Assembly (NCBI GenBank): GCA_946478965.1
Contig: CAMLDQ010000012.1
Span: forward strand, 1-41,080
DNA length: 41,080 bases
Reading direction: 5' to 3'
Source: an uncultured Methylobacillus sp.
GTDB taxonomy: Bacteria; Pseudomonadota; Gammaproteobacteria; Burkholderiales; Methylophilaceae
The notes under the pieces are model-generated. The model had not been told where the DNA came from and made no database searches. It saw only the letters and a program-made list of their open reading frames with translations. Positions 1-41,080 of this stretch are shown here, one piece after another. Position 1 is the stretch's first letter. The number at the start of each line of letters is the position of its first letter. The translations under genes were made by a program, and so were the position numbers.

Positions 1-1312
1 AGGTCAGGCGCACCGTGCCGATCGGGCCGTTACGCTGCTTGCCGATGATGATTTCCGCCGTGCCCTTGTCCGGGCTATCGGGGTTGTATACCTGATCGCG
101 GTAGATGAACAGGATCACGTCGGCATCCTGCTCGATAGCGCCCGATTCGCGCAAATCCGACATCACCGGACGTTTGTTCGGCCGCTGTTCCAGGCTGCGG
201 TTGAGCTGCGAGAGTGCAATAACCGGAACATTGAGTTCCTTAGCCAAGGCCTTGAGTGCGCGGGATATTTCCGATATTTCCGTCGCGCGATTCTCTCCGG
301 GGCGCGTCGCCGACATCAACTGCAGATAATCCAGGACAATCAAGCCGAGCTGCCCGCACTGGCGGTGCAAGCGGCGCGCCCGTGCGCGCACTTCCAAGGC
401 ATTCAGGCCAGCACTCTCGTCAATGAAAATCGGCGCGTCGTTGAGTTTGCCCAGTGCGGTGGTCAGGCGCACCCAATCCTCATCTTCCAGCCGGCCGGTA
501 CGCATGCGGTGCTGGTCCAGGCGGCCAACCGAGCCGATCATCCGCATCGCCAGCTGCGCCGCCCCCATTTCCATCGAGAACACTGCCACCGGCAGACCGG
601 AATCGAGCGCGACGTTTTCCGCAATATTGAGCGAAAAAGCGGTCTTGCCCATCGACGGCCGGCCTGCGACGATGACGAGATCGCCTTGCTGCAAACCGGA
701 CGTCATCGAATCCAGATCGGCAAATCCGGTGGAGATGCCGGTAACATCGCTGGCACTGTCACGCTGAAACAACTGATCGATACGGTCAGCGACCTGCGGC
801 AGCAAGGTTTTGATATCGATAAACCCTTCGGAGCTGCGCTTCCCGCCTTCGGCGATCTCGAAAATCCTGGCTTCGGCCTCGTCCAGCAATTGTGCTGCAT
901 CCCTGCCCTGCGGGCTGAAGGCACTGTCGGCAATACTGGAGCCCACCTCTACCAGACTGCGCATCACCGCCCGCTCCCGCACGATTTCCGCATAGCGCCG
1001 GATGTTTGCGGCGGAAGGTGTATTTTGCGCAAGCGCGCCGAGGTATGCGATGCCGCCAATGCCGGCAAGTTCTGCCGTATTTTCGAGCGACTCTGCAACG
1101 GTGACGATATCCGCCGGCTTGTTGTGCTCGATCAGGCGGCTGATGTGTTCGTAGATGACGCGATGATCGTGGCGGTAAAAGTCGCTGGGGGCGATCAGGT
1201 CGGCGACCCGATCCAGCGCTTCGTTTTCGAGCAGCAAGCCGCCTAGTACGGACTGCTCGGCCTCGACCGAATGCGGCGGCAGTTTAAGAGATGCAAGAGA
1301 GTCGTCGGCCAT
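1..1312 (-). CDS. dnaB: Replicative DNA helicase DnaB (partial, C-terminus cut by window edge)
   Basis: Hexameric RecA-fold helicase that unwinds DNA ahead of the replisome. 437 codons are visible from ATG at 1310-1312; the last few dozen residues lie outside the window. The N-terminal primase-interaction domain opens with MADDSLASLKLPPHSVEAEQ, and the ATPase domain has Walker A GRPSMGKT (about residues 217-224, near 640-662), Walker B-type LIVLDYLQLM, and the DnaB-typical LSQLNRSLEQRPNKRP stretch. In many betaproteobacteria dnaB follows rplI. Here a sensor/cyclase pair lies between them and ends only 30 bp upstream of dnaB, so dnaB may be co-transcribed with it. No promoter was recognised in the 30-bp gap. 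No frameshift was seen. Confidence 0.96.
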   Translation of the reverse strand, partial: MADDSLASLKLPPHSVEAEQSVLGGLLLENEALDRVADLIAPSDFYRHDHRVIYEHISRLIEHNKPADIVTVAESLENTAELAGIGGIAYLGALAQNTPSAANIRRYAEIVRERAVMRSLVEVGSSIADSAFSPQGRDAAQLLDEAEARIFEIAEGGKRSSEGFIDIKTLLPQVADRIDQLFQRDSASDVTGISTGFADLDSMTSGLQQGDLVIVAGRPSMGKTAFSLNIAENVALDSGLPVAVFSMEMGAAQLAMRMIGSVGRLDQHRMRTGRLEDEDWVRLTTALGKLNDAPIFIDESAGLNALEVRARARRLHRQCGQLGLIVLDYLQLMSATRPGENRATEISEISRALKALAKELNVPVIALSQLNRSLEQRPNKRPVMSDLRESGAIEQDADVILFIYRDQVYNPDSPDKGTAEIIIGKQRNGPIGTVRLT

Positions 1313-1342
1313 GCGGAATTATAGCATCGCATGGAGGGCGGA

Positions 1343-2884
1343 TTACTTGTGCCGGATGACGGTTTTTTGCGGTGGATGGAAGTAGGTATAACAGTTGCGG
1401 CCCTTGTTCTTGGACTGGTACATCGCATCATCCGCCCATTTGATGAGATCTTCCGCATTCTGCGCATCGAATGGATAGAGCGCGACCCCGATGCTCCCGG
1501 AAACGTGGACTTCATTGCCCAGAACATCGAAAGGCTGGACGAGCACATCTACCAGTTCCTGCGCGATGCTTCCTGCATCTTCAGGTTTGGCAATGTCATT
1601 GAGGATGGCGGTAAACTCATCCCCACCCATACGGGCCACCGTATCCGAACTGCGCACCTGTGCCTTTAGTCGCGCGGAAACTTGTATCAGAAGTTCGTCA
1701 CCGACCTGATGCCCCAGGGTGTCGTTCACCTCCTTGAAACGGTCGAGATCGATGAAGAGCAGTGCCATGGCTTTGCCGGATCGGCCAGCCTTGAGGATGT
1801 CCTGGCCAAGCCGGTCACGGAATAGTCGACGATTCGGCAGCCTGGTCAGCGGGTCGTAATTGGCATGTTCCCAGATCAGCTCCGCCGCTTTTTTCTTTTC
1901 GGTCACATCGGTTGAAAGCGCCACATAATGCTGCACCGCCCCGGCATCGTCGCGCACCACACTGATCGAGAGCCATTCCGCATAGATTTCGCCGCTTCTC
2001 TTTCGATTCCATAGATCGCCCTCCCAATGTCCAGAAGCATTCAGGGAAGACCACATAGCCTCGTAAAATTCCTGGCCTTGTCGACCGGAGGCCAGAATTC
2101 TCGGGTTTTTACCTTGAACTTCCGCAGCTCCGTAGCCGGTAAGCTCGGTAAAAGCCGGGTTCGTCGCCACAATACAGTTTGCGGCATCGGTAATCATCAT
2201 GCTCTGACTGCTAAAGGTATATACCGCGGCAGCCAGGCGCAGCTGTTCTTCAGAATGACGGCGTCCGGTAATATCCATCACCTGACCGATCAAATGCGTC
2301 GGCTGGCCGTTTGCATCGCGTAGCGTGGATACAGTAACAACAACCCAGAGAATGCTGCCGTTCTTGCGAATGTAGCGTTTTTCTAATTGATAAGAATCGA
2401 TGCGCCTCTGCATCAGACCATCCATATTCAAACGGCTGGCATTCTGGTCATCTGGATGCGTAAATTCGGTCGGCGACATCGCTAGCAGTTCTGCCCGACT
2501 GTAACCCAGCATGTCGCAAAAAGCTCTGTTCACCAGTTGGAATCTGAGTTCCTTATCCGTAATGGCCAACCCTATGGGAGCAAACTCGAATATATTGCGA
2601 AACAACTGTTCGCTTTGCTCGATTTTTTCGTGCGCAATCTGGAGATCACGACTGATCCTCTCGTTGCGCTGCAGCGCCGCATTGAGCTCCTGAGTGCGCG
2701 TCCGAACCCGATCTTCCAGCAGGATAGTGGCCTGGAACATGCCATAGGCCGAATCGGAGCCTGCCGACCGTTGCTCCACCTGGTCCATCAGAGCATTCAC
2801 GACCTTGTTGAGGCGCACTACTTCCTGCTGCAAGTCACGCACTTGCATGTTCAGGGATTCCTGGTCTGCTGAACAATCAGTCAT
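1343..2884 (-). CDS. Diguanylate cyclase, coiled coil-PAS-PAS-GGDEF
   Basis: 513 aa, no membrane segments, so probably cytoplasmic. An N-terminal helical/coiled-coil region (about 1-90, heptad-like QVRDLQQEVVRLNKVVNAL) is followed by two PAS domains (about 91-210 and 215-335) and a GGDEF domain (about 340-500). The active site GGDEF is intact (420-424), and an RxxD product-inhibition site (RSSD, 411-414) lies exactly five residues upstream, so this should be a working, feedback-inhibited c-di-GMP synthase. There is no EAL domain. Its start overlaps the 3' end of the FIST gene by 8 nt, indicating translational coupling; the FIST protein is the obvious partner sensor. The signal bound by the PAS domains cannot be read from sequence. 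Confidence 0.93.
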   Translation of the reverse strand: MTDCSADQESLNMQVRDLQQEVVRLNKVVNALMDQVEQRSAGSDSAYGMFQATILLEDRVRTRTQELNAALQRNERISRDLQIAHEKIEQSEQLFRNIFEFAPIGLAITDKELRFQLVNRAFCDMLGYSRAELLAMSPTEFTHPDDQNASRLNMDGLMQRRIDSYQLEKRYIRKNGSILWVVVTVSTLRDANGQPTHLIGQVMDITGRRHSEEQLRLAAAVYTFSSQSMMITDAANCIVATNPAFTELTGYGAAEVQGKNPRILASGRQGQEFYEAMWSSLNASGHWEGDLWNRKRSGEIYAEWLSISVVRDDAGAVQHYVALSTDVTEKKKAAELIWEHANYDPLTRLPNRRLFRDRLGQDILKAGRSGKAMALLFIDLDRFKEVNDTLGHQVGDELLIQVSARLKAQVRSSDTVARMGGDEFTAILNDIAKPEDAGSIAQELVDVLVQPFDVLGNEVHVSGSIGVALYPFDAQNAEDLIKWADDAMYQSKNKGRNCYTYFHPPQKTVIRHK

Positions 2885-4034
2885 GGTCGCTCATCTGTTC
2901 GCGGCCGATGGCGATGCCTGTCAGTGTCTGGTTGACGTGTATCCCCAAAAACTGCTCCCCATAAGTGTTGAAGCCCAGCACATTGTTGTTACGGTACAGA
3001 GCTTCCACCGCCGGTGCCAAGCCAGCATGCGTGAGCTCCATATTGCGGAAAATGCAATCGCAGGCAATCACCAGTTGCGGCTCGCCGACACGAGTACGAA
3101 CATCCTGAAAAGCATACTGCAGGTTGTCCATGAAATTCACAGCATGCGCCACACGCAGGATAACGCCACGCTCAATCGCGCAATAGAATGTAAGGCTCCC
3201 ATCCGCATTCACATTTCGTATGGAGCGCACGTAATCGTTCCCATTGATGCGAACTACCACGGGCGATTCGGCGAAAAAGGACGCCTGCAACGCAGACTGC
3301 GGCACTCCCAACATCCGCGCGTACTCCTGTGCAGCTGGCAACCCGTTGATTTCTCTGACGGTCCGAGTCGCGGGATCGACCTCCGTCACCACCAGACGTT
3401 CCGGCCCGCCGACGAAATGGTGCGTACGAAAAATAGTGATCGGAAATGTAGTTTCGACAAGCGCCAATGCCGCACCACGGGAACGAAACTGGCCGTTGCA
3501 GAATACCCAGGTTTGCTCGATTTTCAGGTCATCTCCCGCAGAGCCGCCAATCAATGGAATGTCACCCAGAGCCTTTTGATAAGTGAAGGCAAGACTCTCT
3601 TCGCTGTTCGACAGGCCGTCGATCAACTCCAGCGCGAATCGTCGGCTGGACTCGTTATCAGGCCTGCGCTTCTCCAGAGCCCTCTTCATTTCCTCGACCA
3701 GAGCATCCGCATCCTTGGTCACGAGGCCATCGATATGATCCTGATAACCGACAACAGCCGCACAAGCGCTAGCCGGGAATACCATACCGACAAGGCTGTG
3801 CTGGCGCAAACCAGCCGGCCCGATTTCGCCTGCCGTGGTACAACCGATTGTAGGAATATTGGGGAAAAGCGCGTTGATCTCATCTGCAATGACATCGAGA
3901 TCATAATGGCTGGAGCAGAAAAAAACGAAAAGAGCAGCCTCCACACTGACAAGCGACGCATGTAGCTCGTGTACGGCCATAGCTGCATCGGTTGCGCAGG
4001 AATGCGCGGTCTTGATGTATCGCTCGCCTATCAT
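2877..4034 (-). CDS. FIST-domain sensory protein (NosP-like)
   Basis: 385 aa soluble protein with an N-terminal FIST domain (typical IGCTTAGEIGP at about 63-73) and a C-terminal FIST_C domain (conserved GFNTYGEQ near the C-terminus). FIST proteins are cytosolic small-ligand sensors. The NosP subgroup of similar length binds haem and nitric oxide and controls partner kinases or c-di-GMP enzymes. Candidate haem ligands include the HELH, SSHYDLD and RTHHF histidines, but I cannot assign one. It is the first gene of a unit with the overlapping diguanylate cyclase. ATG at 4032-4034 has no good Shine-Dalgarno sequence. The 87 bp between this start and the rplI terminator must hold its promoter; no convincing -35/-10 pair was found. 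Confidence 0.85.
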   Translation of the reverse strand: MIGERYIKTAHSCATDAAMAVHELHASLVSVEAALFVFFCSSHYDLDVIADEINALFPNIPTIGCTTAGEIGPAGLRQHSLVGMVFPASACAAVVGYQDHIDGLVTKDADALVEEMKRALEKRRPDNESSRRFALELIDGLSNSEESLAFTYQKALGDIPLIGGSAGDDLKIEQTWVFCNGQFRSRGAALALVETTFPITIFRTHHFVGGPERLVVTEVDPATRTVREINGLPAAQEYARMLGVPQSALQASFFAESPVVVRINGNDYVRSIRNVNADGSLTFYCAIERGVILRVAHAVNFMDNLQYAFQDVRTRVGEPQLVIACDCIFRNMELTHAGLAPAVEALYRNNNVLGFNTYGEQFLGIHVNQTLTGIAIGREQMSDHD

Positions 4035-4121
4035 GCGATTTCTAGAGTAAGTGATAAGTGCAATTCTACTTTGAAGCTACCCAATGCGCATATTCACGGG
4101 GATACGGAATGGGCGCAGAAC

Positions 4122-4151
4122 AACAAAAAGGGCTGCCGCAGCAGCCCTTTT
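4122..4151 (-). terminator. Rho-independent terminator of the rpsF-priB-rpsR-rplI operon
   Basis: Perfect 11-bp inverted repeat (4126-4136 with 4141-4151, core GGGCTGC/GCAGCCC) with a 4-nt loop, followed on the minus strand by TTTT and further T residues. It begins 21 bp past the rplI stop and isolates the ribosomal operon from the FIST/cyclase/dnaB unit. Confidence 0.9.
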
Positions 4152-4171
4152 CGATTTCCCGGAGAAGGGAA

Positions 4172-4618
4172 TTATTCGCCGAGTACGGATACGGTAATAT
4201 CCACAACCACGTCGGCATGCGGAGCAACGCTGACCGGATGATCACCGATGGTCTTCAGCGGGCCGTTCGGCATGCGGATTTCCGCCTTGCTCACTTCAAA
4301 GCCTTGCGCGTTCAGCGCTTCGGCAATGTCGCCGTTGGTCACGGAACCGAACAGGCGGCCATCGACGCCGGCCTTCTGCGCGATCTGCAGCATATAGCCA
4401 GCCAGCTTTTCGGCACGCGCTTGTGCCGCCGCCAGGATTTCAGCCTGTTTCTTTTCCAGCTCGGCGCGCTTGGCGGCGAACTCGGCCTTGTTGGCTTCGG
4501 TGGCACGTTTGGCCTTGCCCTGCGGAATCAGGAAATTGCGGCCGTAGCCATCCTTGACCTTGACGATGTCGCCCAGGCTGCCCAGGTTGGTAACTTTTTC
4601 CAGAAGAATGACTTGCAT
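4172..4618 (-). CDS. rplI: 50S ribosomal protein L9
   Basis: 148 aa, the usual size for L9. It starts with the canonical [21 protein letters not shown], continues with [13 protein letters not shown], then the long connecting helix rich in Ala/Lys/Glu (about 40-75), and ends in the C-terminal domain ([14 protein letters not shown]). It binds 23S rRNA at the base of the L1 stalk. Start ATG at 4616-4618 has a clear GAGGGAGAG ribosome binding site. Last gene of the operon, 15 bp after rpsR, followed by the strong hairpin at 4122-4151. Confidence 0.98.
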
Positions 4619-4633
4619 CGTTCTCTCTCCCTC

Positions 4634-4861
4634 TTAGTGCTTGTCGCAGTAAGGCATCAGGGCCAGAAAACGGGCGCGCTTGATAGCCGTGGTCAGTTGA
4701 CGCTGATAGCGGGCCTTGGTGCCCGTGATGCGTGCGGGGATGATCTTGCCGTTTTCATTGATGAAGTCCTTCAGCAGATCTACATCCTTGTAATCGACTT
4801 CCTTGATGCCTTCTGCCGAAAAACGGCAGTAACGGCGGCGGCGGAACATATCGCGTGCCAT
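4634..4861 (-). CDS. rpsR: 30S ribosomal protein S18
   Basis: 75 aa, standard S18 length. The N-terminus [19 protein letters not shown] is followed by the family core [22 protein letters not shown] and the [12 protein letters not shown] motif. S18 pairs with S6 (product of rpsF in the same operon) on the platform of the small subunit. ATG at 4859-4861, only 3 bp after the priB stop; its ribosome binding site (AAAGG) lies at the end of priB. Confidence 0.98.
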
Positions 4862-4864
4862 GAT

Positions 4865-5170
4865 TTAACCTTTCTCAATAATCTCTAATTCGTTTACGTG
4901 CAGTACAAGCTGGCGGCTGTTGAGGCTTTTCCTGGCGAGGAACCCTGCTACCTTGGCCTGGTTTCCCGGCTTCAGCCCCCTTGCCTGCTCGGCCAGCTTG
5001 GCCATCGCAACTGCGGGAACTTCGCACTCCACCTGACGCTTCATGCCTGCCTCGATTTGCTGCGAGGCGTGCCTGAGAGTAAATGCCAGGAGCGGGATAC
5101 CTGCCGGGGTGTAGCGCAGATCGGCGACTTCCGTCACCTCGCCGCTCAGCACCAGCCGGTTGCTAATCAC
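4865..5170 (-). CDS. priB: Primosomal replication protein PriB
   Basis: 101 aa single OB-fold protein that bridges PriA and DnaT during replication restart. Sequence features: N-terminal MISNRLVLSGEVTEVADLRY, central IPLLAFTLRH, a KRQVECEVPAVAMA strand, and C-terminal LVLHVNELEIIEKG. The start is GTG (5168-5170), directly abutting the rpsF TAA (5171-5173), so translation is probably coupled. Its place between rpsF and rpsR is the standard beta/gammaproteobacterial order. A general single-stranded DNA binding protein is unlikely because the acidic SSB tail is absent. Confidence 0.95.
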   Translation of the reverse strand: MISNRLVLSGEVTEVADLRYTPAGIPLLAFTLRHASQQIEAGMKRQVECEVPAVAMAKLAEQARGLKPGNQAKVAGFLARKSLNSRQLVLHVNELEIIEKG

Positions 5171-5548
5171 TTAGGCCGCTGCAGCTTCCGCAGCCGGCGC
5201 TTCTTCCTTGTTCAGGACGGACTTGGCCTTTTCTTCCTTCATCATCGGAGAGGGTGCCGTAACGGCTTCCTTCATCACAACGGTCAGATGGCGCAGCACA
5301 GCGTCATTGAACTTGAATGCGTGCTCGAGTTCGCCCAAAGCTTCCTGGCCGCACTCGATGTTCATCAACACGTAATGTGCCTTGTGGATTTTTTGGATCG
5401 GATAAGCCAGTTGGCGGCGTCCCCAGTCTTCCAGACGGTGAATGGCACCGCCGGTGGAGGTCACGAGCGTGCGGTAACGCTCGATCATCGCTGGCACTTG
5501 CTCGCTCTGGTCCGGATGGACGATGAATACAATTTCATAATGTCGCAT
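5171..5548 (-). CDS. rpsF: 30S ribosomal protein S6
   Basis: 125 aa. Begins [20 protein letters not shown] and contains the S6 core ([29 protein letters not shown]). The C-terminal tail is Ala/Glu-rich. The reading frame is open further upstream (to 5665), but ATG 5546-5548 is the true start: it has an AAGGAG site at 5554-5559 and matches the family N-terminus, and the -10 box at 5616-5621 lies inside the open extension. First gene of the S6-PriB-S18-L9 operon. Confidence 0.97.
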
Positions 5549-5615
5549 AGATTCTCCTTGTGGATTAACAGCCTTCCGTATGCGATAACGGTAAGGCAAG
5601 GTTGAAGAGCGCAGC

Positions 5616-5644
5616 ATTCTAAAGGAAATTCCAAACAGAATCAA
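5616..5644 (-). promoter_or_regulatory. Sigma-70-type promoter of the rpsF operon
   Basis: Read on the minus strand: -35 TTGATT (5639-5644), 17-bp spacer, -10 TAGAAT (5616-5621). The predicted start is near 5609, giving a leader of about 60 nt before rpsF. Some S6:S18 operons are autoregulated through a leader structure; I did not identify that motif here. Confidence 0.7.
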
Positions 5645-5659
5645 ATAACTTTGCCTGGA

Positions 5660-5687
5660 TTGCAAGCGCTTCCCGGCATGCTAATAT
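5660..5687 (+). promoter_or_regulatory. Sigma-70-type promoter of the SPOR-domain gene
   Basis: TTGCAA (5660-5665), 16-bp spacer, TAATAT (5682-5687). The -10 overlaps the in-frame ATG at 5686, so a transcript starting near 5694 could not use that ATG. This supports ATG 5713. Confidence 0.6.
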
Positions 5688-5712
5688 GCGGAAAAACAAC
5701 TTGCAGGTACGC

Positions 5713-6399
5713 ATGCCCCCTCCTATCACCGAAACCGGCCACGCACTCGACGGCCGACGCGCGAAAGTCCGTATAGGCGTTGCGGCAGTCCTGCTGGTTA
5801 CGGCGATTGGCATTCTCACCCTCCTCAGCCATCGCAAGCCGGAAACGGCACTGCCGGAAGAGACCGCCCCTCCTCCAGCGCCTCAGACCAGCATGTCCAG
5901 CACGGAAATGGAGCCAACACCCCCTGTGCCGGAGCAAAGCACGCCACCCGCCGCCCCTTCTCCGATGCCCGAGGCAGAAGTCGCAGCAACGCCGCCACCG
6001 CCTCCTGTTCCAGGACAATTACCTGAAGTCACAAGGCCCAGCGCACCCGCCCGTTCGCCGGCGGTGACAGAAGAGAGTGCCGGAGTCTCCAAACCCATGC
6101 CGGTAAAAACTCCGACACAGACAGTATCGACCGCCACTGCCGCCCAAGTAAAGCCCTCGACCGCTGCGGCACCTCAGCCTTCCACTGCAGTACAACCCAA
6201 ACAATTCGAAGTACAACTCGGGGTATTTACCGACCTCGACCATGTGAAGCAATTTCAGGAAAAGCTGACAAAGCATGGCATTCCATCGCATACCGAAACC
6301 CGCGTCCAGATCGGACCTTTCAAGACACGAGCAGAAGCGGATCAGGCCAGGGAAAAGCTGAAGACACTCGGGATCACATCGGTAGTGATCGGGAAATAG
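5713..6399 (+). CDS. SPOR-domain membrane-anchored protein
   Basis: About 228 aa. A short cytoplasmic N-terminus is followed by one transmembrane helix (RIGVAAVLLVTAIGILTLL), then a long Pro/Ala/Thr-rich periplasmic linker and a C-terminal SPOR domain (FEVQLGVFTDLDHVKQFQEK through VQIGPFKTRAEADQAREKLK). SPOR domains bind denuded peptidoglycan glycan at the septum, so a DedD/FtsN-like division or envelope role is likely; the particular family member is not identifiable. I use ATG 5713 (GCAGG five bases upstream) rather than ATG 5686, which overlaps the predicted -10 box. Proline codons dominate the linker. Convergent with the DUF190 gene, with no obvious terminator in the 18-bp gap. Confidence 0.85.
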   Translation: MPPPITETGHALDGRRAKVRIGVAAVLLVTAIGILTLLSHRKPETALPEETAPPPAPQTSMSSTEMEPTPPVPEQSTPPAAPSPMPEAEVAATPPPPPVPGQLPEVTRPSAPARSPAVTEESAGVSKPMPVKTPTQTVSTATAAQVKPSTAAAPQPSTAVQPKQFEVQLGVFTDLDHVKQFQEKLTKHGIPSHTETRVQIGPFKTRAEADQAREKLKTLGITSVVIGK

Positions 6400-6417
6400 T
6401 CCGAGGCCGGGTTCGGG

Positions 6418-6738
6418 TTAGCGGCCGGTAGTCATGCCGCCTTCTACGGGCAGGCGAATGTAGAACAGGGAAATGTTTTCCTGCTGCAGCGTCGCCAGCA
6501 AGCGATCCAACAGCGCCGCCTCGGCAAAGAATTCCACCGTCATCGGTAAATCCCCCGCCAACTCGAAGAAATGCTCTTCGTGCAAGCGTCCGTGCCGCCC
6601 ATAACCGGCGACCGAACGAAATGCCGAACCACCGGGGATTCCGATATTCCGTGCCGTTTCCAGAACCCACTCATACAGCAGCTTGCCATCATGCTTCGCA
6701 GTTTGGGCGACATAAAGTTTCAGAAAGCTGCCGTGCAT
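6418..6738 (-). CDS. DUF190 family protein
   Basis: 106 aa soluble protein with the DUF190 pattern: LKLYVAQTAKHDGKLLYEWVLETARN near the N-terminus, then GIPGGSAFRSVAGYGRHG, and a C-terminal ferredoxin-like, PII-like fold region. Biochemical function unknown. DUF190 genes are repeatedly found next to crcB, as here, where the two are 4 bp apart on the same strand. That suggests a regulatory or accessory role in fluoride export; this is inference from context only. Confidence 0.85.
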   Translation of the reverse strand: MHGSFLKLYVAQTAKHDGKLLYEWVLETARNIGIPGGSAFRSVAGYGRHGRLHEEHFFELAGDLPMTVEFFAEAALLDRLLATLQQENISLFYIRLPVEGGMTTGR

Positions 6739-6742
6739 AGGA

Positions 6743-7126
6743 CTAGCTCCGGATAAGGTTGACGGTCAGGATGCCGAGCCCGGTCATCGCGAGCGAACCC
6801 AGCAGATGCAAGGAAACATGTGCCGCCGCCCAAGCATATTGCTGACGGGAGAATAGCGTCACAGCCTCGGCGGAGAAAGTAGAGAAAGTCGTCAGCCCGC
6901 CAAGAAAACCGGTCATGATAAACAACCGGGTTTCCACAGGGAGGCTAGCGTAATGGCTCAACACCCCCATGGCGACCCCCATCAGGTAACCGCCGACAAG
7001 ATTGGCGGCCAGAGTGCCGAGCGGCAAGGTCGGGACCAACGGATTGAACAGAATCCCGAGCCACCATCTGAGCCAGGCGCCCGATGCCGCCCCCAGCCCA
7101 ACAGCGACGAATCCGCCGAATCCCAT
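6743..7126 (-). CDS. crcB: Fluoride ion channel CrcB/Fluc
   Basis: 127 aa, four predicted membrane helices. Hallmarks: N-terminal GAASGAWLRWWLG, the LGTLAANLVGGYLMG segment with the conserved Asn, and the signature GFLGGLTTFSTFS that lines the pore. Fluc dimers export F- passively, protecting enolase and pyrophosphatase. ATG at 7124-7126, 11 bp after the zwf stop, so it is probably in the gnd-zwf transcript. There is no room for, and no sign of, a fluoride riboswitch directly upstream. Confidence 0.95.
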   Translation of the reverse strand: MGFGGFVAVGLGAASGAWLRWWLGILFNPLVPTLPLGTLAANLVGGYLMGVAMGVLSHYASLPVETRLFIMTGFLGGLTTFSTFSAEAVTLFSRQQYAWAAAHVSLHLLGSLAMTGLGILTVNLIRS

Positions 7127-7137
7127 AATGCCAGAGC

Positions 7138-8625
7138 CTAGAGCTCGTTACGCCATTCCTGGTCTTCGCAATCGAACAGGCGACTGGTCTCTTGCGGGCC
7201 CCAGGTTCCAGCAGGGTAGGTATGGATAAAGTCACGTTCCTGCTGCCAATGCTTGAGGATAGGATCCACCACACGCCAAGCCCATTCCACTTCGTCGAAG
7301 CGGATGAATAGCGTTTTGTCGCCTTCGATCACATCCAGGATCAGCGCCTCATAGGCTTCCAACGGCGTCTCGTCCGGCTTACGATAAGACGCATTCAATT
7401 GCACCGTGCGCGTTTCCATGCCCAAGCCCGGCGCCTTGACATGCAGTTCCATGTGCATGGATTCGGTCGGCTGCAGAGAAAGCAGAATCCAGTTCGGCTC
7501 GACCTCCTCCACCGGCGTGTCGTGGAACAGGTGCTGTGGGGGATGGCGCAAACGGATGGCGATCGTCGATTGGGTCTTGGCCATGCGCTTGCCTGTACGC
7601 AGGTAAAACGGCACGCCACGCCAGCGCCAGTTGTCAATGTAGAACTTTGCCGCTGCAAAGGTTTCGGTCGCCGTATTGTCTTCGACGCCCTGCTCTTCCT
7701 GGTAGCCGACCACGGGCTGCCCCTTGGCCGTGCCGGCGGCATATTGCGCGCGGAAGGCATACGCGTTGACGGCATCGCGCGGAATCGCACGCATCGACTT
7801 CAACACCTTGACCTTTTCGTCACGCACCGCATCCGCTTCGAGTGAGGGTGGCGGCTCCATCGCGACCACAGTCAGCAGCTGCATCAGGTGATTTTGCAGC
7901 ATATCGCGCAAGGCACCGGATTTATCGTAATAATCGGCACGCGTGCCGATGCCGAGGTCTTCGGCCACGGTGATCTGCACATGATTGATGAAATTGCGGT
8001 TCCACAGCGGCTCGATCAGGGTGTTGGCAAAGCGGAACACCAGCAGGTTCTGCACCGTTTCCTTGCCCAGGTAATGGTCGATACGGTAAATCTGCTCTTC
8101 ATCGAAATGCTTGTGCAGGGAGCGGTTGAGCTGCTGTGCGGTTTCGAGGTCGGTACCGAACGGTTTTTCCACCACGATGCGGTGCAGGCCGCGCGGCTTG
8201 GAAAAACCGAACTCGTCCAGATAATTGATGACCGTGTTGAAATCCTTCGGAATGATCGACAGGTAGAACACGATATTGCTGCATGCGCCCTCGCGCGGCT
8301 TGGCGAGTTCCGCCTGCAGGTTCTTGTAAAACTCGGGTTCCCGCAAATCGCCGGAAAGATAGGAGAAGCGCTTGGCAAAACGCTCGGCAATCTTCTTGTT
8401 CACCTTGTCGCCGAATTTGTCGTGCAGCACCTTGGACAGATGTTCCAGCCAGGCTTCCTGGGTATATTCCTGCCGTCCCAGAGCCAATATGCTCATATCG
8501 CCTGGAATACGACCAGCCACTTCAAGGTTGTAGAGCGAAGGCAACAGCTTGATGGTCGCCAGATTGCCCGTCGCTCCAAAAATGACGAAATGACACGGTC
8601 CCGGGATAACTTCGTGATTACTCAT
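7138..8625 (-). CDS. zwf: Glucose-6-phosphate 1-dehydrogenase
   Basis: 495 aa, full length. Oxidises glucose-6-phosphate to 6-phosphogluconolactone. The active-site motif [15 protein letters not shown] (about 180-195) and VEKPFG are intact. The Rossmann motif reads [10 protein letters not shown], where the commoner form is GA(S/K)GDLA(x)(x)K; the final Lys is kept. The later LGRQE keeps the Arg expected to contact the NADP 2'-phosphate, so NADP preference is likely. Start ATG 8623-8625 abuts the gnd stop (TAA 8626-8628), with GGAG inside the end of gnd. No 6-phosphogluconolactonase gene is in the window. Confidence 0.97.
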
Positions 8626-9543
8626 TTATGCTTTTTCTCCTGCTTTTACTGAATGGCCACCGAAGCCCTTACGCATCATGGCCACTAACTTATTTGGAAA
8701 ATCAACCTTACCCTGACTGGCGAAGCGCCGCATCAAGGCCATCGTCATAACCGGGGTCGGCACGCCTTGCTCGACCGATTCAAGCACCGTCCAACGCCCT
8801 TCCCCCGAGTCGGCCACAAAGGGCTCGATACTCGTCAACTCCTGATCCTGCGCAAGGAAGTCCGCTGTCAGATCCAGCAACCAGCTGCGTATCACGCTAC
8901 CATGCCGCCACATTTCCGCAATGGCGGCCAGATCGAGATTGAACTCCGTTTTGCCTTTCAACAGAGCAAAACCATCCGCATATGCCTGCATCATGCCGTA
9001 CTCGATACCGTTGTGTATCATCTTGGTGAAATGACCGGAACCGCTCGGGCCGCAATGCAGCCACCCCTTGTCCTCCGCAGGTGCCAACGCCTTCAGTATG
9101 GGTTCGGCACGCGCCACGGCTTCAGCAGAACCGCCAACCATCATCGCATAGCCATTCTCCAGCCCCCATACACCGCCCGATGTACCGGCATCGATATAGT
9201 CCACACCGATTGCCTTCATCGCCAGCGCACGCCGTTGCGAATCCTTGTAGTAGGAGTTACCCCCCTCTATCACGAGATCGCCTGCGGAGAGCATGCCCTG
9301 CAGTTGTTCCAGCACGGACTCGGTCACCTCGCCTGCCGGCAGCATCAACCACACCACGCGAGGAGCGGGAAGGCGCTCTATTGTTTCCGTAAGCGAGAAG
9401 GCAGGTTCCAGACCGCACTCGTCAGCAAGCCGCTGCATTGCAGAGGCGTCCTGACTGTATCCGACAACTTCATGTCCGGCACGGCGCAAACGGCGCGCCA
9501 TGTTGCCGCCCATTTTACCCAAGCCAACCATCGCAATTTTCAC
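8626..9543 (-). CDS. gnd: 6-phosphogluconate dehydrogenase, decarboxylating (short form)
   Basis: 305 aa, the short class (about 300 aa) rather than the 470-aa E. coli type; the short class is often NAD-preferring. N-terminal Rossmann motif MVGLGKMGGNMARRL, VIEGGNSYYKDS, DAGTSGGVWGLENGY and the catalytic Lys/His region SGHFTKMIHNGIEYGMM are all present. The start is GTG (9541-9543), preceded by AAGGGG nine bases upstream. First gene of gnd-zwf-crcB-DUF190, which would supply ribulose-5-phosphate and reductant. Divergent from glgA, linking the carbon drain to storage versus pentose phosphate. Confidence 0.95.
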   Translation of the reverse strand: MKIAMVGLGKMGGNMARRLRRAGHEVVGYSQDASAMQRLADECGLEPAFSLTETIERLPAPRVVWLMLPAGEVTESVLEQLQGMLSAGDLVIEGGNSYYKDSQRRALAMKAIGVDYIDAGTSGGVWGLENGYAMMVGGSAEAVARAEPILKALAPAEDKGWLHCGPSGSGHFTKMIHNGIEYGMMQAYADGFALLKGKTEFNLDLAAIAEMWRHGSVIRSWLLDLTADFLAQDQELTSIEPFVADSGEGRWTVLESVEQGVPTPVMTMALMRRFASQGKVDFPNKLVAMMRKGFGGHSVKAGEKA

Positions 9544-9579
9544 AAAAACACCCCTTCCATTTAGCTGGCTAGCATTACC

Positions 9580-9608
9580 TTGCCCACAGCAACTGACTCA
9601 ATTATTCT
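9580..9608 (+). promoter_or_regulatory. Candidate sigma-70 promoter for glgA
   Basis: TTGCCC (9580-9585), 17-bp spacer, TATTCT (9603-9608); predicted start near 9615. It coincides with the most upstream in-frame TTG codon at 9580, arguing that translation starts further down at 9694. Confidence 0.4.
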
Positions 9609-9693
9609 ATCAGGTTTGGGGCTTGACGCGATAAGACACCCTAACCCGCCAGCAGAAACCGGGCCAGCCCTTCATACCAAGAGAGAATTTCGT

Positions 9694-11142
9694 TTGCGCA
9701 TTCTTTACGTTACATCCGAAGTCTATCCACTCATCAAGACCGGAGGACTCGCGGATGTCAGCGGTTCCCTGCCGGCTGCATTGCGAAAACTCGGTGAGGA
9801 TGTACGCCTACTCGTTCCCGGCTATCGCCCGGTAATCGAGAAACTACGTAATCAGCGCGTGCTGCTGACGTTGAAATGGCTGCCTGTCGTTGGCGACATC
9901 TCGCTCAAGATTGGGGAAATGCCGGACACCGGCGTTCCCGTATACGTCCTGGACCATCCGCAACTCTATGACCGGGACGGCGGCCCTTACCTCGATGCCA
10001 AAGGACGCGAATGGATCGACAATCCTTTGCGCTTCGGCATCCTGTCCCGCGTTGCAGCCATCCTTGGAAGCCACCTCAGCCCGCTGGCAGAATGGATTCC
10101 GGATATTGTCCATGTCAATGACTGGCAGGGAGGCTTGGCTCCAGCCTACATGCACTATTCGAGCACTCCATGCGCCAAATCGGTGCTCAGCATCCATAAT
10201 CTGGCATTTCAGGGCAACTTCGCGCAGGAATGGGTCGAAACACTTGGGCTACCGCCCCAGGGATATCGTGTTAACGGCTTTGAATACTATGGGCAGCTTT
10301 CCTTTCTCAAGGCCGGCGTCTATTTCGCCGACACCATCACCACGGTCAGCCCGACCTATGCCCGGGAAATACAAACGCCCGAATACGGTTTCGGCATGGA
10401 AGGCCTGCTTGCAACACGCAGCAAGGACATTCACGGCATCCTGAATGGGGTGGATATGGTGGAGTGGAATCCTGCGGCGGACCCCTATCTGACACATCCG
10501 TACAGCCGCGAAAATTTGCAAAACAAGGCCGAAATCAAGAGAGACCTGCAAACCCTGCTTGGTCTGGACAGAAACCACGAGGCACCATTACTGGGCGTAG
10601 TCAGCCGGCTGACGAACCAAAAGGGCCTCGATCTCTTCCTGGAATGCGCCCCCGCCCTGTTGGCGCAAGGATGCCAAATTGCCGTTCTGGGCGGTGGCGA
10701 ACCGGCGCTGGAGCAAGGCTTCAGCCACCTGGCGCTGCATCATCCGCACCAAGTCAGCGTAACCATTGGCTACAATGAACCACTTTCGCACCAAATTATG
10801 GCTGGTGCGGACATTTTCGTCATGCCCTCCCGCTTCGAACCCTGCGGCTTGAATCAGATGTACGGCCTGCGCTATGGCACACCGCCGGTGGTTCGCCGTA
10901 CCGGCGGGCTTGCCGATTCGGTAAATGACACAACGCCGGAGTCGATTGCAAACAGGAGCGCAAACGGCTTCGTATTCGACAGCGCCAATAAAGGCGATCT
11001 TCTGAGCGCCATTCAGCGCGCCCTGACCTGCTACGGCCACAAGCAGGAATGGGAAGCCATCATGAAAAATGGCATGGCCTGTGATTTAAGCTGGACCCAA
11101 AGCGCGCTCGCTTATCTGGATATTTACCGCTCGCTCATATAA
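9694..11142 (+). CDS. glgA: Glycogen synthase (ADP-glucose), GT5 family
   Basis: About 482 aa from TTG 9694, the usual GlgA size. It begins LRILYVTSEVYPLIKTGGLA, whose KTGGLADV is the ADP-glucose binding motif. Other features: HVNDWQGG, SIHNLAFQGNF, GILNGVDMVEWNP, and the C-terminal GT-B Rossmann half with SRLTNQKGLDL and PSRFEPCGLNQMYGLRYGT (catalytic Glu). The frame is open to TTG 9580, but that start lies on a predicted promoter and adds 38 non-conserved residues. TTG 9694 follows GAGAGA (9681-9686). No glgB, glgC or glgX is in the window; glgP is nearby on the other strand. Confidence 0.93.
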   Translation: MRILYVTSEVYPLIKTGGLADVSGSLPAALRKLGEDVRLLVPGYRPVIEKLRNQRVLLTLKWLPVVGDISLKIGEMPDTGVPVYVLDHPQLYDRDGGPYLDAKGREWIDNPLRFGILSRVAAILGSHLSPLAEWIPDIVHVNDWQGGLAPAYMHYSSTPCAKSVLSIHNLAFQGNFAQEWVETLGLPPQGYRVNGFEYYGQLSFLKAGVYFADTITTVSPTYAREIQTPEYGFGMEGLLATRSKDIHGILNGVDMVEWNPAADPYLTHPYSRENLQNKAEIKRDLQTLLGLDRNHEAPLLGVVSRLTNQKGLDLFLECAPALLAQGCQIAVLGGGEPALEQGFSHLALHHPHQVSVTIGYNEPLSHQIMAGADIFVMPSRFEPCGLNQMYGLRYGTPPVVRRTGGLADSVNDTTPESIANRSANGFVFDSANKGDLLSAIQRALTCYGHKQEWEAIMKNGMACDLSWTQSALAYLDIYRSLI

Positions 11143-11145
11143 ATG

Positions 11146-11161
11146 TGGCACACGTATTGCT
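11146..11161 (+). promoter_or_regulatory. Sigma-54 (-24/-12) promoter
   Basis: TGGCAC (11146-11151), 5 bp, TTGCT (11157-11161). The GG and GC dinucleotides are separated by exactly 10 bp, as RpoN requires, and both half-sites match the consensus. It begins four bases after the glgA stop and points towards the intrinsic terminator at 11206-11229, with no open reading frame between. The predicted start is about 11172. An enhancer-binding-protein site would lie within glgA; none was identified. Confidence 0.75.
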
Positions 11162-11171
11162 TATATTTAAG

Positions 11172-11229
11172 CGAGCTTTCTCCAAAGCTTAAATCTCCTC
11201 CTTGAGGGTGCGCTTCGCACCCTTTTTTT
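11172..11229 (+). ncRNA. Predicted sigma-54-dependent small RNA with anti-Shine-Dalgarno motifs
   Basis: About 58 nt between a -24/-12 promoter and a rho-independent terminator. Visible structure: a first hairpin AGCUUU-CUCC-AAAGCU (11174-11189) exposing CUCC in its loop; an unpaired linker 11190-11205 with CUCCUCCUU (11196-11204 region), complementary to an extended ribosome binding site AAGGAGGAG; then the terminator hairpin and U7. There is no start codon with an open frame, so it is not a small protein gene. This is the standard architecture of a trans-acting sRNA or a translation inhibitor. An alternative, longer 5' stem (ATTTAAGC, 11165-11172, with GCTTAAAT, 11187-11194) would need an earlier start. 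The neighbouring fecR transcript would be antisense to it if read through. Expression is unproven. Confidence 0.6.
11206..11229 (+). terminator. Rho-independent terminator (small RNA and glgA)
   Basis: GGGTGCG (11206-11212), 3-nt loop, CGCACCC (11216-11222), then seven T residues (11223-11229). It serves both the predicted small RNA and glgA read-through. On the minus strand no T-run follows, so it is not a terminator for the fecR-like gene. Confidence 0.88.
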
Positions 11230-11242
11230 CGTCTGGGAGAAA

Positions 11243-11971
11243 TCAGTAACGCCGCGGTCCGCCGTAACCTTCGTCAAACAGGTTGAATGGCGGCGTCCGG
11301 CCGACGAGTGCTTCAATGATGGCAAGCTCCAGATCGGTATGGTTCTTGAACGGCGCCGCAAGAATGCGCTGACCGCCGACCTCGGAAGCCAACACATAGC
11401 GCGGTGCATCATGGTGCTTGGAGACGATCGTTTCATGAATTTGAGGATCGTCCGCCACCGCGATATCCGTCGTTCCATAGCATGTGCAGACATATGACAA
11501 ATCGGGTTGCGCCTCGACATAGAGCCCTGTCCCGCGAATGCCGATTGTAGCGGTCGGCGTGGTGAAATGATGTTCCCGATGGCCGAAAACCGACAATAAC
11601 GCGCCGCTCAGCAGGCGCAAGCCCGACACCAGCATCGCTTCCGCTCCAGAGAGCTCCAATCGGCTACCTCCGCGCAGCAAGAAGGCGTCTTTTCCCACAA
11701 CGAAAATCAACTGGGCGTCCGGCGCCGTTTCGATATGGTCGTTCTGGCCGATCCGCGTCTCCATCCCAGCCGGTTGACCGTTGATGAACACGCCACCCCG
11801 CATGTCATAGATGGACTGGCCGGCCGGAAGTTTGTGCGGAACCTTCCCCAGCAAGTCTGCCCGCACCGCCTGAGGGAAGAGAACATTGGCAGAAAATGCG
11901 TAAACGCCTGCCCGCAATGCCTGGATTAGGAATTGACGGCGTTTTTCCAAATTTATAAGTTGTCTGGCCAT
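11243..11971 (-). CDS. FecR-domain exported protein with Tat-type signal
   Basis: About 242 aa. The N-terminus has a twin-arginine signal (EKRRQFLIQALRAGVYAFSA, RRxFL motif) followed by an A-x-A-like cleavage region near AVRA. A FecR domain follows (about 45-150: AGQSIYDMRGGVFINGQPA, then RIGQNDHIETAPDAQLIFVV). The C-terminal part (CTCYGTTDIAV, GGQRILAAPFKNH) is conserved-looking but unassigned. FecR domains occur in anti-sigma regulators and in periplasmic/surface proteins; with no sigma factor or TonB receptor nearby and no N-terminal anti-sigma region, the envelope form is more likely. Start ATG 11969-11971 is preferred to the adjacent GTG. Divergent from an outer-membrane barrel gene 40 bp away. 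Confidence 0.75.
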   Translation of the reverse strand: MARQLINLEKRRQFLIQALRAGVYAFSANVLFPQAVRADLLGKVPHKLPAGQSIYDMRGGVFINGQPAGMETRIGQNDHIETAPDAQLIFVVGKDAFLLRGGSRLELSGAEAMLVSGLRLLSGALLSVFGHREHHFTTPTATIGIRGTGLYVEAQPDLSYVCTCYGTTDIAVADDPQIHETIVSKHHDAPRYVLASEVGGQRILAAPFKNHTDLELAIIEALVGRTPPFNLFDEGYGGPRRY

Positions 11972-12011
11972 CACTGGTGTTTTATAGTCTCCTTAACAAG
12001 TGGGGTCAAGA

Positions 12012-12875
12012 ATGCTGCGACGAAATATCCTCTTTTTTGTAGCATGCCAAGCGCTTACCGCCAATGCCCAGGCGGACGCCACGCACCTCGACCTCGAAGC
12101 TTTCCTTGTCCATGACAGCAACATCGGCCGCTCCGAATACTCACAGGATACTCAGGAAGACACGGCCATCGAGGTCGGCGCCAATATCAGCCGCAGCTTC
12201 CGGCTGACAGAAAAAAGCGGGCTGGTCGCCCGCGCGGGCATTCAGCTCACTCAGCAAGCGCATTACGACGACCTGAGCCAACTCGCGCTCAATGCTGGCG
12301 CCCGTTATCGTATCCAACCTGTCTCCGGATTTACGATGCCCTGGCTGGACTTTTCAGTTGACGTCTCCCGGCTGGAACATGAGAACAGCCCGATTCGGGA
12401 TGGCTGGCTGACCGATACAGGAATTGCCGTAGGCAAGTATTTCACCGACCGCTTGAAGACGTCGCTTGGCTGGGTGGTCGAACGCCGCATTGCAGAAGAA
12501 GGTCGCGTATTTGATTTGCGTAACCGGCGCTGGCACCTTGATGTCGATTTTCAGCTCACCCCTCAAGGAACGCTTTACGCCAGGGCGGCACGCACGTTCG
12601 GCGATCAGGTTTCCTCTTCGCCGCAATCCACGCTTTCATTGCAACCGCTGCAATATTCTGCAAAAACACAGGATGATGCGTTAAGTGAACACTATGCCAT
12701 CCGTAGCGCCTATCGCTTCGATGCCGTCGTGAATTCGCTGGAGTTGGGTTATAACCATGCCATCAATGGCAGCACGGCACTGGATTTCAGTGCGAGCTAC
12801 TTCGATGCCATGGCGAAAGGCGGCCACACGTATGAGGGCTATGCCGTTCGCGCCGGGCTGCTCTACCAGTTCTGA
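12012..12875 (+). CDS. Predicted outer-membrane beta-barrel protein
   Basis: About 287 aa. Signal peptide (MLRRNILFFVACQALTANAQA, cleavage after ANA or AQA) followed by alternating polar/hydrophobic strands such as SGLVARAGIQLTQQA, LALNAGARYRIQ, LKTSLGWVVERRI, LDFSASYFDAM, and a C-terminal strand ending in Phe (AVRAGLLYQF), the BAM recognition pattern. Function unknown; I recognise no specific family. Start ATG 12012 is chosen because it gives a clean signal peptide; GTG 12000 is in frame. Divergent partner of the FecR gene, so the two may form an exported pair. Convergent with glgP, 9 bp between stops, no terminator visible. Confidence 0.72.
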   Translation: MLRRNILFFVACQALTANAQADATHLDLEAFLVHDSNIGRSEYSQDTQEDTAIEVGANISRSFRLTEKSGLVARAGIQLTQQAHYDDLSQLALNAGARYRIQPVSGFTMPWLDFSVDVSRLEHENSPIRDGWLTDTGIAVGKYFTDRLKTSLGWVVERRIAEEGRVFDLRNRRWHLDVDFQLTPQGTLYARAARTFGDQVSSSPQSTLSLQPLQYSAKTQDDALSEHYAIRSAYRFDAVVNSLELGYNHAINGSTALDFSASYFDAMAKGGHTYEGYAVRAGLLYQF

Positions 12876-12884
12876 AGCGGCACC

Positions 12885-15440
12885 TCACAGCCAGGTCATC
12901 AGTCCCGTTTCGTGCGGATGCGTCAATAACCGATTGGCCGGATGCACGCGAATCCGGTAATCGAGTTGCCCGCACATCCCAGGCTCAAGATTCAGTTCGA
13001 ACAGATGCTCATCCGCTTGCGTACCGGCGGGGCTAAAGTGGAATATCGTGCACGGCTTGCGCGCAGAGGTTCTTGGTGTTCTGGATAAAAGCAGCTCCAC
13101 CATGACATCCTCCGGCTGCAAACCGTTCAGCTTGACGGCCACTTCAATGTGCATGTTCGCACCGAACTGGATTTGGCGTTTTGGTTCATCCAGACGACGA
13201 AGCGACACCCCACCCCAGGCGTTGCGTATCCGCTGTTTCCATTCGGCCACTTCGCGGGCAACCGCATAGTTCTTCTTCGCATACGCAGCTCCTTGCCTGC
13301 TGGCAGGCAAATAGAACTTGCTGACGTACTCGCCCAGCATGCGGCCGCAACCGAAGTGCGGCAGCACCGTCGCCATTGATTGCTTGGCCTTTTTCACCCA
13401 TTCGGCAGAGTAACCGAACTTGCCACGATCGTAGTAGAGCGGGATCACCTGGTCCTGCAACAGCTCATACAGGCTGCGGCTGTCTTCGCGGTTTTTACGT
13501 TCCTCGTCCCAGTAGGTCGGAGCAGGCTTGATTGCCCATCCATTGCTGCCGTCATATCCCTCCCCCCACCAGCCATCCAGAACAGACAGATTGATGGAGC
13601 CATTCATTCCCGCCTTTACCCCTGAGGTACCGGATGCCTCCATCGGATAGACCGGGGTATTCAGCCAGACATCCACCCCGGCTACAAGGCGGCGCGCCAC
13701 ACCAAGATCGTAGCCCTCGAGCAGTAATATCTTGCCTTCGAATTCATGCATACAGGAAATTTCGTGGATCTTCCGGATGAGTTCCTGTCCAGGCTGGTCG
13801 GCAGGATGTGCCTTGCCGGCGAAAATGAAGAGTACCGGGCGCCCCCGATCTGACAATATCTCGCGTAGCCAGTCCAGGTTTTCAAACAACAGATTGGCGC
13901 GCTTGTAGGTGGCAAAACGGCGTGCAAAACCTATCGTCAGGACATTGGGATCATGCGGATCACAATAGGCCAGCAACCGGTCTAAATGCGCTTCACCACC
14001 ATGATTGCGGACATGCTGGGTGGCAACCCGGTGCCGCACCATATGCAGCATCTGCGACTTAAGCGATTGCCGCACACTCCAGAACAAATGGTCGGGGATT
14101 TCATCCAGACGCGTCCAGAACCCCGCATCGCATACCCGGTTGCGCCACTCTCCGCCCAGAAACCGATCAAAAAGATCCGACCATTCGAGCGCCAGAAAAG
14201 AAGCCACATGCACCCCGTTGGTGATGTAGTCCATCGGGTTCTCTTCCGGATCGATCTGCGGCCACAGATCCTGGCAAATTCGCGACGATACTTCGCCATG
14301 GATGCGCGACACGCCATTCTGGTGACGCGAGGCACGGACGGCGAGCGTGGTCATGTTGAGTTCATGCGGACTATCGGGATCCCGCCCAAGATTCATGATT
14401 TGCTCGATGCCTCCTCCGGATACCGGGAAGAACTGACTGAAATATTCCTTGATCATTTCCTCGGCAAAGTGATCGTGCCCGGCAGGCACCGGCGTGTGCG
14501 TGGTGAACACTGTATTGGCCGCAACGGCTTCCAGTGCCGCATCATAATCCAGCCCCCCTTCGACCAGCCCCCTAATGCGTTCCAGCACAAGAAATGCAGC
14601 ATGACCCTCATTGATATGCCAAACCGTCGGCTTAAGGTCTACGGCTGTTAATGCGCGCACTCCGCCTATCCCCAGCAGAATTTCCTGCTGCAGGCGCATG
14701 CTGCGGTCGCCACCATAAAGCTGATGGGTAATGTTGCGGTCGGCTTCGGAGTTCTCTTCAAGATCGGTATCCAGCAGATAAAGCACGATATGGCCGACAC
14801 GCGCCCACCAAACCTTCACCTTGACATGTCGTCCTGGTAGTTCCACTTCTATGCGTAGTTCGCTTCCATCGTCCTTCAACACCGGCCTCACCGGCAGGTC
14901 GTCGAAATCGGCCGTATTGTAGTGGACGTTTTGCGATCCCTCGCCATCTATCATTTGTGCGAAATAGCCTTGGCGATAGAGCAGCCCAACTGCGACAAAC
15001 GGCAGCCGCATATCGCTTGCCGCCTTGCAGTGATCCCCGGCCAGAATGCCAAGCCCGCCGGAATAGATCGGGAAGCTTTCATGAAAACCAAACTCCGCGC
15101 AGAAATAGGCTACCAGTTCCCCGTTGCCTAAAAGCTCATTGCCGTTCTTGCGCAGAAGTTCGTTGTGATAGGTATCGTAGGAAGAAAGGATCCGATTATA
15201 GGTGGACAGGAACACCTGGTCTTCGGCCGCTTCCTGCAAGTGATGCTCGTCGACGCGCTTGAGAAATACCTTGGGATTGTGCCCGACAACATCCCATAGT
15301 TTGGGATGCAGCCGGGCGAATAGAGTGCGGGTCGGTTTGTCCCAGCTGTACCAGAGGTTATTGGCCAGTTCTTCGAGACGAATGAGTTTGCGAGGAATTT
15401 TAGGGGTGATTTCAATGACAAATGTGCTTCTGTTATCCAT
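12885..15440 (-). CDS. glgP: Alpha-glucan (glycogen/maltodextrin) phosphorylase, GT35
   Basis: About 851 aa. Releases glucose-1-phosphate from alpha-1,4-glucans. It is the type beginning with a DUF3417-like N-terminal segment (LANNLWYSWDKPTRTLFARL) rather than the classical muscle/E. coli type. The PLP-lysine site is intact: MEASGTSGVKAGMNG followed by SINLSVLDGWW; HINEGHAAFLVLE and THTPVPAGHD are also present. The start is ATG 15438-15440 with GGGAGGTGG just upstream; the more upstream GTG (15449) overlaps that site. With glgA it supports turnover of a glycogen store. Confidence 0.95.
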   Translation of the reverse strand: MDNRSTFVIEITPKIPRKLIRLEELANNLWYSWDKPTRTLFARLHPKLWDVVGHNPKVFLKRVDEHHLQEAAEDQVFLSTYNRILSSYDTYHNELLRKNGNELLGNGELVAYFCAEFGFHESFPIYSGGLGILAGDHCKAASDMRLPFVAVGLLYRQGYFAQMIDGEGSQNVHYNTADFDDLPVRPVLKDDGSELRIEVELPGRHVKVKVWWARVGHIVLYLLDTDLEENSEADRNITHQLYGGDRSMRLQQEILLGIGGVRALTAVDLKPTVWHINEGHAAFLVLERIRGLVEGGLDYDAALEAVAANTVFTTHTPVPAGHDHFAEEMIKEYFSQFFPVSGGGIEQIMNLGRDPDSPHELNMTTLAVRASRHQNGVSRIHGEVSSRICQDLWPQIDPEENPMDYITNGVHVASFLALEWSDLFDRFLGGEWRNRVCDAGFWTRLDEIPDHLFWSVRQSLKSQMLHMVRHRVATQHVRNHGGEAHLDRLLAYCDPHDPNVLTIGFARRFATYKRANLLFENLDWLREILSDRGRPVLFIFAGKAHPADQPGQELIRKIHEISCMHEFEGKILLLEGYDLGVARRLVAGVDVWLNTPVYPMEASGTSGVKAGMNGSINLSVLDGWWGEGYDGSNGWAIKPAPTYWDEERKNREDSRSLYELLQDQVIPLYYDRGKFGYSAEWVKKAKQSMATVLPHFGCGRMLGEYVSKFYLPASRQGAAYAKKNYAVAREVAEWKQRIRNAWGGVSLRRLDEPKRQIQFGANMHIEVAVKLNGLQPEDVMVELLLSRTPRTSARKPCTIFHFSPAGTQADEHLFELNLEPGMCGQLDYRIRVHPANRLLTHPHETGLMTWL

Positions 15441-15473
15441 CGCTACCACCTCCCAAAATACATGCCGTTGGTT

Positions 15474-16022
15474 TTATTCTAGCCGTATAAAGTGCTCGCG
15501 GTAGTATTTGAGCTCATCGATCGACTCATGGATATCGGCCAGCGCCGTATGATTGCTGGCTTTCTTGAATCCATCGTACAGCTTGGGTCGCCAGCGGCGC
15601 GCCAGTTCCTTGAACACGCTGACATCGAGATTGCGATAATGGAAATAGGCTTCCAGTTTCGGCATGTAACGCGCCATGAAGCGACGATCCTGGCAAATCG
15701 AGTTTCCGCACATCGGGGATTTGTTGGCCGGAACGTACTGGCTGATAAACTCGATCATTTGCGCCTCTGCAGCCGCTTCATCCAGATTCGACGCCTTGAC
15801 CTTGTCGATCAGGCCGGACTTGCCATGCGTTCCCTTGTTCCAGGCATCCATACCATCCAGCACGGCATCAGACTGGTGCACGACCAGTGCAGGCGACTCT
15901 GCCAGCACTTCCAGATTGCTGTCAGTGATCACCACCGCCAGTTCCAGGATCATGTCGGTCTCTGGCTGCAGGCCGCTCATCTCCATGTCGATCCAGATAA
16001 GATTATTGTTGTCTTGTGCCAT
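15474..16022 (-). CDS. orn: Oligoribonuclease
   Basis: 182 aa, standard length. 3'-5' exoribonuclease of the DEDDh family that degrades 2-5-nt RNAs, including pGpG from c-di-GMP turnover. Motifs: [15 protein letters not shown] (Exo I, Asp and Glu), [10 protein letters not shown] (Exo II), and [20 protein letters not shown] (Exo III, His and Asp). The start is ATG 16020-16022 with AAGG upstream; the frame is open to 16133 but the family N-terminus fits [12 protein letters not shown]. Divergent from the M48 protease gene (58-bp gap). Confidence 0.97.
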
Positions 16023-16080
16023 AATGAACCTTCCAACGTACTTTAGCTTCAAAAGATTGTTGAGTTTAACCGAAAAACCC

Positions 16081-17328
16081 ATGTCGATGACCGCCTTTGC
16101 CACCGTATTCCTCAGTTTGCTGATACTGACCACGCTGATCCGCCTTTGGCTTGGGCGCCGTCATATCGCTTATATCCAAGCGCACCGCGCTGCCGTTCCC
16201 TCGGCTTTTGCCGACACCATCAGCCTGGTCGCCCACCAGAAAGCAGCCGACTACTCCACGGCCAAAACCAGCCTGGTCATGACCGAAAGCGTCATCCAGG
16301 CGATCCTGCTGTTCGCCTTCACGCTCGGGGGCGGGCTGCAATGGATAGATGGCATATGGCGCGGCGTATTGCCGGACCATGAAATCCTGCGCGGTGCACT
16401 GGTCATACTTTCCGCATTCGTCGCCAGCACACTGATCGACATACCACTCGATTACTACAAAACCTTTGTTGTCGACGAACGTTTCGGCTTCAACAAAATG
16501 ACGCGCGCCATGTTCTTTACCGATCTGGTAAAGCATGCCCTGGTCGGCCTGACTCTCGGAGCCCCGCTGGTATTCGCGGCTTTATGGCTGATGCTGGGCG
16601 CGGGTGAATGGTGGTGGCTATACCTGTGGCTGTTATGGTCCGGATTCAACCTGCTGATGCTGGCGATCTACCCCACCTTGATCGCCCCGCTCTTCAACAA
16701 ATTCTCTCCGCTGACCGACGAAACCCTTAAGGCACGCATCGAAACCCTACTGACCCGCTGCGGTTTCAAGTCGCAGGGGCTGTTCGTGATGGATGGCTCT
16801 CGCCGCAGCAGCCACGGCAATGCCTACTTCACCGGATTTGGAACAGCCAAACGTGTGGTATTTTTCGATACCCTGCTGGACCGGCTCGAAGCCGACGAGA
16901 TCGAAGCCGTACTGGCACACGAACTGGGCCATTTCAAGCACCGCCACGTGATCAAGCGGATTGCCCTGATGTTTATCGTCAGCTTTGCCGGCCTGGCGCT
17001 GCTTGGCTGGCTGATACACCAGGGCTGGTTCTACATCGGGCTTGGAGTGACCCAGCCAAGCAACTACATGGCACTACTGCTATTCCTGCTCACCAGCCCG
17101 GTGTTTACTTTCCTGTTTCGCCCGCTGCTTGCCGGCTATGCGCGCAAAAACGAATTCGAGGCGGACGCCTATGCCGCCCAGCATTCCAGTGCCCGCCACT
17201 TGGTAGAAGCCCTGGTCAAGCTTTATCGCGACAATGCTTCGACGCTGACGCCGGATCCGCTGCATTCGGCCTTCTATGACTCGCATCCACCGGCCAGCAT
17301 CCGCATCGCAAAACTGGAATCGTCTTGA
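16081..17328 (+). CDS. Ste24-type M48 zinc metalloprotease
   Basis: About 415 aa integral membrane protease of the CAAX prenyl protease 1 (Ste24) group. It has several hydrophobic helices, an N-terminal peptidase_M48_N region (about 1-180, with the conserved [18 protein letters not shown]), and the zinc site HELGH ([13 protein letters not shown]) with a later Glu in [11 protein letters not shown]. In bacteria such enzymes take part in inner-membrane protein quality control; the substrate is unknown. ATG 16081 is chosen (ATG 16087 is also possible); no good ribosome binding site is seen. The cytochrome gene follows 13 bp downstream. Confidence 0.93.
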
Positions 17329-17341
17329 AGGAGTGAATACC

Positions 17342-17659
17342 GTGCGCATCCTGTTGACCAGCCTCATTACCGTCCTATCCTTGGCATCGCCCTTGGGGCA
17401 TGCAGATCCTTTTGCCAAAGGCAATGCCACCCTCGGTAAAAAAATGCTGGAGCAGCACTGTATTTCCTGCCACGCCAGCAGCTTCGGCGGTGACGGTTCA
17501 GGCATCTACACGCGTGAAAACCGCAAGGTCAAGGATGCCAGCGCGCTGATCCAGCAAATTCGCACTTGCAACACCAATCTCGGCCTGAACTGGTTCGAGG
17601 ATGAAGAGCTTAACGTCGCTCGCTATTTGAACGACACTTACTACAAGTTTGACAAGTAG
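17342..17659 (+). CDS. Small periplasmic cytochrome c lacking a Met distal ligand
   Basis: 105 aa from GTG 17342 (AAGGAG at 17328-17333, overlapping the protease stop). Signal peptide ending near GHA, then one haem-binding site CISCH (Cys40, Cys43, His44). No Met or His follows CISCH, so the usual sixth ligand is missing. The C-terminal segment RTCNTNLGLNWFEDEELNVA resembles the loop of the SHP-type high-spin cytochromes (DUF1924 family) that use an Asn ligand, as far as I recall that family. Role in electron transfer or small-gas binding cannot be decided. Probably co-transcribed with the protease. Confidence 0.82.
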   Translation: MRILLTSLITVLSLASPLGHADPFAKGNATLGKKMLEQHCISCHASSFGGDGSGIYTRENRKVKDASALIQQIRTCNTNLGLNWFEDEELNVARYLNDTYYKFDK

Positions 17660-17660
17660 G

Positions 17661-17700
17661 AAGAGCACGACTTCGCTTGCGTGAAGTCGTGCTCTTTTCT
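17661..17700 (+). terminator. Rho-independent terminator after the cytochrome gene
   Basis: Perfect 14-bp inverted repeat (17661-17674 with 17683-17696, core GAGCACGACTTC) with an 8-nt loop followed by a T-rich stretch. It lies in the convergent gap and may also stop minus-strand transcripts of the EF-hand gene, though with a weaker U-run. Confidence 0.82.
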
Positions 17701-17703
17701 CAG

Positions 17704-18075
17704 CTACTGCCCTCCCGCTCCGTCGATGCGGCTGGGGTTGCCCGCCCCGGTACTGCCTGCATAGGCAGCCCAGGCAAGTTTGAACTCTTTCAGCGTCAAC
17801 TTCCCATCGCGATTGGCATCCGCCTGCTTGAAGATGGGATCGAACCCGGGTAGCACCGTAGCATCCGTCTTGGATATATACCCTTTATTCCCATTGTCCA
17901 GTTTTGCAAAAACCGAATCTGCGGTTTCCTGATGACCAGGGACGACATTCGGCATCTCAGTAGAATCCGGCGGCATGCCGGGATCGGCGGCAATAGCCAA
18001 GCCCCCTGAAACAAGCATGATCCCCGCGCATAGAGCGCTCAGGGAAAAACGAGTCATCAAACGATTCGGATTCAT
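17704..18075 (-). CDS. Secreted EF-hand protein
   Basis: 123 aa. Signal peptide (MNPNRLMTRFSLSALCAGIM, cleavage near AIA-AD) with a mature periplasmic/secreted domain. One canonical EF-hand loop DANRDGKLTLKEF (about residues 84-96) has all the expected acidic positions; a preceding degenerate loop (LDNGNKGYISKTD) completes the pair. A Gly/Ala-rich tail ends the protein. It probably binds Ca2+; the specific role is unknown. The ribosome binding site GAGGAG is strong. Its upstream region carries a sigma-54 promoter (18145-18160) and a 10-bp hairpin at the predicted 5' end of the mRNA, so expression is likely conditional. Confidence 0.88.
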   Translation of the reverse strand: MNPNRLMTRFSLSALCAGIMLVSGGLAIAADPGMPPDSTEMPNVVPGHQETADSVFAKLDNGNKGYISKTDATVLPGFDPIFKQADANRDGKLTLKEFKLAWAAYAGSTGAGNPSRIDGAGGQ

Positions 18076-18107
18076 GGTGTTTTCTCCTCTAGATTAAAAT
18101 GGATTGG

Positions 18108-18135
18108 CATACGGGATCATCGATAATCCCGTATG
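18108..18135 (-). promoter_or_regulatory. Inverted repeat at the predicted 5' end of the EF-hand mRNA
   Basis: CATACGGGAT (18108-18117) and ATCCCGTATG (18126-18135) are a perfect 10-bp inverted repeat with an 8-nt spacer. The sigma-54 promoter would start transcription near 18134, so the mRNA would begin with this hairpin. It could protect the 5' end from decay, or alternatively act as an operator. There is no T-run, so it is not a terminator. Confidence 0.65.
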
Positions 18136-18144
18136 AAGCCATTC

Positions 18145-18160
18145 AGCAATCGCCATGCCA
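18145..18160 (-). promoter_or_regulatory. Sigma-54 (-24/-12) promoter of the EF-hand gene
   Basis: On the minus strand TGGCAT, 5 bp, TTGCT, with GG and GC separated by 10 bp. Predicted start about 18134. Further upstream (plus-strand coordinates) lie palindromes GAATTAAATTC (18161-18171) and TCATGCATGA (18244-18253); the latter is at a typical enhancer distance, but assigning it is speculative. The rest of 18161-18360 is AT-rich with no gene. Confidence 0.68.
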
Positions 18161-18360
18161 GAATTAAATTCCATATAAATCAATAAATTAAACATTGGTC
18201 AATTATTCCCATCCCGATATCACGTCGCCGGACAACGACAATGTCATGCATGAAACTACAATGGAACGGCTAATCAAACCTCCCAGCCGCTGCCTGAACG
18301 TACACTCCACCTCTGTCTCCCGTTCCCGACGAGATCTCGAAAATCGGCAATAATGGCGCT

Positions 18361-19251
18361 ATGCGAAACCAGCACCCCACAAATCCCGACCTCACACCCG
18401 GCCTGATCGTGGCCTCTTTCGGCAAGCGTTATGACATCGAGCTGAGGGATGGTCGGCTGATGAGCTGCGTCACGCGCGGGAAGAAAAGCGATCTCGCCTG
18501 TGGGGATCTGGTTGAGATTAAACCGACGTCCAAGACTGAAGGCGTGGTCGAAAACACATTGCCGCGATTCAGCCTGCTCTACCGCAGTAATGAATACCGC
18601 AAGAAATTACTCGCGGCTAACGTTACCCAGGTTGTCATCGTCCTGGCCGCCGTGCCCAGCTTTTATGAGGAATTACTGAACCGCTGCCTCATCGCCGCAG
18701 AGACCGCCGGCATACGTGCGTTGATCCTGCTGAACAAAAGCGACCTGCCTGAGACAGCGAATGCGCTGCAGCAATTGAAGCCATACGAATCCCTTGGCTA
18801 TCCGGTGCTGGCGCTTTCTGCCAAACATGATGCTATGCAGCTGAAACCTTGGCTGCAGGGGCAAACCAGCATACTGGTAGGCCAATCCGGCATGGGAAAG
18901 TCCACCCTGGTCAACGCATTGCTGCCCGAAGCCAAGACGCGCACCCAGGACATCTCCGCAGTGCTCGACAGCGGCAAACACACGACGACTTCTGCGCGAC
19001 TCTATCATCTGGATGCCGAGAGCCATTTAATCGATTCCCCCGGTTTGCAAGAGTTTGGTTTGAATCATCTTAGTTTCGACGCAATGGAACATGCATTCGT
19101 CGAATTCCGGCCATTTCTCGGTAAATGTCGTTTCAATAATTGCCGGCACGTCAAAGAACCTGGCTGCGCCGTCCTGAATGCCGCAAAAGATGGAAAGATC
19201 GCCGCCGCCAGAATACAGTCGTATCATAGACTGCTGACGGAACTGGGATGA
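18361..19251 (+). CDS. rsgA: Small ribosomal subunit biogenesis GTPase RsgA
   Basis: 296 aa. Circularly permuted GTPase that acts in late 30S maturation. Order: OB domain (about 10-75), then G4 NKSD (125-128), G1 GQSGMGKST (174-182), G3-like IDSPGLQEFGL, and a C-terminal zinc knuckle CRFNNCRHVKEPGC. All key residues are present. ATG 18361 has no Shine-Dalgarno sequence, and an AATAAT box (18349-18354) sits six bases upstream, so the mRNA could be leaderless; the -35 is weak. Overlaps the next gene by 4 nt. Confidence 0.95.
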   Translation: MRNQHPTNPDLTPGLIVASFGKRYDIELRDGRLMSCVTRGKKSDLACGDLVEIKPTSKTEGVVENTLPRFSLLYRSNEYRKKLLAANVTQVVIVLAAVPSFYEELLNRCLIAAETAGIRALILLNKSDLPETANALQQLKPYESLGYPVLALSAKHDAMQLKPWLQGQTSILVGQSGMGKSTLVNALLPEAKTRTQDISAVLDSGKHTTTSARLYHLDAESHLIDSPGLQEFGLNHLSFDAMEHAFVEFRPFLGKCRFNNCRHVKEPGCAVLNAAKDGKIAAARIQSYHRLLTELG

Positions 19252-20174
19252 ACACGACCGCCTACATCAGCCATCCGGACACGCTGCTGCATGTCATGGA
19301 CGGCTGGCATCCGGAATCACCTGCACGTATTACGGCTATCCGGGATGGTCTGGTTGCTGCGGGTATTTTCGGACGCCTGCAGACTTATGAAGCCCCGCTG
19401 GCAAGCGATGAACAGCTTGTGCGTGTGCATGCCCCGGAATACGTCCACCATATCCGCAATATCGCTCCGCCGGCAGGCATCGTCCGCCTCGACGCCGATA
19501 CCGCCATGGGCCCCATGACACTATCTGCCGCGCTGCACGCTGCCGGAGCCGTCGTCAAGGCCGTCGACTGCGTGATCGGCGGCGCGGTACAGAACGCCTT
19601 CTGCTGCGTTCGCCCGCCCGGCCATCATGCAGGGATCGCCCACGCCGCCGGTTTCTGCATTTTCAACAATATCGCCGTCGGCATTGCTCATTCCATGGCC
19701 GTTTACGGGATCGAGCGCGCTGCGATTGTCGATTTCGATGTGCATCATGGCGATGGCTCGGAAGAGATATTCCGCAGCAACCCTCGCGTCATGCTGTGCT
19801 CGACGTTCCAGCATCCGTTTTATCCCTACCGCGGCGCGGATACGCGTACCGAGCGCATGATCAATGTGCCTTTGCCGGCGATGACGGATGGCAAGGGATT
19901 CCGGGCCGCGGTGGAGAAGGAATTTGCGCAGGCGCTGGACAGTTTCAAGCCACAAATGCTGTTTATCTCAGCCGGGTTCGACGCCCACGCGCAAGACCCG
20001 CTGGCGGAACTGCGGCTGGTGCGCGAGGATTATGTCTGGATCACCGAATTCATCATGGAAGTTGCCGACAAACATGCTTCCGGACGTATTGTATCCACGC
20101 TCGAAGGCGGCTATGACCTGCCGTCGCTTGCAGAAAGCGCGGTTGCGCATATAAGGACACTGGCGCGCCTTTAA
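19248..20174 (+). CDS. Histone deacetylase-like amidohydrolase
   Basis: 308 aa member of the arginase/deacetylase superfamily (class II HDAC-like, HdaH/AcuC group). Catalytic motifs: RPPGHHA (His126, His127), DFDVHHGDG (zinc ligands Asp164, His166), SAGFDAHAQDP (third zinc Asp), and EGGYDL near the end. Bacterial members deacetylate acetylpolyamines or protein lysines; the substrate is not predictable here. Starts inside the rsgA stop (ATGA overlap), so it is translationally coupled to rsgA. Its stop overlaps the convergent SulP stop by 4 nt. Confidence 0.92.
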   Translation: MNTTAYISHPDTLLHVMDGWHPESPARITAIRDGLVAAGIFGRLQTYEAPLASDEQLVRVHAPEYVHHIRNIAPPAGIVRLDADTAMGPMTLSAALHAAGAVVKAVDCVIGGAVQNAFCCVRPPGHHAGIAHAAGFCIFNNIAVGIAHSMAVYGIERAAIVDFDVHHGDGSEEIFRSNPRVMLCSTFQHPFYPYRGADTRTERMINVPLPAMTDGKGFRAAVEKEFAQALDSFKPQMLFISAGFDAHAQDPLAELRLVREDYVWITEFIMEVADKHASGRIVSTLEGGYDLPSLAESAVAHIRTLARL

Positions 20175-21805
20175 TCAGATACGCTACGTTCCGTCAACTG
20201 GCGGATGTGCCCGATGATATTTTCCGGTCCCAGCCGGTCAAGCAGTCCGGCTCGCCTCAGTTTTTCCAGCACGTTCGCCCGCACTTCACTCAACACCAGG
20301 CGGGTCTGCTTCTTCTTGCAGGTATCAAGCAAATCGCCAAGCGATTGCAAGCCGGTCGCATCAATAAAAGGCACTTGGCCCAGTCGCAACACCAGGACAT
20401 CTGCATGGTTATGCACCGCCTCCAGAGCATTTTCCAACCGGTCGGCCGCACCGAAGAAAAACGGGCCTTCGATGGTGTACACGGCAGTCCCTGGAAGCAG
20501 CAAGAAATTGCCGTCAGCGACTTCCTCACGTAACTTCTCTGCCGATTGCTCGACAATGCTGACGGCTTCCGACATGCGTTTCATGAACAGCAGCGCCGCC
20601 AGCAATACGCCAATATTGACCGCCACGACAAGATCGCTGAAGAGCGTCAGAAAGAAAGTGATCAGCAGGACTGCAACGTCGGGCTTGGGCGCCCGGCTCA
20701 GCATATGCCAAAAACGATGCAGTTCACTCATGTTATAGGCAACGACAAACAGGATCGCCGATAGCGCGCACAGTGGAATGTGAATGGCCAACGGCGCAAG
20801 AATCAACACAGTCAGCAGCAAAATGACCGCGTGCACGATCCCGGCCAAGGGGCTCGTCGCGCCGTTGCGAATATTGGTGGCAGTGCGTGCGATCGCCCCT
20901 GTCGATGCGAAGCCGCCGAACAGCGGAGAGAAAATGTTGGCAATTCCCTGGCCGATCAGCTCCTGGTTCGAATCATGGCGAGTACCTGCCATGCCGTCAG
21001 CCACCACGGCGGACAACAACGATTCGATAGCGCCCAGCAGAGCAATCGTGAAGGCGGGCCCGATCAATTTCAGTACCTCGCTTAATGATACTGCCGGCAC
21101 CTGGAAATGCGGCAAGGCCTGCGGTATGCCGCCAAAAGCTGTGCCGATAGTCGCGACGCCATCGAAATGGAAAAATCCCTGAATCGCAGCGGCAAAAATC
21201 ATGGCCACCAACGGCGACGGAATCCGTTTGAACAAGCGCGGCGACAGCAGCAGAACAGCGAGCGACCCGAGCGCCAACAAAGTAGTCGGAAGGTGCAATC
21301 CGGGAAGCGCCTGCAACAGAAACCAGAGCTTCAGGTGAAACTGCTCCGCGCCTGTAATCGGGTGCAGGCCAAAAAAATCTTTCCATTGGCCGACCCAGAT
21401 GATCACGGCAATACCGCTGGTGAAACCCACGATCACCGGGTCAGGAATGAATTTGATGACTCCGCCCAGCCTTGCCATGCCCATCAACAACAACATGATT
21501 CCAGCCATCAGCGTAGCCACCTGCAAACCTGCGATACCGTATTTCGCGGTAATGCCCGACAGAATAACGATGAACGCTCCGGTCGGTCCGGCGATCTGCA
21601 TGCGGCTGCCGCCTAGTAGCGAAGTCAGTCCACCGGCGATGATCGCGGTATAGAGCCCCTGCTCCGGCTTCGCGCCAGACGCAATCGCAAACGCCATTGC
21701 CAGCGGCAATGCCACGATCGCGACAATGACACCCGCCAGCAGGTTATTCAGCCAATGCTGTTTGGATAGCAGTCCAGCACGCCCGGCTTCAACTATCGCG
21801 ATCAT
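20171..21805 (-). CDS. SulP family anion transporter with STAS domain
   Basis: About 544 aa. N-terminal sulfate_transp region of 10-14 hydrophobic helices with the SulP signature (PLAMAFAIASGAKPEQGLYTAI, then QIAGPTGAFIVIL) and a C-terminal STAS domain (about 430-535: YTIEGPFFFGAADRLENAL, VPFIDATGLQSL). Probable sulfate or bicarbonate uptake; the ion cannot be told from sequence, and there is no adjacent carbonic anhydrase or sulfate assimilation gene. The start is ATG 21803-21805 with AGGGG upstream; the open frame to 21856 gives a non-conserved extension. Divergent from queD. Confidence 0.93.
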   Translation of the reverse strand: MIAIVEAGRAGLLSKQHWLNNLLAGVIVAIVALPLAMAFAIASGAKPEQGLYTAIIAGGLTSLLGGSRMQIAGPTGAFIVILSGITAKYGIAGLQVATLMAGIMLLLMGMARLGGVIKFIPDPVIVGFTSGIAVIIWVGQWKDFFGLHPITGAEQFHLKLWFLLQALPGLHLPTTLLALGSLAVLLLSPRLFKRIPSPLVAMIFAAAIQGFFHFDGVATIGTAFGGIPQALPHFQVPAVSLSEVLKLIGPAFTIALLGAIESLLSAVVADGMAGTRHDSNQELIGQGIANIFSPLFGGFASTGAIARTATNIRNGATSPLAGIVHAVILLLTVLILAPLAIHIPLCALSAILFVVAYNMSELHRFWHMLSRAPKPDVAVLLITFFLTLFSDLVVAVNIGVLLAALLFMKRMSEAVSIVEQSAEKLREEVADGNFLLLPGTAVYTIEGPFFFGAADRLENALEAVHNHADVLVLRLGQVPFIDATGLQSLGDLLDTCKKKQTRLVLSEVRANVLEKLRRAGLLDRLGPENIIGHIRQLTERSVSD

Positions 21806-21873
21806 GCATACCCCTGAAATAATTAATGGCTTGAATATACACCGAATCAGAAGCACATGGTGATGCTGCCGCT

Positions 21874-21902
21874 CAGACGATGCATGCGCGTCCTGCTATA
21901 AT
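21874..21902 (+). promoter_or_regulatory. Candidate sigma-70 promoter for leaderless queD mRNA
   Basis: Perfect -10 TATAAT (21897-21902) with a weak -35 (CAGACG, 21874-21879) at 17 bp. The predicted +1 is 21909, the A of the queD ATG. Confidence 0.5.
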
Positions 21903-21908
21903 CCGCGC

Positions 21909-22355
21909 ATGCAAATCACTACCCGCCTGGAATTCGATGCTGGCCATCGCATTCCCTGCCATAAAAGCCAGTGCCGCAATCTGCACGGGCACCGTTACGC
22001 CATCGAGATCACGCTTTCCGGCGACATCATTGAGCAGGAAGGAAGTTCGGATCAAGGCATGGTCATGGACTTTTCCGATGTCAAGGCGATTGCCCGTCAG
22101 GCGGTCGTCGACGTCTGGGATCATGCCTTCCTGGTCTACAAGGGCGACAGCACCGTGCGCAGCTTTCTTGAATCGCTTCCGGATCACAAGACCGTGATCA
22201 TGGAACACGTCCCCACCGCCGAAAACATGGCGGCGGAAGCTTTCCGCATTCTGGATGCACTCTACCGGGATAGCTACGGCAACCACCTTCGTCTCGAACG
22301 GGTACGCCTGTTCGAAACGCCCAATAGCTGGGCGGATGCGTTGCGTCAGGATTAA
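21909..22355 (+). CDS. queD: 6-carboxy-5,6,7,8-tetrahydropterin synthase QueD (PTPS family)
   Basis: 148 aa. Converts 7,8-dihydroneopterin triphosphate to 6-carboxytetrahydropterin in queuosine/7-deazaguanine synthesis. Zinc histidines His13 (DAGHRI), His26 and His28 (LHGHRY), catalytic Cys22 (QCRNLHGH), and the C-terminal Glu of VRLFETPNS are present. The canonical N-terminus MQITTRLEFDAGH fixes the start at ATG 21909. No ribosome binding site exists, because the -10 box lies six bases upstream. Its stop overlaps the convergent dnaQ stop by 4 nt. Confidence 0.93.
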   Translation: MQITTRLEFDAGHRIPCHKSQCRNLHGHRYAIEITLSGDIIEQEGSSDQGMVMDFSDVKAIARQAVVDVWDHAFLVYKGDSTVRSFLESLPDHKTVIMEHVPTAENMAAEAFRILDALYRDSYGNHLRLERVRLFETPNSWADALRQD

Positions 22356-23083
22356 GCGTCTTGCTCTGCGGCCTCGCCTTGCGGGCGGGGGGACCACAGG
22401 CTGGAGCCGCCAGCCGCCTTGTCGAGGCCCTTGAGATATTCCAAGTGGGCGGCCAGTTCGCTTTCATCCGCGTTCTGGATCAGCAGGGGCTGGCTGCGCA
22501 CCGGCAATTCGATTGCAGAAACCGTCTGCTCGCCACCGACAACCTCCGACATCAGCAGGCTTTCCTGCCCGCGCGTCATCGCCAGATAGACATCCGCCAG
22601 CAATTCCGCATCCAGCAAGGCGCCGTGCAAGGTACGCGCCGAATTGTCGATACCGAAAGCCCGACATAAAGCATCCAGGTTGTTGCGCTGCCCCGGTCGC
22701 ATCTCCTTGGCCATTTTGAGGGTATCGATCACGCCGGCACAGCAAGTGCCAAGTTTTGGCATGCCCAGCATGCCCAGTTCATGGTTGAGGAAGCCAACAT
22801 CGAAGGGCGCGTTATGAATTACCAGTTCCCCTCCCGCGATGAAGTCGAGAAAGTCCTTCACTACTTCAGGAAAGCGCGGCTTGTCCTGCAGGAATTCCAG
22901 GCTGATACCATGGACCTGCTGCGCGCCGAGATCGATCTCACGGTCGGGATTCAGATACACGTGAAAATGATTGTTGGTCAAACGACGATTGACCACTTCC
23001 ACAGCGGCGATTTCGATGATGCGGTGACCTTGCGCAGGATCCAGCCCGGTCGTTTCGGTATCGAGAAAAATCTGGCGCGTCAT
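22352..23083 (-). CDS. dnaQ: DNA polymerase III epsilon subunit (3'-5' proofreading exonuclease)
   Basis: 243 aa. DEDDh exonuclease motifs: [12 protein letters not shown] (Exo I), [15 protein letters not shown] (Exo II), [15 protein letters not shown] (Exo III). The C-terminal tail (about 180-243) contains the region that binds the alpha subunit. ATG 23081-23083 overlaps the rnhA stop (ATGA). The frame is open upstream to 23176, but that part lies within rnhA and the family N-terminus fits [13 protein letters not shown]. Confidence 0.96.
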
Positions 23084-23532
23084 GGCCGCCCCATCGCTTC
23101 CGCAGCACCGCGGTTTGCAAGCGCATCGGCACGTTCGTTGCCGATATTGCCGGCATGTCCCTTGACCCAAACCCATTCGATGTCATGCTGGGCCGCCAAC
23201 GTATCCAGCATCTTCCATAGATCATCATTCTTGACAGGCTTCTTGTCGGCAGTGCGCCAACCGCGCAATTTCCAGCCATGAATCCATTCGCTGATACCCT
23301 TCTGCACATACTGCGAGTCGGTATGCAGCCGCACCCGGCAATTGCGGTTCAAGGTTTCGAGCGCCCGAATGACTGCCAACAATTCCATGCGGTTGTTGGT
23401 AGTCTGCGGTTCGCCGCCGAACAGCTCCTTTTCCTTGCCACCATAGCTCAGCCATGCGCCCCAGCCGCCAGGACCCGGGTTGCCCTTACAGGCGCCATCG
23501 GCATAAATTTCCACCTTAGTTTCCATATTCAT
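23080..23532 (-). CDS. rnhA: Ribonuclease HI
   Basis: About 150 aa. Degrades RNA in RNA-DNA hybrids. Catalytic acids: [17 protein letters not shown] (Asp), [13 protein letters not shown] (Glu), HTDSQYV (Asp), NERADALAN (Asp). Start ATG 23530-23532 (ATG 23524-23526 also possible), overlapping the end of the methyltransferase gene by 17 nt. Part of the conserved methyltransferase-rnhA-dnaQ unit. Confidence 0.96.
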
Positions 23533-24250
23533 TTTTCTGACATTCTGTTTTTTGTGTCGGTTTGGGGATGAATGCCTGCGCCATGCGTGCACCGTTCCAG
23601 TTGGGGCGGATCAGACGCACTCCGTTCACGCGCTTTTTCGCGACCAGGAAATAGATTCCGCCCAGCATCGGCCACCAGCGGTCTCCGGCCCTGTCCATGA
23701 AGCGACAACGCTGCAGCCAGGCCTTGTTGCGTAGCGGCGGGACATAGCAGCCCATCTGCCCTGCAGCAATCTCGAAGCCAAGCAGCGCGAGCCAGTCCTT
23801 GATGCGCAGCAGGGGCATGAATTTCCCTTGCCAAGGCTGCATGCCGCGTTTGTCGAAAAGGCGTCGCGCGCCCCACAGACTAAGCGGATTGAAGCCGCTG
23901 ACAATGAGATGGCCTTCCGGAACCAGAATGCGTTCAGCTTCGCGCAGTGTATCGTGCGGGTTATCGGAAAATTCCAGTGCATGGGGCAACAGCAGCAGAT
24001 CGGCGCTGCTAGAGGCAAATGGCAGCTGCTCCGGCCGGCAGCGCAGGGCGATCTTGCCATTGATGGCCGCCTTGATACGGTATGGGATGCGGCAGTTGCG
24101 CAACAGATCGGCCTCGGGCATGCCCATTTGCACGGCATTGAAGCCGAAAATATCGGCCACAGCCTCGTCGAAAAGACGCTCTTCCTGCTCCAGAAGATAC
24201 TCCCCCAAAGGGGTTTGCAGCCAGCTTTCTTCGGTGTATTTTGATGTCAT
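23516..24250 (-). CDS. SAM-dependent methyltransferase (class I)
   Basis: About 244 aa. The middle contains the post-motif I to III pattern of methyltransf_11 proteins ([20 protein letters not shown] and [19 protein letters not shown]); the N-terminal glycine-rich motif I is not recognisable, so SAM binding may be atypical. Conserved next to rnhA/dnaQ/gloB in betaproteobacteria, but the substrate is unknown. Start ATG 24248-24250 (MTSKYTEES); longer versions would run into gloB, whose start is 7 bp away in the opposite direction. Confidence 0.82.
24214..24242 (+). promoter_or_regulatory. Candidate sigma-70 promoter for gloB
   Basis: TTTGCA (24214-24219), 17-bp spacer, TATTTT (24237-24242), lying inside the 5' end of the divergent methyltransferase gene. 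Predicted +1 is about 24249, the A of an in-frame ATG. Confidence 0.45.
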
Positions 24251-24257
24251 GGCACCC

Positions 24258-25022
24258 ATGTTCGAGGTTATTCCCATCCCCGCATTCCGGGACAACTATA
24301 TCTGGCTATTGCGTCGCGGCGACCATGCAGCCGTCGTCGATCCAGGGGATGCTGCACCTGTCCTTCAGGTCTTGAAATCACGCGGGCTCCATCTCGATAC
24401 CATCCTGGTAACCCATCATCACGACGACCATATCGGCGGCGTCCGGCAATTGCTGGATGCCTGCCCGGCCCAAGTCTATGCGCCACGCCAAGGGCGTTAC
24501 GATTTCGCGCACCAAGCAGTAGGCGAAGACGATCGCATTCAGTTACCAGAGCTTGAGCTGGAATTGAGTGTACTCGAAACCCCCGGCCATACGCTGGACC
24601 ACGTGGTTTATTATGGCGCAAATTCCCTGTTCTGTGGCGATACGCTATTCGGCTGCGGCTGCGGTCGCTTGTTCGAAGGCAGCTGCCAGCAGTTGTTCGA
24701 TTCTCTGCATCGCCTTGCGGAACTGCCTCCGGATACCCTGGTCTATTGTGCGCATGAATATACGCTGCATAACATCCATTTCGCACGCACGCTCGATCCC
24801 GATAACCCATTGCTCGCCCAGCGTGAAGTCGAAACCGAGCGGCGTCTCGAGCGCGGACAAGCCAGCCTGCCCAGCACCATCGGGCTGGAACTTGCCACCA
24901 ATCCGTTTTTTCGCTGTGATGATGTCGCCGTTGCTTCCTCGGCGAGACGCTTCTCGACCGACAGTTCGGGCGACCCAGTCTCGGTATTCTGCACGATCAG
25001 AAACCTGAGAAACTCTTTCTAA
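24258..25022 (+). CDS. gloB: Hydroxyacylglutathione hydrolase (glyoxalase II)
   Basis: About 254 aa. Hydrolyses S-lactoylglutathione to D-lactate. Metallo-beta-lactamase fold with the binuclear site VTHHHDDHIGG (His53, His55, Asp57, His58), GHTLDHVVYY, CGDTLFGCGCGRLFEG and CAHEYT. The C-terminal HAGH domain ends the protein. ATG 24258 gives the family start MFEVIPIPAF; ATG 24249 (adding Met-Ala-Pro) is in frame and coincides with the predicted transcription start. Divergent and nearly abutting the methyltransferase gene. Confidence 0.95.
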   Translation: MFEVIPIPAFRDNYIWLLRRGDHAAVVDPGDAAPVLQVLKSRGLHLDTILVTHHHDDHIGGVRQLLDACPAQVYAPRQGRYDFAHQAVGEDDRIQLPELELELSVLETPGHTLDHVVYYGANSLFCGDTLFGCGCGRLFEGSCQQLFDSLHRLAELPPDTLVYCAHEYTLHNIHFARTLDPDNPLLAQREVETERRLERGQASLPSTIGLELATNPFFRCDDVAVASSARRFSTDSSGDPVSVFCTIRNLRNSF

Positions 25023-25048
25023 CCAATTGAAAAAACAAGGGCAATCGC

Positions 25049-25078
25049 TTGACGCACCACAGCGTTAGCGGATAGCAT
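25049..25078 (+). promoter_or_regulatory. Sigma-70-type promoter of mltD
   Basis: TTGACG (25049-25054), 18-bp spacer, TAGCAT (25073-25078). Predicted start near 25085; this rules out the in-frame TTG at 25078 and supports ATG 25114. Confidence 0.6.
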
Positions 25079-25113
25079 TGCTGGAATTTTTGGCCTTACC
25101 AGAGACACGCTAC

Positions 25114-26709
25114 ATGGTTGTTAAAAATCTACTGAAACTGGCCCTGCTCACGCTCCCCTTGTATTTCCCCGCTTACGCCGACACCAATCTTGCCGGCGAC
25201 GTCATCACCACCCTTGACGAACCTAGCGACACACCGATACTGGACAGCCTGCAACCGGATGCGTTGCCTCCGCTGCAGGACTATACCTCCGACAGCAATG
25301 ACTCCAGCGACACCGACCTCTGGCAACGCATCAAAAGCGGCTATGCGATGCAGGATCTGCAATCGCCCTACACTTCCGTCCACGAATCCTGGTACGCATC
25401 CCGCCCCGACTATGTCAAACGCATGATTGGCCGTAGCCAGAAGTATTTGTACCACGTCGTCGAAGAAGTCCAGAAGCGCGGCATGCCGACCGAAATCGCG
25501 TTGCTGCCCATGGTCGAGAGCGCATTCAACCCCCAAGCCTACTCCCGCAGCCATGCGTCGGGTATCTGGCAGTTCGTGCCGTCCACCGGCAAGAACTTCG
25601 GCCTGAAACAGACTTGGTGGGTCGACAACCGGCGTGACATCATGGCCGCTACCGACGCGGCACTGGATTACCTGCAGAAACTGCACGTGATGTTCGGCAC
25701 ATGGGAACTGGCTCTGGCGGCCTACAATGCCGGCGAAGGCACTGTCATGCGCGCCATCGAACGCAACCGCAGGAACGGCCTGCCGACGGACTATCAAAGC
25801 CTGCGGCTGCCACCGGAAACCCAGAACTATGTGCCCAAGCTGCAAGCGGTTAAAAACATCGTGAGCCACCCCGAGCAGTTCGGCCTCAATCTTCAGCCTA
25901 TCGCCAACAAACCGTATTTCACTACGGTGAGCGCCCCCAAGCAGATTGATGTCGATGTCGCGGTGAAGCTGGCAGGGATTTCCAAGGATGAATTCGTTGC
26001 GCTGAATCCAGAGTACAACCGCCCCGTACTCACTTCAACCGGAAAAACCCACGACATCCTGCTGCCTGTCGATGCGGCAGACACCTTTACCACAAACCTG
26101 GCATCGTATGACAAGCCCTTGGTTACATGGCAAAGTTACTATGCCAAGCGCGGCGAACGCCTGGAAACCATTGCCCGGAAATTCGGCGCATCCGTGAACG
26201 AATTGCGCGAAGTAAATGACCTGCAGGAACAGGGCAAACTCAAGTCCGCGCGCCAACTCATGGTCCCGCTGCAAAGCGAATCGCCAGAAGAAATCTTTAC
26301 GGCAGAAGACTTTACGAGCAACCCAGAGGAGCAGGCTACCACCGCTTCGTTTGCAACCAAACGGCATCTGGTCAAACGTGGCGAAACCTTGTCCACTGTC
26401 GCCAAGCGCTATGGCGTTACCAGCAAGGAGTTGATGACGCTCAATCACCTGAAATCAGCCAAGGTCCGTAAAGGACAAGTGTTGCTTGTGCAAACCGAGG
26501 TCGCGTCAACGGCCTCTTCCAAGAAACCGGTTGCCGCAAAGGCGATTGCCGCAAAAACCCATTATGTGGTGCGGCGAGGCGACACCTTGTACAGCATTGC
26601 TCGCAAATTTGATGTCAGCACTGCGGATCTCAAGCGCTGGAACAAGCTGGACAGTGGTCACCTGGTTCCGGGGCGGAGACTCAATATCCAGAATCCGGAC
26701 GCCGCATAA
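25114..26709 (+). CDS. mltD: Membrane-bound lytic murein transglycosylase D with three LysM domains
   Basis: About 531 aa. Signal peptide MVVKNLLKLALLTLPLYFPA cut near AYA. The SLT catalytic domain (about 95-230) has the Glu in LLPMVESAFNPQAYS and the GIWQFVPSTGKNFGL and LALAAYNAGEGTV motifs. C-terminal LysM repeats start at YYAKRGERLETIARKFG, HLVKRGETLSTVAKRYG and YVVRRGDTLYSIARKFD. Cleaves peptidoglycan with formation of 1,6-anhydro-MurNAc. No lipobox is present, unlike E. coli MltD, so it is probably soluble in the periplasm. The importer gene follows 17 bp downstream. Confidence 0.94.
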   Translation: MVVKNLLKLALLTLPLYFPAYADTNLAGDVITTLDEPSDTPILDSLQPDALPPLQDYTSDSNDSSDTDLWQRIKSGYAMQDLQSPYTSVHESWYASRPDYVKRMIGRSQKYLYHVVEEVQKRGMPTEIALLPMVESAFNPQAYSRSHASGIWQFVPSTGKNFGLKQTWWVDNRRDIMAATDAALDYLQKLHVMFGTWELALAAYNAGEGTVMRAIERNRRNGLPTDYQSLRLPPETQNYVPKLQAVKNIVSHPEQFGLNLQPIANKPYFTTVSAPKQIDVDVAVKLAGISKDEFVALNPEYNRPVLTSTGKTHDILLPVDAADTFTTNLASYDKPLVTWQSYYAKRGERLETIARKFGASVNELREVNDLQEQGKLKSARQLMVPLQSESPEEIFTAEDFTSNPEEQATTASFATKRHLVKRGETLSTVAKRYGVTSKELMTLNHLKSAKVRKGQVLLVQTEVASTASSKKPVAAKAIAAKTHYVVRRGDTLYSIARKFDVSTADLKRWNKLDSGHLVPGRRLNIQNPDAA

Positions 26710-26726
26710 TCGCAGCCGCCACGCGC

Positions 26727-28382
26727 ATGCCAAGCCTGTCCCGAGTCACCGGACTGCTAGTCCTTCTTGCCTTAACGCTGCTGCTCAGTGCCTGCAATCA
26801 TAGCCAGCCATCTGCCGAGGTGGATTATGACAAACACTACACGGTTCAGTACGGCGGGACCCTGATCGATGCCATGAGCGGAGAGCCTAGCGGGCTGATC
26901 CCGATGATCGCGGGAGAGTCCGCCTCCTCGACTATTGCAGCCAACATCTTCAATGCACTGCTCAAATACGACAAGAATCTCGATCTTGAGGGCGAACTGG
27001 CGCAATCCTGGACAGTCTCGCCCGACCAGAGAACCATCACATTCCGACTCAAACCGGGCATGCAATGGGCTGACGGTCAGCCCCTGACCAGCAGCGATGT
27101 CCTGTTCACCTGGAAACTGGTAACGGACGACCACACCCGCACGCCCTACGGGGCCGATTACAAGCTGGTGGTCCAAGCCGAGGCGCCCGACCCGCTGACT
27201 TTCCGCGTTACCTACGGGCAGCCCTACGCCCCGGCACTCGACTCCTGGGCCGGTCTGCAAATCCTGCCGGAGCACATACTCAAGGGGCAGGATATCAATA
27301 CCACTGCGTTCGCCCGCCATCCCATCGGCAGCAACTACTACCAGCTTGCTGAATGGAAGGATGGCGAGCGTATCGTGCTGACGCGCAATGCAAGAGCAAC
27401 GCAAGGGCAAGCCCGCATCGACAAGCTGGTTTCGCGCTTCATCCCCGACCCTGCTTCGCAGTTCCTGGAACTGATGGCGGACAATATCGACACCATGAGC
27501 CTGAGTCCGATCCAGTACGCACGCATCTTCCCCGCTCGACCCGACCTGACCAAAAAAATTGGCCTGTACAAAGAACTGGGAAACGCCTATACCTATCTCG
27601 GCTTCAACCTGAAGCACAAACCTTTCGACGACAAGCGCGTGCGCCAGGCCATCAACTATGCAATCGATAAACAGGAGCTGATCGACGGCGTACTGCTGGG
27701 CCTGGGCGAACCGGTATCCTCGCCCTACAAACCTGGCACACGCTGGTCCAACCCCGACCTGCACCCCTACCCCTACGATCCGGCCAAGGCACGCGCCCTG
27801 TTGCGCGAAGCAGGTTACGAGGATCACGATGGTGATGGCATCCTGGATCGCGATGGCAAACCGCTCGCCTTTGAAATCCTGACCAACCAGAACAAGCAGA
27901 GGGAAATGAGCGCCGTGCTCATCCAACGCCGTTTGAAGGAAATCGGGATAGCCGTCAACATTCGCGTGCTGGAATGGGCAAGCTTTATCGGTCGCTTTAT
28001 CAAAACCGGCGAATTCGACGCCGTGGTGCTGGGATGGAGCCTCTCGCTCGACCCCGACCAATACAGTATCTGGCATTCATCCCAGCAGGCGCCCGGGCAA
28101 TTCAATTTCATCGGCTATAGCAATCCGGAGGTCGACCGCCTGCTAGAACAAGGGCGACTCGAACTGGATACGGAAAAGCGCATGAAAATCTATCACCAGT
28201 TTGCCAAGGTGCTGCTCGACGACAGCCCCGTCGTCTATCTCTATGCTGGCTACGGCTTGTCTGCGATACATAAGCGCGTGAAAGGCATCGCCGATCCGGC
28301 ACCACCCGCCGGAATCGGTTACAACAGTTATGAGTGGTATATCCCCGAACAACTGCGCCGCACGGAGATTTCCGCGCAATGA
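26727..28382 (+). CDS. Peptide/nickel-type ABC transporter substrate-binding lipoprotein (SBP_bac_5)
   Basis: 551 aa. Lipoprotein signal with lipobox LLSAC (Cys23). The SBP family 5 fold shows IFNALLKYDKNLDLEGELAQSW, FRLKPGMQWADGQPLTSSDV, and the later YLGFNLKHKPFDDKRVRQAI and LGWSLSLDPDQY. Probable oligopeptide, possibly murein peptide, binding given the lytic transglycosylase immediately upstream; this is contextual inference. Start ATG 26727. Its stop overlaps the permease start (ATGA). Confidence 0.93.
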   Translation: MPSLSRVTGLLVLLALTLLLSACNHSQPSAEVDYDKHYTVQYGGTLIDAMSGEPSGLIPMIAGESASSTIAANIFNALLKYDKNLDLEGELAQSWTVSPDQRTITFRLKPGMQWADGQPLTSSDVLFTWKLVTDDHTRTPYGADYKLVVQAEAPDPLTFRVTYGQPYAPALDSWAGLQILPEHILKGQDINTTAFARHPIGSNYYQLAEWKDGERIVLTRNARATQGQARIDKLVSRFIPDPASQFLELMADNIDTMSLSPIQYARIFPARPDLTKKIGLYKELGNAYTYLGFNLKHKPFDDKRVRQAINYAIDKQELIDGVLLGLGEPVSSPYKPGTRWSNPDLHPYPYDPAKARALLREAGYEDHDGDGILDRDGKPLAFEILTNQNKQREMSAVLIQRRLKEIGIAVNIRVLEWASFIGRFIKTGEFDAVVLGWSLSLDPDQYSIWHSSQQAPGQFNFIGYSNPEVDRLLEQGRLELDTEKRMKIYHQFAKVLLDDSPVVYLYAGYGLSAIHKRVKGIADPAPPAGIGYNSYEWYIPEQLRRTEISAQ

Positions 28383-29398
28383 TCCGCTATCTGTTGCAAC
28401 GCCTGTTCTGGATGGTGCCATTGCTGGTCGGCATCAGCCTGATTTCCTTCCTCATCATGCATCTCGCACCGGGCGATATCACCACCACGGAAGCAGGCTT
28501 CAACCCCAAGGCCAGTGAAGAATCCAGACAGAAGCTGCGCCAGCTCTACCATCTGGATGAACCCTTGATCGTCCAGTACGGCCTATGGCTCAAACGCATG
28601 GCCACGCTGGACTTCGGGGAATCCTTCGCCAGTCATCAGCGCCCGGTGTTCTGGCAGAAGAAAGATGAACATGGCAATGTCAAGCCAGGCATGATTCAGG
28701 AGGCGTTGCCGGTCACACTTATGATCAACGTGCTGAGCCTGTTACTCATCATGGCGGTTGCCCTGCCATTGGGGGTGATTTCCGCGCTTTACCGGAATCG
28801 GCCTCCCGATCGGGTTATCACCATATTCGTATTCGTAGGTTTCGCCGTGCCGGGCTTCTGGCTCGCACTCATCCTCATGTATTGGCTCGGAGTGGCGCAC
28901 AATTGGCTGCCGATCTCCGGCCTGCATAGCTTGGGCTACGAGCACCTCGGCAACCTGGCAAAACTCTGGGATCTGATAAGGCATCTTGCCATTCCGGTGT
29001 TCATTTCCGCCTTGAGCGGTCTGGCCGGTATCTCACTGTTCGTACGCAACGGCATGCTGGACGTACTGCATCAGGACTACATCACGACGGCACGCGCCAA
29101 GGGGCTGCCGGAAAATACCGTGCTCTATCGCCATGCCCTGCGCAATGCCTTGCTGCCGCTGATCACCCTGCTGGGGTTATCGATTCCCGGCCTTATCGGC
29201 GGCTCGGTCATCGCGGAATCGCTATTCGCCATCCCCGGGATGGGCAAGCTATTCTACGATGCCGTGCTGATGCGCGATTTCCCTGTCATCATGGGCATAC
29301 TCACCATAGGCGCTGCACTCACGCTGCTCGGCAACCTGCTCGCCGACTTGGCATATGCCTGGGCTGATCCGCGTGTCCGCCGGGGATTGACGCAATGA
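28379..29398 (+). CDS. ABC transporter permease, DppB/OppB type
   Basis: About 339 aa, six membrane helices. Begins MIRYLLQRLFWMVPLLVGIS (typical of DppB), with the BPD_transp_1 domain and the EAA-like loop DYITTARAKGLPENTVLYRHALRNALLP. ATG 28379 overlaps the preceding stop by 4 nt; the longer frame from 28334 runs inside the binding-protein gene. Confidence 0.94.
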   Translation: MIRYLLQRLFWMVPLLVGISLISFLIMHLAPGDITTTEAGFNPKASEESRQKLRQLYHLDEPLIVQYGLWLKRMATLDFGESFASHQRPVFWQKKDEHGNVKPGMIQEALPVTLMINVLSLLLIMAVALPLGVISALYRNRPPDRVITIFVFVGFAVPGFWLALILMYWLGVAHNWLPISGLHSLGYEHLGNLAKLWDLIRHLAIPVFISALSGLAGISLFVRNGMLDVLHQDYITTARAKGLPENTVLYRHALRNALLPLITLLGLSIPGLIGGSVIAESLFAIPGMGKLFYDAVLMRDFPVIMGILTIGAALTLLGNLLADLAYAWADPRVRRGLTQ

Positions 29399-30225
29399 AA
29401 CAGGCCTGGGCCAACCCGCTGACCCGCTGGGGATTCGTCATTATCGCCAGCGTGCTTCTGCTGGCTGTATTCGCACCTTGGATTGCGCCTTTCGACCCGG
29501 ATGCGATTGATGTCAAAGCCATCCTGCTTGCGCCATCCCCCACTCACTGGATGGGCACTGATGCGCTCGGGCGCGACGTCTTCTCGCGGATGCTGTTCGG
29601 TGCGCGCATCTCGCTGCTGGTCGGTTTCGTCGCGGTCGGGATCGCCACTGCCATCGGCGTCGTACTGGGTGCCATCTCCGGCTATTACCGCGGCTGGGTC
29701 GACATCGTCATCATGCGACTCGTCGACGTAATGCTGTCGATTCCGACATTTTTCCTTATCTTGGCGGTCATCGCATTTCTCACACCGTCCATCTGGAACA
29801 TCATGATCGTTATCGGCTTGACCTCATGGATGGGAGTTACGCGCTTGGTACGCGCCGAATTCCTGAGTTTACGCGAACGTGAATTCGTACTGGCTTCGGC
29901 CACACTCGGCGCCCGAGATCATCGCCTTATTTTTCGCCATTTGCTTCCCAATAGCCTTACGCCCATCATCGTCAGTTCGGTGTTGGGCGTGGCCAGCGCA
30001 GTGCTGGTGGAATCGGGGCTCAGTTTTCTCGGCCTCGGTGTACAGCCACCGCAGGCATCCTGGGGGAACATTCTCACCGACGGAAAGGAATATATCCAGT
30101 TCGCCTGGTGGCTTTCCCTCTTCCCCGGCGTCGCAATTCTGCTGACGGTGTTGGGTTATAATCTGCTGGGAGAAGGGCTGCGCGACGCGCTGGACCCGAG
30201 AACCAACGGAAAAGGAAGGAATTAA
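29395..30225 (+). CDS. ABC transporter permease, DppC/OppC type
   Basis: 276 aa. N-terminal OppC_N helix, then HWMGTDALGRDVFSRMLFGAR (a family signature) and the EAA loop REFVLASATLGARDHRLIFRH. Overlaps the DppB-like gene by 4 nt. No DppD/DppF ATPase follows; fabI comes next, and no ATPase is in the window, so the importer must borrow ATPases encoded elsewhere. Confidence 0.94.
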   Translation: MKQAWANPLTRWGFVIIASVLLLAVFAPWIAPFDPDAIDVKAILLAPSPTHWMGTDALGRDVFSRMLFGARISLLVGFVAVGIATAIGVVLGAISGYYRGWVDIVIMRLVDVMLSIPTFFLILAVIAFLTPSIWNIMIVIGLTSWMGVTRLVRAEFLSLREREFVLASATLGARDHRLIFRHLLPNSLTPIIVSSVLGVASAVLVESGLSFLGLGVQPPQASWGNILTDGKEYIQFAWWLSLFPGVAILLTVLGYNLLGEGLRDALDPRTNGKGRN

Positions 30226-31026
30226 ATGGGATTTCTCAACGGCAAGCGCGCTCTGATTGTCGGTTTACTTAGCAACCGTTCCATTGCCTACGGCATCGCG
30301 GAAGCCATGAAACGTGAAGGAGCCGAACTCGCCTTCACTTACCAGACGGAAAAATTCGAGGACCGCGTCGGCAAGCTTGCCGCCGAGTTCGGTTCCGATA
30401 TCGTCCTGCCCTGTGACGTCGCGGACGATGCCCAGATTGAAGCCATGTTTTCCCGCCTCAGCGAGCGCTGGGACGGCCTCGACATCATCGTGCATTCGGT
30501 CGCCTTTGTACCCAAAGTCGCACTGTCCGGTGACTACCTGGATTCGACGACACGGGAGTATTTCCAGATTGCGCATGACATCAGTTCCTATAGCTTTCTG
30601 GCACTGGCCAAGGCCGGATTGCCGATGATGGAGGGCCGCAACGGCGCCCTGCTGACGCTGAGCTACCTGGGCGCCGAACGCACCATGCCCAATTACAACG
30701 TCATGGGCGTTGCCAAAGCCAGCCTTGAGGCGAACGTGCGTTACATGGCGCAAAGCCTCGGCCCGCGCGGCATTCGGGTAAATGCGGTTTCCGCAGGCCC
30801 GATCAAGACCTTGGCGGCCTCCGGCATTGCCGGCTTCGACAAGATGATGGATTTCAACGAAAAGCACGCTCCGCTGCGTCGCAACGTAACCATCGAAGAA
30901 GTTGGCAACGTCTCGGCTTTCCTCTGCAGCGATCTTGCCAGCGGTGTCACTGGTGAAATTACCTATGTCGACGGCGGCATGAACACCACCGCAGCGGGTT
31001 CCGTCGAGGCCATGGTTTCCGCCTGA
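30226..31026 (+). CDS. fabI: Enoyl-[acyl-carrier-protein] reductase (NADH) FabI
   Basis: 266 aa. Last step of fatty acid elongation. SDR fold with [13 protein letters not shown] (FabI-type nucleotide motif), HSVAF, Tyr147 (SYLGAER), and the catalytic pair Tyr157 and Lys164 (Y-x6-K in YNVMGVAK). ATG 30226 directly abuts the permease stop, with AAGGAAGGA at the end of that gene, so it is probably in the same transcript. Confidence 0.97.
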
Positions 31027-31027
31027 G

Positions 31028-32493
<1,466 letters not shown>

Positions 32494-32500
32494 GCCATTC

Positions 32501-32529
32501 AAAAAACAAAAAGGCGGATATCCCGCCTT
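32501..32529 (-). terminator. Terminator of ppiD (bidirectional with cheB)
   Basis: AAGGCGG (32511-32517), 5-nt loop, CCGCCTT (32523-32529). On the minus strand it is followed by TTT-G-TTTTTT (complement of 32501-32510), a strong U-run for ppiD. On the plus strand the trailing sequence is only moderately T-rich. Confidence 0.85.
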
Positions 32530-32555
32530 CTTGTCTTGGTTCCCAAACTATTAAA

Positions 32556-34460
32556 CTATTGCGACTGACTGCCGCTTCCCATCAGCCGCTGATTAAGGGA
32601 AATGTCTGCCTTATCCCGAAGGGAAACCAGATACGCGTTGGAGAACTCCTCCGTCAATGCAGTCTGCATTTCACCGCGCAGCAGATTCTTCTCGTCTTCA
32701 TCTTCGACAGTCTGGCTGTCGACCTTGCTGACGCGAATCAGCGTATACCCATTTTGCCCGTTATCCACGGCGCCATAGGCAGGAAGCGTGTCGGCATTGA
32801 TTCGGAACGCCTGCTTCATTACGGCATCGGTTAAGCCTTGCGCATTTTTCCTATCGATAATCACGTCCGGGATCCAGTCCAGTGGATAGCCTGCATCCTT
32901 GCCCATGCGCAAGGCTTCCATGACTTGCTTGCCCTTCTTCACCGCCATCGCCAAGGCTTGCTCGTGCTTAAGGAAGTCCTCGATCGCCGGGCCGACTTCG
33001 GTCAGGCTCCTCTGCGCGACGGGCTTGTAATCCACTACGCGCGCCGACAGCAGCGTATTCGGCCCAATTTCGATCGCTTCGGTATTGCGCTTGTCTTTCA
33101 AAATCTCATCGGAAAACACGGACGTCGCCAATTTCTCGCTCTTGAAGAACTTCGCCAGATCGGCACGACTCATCCAGCCGCTGGTTTGCACCTGGAGCCC
33201 GAAAGCTTTGGCCGCTGGCTCCAGACTGTCGGATTGCTCATACACCATATTGCTGAAGGTTTCAGCCTGTTCGGCAAATTTAGTACGTGATTTCTGGTAC
33301 ATCAGTTCCGCACGGATTTTTGGCTTTACCGCGTCAAAAGACTGCCCTTGCCCCTCGATTCCGGTCAGCTTGATGATATGGTAGCCAAACTGGGTCTCGA
33401 CCAGATCGCTGATGGCACCGGGCGCCATGCTGAATACCGCGTCCTCGAATGGCTTCACCATCATGCCGCGCCCAAACGTCCCCAGATCCCCGCCATTCTT
33501 GGCTGAGCCTGGATCTTGCGAATACTTCTTGGCCAACTCTGAAAATTTCTCAGGATGCTTGCGAACTTCGGCCAGGACTTCTTCCGCCTTGTCGTGCGCG
33601 GCTTTTTTACTGGCTTCGTCCGTCTTCCCGCCGAAACCGATCAGAATGTGACTCGCGCGACGCTGCTCGTCGCCTTGAAACTGGGCGGCGTTTTCGTCGT
33701 AATATTTTCGCGCCTCGTCATCGGACACCTGCATGCCTGCAATCAGGTTATTTGCGGAAAATGTGAGGTACTCCACCTTCACCTGCTCCGGCACGCGGAA
33801 CTTATCCTTGTTCTTATCATAGTAGGTTTTTACGTCGCTTTCGCTGACCTTCACCTGCGGGAGAAAATCGCTGGCATTGACGTCAGCCACGCTGACCGTG
33901 CGCTGCTGGCGATCCACACGCACAGCATTCTCAAACACGGCATTCGGGACGAATGCCGCTGCTGCAACCCCGTCCTTCACCTGCTGTACCAGCAGTTCGC
34001 CACGCATGCGGGCTTCAAACTGACTCGGAAGCAGATTGTTCTGCATCAGGACGGAGTCGTAAGCCTCCTGGGAAAACTTACCGTCCTTCTGGAATTCGGG
34101 CAACGTGACGATGAACTTGCTTAGAGACTCATCCGAAAGCGCAAAATGCTCATGCTTGACGGTTGCATTCAGCAACTTGGCAAAAATCAGCTTGTTCAGA
34201 ATGGATTGCTTGACTTCCGGGCTATCCAGCAACGCCTGGTCGACCTTGCCTTCGGATTGCATCTGGTTGCGCAGATTGCGCATCGCATTCTCGTATTCCT
34301 GCACGGTAACGTTGCTACCGTCCACCTTTGCGACCGCGACACCAGAACCAGCTTTCTGCATATACGAATCAATGCCCCACAACGCAAACGGCACAGTGAT
34401 CAGCACAAGAATCAATTTGGCCAGCCAGCCTTTGGAATGCTCTCGGAATGTTTCAAGCAT
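32556..34460 (-). CDS. ppiD: Periplasmic folding chaperone / peptidyl-prolyl isomerase PpiD
   Basis: 634 aa. One N-terminal membrane anchor ([20 protein letters not shown]), then a SurA_N-3-like chaperone region (about 40-240), a PpiC/parvulin domain (about 265-370: [53 protein letters not shown]) and a C-terminal chaperone half. Assists outer-membrane and periplasmic protein folding at the Sec exit. Located after lon-hup-tRNAs as is usual. ATG 34458-34460. Confidence 0.96.
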
Positions 34461-34535
34461 GACAGAACTCTCTTAAAGGTACGGGACGCCCGGACAATCG
34501 CAAACTTTGTCCAAGCCAAGGTTGAAAAAGGCTTG

Positions 34536-34544
34536 ACTATACCA
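34536..34544 (-). promoter_or_regulatory. Candidate extended -10 promoter of ppiD
   Basis: Minus strand TGGTATAGT: an extended -10 (TGn plus TATAGT, 34536-34541). No convincing -35 was found. It would give a leader of about 70 nt. Confidence 0.4.
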
Positions 34545-34575
34545 TAGACGCCAAGGGTCTTGGAGAGAGAACAGA

Positions 34576-34607
34576 AAAACAAAACGGCGAGCCTAAGCTC
34601 GCCGTTT
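34576..34607 (-). terminator. Rho-independent terminator after tRNA-Asp
   Basis: Perfect 11-bp stem (34582-34592 with 34597-34607, core CGGCGAGC/GCTCGCCG), 4-nt loop, and a T-rich run on the minus strand (complement of AAAAACAAAA). It lies 8 bp past the tRNA-Asp CCA end. Confidence 0.9.
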
Positions 34608-34615
34608 GTTGTCAG

Positions 34616-34692
34616 TGGCGGAGTGGACGGGACTCGAACCCGCGACCCCCGGCGTGACAGGCCGGTATTCTAACCAACTGAACTACCACTCC
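34616..34692 (-). tRNA. tRNA-Asp (GTC)
   Basis: 77 nt including an encoded CCA (34616-34618). Acceptor stem GGAGTGG/CCACTCC, T-arm GGTTCGAGTCC, anticodon GTC at 34656-34658. It is followed by the intrinsic terminator at 34576-34607. Confidence 0.97.
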
Positions 34693-34721
34693 TAAATCGG
34701 GTACTACTTTTCGGTATTTTC

Positions 34722-34797
34722 TGGTGGGTGCTGACGGGATCGAACCGCCGACATTCGCCTTGTAAGGGCGACGCTCTACCAGCTGAGCTAAGCACCC
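34722..34797 (-). tRNA. tRNA-Val (TAC)
   Basis: 76 nt with encoded CCA (34722-34724). Acceptor GGGTGCT/AGCACCC, D-arm TTAGCTCAGCTGGTAGAGC, anticodon TAC in the loop CTTACAA, T-loop GTTCGATCC. It begins 21 bp after the hup stop with no promoter in between, so it is probably processed from a hup read-through transcript together with tRNA-Asp, 29 bp further on. Confidence 0.97.
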
Positions 34798-34818
34798 TTG
34801 CCTACCGAACAAAGACCG

Positions 34819-35091
34819 CTAGTTTACAGCATCCTTGAGTGCTTTGCCAGCTCTAAATTTCGGCGAATTCGCGGCCTTGATCTTGATGGTAGCGCCGGTG
34901 CGGGGATTCCGGCCGCTGCGCGCAGCTCGCTTTCCTACATAAAATGTGCCAAATCCAATCAGGGTAACAAGATCCCCTTTTTTCAGAGCTTTGGCGATTG
35001 CAGCAGTAGTGGCATCCAACGAACGTCCAGCAGCAGCCTTGGAGAGACCTGCATCCTTGGCGATTTGATCAATCAGTTCAGACTTGTTCAC
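34819..35091 (-). CDS. hupB: DNA-binding protein HU (beta-type)
   Basis: 90 aa, standard HU length. Starts (GTG 35089-35091) [20 protein letters not shown]. Core [20 protein letters not shown] and the DNA-binding arm signature [20 protein letters not shown] upstream supports this GTG; the open extension to 35178 overlaps the promoter. It compacts and bends DNA. Confidence 0.97.
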
Positions 35092-35148
35092 GAGCAATCC
35101 CCTTTCGACATTATTTGAAAAGACAGGATAACCACCCCTGTACACCGC

Positions 35149-35178
35149 TTTATAGCAAGCTGGAAAAGCCCATGTCAA
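35149..35178 (-). promoter_or_regulatory. Sigma-70 promoter of hup (and tRNA-Val/Asp)
   Basis: Minus strand: consensus -35 TTGACA (35173-35178), 18-bp spacer, -10 TATAAA (35149-35154). Predicted start near 35142, about 50 nt before the GTG. Confidence 0.75.
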
Positions 35179-35227
35179 GCCTTTCCAACCAACCAGAACA
35201 GCTTATTGACGCCCTCTTCTGACCGTC

Positions 35228-37666
35228 TCAGTGAGTCACCACAACTGTGGTATCCGTATTCGCCTCGCCCTTCTTCAGCTCTGCCGCCTGTTCTGACTCG
35301 GCAGCCAGTTGCGGCATGCGCTCCAAAGCGATCTCAAGCACCTGATCTATCCATTTAACCGGGTGGATATCAAGGCGATTTTTAATGTTGTCCGGAATAT
35401 CCGCCAGATCCTTGACGTTCTGTTCGGGAATCATCACCGTCTTGATTCCGCCGCGATGTGCTGCCAGCAGCTTTTCCTTCAACCCGCCGATCGGCAGCAC
35501 TTCGCCGCGCAACGTGATCTCGCCGGTCATTGCGACATCGGCCCGCACAGGAATACCGGTCAAAACCGAGACCAGTGCCGTGCACATGGCAATCCCGGCA
35601 CTCGGGCCATCCTTAGGCGTGGCACCTTCTGGCAAATGGATGTGGATATCGTTCTTTTCGTAGAAGTCCTCATTGATCCCCAGACGCTTGGCCCGGCTAC
35701 GCACTACGCTCATCGCCGCCTGGATGGACTCCTGCATCACGTCACCCAACTTGCCGGTGGTAATGGTTTTACCCTTGCCCGGCATGAGTACGGTCTCGAT
35801 CGTCAGCAGTTCGCCGCCGACTTCCGTCCATGCGAGACCGGTAACCTGCCCCACCTGATTCTCTTTGCTGGCGACACCAAAATCATAGCGCTGCACCCCC
35901 AGATACTTGTCCAGATTACGCGGCGTGACAGTCACTTTGCGCGGCGCGCCTGCTCTTGCCTTGGCCTTTCCCGTGAGTAGCTCCTTCACAACTTTTCGGC
36001 AAATTTTGGAAATTTCGCGATCCAGATTCCGCACCCCAGCCTCGCGCGTGTAATAACGCACGATATCGCGTACGGTATTTTCCGAGATATTGATCTCCGC
36101 TTCCTTTAGCCCATGCGTCTTGAGCTGCTTGGGCAGCAGGTAATTCATCGCGATATTGACCTTCTCGTCTTCGGTATATCCGGCCAATCGAATGACTTCC
36201 ATACGATCCAGCAAGGCAGGAGGAATGTTGAGCGAATTCGAAGTTGCTACAAACATGACATCCGATAGGTCATACTCGACCTCGACGTAATGATCGACAA
36301 AAGTGTGATTCTGCTCGGGATCAAGCACTTCCAGCAAAGCCGAAGACGGGTCGCCGCGGAAATCCTGCCCCATCTTATCGACCTCATCCAGCAGGAACAG
36401 CGGATTCTTCACACCGACCTTGCTCATGCTTTGCAACACCTTGCCCGGCATCGAGCCGATATAGGTGCGGCGATGTCCGCGAATCTCGGATTCATCGCGC
36501 ACACCGCCCAGGGCCATGCGGATGAATTTCCGGTTCACCGCCTTTGCAATGCTCTGCCCAAGGGAGGTTTTGCCAACGCCGGGCGGACCAACCAGACACA
36601 GGATAGGTGCTTTCAGTTTGTCTACACGCTGCTGCACGGCAAGGTATTCGACGATGCGCTCCTTGACCTTTTCCAAGCCATAATGGTCGGCATCCAGAAT
36701 CTTTTCCGCTTCCTGCAGATCCTTGCTGATCTTGGTTTTTTTCTTCCAGGGTAATGCGACGAGAGTCTCGATGTAATTGCGCACCACTGTTGCCTCGGCT
36801 GACATCGGCGACATCATCTTGAGCTTTTTCAATTCGCTCTGGACTTTAATCAGCGCCTCCTTCGGCATGTGCGCAGCCTTGATGCGCTTTTCCAACTCCT
36901 CGATGTCGGCATTCTCGTCCTGCTCGCCGAGTTCCTTCTGAATCGCCTTCACCTGCTCGTTCAGGTAGTACTCGCGCTGGCTTTTTTCCATCTGGCGTTT
37001 GACGCGGCCACGGATGCGCTTTTCCACCTGCAAGATGTCAATTTCGGCTTCCAGCAAGCCCAGAAGATGCTCAAGCCGCTTACCGACGTCGAACATCTCC
37101 AGAATTTCCTGCTTTTCTTCCAGCTTGAGGGTCAGATGCGCGGTAATCGTATCCGCCAAGCGCCCGCCATCGTCGATCGTGGCCAGTGAGGTCAGAATTT
37201 CCGGCGGAATTTTCTTATGCAGTTTGACGTACTGATCAAACTGGGTGAACACCGTGCGCATCAGCGCCTGGATTTCATTGTCGCCGCCGCCTTCCGGTTC
37301 GACACGTTCAACCTTGGCAAGGAAGCAGTCCTCAACCTCGAAGAACTCCTTCACCTTGGCACGATAAACACCCTCCACCAGCACCTTGACGGTCCCATCG
37401 GGCAGCTTCAGCATCTGCAACACGGTTGCCACCGTGCCGACATCGTAAAGATCCTCAGGCTGCGGCTCGTCGTTATTGGGCGACTTCTGGGCCACCAGCA
37501 GGATTTGCTTGTTCTGCTCTGATGCGATCTCCAATGCCTTGACCGATTTGGATCGCCCGACAAACAAGGGAATGACCAGATGCGGGTAAACGACGACATC
37601 GCGCAATGGCAGCAACGGCAGTGAGTCAGGATCTGCGGAGATGACGGGGACTGTATTTTCTGTCAT
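35228..37666 (-). CDS. lon: ATP-dependent protease Lon
   Basis: 812 aa, full length. N-terminal LON substrate-binding domain ([20 protein letters not shown]), coiled helical middle, AAA+ module with Walker [12 protein letters not shown] and sensor motifs, and a C-terminal serine-lysine protease domain with the catalytic Ser in [11 protein letters not shown] and the Lys in [15 protein letters not shown]. Degrades misfolded and regulatory proteins. Preceded by a textbook heat-shock promoter between it and clpX. Confidence 0.97.
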
Positions 37667-37689
37667 GGACGGACTTTCGCTGTAGGCTT

Positions 37690-37707
37690 GCCCGGCGAAT
37701 GCCGGGC
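37690..37707 (-). promoter_or_regulatory. Hairpin in the lon 5' leader
   Basis: GCCCGGC (37690-37696), loop GAAT, GCCGGGC (37701-37707). It falls just downstream of the predicted heat-shock start site and about 25 bp before the lon ATG (37664-37666). No T-run follows on the minus strand, so it is unlikely to terminate clpX transcription; an mRNA-stability or translation-control element is possible. Confidence 0.5.
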
Positions 37708-37717
37708 GTCAGTACAC

Positions 37718-37745
37718 AAATGGGGACAAATCGGCGCACTTCAAG
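37718..37745 (-). promoter_or_regulatory. Sigma-32 (RpoH) heat-shock promoter of lon
   Basis: Minus strand CTTGAA (37740-37745), 14-bp spacer, CCCCATTT (37718-37725), both boxes matching the RpoH consensus. Predicted start about 37711, giving a 45-nt leader. Confidence 0.8.
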
Positions 37746-37767
37746 AGCACGCCGTTGTGACGGGCAA

Positions 37768-39036
37768 TCAGCTGGCGGATTCTGCCGCACGCGGTTGATC
37801 GGAATACATCAGCAGCGGCGGCGTTTCTCCACGAACGACGCCTTCATCCACGACGACCTTGCTCAGGTTCGTCATCGACGGCAAGTCAAACATGATCTCG
37901 ATCAAAGAGTGTTCCAGAATCGAGCGCAGGCCTCGCGCACCGGTCTTGCGTTCCAAGGCCTTTTTCGCGACCAGACGCAGTGCTGCTTCGCGGAATTCGA
38001 GCTCGACGCCTTCCATCTTGAACAGCTTGATGTACTGTTTGGTAAGTGCGTTCTTCGGCTCGACCAGAATCTTCATCAAGGCCGCCTCGTCCAGCGACTC
38101 CAGCGTTGCTACAGCCGGCAGGCGTCCGACGAATTCCGGAATCAAGCCGAACTTGATCAGATCTTCCGGCTCCACTTCACGCAGCACTTCGCCGACGGCA
38201 CGTGCATCTTCCTTGCTCTTCACTTCTGCGCCGAAACCAATGCCGCCCTTCTCCGAGCGGCGTCGTATTACCTTTTCCAGGCCATCGAAAGCGCCACCAC
38301 AAATGAACAGGATGTTGGTGGTATCCAGTTGCACGAATTCCTGATTCGGGTGCTTGCGCCCGCCTTGTGGGGGAATGGAGGCAACCGTACCTTCAATAAG
38401 CTTGAGCAGGGCCTGTTGCACGCCCTCACCGGAAACGTCACGGGTAATCGATGGATTGTCGGACTTGCGGGAAATCTTGTCGATTTCATCGATATACACA
38501 ATGCCGCGCTGCGCCTTCTCGACGTCATAGTCGCATTTCTGCAGCAGCTTCTGCATGATATTCTCGACGTCCTCACCCACGTAGCCCGCCTCGGTCAACG
38601 TGGTCGCATCGGCAATCACGAAGGGAACATCAAGCAGACGCGCCAGCGTCTGAGCTAGCAAAGTCTTGCCGGAACCCGTCGGCCCGATCAGGAGGATGTT
38701 GGTCTTGGCGATTTCGACATCATCCTTCTGGCCGCTTTGACCAAGGCGCTTGTAGTGATTATAGACAGCGACCGAGAGTATCTTCTTGGCAGGAGTCTGC
38801 CCGATCACGTACTGATCGAGGATCGCACAGATTTCCTTAGGCGTCGGCAGGTTGCCGCCGCGAGGCTTGAGACCGTTCTCGTCCTGCACTTCCTCACGGA
38901 TGATATCGTTGCACAAGTCAACGCATTCATCACAGATGAACACGGAAGGACCGGCGATCAGTTTGCGCACTTCGTGCTGGCTCTTGCCACAGAACGAGCA
39001 ATAAAGCAGCTTTTCACCTTCCGATTTACTGGTCAT
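37768..39036 (-). CDS. clpX: ATP-dependent Clp protease ATP-binding subunit ClpX
   Basis: 422 aa. N-terminal C4 zinc finger (Cys13, Cys16 in YCSFCGK; Cys pair in [10 protein letters not shown]), AAA+ Walker A GPTGSGKT, and the GYVGEDVEN pore-1 loop region. The C-terminal domain contains [12 protein letters not shown]. Unfolds substrates for ClpP, encoded 35 bp upstream in the same direction. Confidence 0.97.
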
Positions 39037-39071
39037 GACGGCTCCCGCTCCTTGCTATTTACGATCATATC

Positions 39072-39701
39072 TTATGCGGCCTCGACGCGGCTTGCAATCA
39101 CCTTGTCCACCAATCCGTACTTCACCGACTGCTCGGCGCTCATGAAATTGTCACGATCCGTATCGCGCTCGACAGCCTCGATCGACTGTCCGGTCTGCGT
39201 TGCAAGAATTTCGTTCAGACGCTGACGTAGAAACAGGATTTCCTTGGCATGGATTTCGATATCCGACGCCTGCCCTTGGAACCCGCCGAGCGGCTGGTGG
39301 ATCATCACGCGCGAGTTTGGGAGGCAGTAACGTTTGCCTTTCGCTCCTGCCGTCAGCAGCAAAGCGCCCATGCTGGCAGCCTGACCAATGCACAGCGTGC
39401 TGACGTCCGGCTTGATAAATTGCATCGTGTCGTAGATAGCCATCCCTGCCGTCACGGAACCGCCGGGAGAGTTGATGTACAGGGAAATATCCTTGTCCGG
39501 GTTTTCCGCTTCCAGAAATAGCAATTGCGCAACAACCAGATTGGCCGTCATGTCGTTGACCGGCCCCACCAGGAAAATCACTCGCTCCTTGAGCAGGCGA
39601 GAATAGATATCGTAGGCGCGCTCGCCACGACCGCTCTGCTCGATCACCATCGGGATATAACCGAGGCCTTGCGGCTCCCACTGGCTCTGCATTGTTATCA
39701 T
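39072..39701 (-). CDS. clpP: ATP-dependent Clp protease proteolytic subunit ClpP
   Basis: 209 aa from ATG 39699-39701, or 206 aa from ATG 39690-39692. Serine protease triad Ser110 ([11 protein letters not shown]), His135 ([10 protein letters not shown]) and an Asp in the [14 protein letters not shown] region. Other motifs: [19 protein letters not shown]. Its ATG overlaps the tig stop (ATGA), so it is coupled to trigger factor. Confidence 0.97.
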
Positions 39702-41005
39702 TTCGCATTCCCCATCAATTCATCGAACGCCATGGCCTTGTCAGAAACCTTGGCGCGTTCGAGCACCCAAGCCACTACGTTTTCCTCGGTTGCCAAGCCC
39801 ATCGGCTCATCCAGGCGTTGCGGATCATCGTAATACCAGCGAACCACCTGCTCAGGTTGCTCGAAGCTCTTGGCAAATTCGTCGACCATCGCACGCACTT
39901 GTTCCGGCGTCGCATGCAGCGAATTCTTGTTCACCACCTCTGCCAGAATCAAACGCAGATGCACGTTGCGGCGCGCCTGCTCATCAAACATTGCCGGCTC
40001 CAGATTCACCTGTTCCAGATCAATGCCACGTTGCTGCAGATTGTTGCGTGCCCCCTGCATCAATCGACCGACTTCCATTTCCAGCAAGGCACGTGGAAGC
40101 TCGATCGCGGCTGCACCGATCAACGCCTTGAACACTTGATCCTTAAGCAATGAGCGTACCCGCTTGCTCACCTCCTGCTCCAGGCTGTCCTTGATATCGG
40201 CACGCATTTTCTCGACGTCGCCGTTTTCAACACCCAGGCTTTTCGCAAATTCAGCATCGACTTCCGGCAATTTACCTTGAGCAACGCTATTAACGGTAAC
40301 CTCATAAGACACTGTCTTACCCGCCAGCTGCGGGCTCGGGTTGTCTTGCGCATAAGTGATATCGAATTGCTTGGTCACCCCCGCCTTGGCACCGATGATG
40401 TTGTCATCGAACTCGGCAATACGGCCATCCTCGCCCAGGATGAGGTCGATGCCTTCACCTTGGGTGCTTTCAACCTCTTGGCCGTCAATTGCCGCGCGGA
40501 AAACGACATTGACCTTGTCGCCCTTCTTGGCGGCGCGCTTCACCGGCTCGTAGGTCATGCGTTGCTTTTGCAGCACGGCGATGGTCTTGTCGATGTCCGC
40601 ATCGGTCACGCTCCATACCGGACGCTCGATCTCGCTGGAGCCAAGGTCGCCCAAAGCAACCTCGGGAAACACCTCAAAGGTTGCCACAAATTCGAAGTTA
40701 CCTTCGGTGTCGGCACTGGGTTTCTGCTCAATATTAGGAAAACCGGCTACGCGCAGCTTATTCTCTTCGACAGCTTCGGTGAAACTGCGTTCTACCGTGC
40801 TGGAGAGCACCTCATCAAATACCTGGGGACCGTAGTTCTTCTGGATCAGGTTCATCGGTACCTTGCCCGGGCGGAACCCCGGCATTTTCGCCGTGCGCGC
40901 CAAACGGCCGAGTCGTTGACCGACTTCCTCTTCAATAGGCCCCATCGGAACCGACACCGTCATGCGACGTTGCAAAGTGCTCAGGGTTTCCACGGTTGCT
41001 TGCAT
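39698..41005 (-). CDS. tig: Trigger factor (ribosome-associated chaperone)
   Basis: 435 aa. N-terminal ribosome-binding domain with the signature [12 protein letters not shown] (the family's GFRxGKxP), FKBP-type PPIase domain (about 160-245: [19 protein letters not shown]) and C-terminal helical substrate-cradle domain. First gene of tig-clpP-clpX; ATG 41003-41005, 27 bp from the end of the tRNA-Leu gene. Confidence 0.97.
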
Positions 41006-41032
41006 AGCTTAATCCTTAGTTCAATAATCATC

Positions 41033-41080
41033 TGGTGCGAAAGGAGAGACTCGAACTCTCACGCCTTGCGGCGCTGGAAC
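41033..41080 (-). tRNA. tRNA-Leu (3' part, cut by window edge; anticodon not visible)
   Basis: The minus strand shows an encoded CCA (41033-41035), acceptor strand CTTTCGCA, T-arm with GTTCGAGTC, and a long class II variable arm (GCCGCAAGGC). The long variable arm and acceptor sequence fit tRNA-Leu. The anticodon lies outside the window. Confidence 0.85.

What the first reader, a model, noticed from the sequence alone, without database searches (positions are those of the whole stretch)
11146..11229. Sigma-54-driven small RNA carrying a complete anti-Shine-Dalgarno sequence
Seen: TGGCAC-N5-TTGCT with GG-N10-GC spacing, then about 58 nt with no coding capacity: a hairpin whose loop is CUCC, a single-stranded CUCCUCCUU, and a 7-bp terminator hairpin with U7. 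Every part is at the distance expected for one short transcript. Known: sigma-54 promoters need an activator, so the RNA would be made only under a specific signal, and CU-rich loops or linkers are how many sRNAs block ribosome binding sites. Inference: a conditionally expressed global translation repressor, or a molecule that mimics the 3' end of 16S rRNA and titrates mRNAs. From memory, and unchecked, Rfam lists a betaproteobacteria toxic small RNA family described with an anti-SD motif; this could be a member or a new relative.
Basis: partly seen in the sequence, partly recalled or inferred. Interest (0 to 1): 0.88.

Follow-up and report, generated by a model that had tools for sequence, protein, structure and literature searches.

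The report
Sigma-54-driven ribosome-site-blocking small RNA
Just after a glycogen-synthase gene, this methylotroph-like bacterium carries a tiny RNA gene with an on-demand promoter and a sequence suited to cover ribosome-binding sites; the same gene is kept in many related genomes and may be an unlisted genetic switch.

Summary
Window 11146-11229 is a -24/-12 (sigma-54) promoter, a hairpin with a CUCC loop, an open CUCCUCCUU and a terminator with U7, directly 3' of glgA. A covariance model of the RNA alone matches 124 of 187 genomes of the Methylobacillus family. A -24/-12 box of at least 12 bits lies before 98 of 100 examined matches, against 6 of 853 control windows. 95 of the 100 follow glgA, and the stems covary. 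Best reading: a sigma-54-activated sRNA of about 58 nt that represses selected mRNAs by pairing its two anti-Shine-Dalgarno segments with their ribosome-binding sites. It works like the double-hairpin RNAs (RF02278) and NmsR siblings. It is not an RF02278 member: no match in the window, a different order of parts, and no such promoter at 0 of 30 RF02278 loci examined, though one further RF02278 locus has a candidate box. Full-length complement before an ATG is rare (13 places in 10 genomes, reversed control 11), which speaks against a global repressor. Activator and targets are unknown. Longer paralogues have NtrC-like sites, and two other sigma-54 anti-SD RNA types occur outside the family. 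Nothing was tested in cells.

The parts
11146..11161 (+). sigma-54 promoter, -24 box TGGCAC and -12 box TTGCT
   Evidence: sequence; box of at least 12 bits before 98 of 100 model matches, 88 of the 98 at the same position, against 6 of 853 control windows. In 98 loci aligned on the boxes, positions not used for the alignment are A 100%, T 99%, T 95%.
11171..11229 (+). predicted sRNA, about 57-59 nt; start inferred about 12 nt after the -12 GC
   Evidence: spacing, fold, model R1 match of the window 11169-11232 at 75.2 bits (the window is a training row, so this match is by construction)
11173..11190 (+). hairpin 1, 7-bp stem with loop CUCC (11180-11183)
   Evidence: fold; paired changes in both short helices of this stem
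11194..11203 (+). single-stranded anti-Shine-Dalgarno linker UCUCCUCCUU
   Evidence: CTCCTCC in 92 of 100 and CTCCTC in 98 of 100 model matches; mean unpaired probability 0.966 over 98 sequences, lowest 0.55
11204..11229 (+). intrinsic terminator with U7
   Evidence: scan, fold, paired changes at all 7 pairs in 100 sequences
9580..11142 (+). glgA (glycogen synthase), conserved upstream neighbour
   Evidence: Pfam PF08323 2.6e-78; directly upstream in 95 of 100 model matches
15474..16133 (-). orn-like exonuclease; the usual convergent downstream neighbour, here displaced by other genes
   Evidence: Pfam PF00929 1.6e-33; found on the opposite strand close by in 90 of 100 matches; the name orn is recalled

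Best explanation
The locus encodes an independent trans-acting small RNA of about 58 nt. Its transcription needs RNA polymerase with sigma-54 and therefore an enhancer-binding activator that answers some nutrient or environmental signal. The RNA ends at its own terminator, whose U7 tail would be the Hfq site. The CUCC loop and the UCUCCUCC linker pair with the GGAG/GAGGAG of selected ribosome-binding sites and block translation, as shown by others for NmsR, NfeR1 and double-hairpin RNAs. Shown here by comparison: gene, promoter, fold, linker, family, synteny. Inferred: sigma-54 use in the cell, the start site, Hfq, base-pairing repression. Unknown: the activator and the targets.
For: Promoter 98 of 100 against 6 of 853. 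Model of the RNA alone in 124 of 187 genomes. A pattern of -24/-12 plus TCTCCTCC in 87 of 187 genomes against 3 for the reversed pattern. Stem covariation: 159 cells changed on both sides against 44.5 in shuffles, 0 of 500 shuffles reach it (that alignment was fitted to the structure; the unfitted 18-row alignment shows 15 cells against 5.1, 0 of 500, most of it in the terminator). Linker open in the fold. rpoN domain in 176 of 187 genomes, Hfq in 15 of 16 checked. A separate perfect-stem terminator between glgA and the promoter in 10 of 95 loci. 5 of 100 matches are not behind a detectable glgA, one of them a second copy in the same genome (L068).
Against: No transcript has been seen. The activator is unidentified: NtrC-like sites are no commoner before the glgA-linked RNA (3 of 100) than in controls (39 of 843). 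rpoN is also present in 54 of 63 genomes without the RNA, so presence of rpoN does not predict the RNA. 2 genomes with the RNA show no rpoN domain (G115, G136; completeness not given). One relative (L019 = L059) keeps the RNA but has no recognisable -24/-12 box, and one (L082) has a weak one. Loop CUCC is not universal (CTCC in the first 26 nt of 89 of 100).
Confidence: 0.75

Rival explanations
1. It is only the glgA transcription terminator, and the -24/-12 match and CU stretch are fortuitous.
For: It lies directly 3' of glgA in 95 of 100 loci, within 60 nt in 74; the terminator would also stop glgA mRNA.
Against: The box is kept at a fixed distance; DNA just upstream of it carries little conservation; 10 loci have a separate glgA terminator before it, and copies exist away from glgA.
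Confidence: 0.05
2. It is a diverged member of RF02278 (double-hairpin, 'toxic' sRNA).
For: Same size class, two hairpins, two CU-rich anti-SD segments (for RF02278). RF02278 matches in 98 of 150 genomes of the order but no match is listed for a family member, so the two could be alternatives from one ancestor. One RF02278 member over the cut-off has a candidate -24/-12 box (L276).
Against: RF02278 is not among the 10 matches at E up to 10 in window 11100-11300, and none of 20 family and related loci reached gathering. RF02278 reads 5' UGUCUCCUCC, then a hairpin with a CU loop, then terminator; here hairpin, then linker, then terminator. 0 of the 30 best RF02278 loci has a box of 10 bits or more.
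Confidence: 0.1
3. A global translation repressor or a 16S 3'-end mimic that titrates mRNAs or ribosomes.
For: CUCCUCC is complementary to most strong Shine-Dalgarno sequences; in the window the linker can form duplexes of -15.9 to -1.4 kcal/mol with 34 mechanically chosen ORF starts.
Against: The full 9-nt complement before an ATG is rare and not commoner than its reversed control except for scatter (13 against 11 places in 10 genomes, 10 of the 11 in one genome). Known anti-SD sRNAs act on defined target sets (passages of PMC5362039, PMC10746234).
Confidence: 0.07
4. The RNA is a sponge or protein decoy (for another sRNA or an RNA-binding protein) rather than an mRNA repressor.
For: Targets are unknown; paralogues with the same linker exist in the same genomes.
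Against: The conserved element is an SD complement, which is where such RNAs are known to act.
Confidence: 0.03

Closest known systems
Double-hairpin / 'toxic' sRNAs, Rfam RF02278 (ncS03, ncS05, ncS27, ncS62 of Burkholderia cenocepacia; S17S of Bordetella pertussis is a reported relative)
   Same: About 57-67 nt, two hairpins of which the second is the terminator, two CU-rich segments complementary to ribosome-binding sites, several copies per genome (PMC5688073, section 6 and passages; PMC11722255, passages).
   Different: Order of parts, sequence, no Rfam match, sigma-54 promoter here; S17 starts from a sigma-A promoter and is cut by RNase E (PMC11722255, passages).
Neisseria sibling sRNAs NmsRA/NmsRB
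   Same: An anti-SD loop and an anti-SD single-stranded stretch between hairpins, acting on the SD of target mRNAs (PMC5362039, passages).
   Different: Three hairpins, sigma-70-type promoter, tied to RelA (PMC5362039, passages).
alpha-r14 / cuckoo RNAs (NfeR1)
   Same: Repeated anti-SD CCUCCUCCC motifs in unpaired regions; nutrient (nitrogen) control (PMC10746234, passages).
   Different: Alphaproteobacterial, three hairpins each with the motif, sigma-70 promoter repressed by NtrC (PMC10746234, passages).
RpoN-dependent sRNAs NrsZ (Pseudomonas) and GlnZ (Enterobacteriaceae)
   Same: Made under sigma-54 control (PMC9731577, passages).
   Different: Unrelated sequences; GlnZ is cut from the glnA 3'UTR. 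Qrr and CrcZ are further sigma-54 sRNAs that I recall and did not look up.

Membership tests
RF02278 Betaproteobacteria toxic sRNA | match to the Rfam covariance model | tested here: not met
   not among the two gathering matches in the window nor the 10 matches at E up to 10 in 11100-11300; none in 20 representative loci
RF02278 Betaproteobacteria toxic sRNA | 5' single-stranded UGUCUCCUCC, then hairpin with CU loop, then terminator hairpin | tested here: not met
   30 RF02278 loci read; the window and its relatives have hairpin-linker-terminator
RF02278 Betaproteobacteria toxic sRNA | growth inhibition on overexpression | not testable with these tools
   needs an experiment
sigma-54-dependent sRNA | -24/-12 promoter at the right distance | tested here: met
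sigma-54-dependent sRNA | rpoN present in the organism | tested here: inconclusive
   no genome is held for the window; rpoN domain in 176 of 187 family genomes
sigma-54-dependent sRNA | expression lost in an rpoN mutant | not testable with these tools
   needs an experiment
anti-SD sRNA (works like NmsR/NfeR1) | conserved, exposed SD-complementary segment | tested here: met
   CTCCTC in 98 of 100; mean unpaired probability 0.966
anti-SD sRNA (works like NmsR/NfeR1) | repression through pairing at the SD of defined targets | not testable with these tools
   only rough duplex energies for window ORFs
NmsR siblings | three hairpins | tested here: not met
   two hairpins in the fold of 11171-11229

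The most novel reading that the evidence does not exclude
In Burkholderiales in the broad sense, sigma-54 promoters have been joined to short anti-SD RNAs several times: the glgA-linked type here, its longer NtrC-site-bearing paralogue, a GGGTGAAAGC-hairpin type and a CTCCTCCGAGAGCGG type. Different enhancers would then feed one shared ribosome-site-blocking seed, a general nutrient-signal-to-translation switch.
Probability: 0.35. Interest if true: 0.75.

Novelty: new variant of a known kind. Interest (0 to 1): 0.62.

Why it matters
Anti-SD sRNAs and sigma-54-dependent sRNAs are each known, but I found no paper joining them in methylotrophs: the papers search for 'methylobacillus' with 'srna' returns 0 papers, and none of the listed papers describes it (searches show only part of the literature; one search found one paper, on GlnZ). 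If true, a family of methylotrophs carries a conserved, uncatalogued switch that couples an enhancer-sensed signal to translation, at a place (glgA-orn) that can be deleted cleanly. Which activator controls it becomes a direct question: 108 of 124 genomes with the RNA have two or more NtrC-type activators, against 10 of 63 without it (genome size is a confounder).

Tried and rejected
RF02278 membership: rejected. NtrC as activator of the glgA-linked type through a conserved upstream site: not supported, 3 of 100 against 39 of 843. rpoN presence as a predictor of the RNA: fails, 54 of 63 RNA-less genomes have rpoN. Unbiased dyad search upstream returned mainly glgA coding sequence. Extended-complement target screen: 13 places, no recurring gene that I could identify apart from a G001/G003 pair that lies on the opposite strand of other CTCCTCC-plus-terminator elements. 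Window target screen used mechanically chosen ORFs and start codons and is only illustrative. My first hand-written structure for A1 had the terminator off by one column; corrected. R1 matches outside the family are weak (27 of the 32 genomes with a match), and 3 of the 25 loci read have a box of 12 bits or more. The order-wide promoter pattern matches 44 of 300 genomes, while its reversed control matches 25 by my count, so most single hits there are chance; only the recurrent types B and C were kept.

Rows dropped: of the matches listed not all were fetched; 146 loci (L049-L194) plus the window were examined. They are 143 loci and the window with one R1 match each (100, 44) and 3 loci (L176-L178) without an R1 match, read by pattern only. 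The 44 lower-scoring matches are given apart: 33 of 44 have a box of 12 bits or more; several of them (L070-L073, L076, L077, L190-L192) are probably not members.

Full report
What is there. At 11146-11229 on the + strand, 3 nt after the glgA stop codon (11142), the window has TGGCAC-N5-TTGCT, about 10 nt of AT-rich DNA, a hairpin GAGCUUU-CUCC-AAAGCUU, the stretch AAAUCUCCUCCUU, a GC-rich hairpin and T7. The transcript expected from the promoter spacing (11171-11229) folds into exactly the two hairpins with the linker open. Neither the window nor 20 related loci has an Rfam match to this element; the best sub-threshold match in the 201-base stretch is sroB, 21.6 bits against a cut-off of 44.

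Conservation. glgA relatives were fetched (48 loci); 17 of them, all from Methylobacillus, Methylovorus, Pseudomethylobacillus or Methylophilaceae-type records and unnamed betaproteobacterial records, carry promoter plus CTCCTC behind glgA. One (L019) has the RNA without a recognisable promoter. One (L004) lacks it there but has a copy elsewhere (L067). A covariance model built from the RNA part only (R1, 18 rows) matches 19 of 19 of the source genomes and 124 of 187 genomes of the family (E up to 0.01, with filters that lose weak matches). That the window belongs to this family (Methylophilaceae; order Nitrosomonadales in NCBI) is inferred from glgA (best 73% identical) and from this RNA.

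Promoter. Of 100 strong matches (window included), 98 have a -24/-12 box of 12 bits or more, 88 of them at the same position, against 6 of 853 control windows of the same loci. Leaving out the 18 training rows, it is 80 of 82. The weights are recalled from published compilations, not from a call. In a pattern search that needs no model, TGGC-N8-TGC-N12-42-TCTCCTCC occurs in 87 of 187 genomes, its reversed control in 3. DNA just upstream of the box is little conserved.

Structure. On the 100-sequence alignment, 97.9% of cells pair and 159 cells are changed on both sides, against 44.5 in shuffles. That alignment was fitted to the model; the 18-row MAFFT alignment gives 15 against 5.1, mostly in the terminator. 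The linker is open in the folds of 98 sequences (mean 0.966, minimum 0.55). In L013-L015 the loop is not CUCC while the linker stays, which suggests that the linker is the main functional part.

Place. 95 of 100 lie directly behind glgA, 74 of these within 60 nt, and 90 of 100 have an orn-like gene convergent downstream. In the window this neighbour has moved to 15474-16133. Ten loci have a separate perfect-stem terminator between glgA and the promoter, and a few copies lie elsewhere, so the RNA is not simply the glgA 3' end.

Regulation. rpoN is in 176 of 187 genomes. 54 of the 63 genomes without the RNA still have rpoN; they are often 0.7-1.4 Mb in size. NtrC-type activators (E up to 1e-100) number two or more in 108 of 124 genomes with the RNA and in 10 of 63 without it. 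This fits an activator other than NtrC, but 16 genomes with the RNA have at most one, and genome size and completeness confound. NtrC-like sites are not enriched before this RNA (3 of 100 against 39 of 843). They are before the longer paralogue, whose box lies 65-68 nt upstream of the model match: 6 of 7, p about 1e-7, but the 7 include close relatives. In 8 of 21 loci with a long glgA-RNA spacer a PhoB-like half-site stands 9-11 nt before a -10-like hexamer (2 of 336 in controls); part of that site overlaps the glgA terminator tail, so I treat it as a lead.

Function. By anatomy it is an anti-SD sRNA. Passages of PMC5362039 report that NmsRs carry one anti-SD loop and one anti-SD linker that act on the SD of TCA-cycle mRNAs. 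Passages of PMC10746234 report three redundant CCUCCUCCC motifs in NfeR1. PMC5688073 (section 6 and passages) reports that most predicted pairings of the double-hairpin RNAs cover ribosome-binding sites and that ncS27 overexpression slows growth. I infer the same mode here. Hfq is present in 15 of 16 genomes checked; the miss is a 0.8-Mb genome. The full-length complement of the relatives' linker before an ATG is rare (13 places in 10 genomes; reversed control 11, of which 10 in one genome), so extended pairing is possible with few mRNAs.

Relation to RF02278. RF02278 matches 98 of 150 genomes of the order, none of the matching genomes being a family member reached earlier. Its consensus in the 30 loci read is UGUCUCCUCCACCCUCCUCCUUUGGUGGAUU plus terminator, and none of these 30 has a box of 10 bits or more. 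Against a clean split: a further RF02278 member just over the cut-off (L276, 50.2 bits) has TGGCATCAGGGCTGC at a suitable distance.

Beyond the family. Two other recurrent arrangements were met in 300 genomes of the order: type B (6 genomes; -24/-12, a hairpin with GTGAAAGC or a similar 5' arm, CTCCTCCAA, terminator; L264-L267, L269, L270) and type C (6 genomes; -24/-12, variable hairpin, TTTCTCCTCCGAGAGCGGTT, terminator; L271-L275, L277). Neither has an Rfam match at gathering in the loci scanned (type B all 6 and type C all 6).

Verdict. A real, conserved, uncatalogued sRNA gene whose sigma-54 promoter is about as well supported as sequence can make it; a new variant of the known anti-SD sRNA kind. 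The mechanism is inferred, and the activator and targets are open.

Noticed in passing
window 18160-18145 (- strand), gene 17704-18075 (-): A second -24/-12-like match (TGGCATGGCGATTGCT) about 70 nt before a small EF-hand protein gene, with an inverted repeat between them; its ribosome-binding site GAGGAGA is complementary to the sRNA linker.
   Followed up: partly
L069, L160, L161, L170, L074, L075, L078 (near the model match): A longer paralogue (box 65-68 nt upstream of the model match) with the same CTCCTCCTC linker; 6 of 7 have an NtrC-like site upstream.
   Followed up: partly
L264-L267, L269, L270 and L271-L275, L277: Two other sigma-54-box plus anti-SD plus terminator arrangements outside the family, 6 genomes each.
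   Followed up: partly
L049, L052, L055, L056, L058, L062, L086, L095 between glgA and the sRNA: PhoB-like half-site before a -10-like hexamer, 8 of 21 loci with a long spacer against 2 of 336 controls; possibly a second promoter of the sRNA.
   Followed up: partly
L280 and L281, about position 1514: CTCCTCC-plus-terminator elements behind a TATAAT-like -10, with a further CTCCTCC-plus-terminator element about 600 nt downstream behind an ORF end.
   Followed up: no
genomes G020-G050 and G090-G106: Small genomes of the family show no model match although many keep rpoN and one NtrC-type activator, as if the RNA was lost in streamlining.
   Followed up: partly
L175, L181 and L176-L178: Further sigma-54-box RNAs with CTCCTCC but different hairpins, each in related genomes.
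   Followed up: no
window 11243-11974 (-): The gene that stands between the sRNA and the displaced orn has no Pfam match at 1e-5.
   Followed up: no
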